Positions 1 to 5,305 of a stretch of 5,305 bases of DNA are shown here, in pieces. The notes beneath the pieces were generated by a model. It saw only the letters and a program-made list of their open reading frames with translations. It had not been told where the DNA came from and made no database searches. Positions within the stretch are counted from its first letter, which is position 1. Each line of letters begins with the position of its first letter. Source of the DNA: Rhodoferax sp. GTDB taxonomy: Bacteria; Pseudomonadota; Gammaproteobacteria; Burkholderiales; Burkholderiaceae. The translations under genes and the position numbers were made by a program. The stretch spans positions 1-5,305 of the forward strand of contig JAIFMT010000238.1 of NCBI GenBank assembly GCA_020048295.1, in the 5' to 3' direction.

Positions 1-88
1 CCACCAGCGCGCTGGGGGTGGCGGCCAGCGTCATGGGGCCAAGTGGGCTGATGTAGCCAGTTTGAACTGTGTTGTTTGGAAATTTCAT
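1..88 (-). CDS. ogt: Methylated-DNA--protein-cysteine methyltransferase, N-terminal fragment (cut by window edge)
   Basis: This reading frame starts at the ATG at 88-86 on the minus strand and runs off the left edge after 29 codons. The visible peptide begins MKFPNNTVQTGYISPLGPMT and continues LAATPSALV. The pattern Y-x-SPLGPMTLAAT is typical of the first beta strands of Ogt/MGMT family proteins, which repair O6-alkylguanine by moving the alkyl group to a cysteine of the protein itself. The catalytic PCHR motif lies outside the window, so the family call rests on the N-terminus alone. An AGAGG sequence (102-106 read on the minus strand) lies about 10-13 bases before the ATG and is a plausible but rather distant ribosome binding site. 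It falls inside the dispersed repeat at 96-133. Ada-type proteins share this domain, but the start directly at the domain favours a stand-alone Ogt. Confidence 0.68.
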   Translation of the reverse strand, partial: MKFPNNTVQTGYISPLGPMTLAATPSALV

Positions 89-95
89 ATGTTTT

Positions 96-133
96 AGACC
101 TCTAGCCCATACTCCGAAAGCGCTAGAAGCTAT
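96..133. repeat. Dispersed intergenic palindromic repeat, copy 1
   Basis: This 38-base stretch matches the reverse complement of 2306-2343 at 30 of 38 positions without gaps, including shared blocks CCTCTAGC, GAAAGCGCTA and AAGCTAT. It holds a 6-base inverted repeat, TCTAGC (101-106) with GCTAGA (122-127). The left inner arm has decayed compared with copy 2 (CCCATA in place of GCTTAT-like sequence), so the hairpin is weaker. From memory, short elements of the form TAGCGCTT-loop-AAGCGCTAGA are common between genes in Comamonadaceae. It lies just upstream of the Ogt-like gene and may supply part of its leader. Confidence 0.75.
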
Positions 134-185
134 GAATAATAAAGCGGTTTGCAACCTGCTGGAAAGGCCTGATGATAGGGCGTGA

Positions 186-374
186 ATCCATCTGACTGGT
201 TTGCAGCTTTACTGCAACGGCCACAGCGCACTGGTGCAGTCGCTCAAACGCGAGGGCATCGACTTCGTACAGGCTGACAACTGTTTCTTGCGCATTGACA
301 ACATGCAGTGCGCCCAGGAGTTGGCTGACAGCCTAAGCCCCGATATGCTGCATAAACGCCTGGACAAGTACGCG
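186..374 (+). pseudogene. Probable remnant of a conserved uncharacterised gene
   Basis: The open stretch after the stop at 183-185 encodes a protein-like segment containing LYCNGHSALVQ, then GIDFVQADNCFLRI and LHKRLDKYA. I recall this YCNGHS / ADNxFL / LHxxLDxYA pattern from the N-terminal part of a larger conserved protein family found in Proteobacteria, whose function I cannot name. Here similarity seems to stop near 374, and no good start codon or ribosome binding site precedes it, so I read it as a leftover fragment of 55-65 codons. The frame stays open into the downstream DUF4124 gene, but the linking sequence (375-461) is not protein-like in the same way. Alternatively it could be a real N-terminal extension of that gene, but the signal peptide beginning at 462 argues against this. 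The rest of 89-461 holds only the repeat at 96-133, and 134-185 shows nothing I can identify. Confidence 0.42.
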
Positions 375-461
375 CATCCATCAGAGCCCGGCGGTATCGG
401 ATGCTGGTTGCTGCAACCCTTGCTGCCCTGTGGCATGCCCGCTGGCATAAACTCGGACCCC

Positions 462-971
462 ATGAAACAACTCGCATACATCGCCTTCGCCCTGATCAGT
501 TTGCTGCCGCTGGTGGCAGCCGCACAGTGGTCGTGGATTGACAAAGATGGCCGTAAAGTGTTCAGCGACCGTGCGCCGCCAGCCAACGTGCCAGAAAAAG
601 ACATTCGCAAACGCCCGGGGGCAACCGGCGACAACACGCTGGCGGCCCAAGTGCCCGCCGCAGTAGCCTCCGCCCTGCCCGGCCAACCTGCTGCCAGCGC
701 GCCCAAGCTGTCGGGCCTTGACAAGGAGCTTGCCGAAAAGAAGAAAAAGGCCGAGCAACTCGAAGCCGACAAACGCCGCGCCGAAGAGGCCAAACAAGCC
801 CAAGCCAAAGCAGAAAACTGCACGCGCGCCAAATCAGCCAAGGCTACGCTGGATTCGGGCATCCGCATTGGGCGCATCAACGCCAAGGGTGAACGTGAAG
901 TGATGGATGACGCAGCCCGCGCGGCAGAGGTACAACGCCTTCAGGGCATCATCGAGTCCGACTGCAAATAA
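462..971 (+). CDS. Exported DUF4124-domain protein with coiled coil
   Basis: This 169-residue protein starts MKQLAYIAFALISLLPLVAA, a typical signal peptide with likely cleavage after the AAA at 19-21. The mature part opens QWSWIDKDGRKVFSDRAPP, the hallmark of DUF4124: a W-x-W-x-D-x-x-G-x-x-x-[FY]-[ST]-D stretch found at the N-terminus of many betaproteobacterial periplasmic proteins. An Ala/Pro-rich linker (about 52-82) leads to a Lys/Glu/Ala-rich segment (84-118) that should form a coiled coil. A C-terminal part follows with cysteines at 120 and 168 that could pair in the periplasm. The frame is open upstream to 186, but the start at 462 is preferred because it places the signal peptide at the N-terminus. 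No strong ribosome binding site is seen. Its end faces rnfH across a 21-base gap. The function of the family is unknown. Confidence 0.85.
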   Translation: MKQLAYIAFALISLLPLVAAAQWSWIDKDGRKVFSDRAPPANVPEKDIRKRPGATGDNTLAAQVPAAVASALPGQPAASAPKLSGLDKELAEKKKKAEQLEADKRRAEEAKQAQAKAENCTRAKSAKATLDSGIRIGRINAKGEREVMDDAARAAEVQRLQGIIESDCK

Positions 972-992
972 CGCCCCAGGCGGGCGGTGCTG

Positions 993-1340
993 TCAGTAGC
1001 CGGCTTTGGCCCCGGCGCGCTTTTTGGCAAACAAACCGGCAGCGCGCGCACCCTGGCTGACAAAGCGCTCACGCCGCGCCACTTTGGGATCGACCCGCAA
1101 CGACCGATAAATCTCCACCCGGTCCTGGTCACGCAGCGGCTGACGCAGCTCAGTCAGACGACCCCAGATGCCCACCAGCGTATCGGTACTGTCGATTTCA
1201 GGAAATTTTTCGAGCCAGCCACTCAGGCGCAGGGCTTGCAGCACATCGCACGGAGCGCTGAGTTCAAGCGTGACCTGATGCACCTGACGCGCTGCGGGCG
1301 AATACACCAGCCTCACCTGGTAGTCTGGCTCATTCACCAT
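993..1340 (-). CDS. rnfH: RnfH family ubiquitin-like-fold protein
   Basis: This 115-residue protein (MVNEPDYQVRLVYSPAARQV at the start) matches the RnfH/UPF0125 family: a beta-grasp fold with LVYSPAxRQ, a central LEKFPEID, a VGIWGRLTEL strand and the signature DRVEIYRSLRVDPKVARRER near the end. The family is usually encoded directly after ratA, as here. Its role is not settled despite the name, which comes from the Rnf electron-transport locus of Rhodobacter. The ATG at 1340-1338 overlaps the original ratA stop (1332-1330) by 11 bases, and an AGGCAGG sequence sits about 3 bases before it; the adjacent GTG at 1337 would have better spacing. Because of the frame change in ratA, the same frame is also open upstream to 1739, so RnfH might additionally be made as the tail of a 248-residue fusion. 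RnfH itself looks complete, with a Lys/Arg/Ala-rich tail. Confidence 0.88.
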   Translation of the reverse strand: MVNEPDYQVRLVYSPAARQVHQVTLELSAPCDVLQALRLSGWLEKFPEIDSTDTLVGIWGRLTELRQPLRDQDRVEIYRSLRVDPKVARRERFVSQGARAAGLFAKKRAGAKAGY

Positions 1341-1739
1341 AAACCTGCCTGGCACGTTTGACAAAAGCGTCAACCATGCTGCCGGCGATTTTGTCAAACA
1401 CCGGGCTGCATAGGTCAGCGCCAGTTCGACCTTGCAGGCGCGCTGCTCGCTGCCAAGCGTCAAAAAATTCCATTCGCCTTCAAGTTTGGAAAATGGGCCA
1501 TCGATCAGGTTGATGATCACTTGCTGGTCAACAATGTGTGCGTTGCGGGTGGTGAAGGTCTGGTGGATGCCGCTAAAGGCAATGCCGATTTCAGCGATCA
1601 TGCCGTTTTCTTCATGGCTGACCACCCTGGCGCGGTCGCACCACGGCAAAAATTGGGGGTAATGGTCAACATCGACCACCAGCCGGTACATCTCGGCCGG
1701 GCTGTACCAGATTAAAACGGACTTTTTGACAGTTTTCAT
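1330..1739 (-). pseudogene. ratA: RatA (START/COQ10-like) gene with an internal deletion and frameshift
   Basis: The first 110 codons encode a typical RatA: KSVLIWYSPAEMYRLVVDVD, YPQFLPWC, FSGIHQTFTTRN and DGPFSKLEGEWNF, the SRPBCC/START fold of the COQ10 family. E. coli RatA was described as a toxin that blocks 70S ribosome assembly; eukaryotic relatives bind coenzyme Q. After LALTY (codon 110, 1412-1410) the frame breaks. The expected ending, SPVFDKIAGSMVDAF then VKRARQVYGE and stop, is present but in another frame (1407-1330). Against the remembered family (E. coli reads FEFTNKLIELAFGRVF at the same place) about ten residues plus one base are missing, near 1407/1408. A repaired gene would encode about 146 residues, the normal family length. 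As it stands, translation continues out of frame for 22 residues and joins rnfH. The missing piece starts the C-terminal helix, which packs over the lipid pocket in this fold, so function is probably lost. No Shine-Dalgarno sequence is visible before the ATG at 1739. Confidence 0.82.
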
Positions 1740-1760
1740 AGAATGGCGTTTGAGCGCCGG

Positions 1761-1766
1761 ATTGTA
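1761..1766 (-). promoter_or_regulatory. Possible -10 element for ratA-rnfH
   Basis: On the minus strand this reads TACAAT, one base from the TATAAT consensus. It would place transcription start about 15 bases before the ratA ATG. No convincing -35 element stands 16-18 bases further upstream, so this is a weak call. The 70 bases between ratA and smpB must hold both divergent promoters. Confidence 0.35.
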
Positions 1767-1809
1767 GTCAAGCTGGCATCATCGGTTATTCATCAACCTG
1801 CACACCCCC

Positions 1810-2283
1810 ATGGCCAAGAAACCAGACACCGCTGCCCGCATTGCCGACAACAAAAAAGCCGCTTTCAATTATTTTTTTGAGGAGCGGTTTGAAGCTGGCA
1901 TTGTGCTCGAAGGCTGGGAGGTCAAATCGCTGCGCGAAGGCAAGGTGCAGCTGACCGACGGCTATGTGGTGATCCGCAATGGCGAGCTGTTCATCATTGG
2001 CCTGCAAATCAACCCGCTGGGCACGGCCTCCACCCACATCAGCCCGGACAAACAGCGCACCAAAAAGCTGCTGATGCACAAAGAAGAAATCAAGCGGCTG
2101 ATTGGCAAGGTAGAGCAAAAGGGCTACACCTTGGTGCCGCTCAACCTGCACTGGAAAAATGGCAAGGTGAAATGCGAAATTGCCTTGGCCAAAGGCAAGG
2201 CAGAACACGACAAGCGCGACACCATCAAAGACCGCGAAGGCAAGCGCGAGGTCGAGCGGGCCATGAAATCGCGCCAGCGCTAA
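1810..2283 (+). CDS. smpB: SsrA-binding protein SmpB
   Basis: This is a complete 157-residue SmpB, the usual family length. SmpB binds tmRNA (SsrA) and delivers it to stalled ribosomes, where trans-translation tags the unfinished peptide for degradation. Visible family features are [13 protein letters not shown] near the start, [21 protein letters not shown] with the conserved E-V-K-S-L-R, the [13 protein letters not shown] strand, [11 protein letters not shown], and a basic C-terminal tail [20 protein letters not shown] that enters the ribosomal A site and mRNA channel. The ATG at 1810 gives the expected N-terminus ([20 protein letters not shown]). No clear ribosome binding site precedes it. 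It is divergent from ratA, an arrangement common in proteobacteria, and is followed by a hairpin repeat facing the response-regulator gene. Confidence 0.97.
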
Positions 2284-2300
2284 CCCGGAAACCGCTTCAC

Positions 2301-2347
2301 AAAATATAGCTTATAGCGCTTTCTGTATAAGCGCTAGAGGCCATTTT
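2301..2347. terminator. Probable bidirectional terminator between smpB and the response regulator
   Basis: The perfect 8-base stem TAGCGCTT (2314-2321) / AAGCGCTA (2329-2336) closes a 7-base loop. Outside it, AAAAT (2301-2305) can pair with ATTTT (2343-2347), giving a longer interrupted hairpin with an A-tract on one side and a T-tract on the other. This works in both directions, as expected between two convergent genes ending at 2283 and 2349. The stem is only moderately GC-rich and the T-tract is not directly attached to the inner stem, so its efficiency is uncertain. Confidence 0.55.
2306..2343. repeat. Dispersed intergenic palindromic repeat, copy 2
   Basis: This is the better preserved copy of the 38-base element at 96-133, in opposite orientation (30 of 38 identical, no gaps). 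It has the intact inner palindrome TAGCGCTT-loop-AAGCGCTA. It reaches to within 6 bases of the response-regulator stop codon. Members of such families often double as terminators between convergent genes. Confidence 0.8.
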
Positions 2348-2348
2348 C

Positions 2349-2996
2349 TTATATAGAAACCAGGCCTGACCGCATGGCGTAGCGTACCAACCCGGCCACC
2401 TCGTGGATGTCAAGCTGGCGCATCAGCTGGCTGCGGTGGGTGTCCACCGTTTTCACCGAAAGGTCCAGACGACGCGCAATCTCTTTGGTGCTTTGGCCTT
2501 CGGCAATCAGTTGCAGCACCTCGCGCTGGCGTGGTGACAACGCATCGCCGGGTTGCACATCACCGCGCAAGCGCTGCACATAGTCATTCACCACGCCTTT
2601 GGAAACCGCCGGACTCAGGTAGGTTTCTCCGCGCAGCACGGCGTTGAGCGCCAGCTCCAACTCCAGTGGTGCGGCATCTTTAAGCAAATAGGCTACCGCG
2701 CCGTTACGCAGCGCCTGGCGCACATATTCTTCGTTCTGATGCATTGACAAGATCAGCACCCGGATGTCTGGCCAGCGCTTGAGCAGGCGGGCGGTGGTTT
2801 CAATGCCATTGAGACCGGGCATAGCGATGTCCATCAGCACCAGTTGTGGTTGCAGCCTGTCGGCCAGGTCCAGCAACGCCTGGCCGTTGCCGGCCTCCCC
2901 CACCACTTCGAAGCCGGCAATCGACTCCATCAGCTTGCACAAGCCGGCGCGCACCAGCGTGTGGTCGTCGGCCAGCAGCACGCGTACCGGGCTCAT
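2349..2996 (-). CDS. NarL/FixJ-family response regulator
   Basis: This 215-residue protein has an N-terminal receiver domain (about 3-120) and a LuxR-type helix-turn-helix (about 152-210). Receiver residues are the acidic pair D10-D11, phospho-acceptor D56 in LVLMDIAMPG, S84 in LILSMH and K106 in AYLLKD. The output domain shows LSPRQREVLQLIAEG, then KEIARRLDLSVKTVDTHRSQ, the classic recognition-helix pattern, so it should bind DNA and control transcription. The start at 2996 is chosen because its ATG overlaps the kinase stop in an ATGA arrangement and has an AGGAG at 3005-3009, 8 bases upstream. A start 10 codons earlier is open but lies within the kinase and lacks this support. Its partner is the kinase directly upstream. 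Target genes cannot be told from the sequence. Confidence 0.93.
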   Translation of the reverse strand: MSPVRVLLADDHTLVRAGLCKLMESIAGFEVVGEAGNGQALLDLADRLQPQLVLMDIAMPGLNGIETTARLLKRWPDIRVLILSMHQNEEYVRQALRNGAVAYLLKDAAPLELELALNAVLRGETYLSPAVSKGVVNDYVQRLRGDVQPGDALSPRQREVLQLIAEGQSTKEIARRLDLSVKTVDTHRSQLMRQLDIHEVAGLVRYAMRSGLVSI

Positions 2997-4072
2997 ACCA
3001 CCGGCTCCTGCGACAACCATGGGCACTTGAAGTGCACCGTGCTGCCACGTCCGGGTGCCGAGTCGATGTCAAGCTGTCCCCCCACCAGCGTGGCGCGCTC
3101 TTGCATGCCCAGCACGCCCAGGCTGCCACCGGCAATCGCACGCTCGGTCATGGCCGCCAAATCAAAGCCCTGGCCATCGTCACTGACACTCAGGTGCAGC
3201 TCACCGTCCTCGCGGCTCAGCCGGATGGTGACCTCACTGGCGAGTGCATGGCGCGCGATATTGGTCAGCGCCTCTTGCACGATGCGAAAACACACCGTTT
3301 CGATGTCGCTGGCGACCCGCCCGCCAGTGTCCTGGTACTGAAAACTGACGGTAAAACCACTGCGTTGCGCCGCCTGATCAGACAACCACTGCAAAGCCGG
3401 CACCAAACCCAGGTCGTCCAGCATGGACGGGCGCAAACCGGTCGCCAGGTTGCGCACCTGCTGCAAGGTGTCTTCAACAATGCGAATGCTCTCCAGATTC
3501 AGGTTGGTGGGCACCTGCCCTTTGAAGCGCTCACTGAGCTGCAGGTTGATCTTGATGGCCGTCAGTGACTGGCCCAGCTCATCGTGCAGTTCGATGGCAA
3601 TGCGTCGGCGCTCCTGCTCTTGCGCCAGCAACACCCGCCTGGACAGCGCCTTGAGCTGGCGTGTGGTGTTTTGCAGGCGGGCCTCGGCCTGGTGCTTGTA
3701 AAGCGCCATGGCCAGCACAGTGCGCAGCTCACGCTCTGAAAAGGGTTTGAGGATGTAGCCAAACGGCTCGGTCAGCTTGGCGCGCGCCAGCACATCGTCG
3801 GCAGTAAAGGCGGTCAAAAAAACCACCGGCAGGGCAAACTGGTTGCGAATCAGCTGCGCTGCGGTGATGCCGTCCATGCTACCGGCGAGCTGGATGTCCA
3901 TCAGCACCAGGTCGGGGCGCAGCACAGCGGCCAAATCCACCGCTTGCTCGCCGCGGTCAACGCAGCCTACCGGGTGGTAGCCCAGCTCAATGAGCTGCTG
4001 CTCAATGTCACGCGCCACCACCAGCTCGTCTTCGACAACGAGAACCTTGGGCTTGGACACAGAAGACAACAT
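2993..4072 (-). CDS. Receiver-HisKA_3-HATPase histidine kinase (soluble, no sensor domain)
   Basis: This 359-residue protein begins with a receiver domain (about 8-125: E14-D15, phospho-acceptor D59 in LVLMDIQLAG, T88 in FLTAF, K109 in ILKPF). A coiled-coil-like linker follows (about 126-155), then a NarX-type dimerisation domain with the phospho-accepting H163 in RRRIAIELHDELGQSL. Last comes an ATPase domain with the N box QEALTNIARHA (N271), G1 DDGQGF (298-303) and a GSLGVLGMQERA G2 region. There is no membrane segment, PAS or GAF domain, so its input is probably phosphate delivered to D59 by another kinase. It would then phosphorylate the NarL-type regulator whose start overlaps its stop by 4 bases. 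The ATG at 4072 is preferred over an in-frame TTG at 4108, because the receiver fold begins 8 residues after it; a weak GGAAA lies upstream. The sequence gives no clue to the signal. Confidence 0.93.
   Translation of the reverse strand: MLSSVSKPKVLVVEDELVVARDIEQQLIELGYHPVGCVDRGEQAVDLAAVLRPDLVLMDIQLAGSMDGITAAQLIRNQFALPVVFLTAFTADDVLARAKLTEPFGYILKPFSERELRTVLAMALYKHQAEARLQNTTRQLKALSRRVLLAQEQERRRIAIELHDELGQSLTAIKINLQLSERFKGQVPTNLNLESIRIVEDTLQQVRNLATGLRPSMLDDLGLVPALQWLSDQAAQRSGFTVSFQYQDTGGRVASDIETVCFRIVQEALTNIARHALASEVTIRLSREDGELHLSVSDDGQGFDLAAMTERAIAGGSLGVLGMQERATLVGGQLDIDSAPGRGSTVHFKCPWLSQEPVV
3005..3009 (-). promoter_or_regulatory. Ribosome binding site of the response regulator
   Basis: On the minus strand this reads AGGAG, 8 bases before the ATG at 2996 and inside the last codons of the kinase gene. 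Together with the ATGA overlap it fixes the start and implies coupled translation of kinase and regulator. Confidence 0.8.
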
Positions 4073-4277
4073 GCGGTATTTCCAGACAAAAAATATGAGC
4101 CACGGCAAGCTGGCAGGCTACCCGCCCGTCGTTGCCGTTGAACGACCCCGGCATGCGGCACCGTTGAGCCGATAAAGTGTAGCGGCTGTGTGATGGAAGT
4201 CATGGTTTTCGCCTAACATTCAACCACCACAGAGCCACAACATAGCGTGATATTTGTCAATTTTTATTGATCCAATC

Positions 4278-4286
4278 TGCTATAGA
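4278..4286 (+). promoter_or_regulatory. Possible extended -10 promoter for the Aer-like gene
   Basis: TGCTATAGA matches an extended -10 (TGn followed by TATAGA, one base from TATAAT except for the fifth position). The nearest -35-like sequence, TTGTCA at 4254-4259, is 21 bases away, which is too far for normal spacing, so the extended -10 would have to carry recognition. An AT-rich stretch (4248-4300) surrounds it. Transcription would start about 40 bases before the ATG at 4335. The rest of 4073-4334 holds no gene; it must also contain the kinase promoter, which I could not pick out. Confidence 0.4.
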
Positions 4287-4322
4287 TGGCTTTTTTTGTC
4301 GCAAACTCGGGTGCATGATGAT

Positions 4323-4326
4323 CAGG
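4323..4326 (+). promoter_or_regulatory. Ribosome binding site of the Aer-like gene
   Basis: AGGA lies 8 bases before the ATG at 4335 and supports that start, which also gives a protein aligning to E. coli Aer from its first residues. Confidence 0.7.
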
Positions 4327-4334
4327 ACCTTTTC

Positions 4335-5305
4335 ATGCTGAACAACCAACCGGTCACGCAAAACGAATACATCCTGCGCGACAACCAATCACCCGTCTCG
4401 CGCACCGACACCACCGGTCGTATCACCTACGTTAACGCCGATTTTATTGAGGCCAGCGGCTTTACCGAAGACGAGCTGCTGGATCACAACCACAACGTGG
4501 TGCGCCACCCATCCATGCCGCCACAGGCCTTTGCCGACATGTGGCGGGACCTGGCCAACGGCAGGTCCTGGACCGGTATGGTGAAAAACCGGCGCAAAAA
4601 TGGCGACTACTACTGGGTTGTGGCCAATGTGTCGCCGGTTTGGGAGGGCGGCAAGCTCATCGGTTACGCATCGGTGCGCATGAAGCCAGAGCGCGACGCG
4701 ATTCCACCGATTGAGGCCATTTACCAACGCTTTCGTGAAGACCGTGCCGGTGGCATGCGCATTCACCACGGTCGGGTGGTGCGCACCGGCATCGCTGGCT
4801 GGCTCAGCGCCTGGCTGAAACCCAACATCAGCCGCCGCCTGAGTTTGCTGATTGCGCTGGCCGCGCTCATGGTGCTCAGCGTGGGCTGGCTGGGGTGGTT
4901 TGGCATGAGCCAGGCCAATCAGAAAATCGGCATGGTCTATCGCGAAGGCGCACACGCCGTGATGTACCTCGACACCATTGCCCGCTTGCAGTTACGCAAC
5001 CAGTTGGCACTGTCCACGGCGCTGGCGACCGACGAAGTGGATTTCAAACAAGTCGAAAAAGCGCAGGAACTGGCAGCACAAATCGAGGGTGACATCGTCA
5101 AAATCAACCAAGCCTGGAAAGATTACCGGGCTATTGGCCACACGGCCGATGAGATCAAAGTACAAGCCGACTTTGAGAAGCTGTGGCAGCAATATGTCAA
5201 CGAAGGACTCAAACCCGCCGTGGCAGCCTTGCGCAAAGGTGATTTTGCTCTGGTGGCACGCACCTACCGCTACACCGCTGTTCGGCATTTTGAAGCACTT
5301 AACCT
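4335..5305 (+). CDS. Aer-like PAS chemoreceptor with periplasmic helical-bundle domain (3' end cut)
   Basis: The frame is open for 323 codons to the window edge. Residues 1-120 match the PAS domain of E. coli Aer, which binds FAD and senses redox state and oxygen for energy taxis. Equivalent residues fall at the same numbers: N34 (ITYVN), R57-H58 (NVVRHP), W70 (FADMW) and N85 (VKNRRKNGDYYW). E. coli D60 is a serine here. A linker with RIHHGRVVRTG (142-152) resembles the Aer F1 region. One membrane segment follows (about 167-189, LSLLIALAALMVLSVGWLGW), then about 135 residues of amphipathic helices (GMVYREGAHAVMYLDTIARL onward, with QLRNQLALS). These resemble a four-helix-bundle ligand-binding domain such as 4HB_MCP/TarH. 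The second membrane segment, HAMP and methyl-accepting signalling domain are expected beyond the edge. E. coli Aer lacks this periplasmic part, so the protein could read both internal redox state and an external ligand. Confidence 0.87.
   Translation, partial: MLNNQPVTQNEYILRDNQSPVSRTDTTGRITYVNADFIEASGFTEDELLDHNHNVVRHPSMPPQAFADMWRDLANGRSWTGMVKNRRKNGDYYWVVANVSPVWEGGKLIGYASVRMKPERDAIPPIEAIYQRFREDRAGGMRIHHGRVVRTGIAGWLSAWLKPNISRRLSLLIALAALMVLSVGWLGWFGMSQANQKIGMVYREGAHAVMYLDTIARLQLRNQLALSTALATDEVDFKQVEKAQELAAQIEGDIVKINQAWKDYRAIGHTADEIKVQADFEKLWQQYVNEGLKPAVAALRKGDFALVARTYRYTAVRHFEALN

Follow-up and report, generated by a model that had tools for sequence, protein, structure and literature searches.

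On the minus strand of the window (the whole stretch of DNA analysed here, 5,305 nucleotides from a Rhodoferax sp. contig), the genes ratA and rnfH are read as one continuous open frame. The question raised by this locus is what brought the two genes together, and whether the joined product is a selected fusion, a by-product of the loss of ratA or an artefact. The initial annotation had described a single frame of 248 residues, in which a complete RnfH follows the first part of RatA while the end of RatA survives out of frame. This description is confirmed by an open reading frame running from 1739 to 993 whose product carries both expected domains, namely Polyketide_cyc (PF03364) at residues 12-111 (90.5 bits for a cut-off of 23.4, profile positions 3-100 of 126) and Ub-RnfH (PF03658) at residues 141-223 (85.8 bits for a cut-off of 23.7). 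The latter profile is matched from position 2 to 83 of 83 and rnfH keeps its own ATG at 1340; the last 25 codons of ratA and its stop (1407-1330) are intact in the other frame. The NCBIfam RatA equivalog model (NF007999), scored on the window protein alone, yields 106 bits for a cut-off of 258. Two boundaries had nevertheless to be moved: the RatA part comprises residues 1-110 rather than 1-111 and is followed by 23 rather than 22 out-of-frame residues (111-133), and the loss lies at about 1409/1408 instead of about 1407/1408. The features are listed in Table 1.

Table 1. Features of the ratA-rnfH region and its flanking genes in the window
Feature	Position	Strand	Observation
smpB, divergent neighbour, intact	1810..2283	plus	PF01668, E 5.2e-60, profile 1-142 of 143
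DUF4124 gene, convergent with rnfH, open	462..971	plus	same neighbour in relative L018
Fused ORF: RatA 1-110, out-of-frame stretch, RnfH	993..1739	minus	248 codons, no internal stop
ratA codons 1-110, Coq10/START-like sheet part	1410..1739	minus	PF03364, E 1.3e-25; decay not visible; invariant positions kept
Junction without 28 bases	1408..1409	minus	compared with 30 of 32 aligned relatives
ratA last 25 codons and stop	1330..1407	minus	original frame intact; out of frame with the ratA start
23 out-of-frame residues, fusion 111-133	1341..1409	minus	ratA C-terminal DNA in the rnfH frame
rnfH, 115 codons, own ATG at 1340	993..1340	minus	complete; 11-base overlap with the old ratA end (1340-1330)
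Possible ribosome-binding site preceding the rnfH ATG	1344..1352	minus	anti-Shine-Dalgarno duplex energy -5.9 kcal/mol

The window ratA was compared with its relatives, which are 77 loci from one genome-contig scan, by record title mostly from Rhodoferax and other Comamonadaceae or Burkholderiales. The best of them is about 76% identical in DNA across the ratA region, and 32 of the 77 were taken into the alignment with the window that gave the size of the missing block. This block amounts to 28 bases relative to 30 of these 32 loci and to 31 bases relative to the other two (L039 and L077), which possess one additional codon at this site. The earlier estimate of a loss of 3n+1 bases is thus upheld, but its best fit of 31 has to be replaced by 28, one codon fewer. 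The join falls after G1409 and before C1408. No exact direct repeat longer than one base was seen by eye at the ends of the block in 17 relatives, and a deletion between direct repeats was rejected on this ground. A 44-base pattern spanning the junction had no match in viral contigs, a result that says little about bacteria.

Among the relatives, ratA was found by tblastn in 76 of the 77 loci. The protein is full-length (143-152 residues) in all 75 loci that can be read to the ratA stop, the copy of L033 being ended by a contig edge and therefore left outside this count. The two genes are adjacent in 74 loci, where the frame of rnfH is offset from that of ratA by +1 in 62 cases, by 0 in six and by 2 in six. 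In locus L040 (from 1335), a full-length ratA occurs with no rnfH match; downstream lies an open reading frame which by eye we take to be DUF4124-like, and rnfH has possibly been lost there separately.

The arrangement of the two genes explains why such a loss can join them. As already proposed in the initial annotation, rnfH overlaps the ratA stop in precisely the frame that results from the deletion, its ATG lying inside the last 11 bases of the window ratA (1340-1330) in the +1 frame. When 28 bases were removed in silico at the same place from the relatives' copies, an open fusion was obtained in 44 of the 62 loci with an offset of 1 (the other 18 yielding none) and in none of the 12 loci with other offsets. 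Losses of 1-60 bases with this same end point fused the genes in 886 of 1240 cases when their length was 3n+1 and in 0 of 2480 otherwise, as frame arithmetic requires, and 28-base losses placed more widely in the same 62 loci did so in 4218 of 5518. A 3n+1 loss therefore commonly fuses the two genes because rnfH starts within the end of ratA in the +1 frame. An open fusion is the common outcome for one third of the possible loss lengths; it is in itself no evidence for selection, and no selection is needed to account for it.

We propose that a recent deletion in this lineage would have taken out 28 of the 30 bases that make up ratA codons 111-120 and thrown the last 25 codons out of frame, so that RatA would lose its single long C-terminal helix and most likely its function, while the 3n+1 length of the loss would remove the barrier between the overlapping genes and leave a passively fused frame. 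The explanation that we consider reasonably probable is that ratA has recently lost its function and that the fusion is a mere by-product.

RatA, labelled as a toxin in databases, is a bacterial quinone chaperone of the Coq10-like kind. The available portion of one report describes it as the bacterial homologue of Coq10 and puts its toxicity in Escherichia coli down to overexpression of a gene with a misannotated start (PMC11988751), and according to the accessible part of another, the START domain of Coq10 proteins forms a tunnel in which quinone is bound (PMC11541779). The AlphaFold model of an intact relative (P0002) has a mean pLDDT of 94.1 and a single helix covering residues 115-143 (29 residues) with block means of 89-95. 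That of the fusion reaches a mean of 76.1 and a pTM of 0.49; the sheet and the RnfH fold are retained, but in place of the long RatA helix only a weak short helix is predicted at residues 119-127. The block means are 57, 50 and 42 over residues 111-140, 42-57 over residues 111-150 and 42-60 over residues 111-160. The confidence obtained for the sheet is aided by the alignment of intact relatives and is no proof of stability. As modelled, the fusion is without the long C-terminal helix that closes the RatA/Coq10 START fold and, because this helix is lost, the function of RatA should most likely be abolished.

The conservation of both pieces of ratA bears on the age of the event. An alignment of 37 RatA sequences contains 61 invariant columns, only one of which lies in the lost block, and the remaining 60 are all kept in the two pieces of the window gene. 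In comparison with nine relatives, the last 25 codons, read in their old frame, show 7-12 silent and 1-5 amino-acid-changing codon differences, and the first 110 codons show 32-46 silent and 15-19 changing ones. Since decay is not visible on either side of the junction, the deletion is either recent or not real. If real, it would be recent, as these codon comparisons support and as the initial annotation had suggested. The conservation of the C-terminal codons in the old frame would also suit the continued production of RatA through a ribosomal frameshift at the junction, an idea that we find hardly credible: about nine codons around the helix start would remain absent from such a protein, and a recent event accounts for the conservation of the tail.

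The main rival to a recent loss, namely that the 28 bases are missing through an artefact of assembly, consensus or strain mixture while the organism itself has an intact ratA, deserves serious attention, even though we give it less than an even chance. With a full-length RatA in each of the 75 readable relatives, loss of ratA must be rare, and the prior probability of an artefact is accordingly higher. A search of a protein set (best 120 of 3402 matches) and one with the RnfH part of the window protein (all 64 matches) bear on the same point. Four entries carrying both RatA and RnfH domains (P0001, P0068, P0098 and P0153) are each represented by one sequence on one contig, as errors would be. 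By reading, the frame jumps within the RatA part of P0001, P0068 and P0153, and P0098 has lost a large internal segment; a further singleton, P0147, begins with a RatA-like piece that is unscored by Pfam. Among the best 120 of 3402 matches, the nearest RatA is 88% identical and the window protein itself was not found. An artefact fits less well with the fact that the other genes lying wholly inside the window (smpB, the response regulator, the histidine kinase and the DUF4124 gene) are all open. Moreover, no repeat that could guide a false join is seen by eye at the junction, and homopolymer slippage does not account for 28 lost bases; a loss of this size without end repeat would be untypical of a read error.

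One would also wonder whether the fused protein could be of benefit to the cell, in which case it might be expected elsewhere. A search of the genus matched 83 of 89 genomes, three of which have both genes in one frame, each with an intervening stop among the matches listed. The family search, which shares at least five genomes with the former, matched 389 of 399 genomes, and the 20 in which one frame spans both genes among the matches listed all have at least one stop. Among the matches listed for these 89 genus and 399 family genomes, where weak distant matches could be missed, we found neither a stop-free frame running from RatA through RnfH nor an established fusion family, that is, one stop-free fusion shared by at least two related genomes. 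The open-access literature searched likewise returned no report of a natural RatA-RnfH fusion. The two genes share one frame with a stop between them in loci L001-L006 as well as in the 23 genomes of both searches, these sets partly overlapping. The loss of one stop could fuse such a pair, a stop-free case being absent among the matches listed.

A selected functional protein tying the ubiquitin-like RnfH to the RatA sheet would be in keeping with the occurrence of ratA and rnfH together in 74 of 77 loci, with a frame that is open throughout and with two Pfam domains above their cut-offs. We nonetheless regard it as very unlikely, as the RatA helix is lost and the model has low confidence over residues 111-160, as the 23 same-frame genomes (three from the genus and 20 from the family) keep their stops, and as there is no sister sequence in which the linker is conserved. 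A bolder version, in which a newborn two-domain protein would carry RnfH on the RatA sheet, with the linker replacing the helix and RnfH being tethered to or regulated by quinone status, appears to us more improbable still. Of the three outcomes that the initial annotation had left open, decay or artefact is thus favoured and a selected fusion is set low.

When the protein set was searched with RnfH (best 120 of 4575 matches), the best full-length identity was 85% (P0185), and a piece of 83 residues (P0199) was 95% identical to the window RnfH. The three nearest full-length relatives among the matches listed are free-standing RnfH proteins, 114-115 residues long, and this suggests that ratA is unfused in their genomes. 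Eleven relatives were tried for an rnfH start and ten gave one, with anti-Shine-Dalgarno energies of +0.5 to -4.4 kcal/mol, as compared with -5.9 in the window. Because the window retains the rnfH start and a possible ribosome-binding site, the cell may still make free RnfH; RnfH would in any case be produced either from its own start or as the C-terminal part of the fused protein.

In the surroundings of the fused frame, the order of smpB (divergent), ratA, rnfH and the convergent DUF4124 gene is shared with the relative L018. In that locus, the neighbour beside smpB differs from that of the window, and the open reading frame after the DUF4124-like gene is, by eye, presumably guaB. Beyond smpB, the window (2349-5303) contains a response regulator, a receiver-plus-histidine-kinase gene and a PAS/TarH receptor-like gene running off the end. 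Between smpB and the response regulator, an inverted-repeat-like unit was noticed by eye at 2306-2345; a strict pattern for its core ATAAGCGCTAGA has a single match among the 77 loci, in L033. Upstream of about 440, the window had no blastn match in the best 12 relative loci, a stray open frame at 201-470 had no Pfam match at E values up to 1, and PADLOC gave no match. In the accessible part of a survey of smpB neighbourhoods, a ratA/rnfH unit is named as one of the genes' most frequent companions next to smpB (PMC4131195).

Altogether, this locus shows how a small deletion in overlapping neighbours yields a fused open reading frame without any selection. A further suggestion is that the RatA-RnfH fusions recorded in protein sets may reflect damaged genes or errors and not genuine two-domain proteins. 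If the deletion is real, a Rhodoferax-like bacterium has lost its Coq10-like ratA, which is a rare event in nature.

A parallel can be drawn with the known members of the two families. The window protein resembles RatA/PasT (PF03364; NF007999; solved relative 1t17) over residues 1-110, in which the family-invariant residues are kept, but it is without the C-terminal helix of the modelled intact relative, and the old-frame tail is unread from the ratA start. With RnfH/RatB (PF03658; solved relatives 2hj1 and 8ahx chain H) the likeness extends over the full profile, except that the RnfH of the window is preceded in frame by 133 codons whereas known RnfH is a free protein of about 115 residues. 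Finally, deletion-born gene fusions have been described in which, as here, a deletion joins parts of two genes into one open reading frame (PMC12803068). In the portion of that report available to us, the deletions are adaptive and fuse distant gene fragments, whereas the window presents, in a single sequence, a 28-base loss that joins two adjacent genes with an existing overlap.
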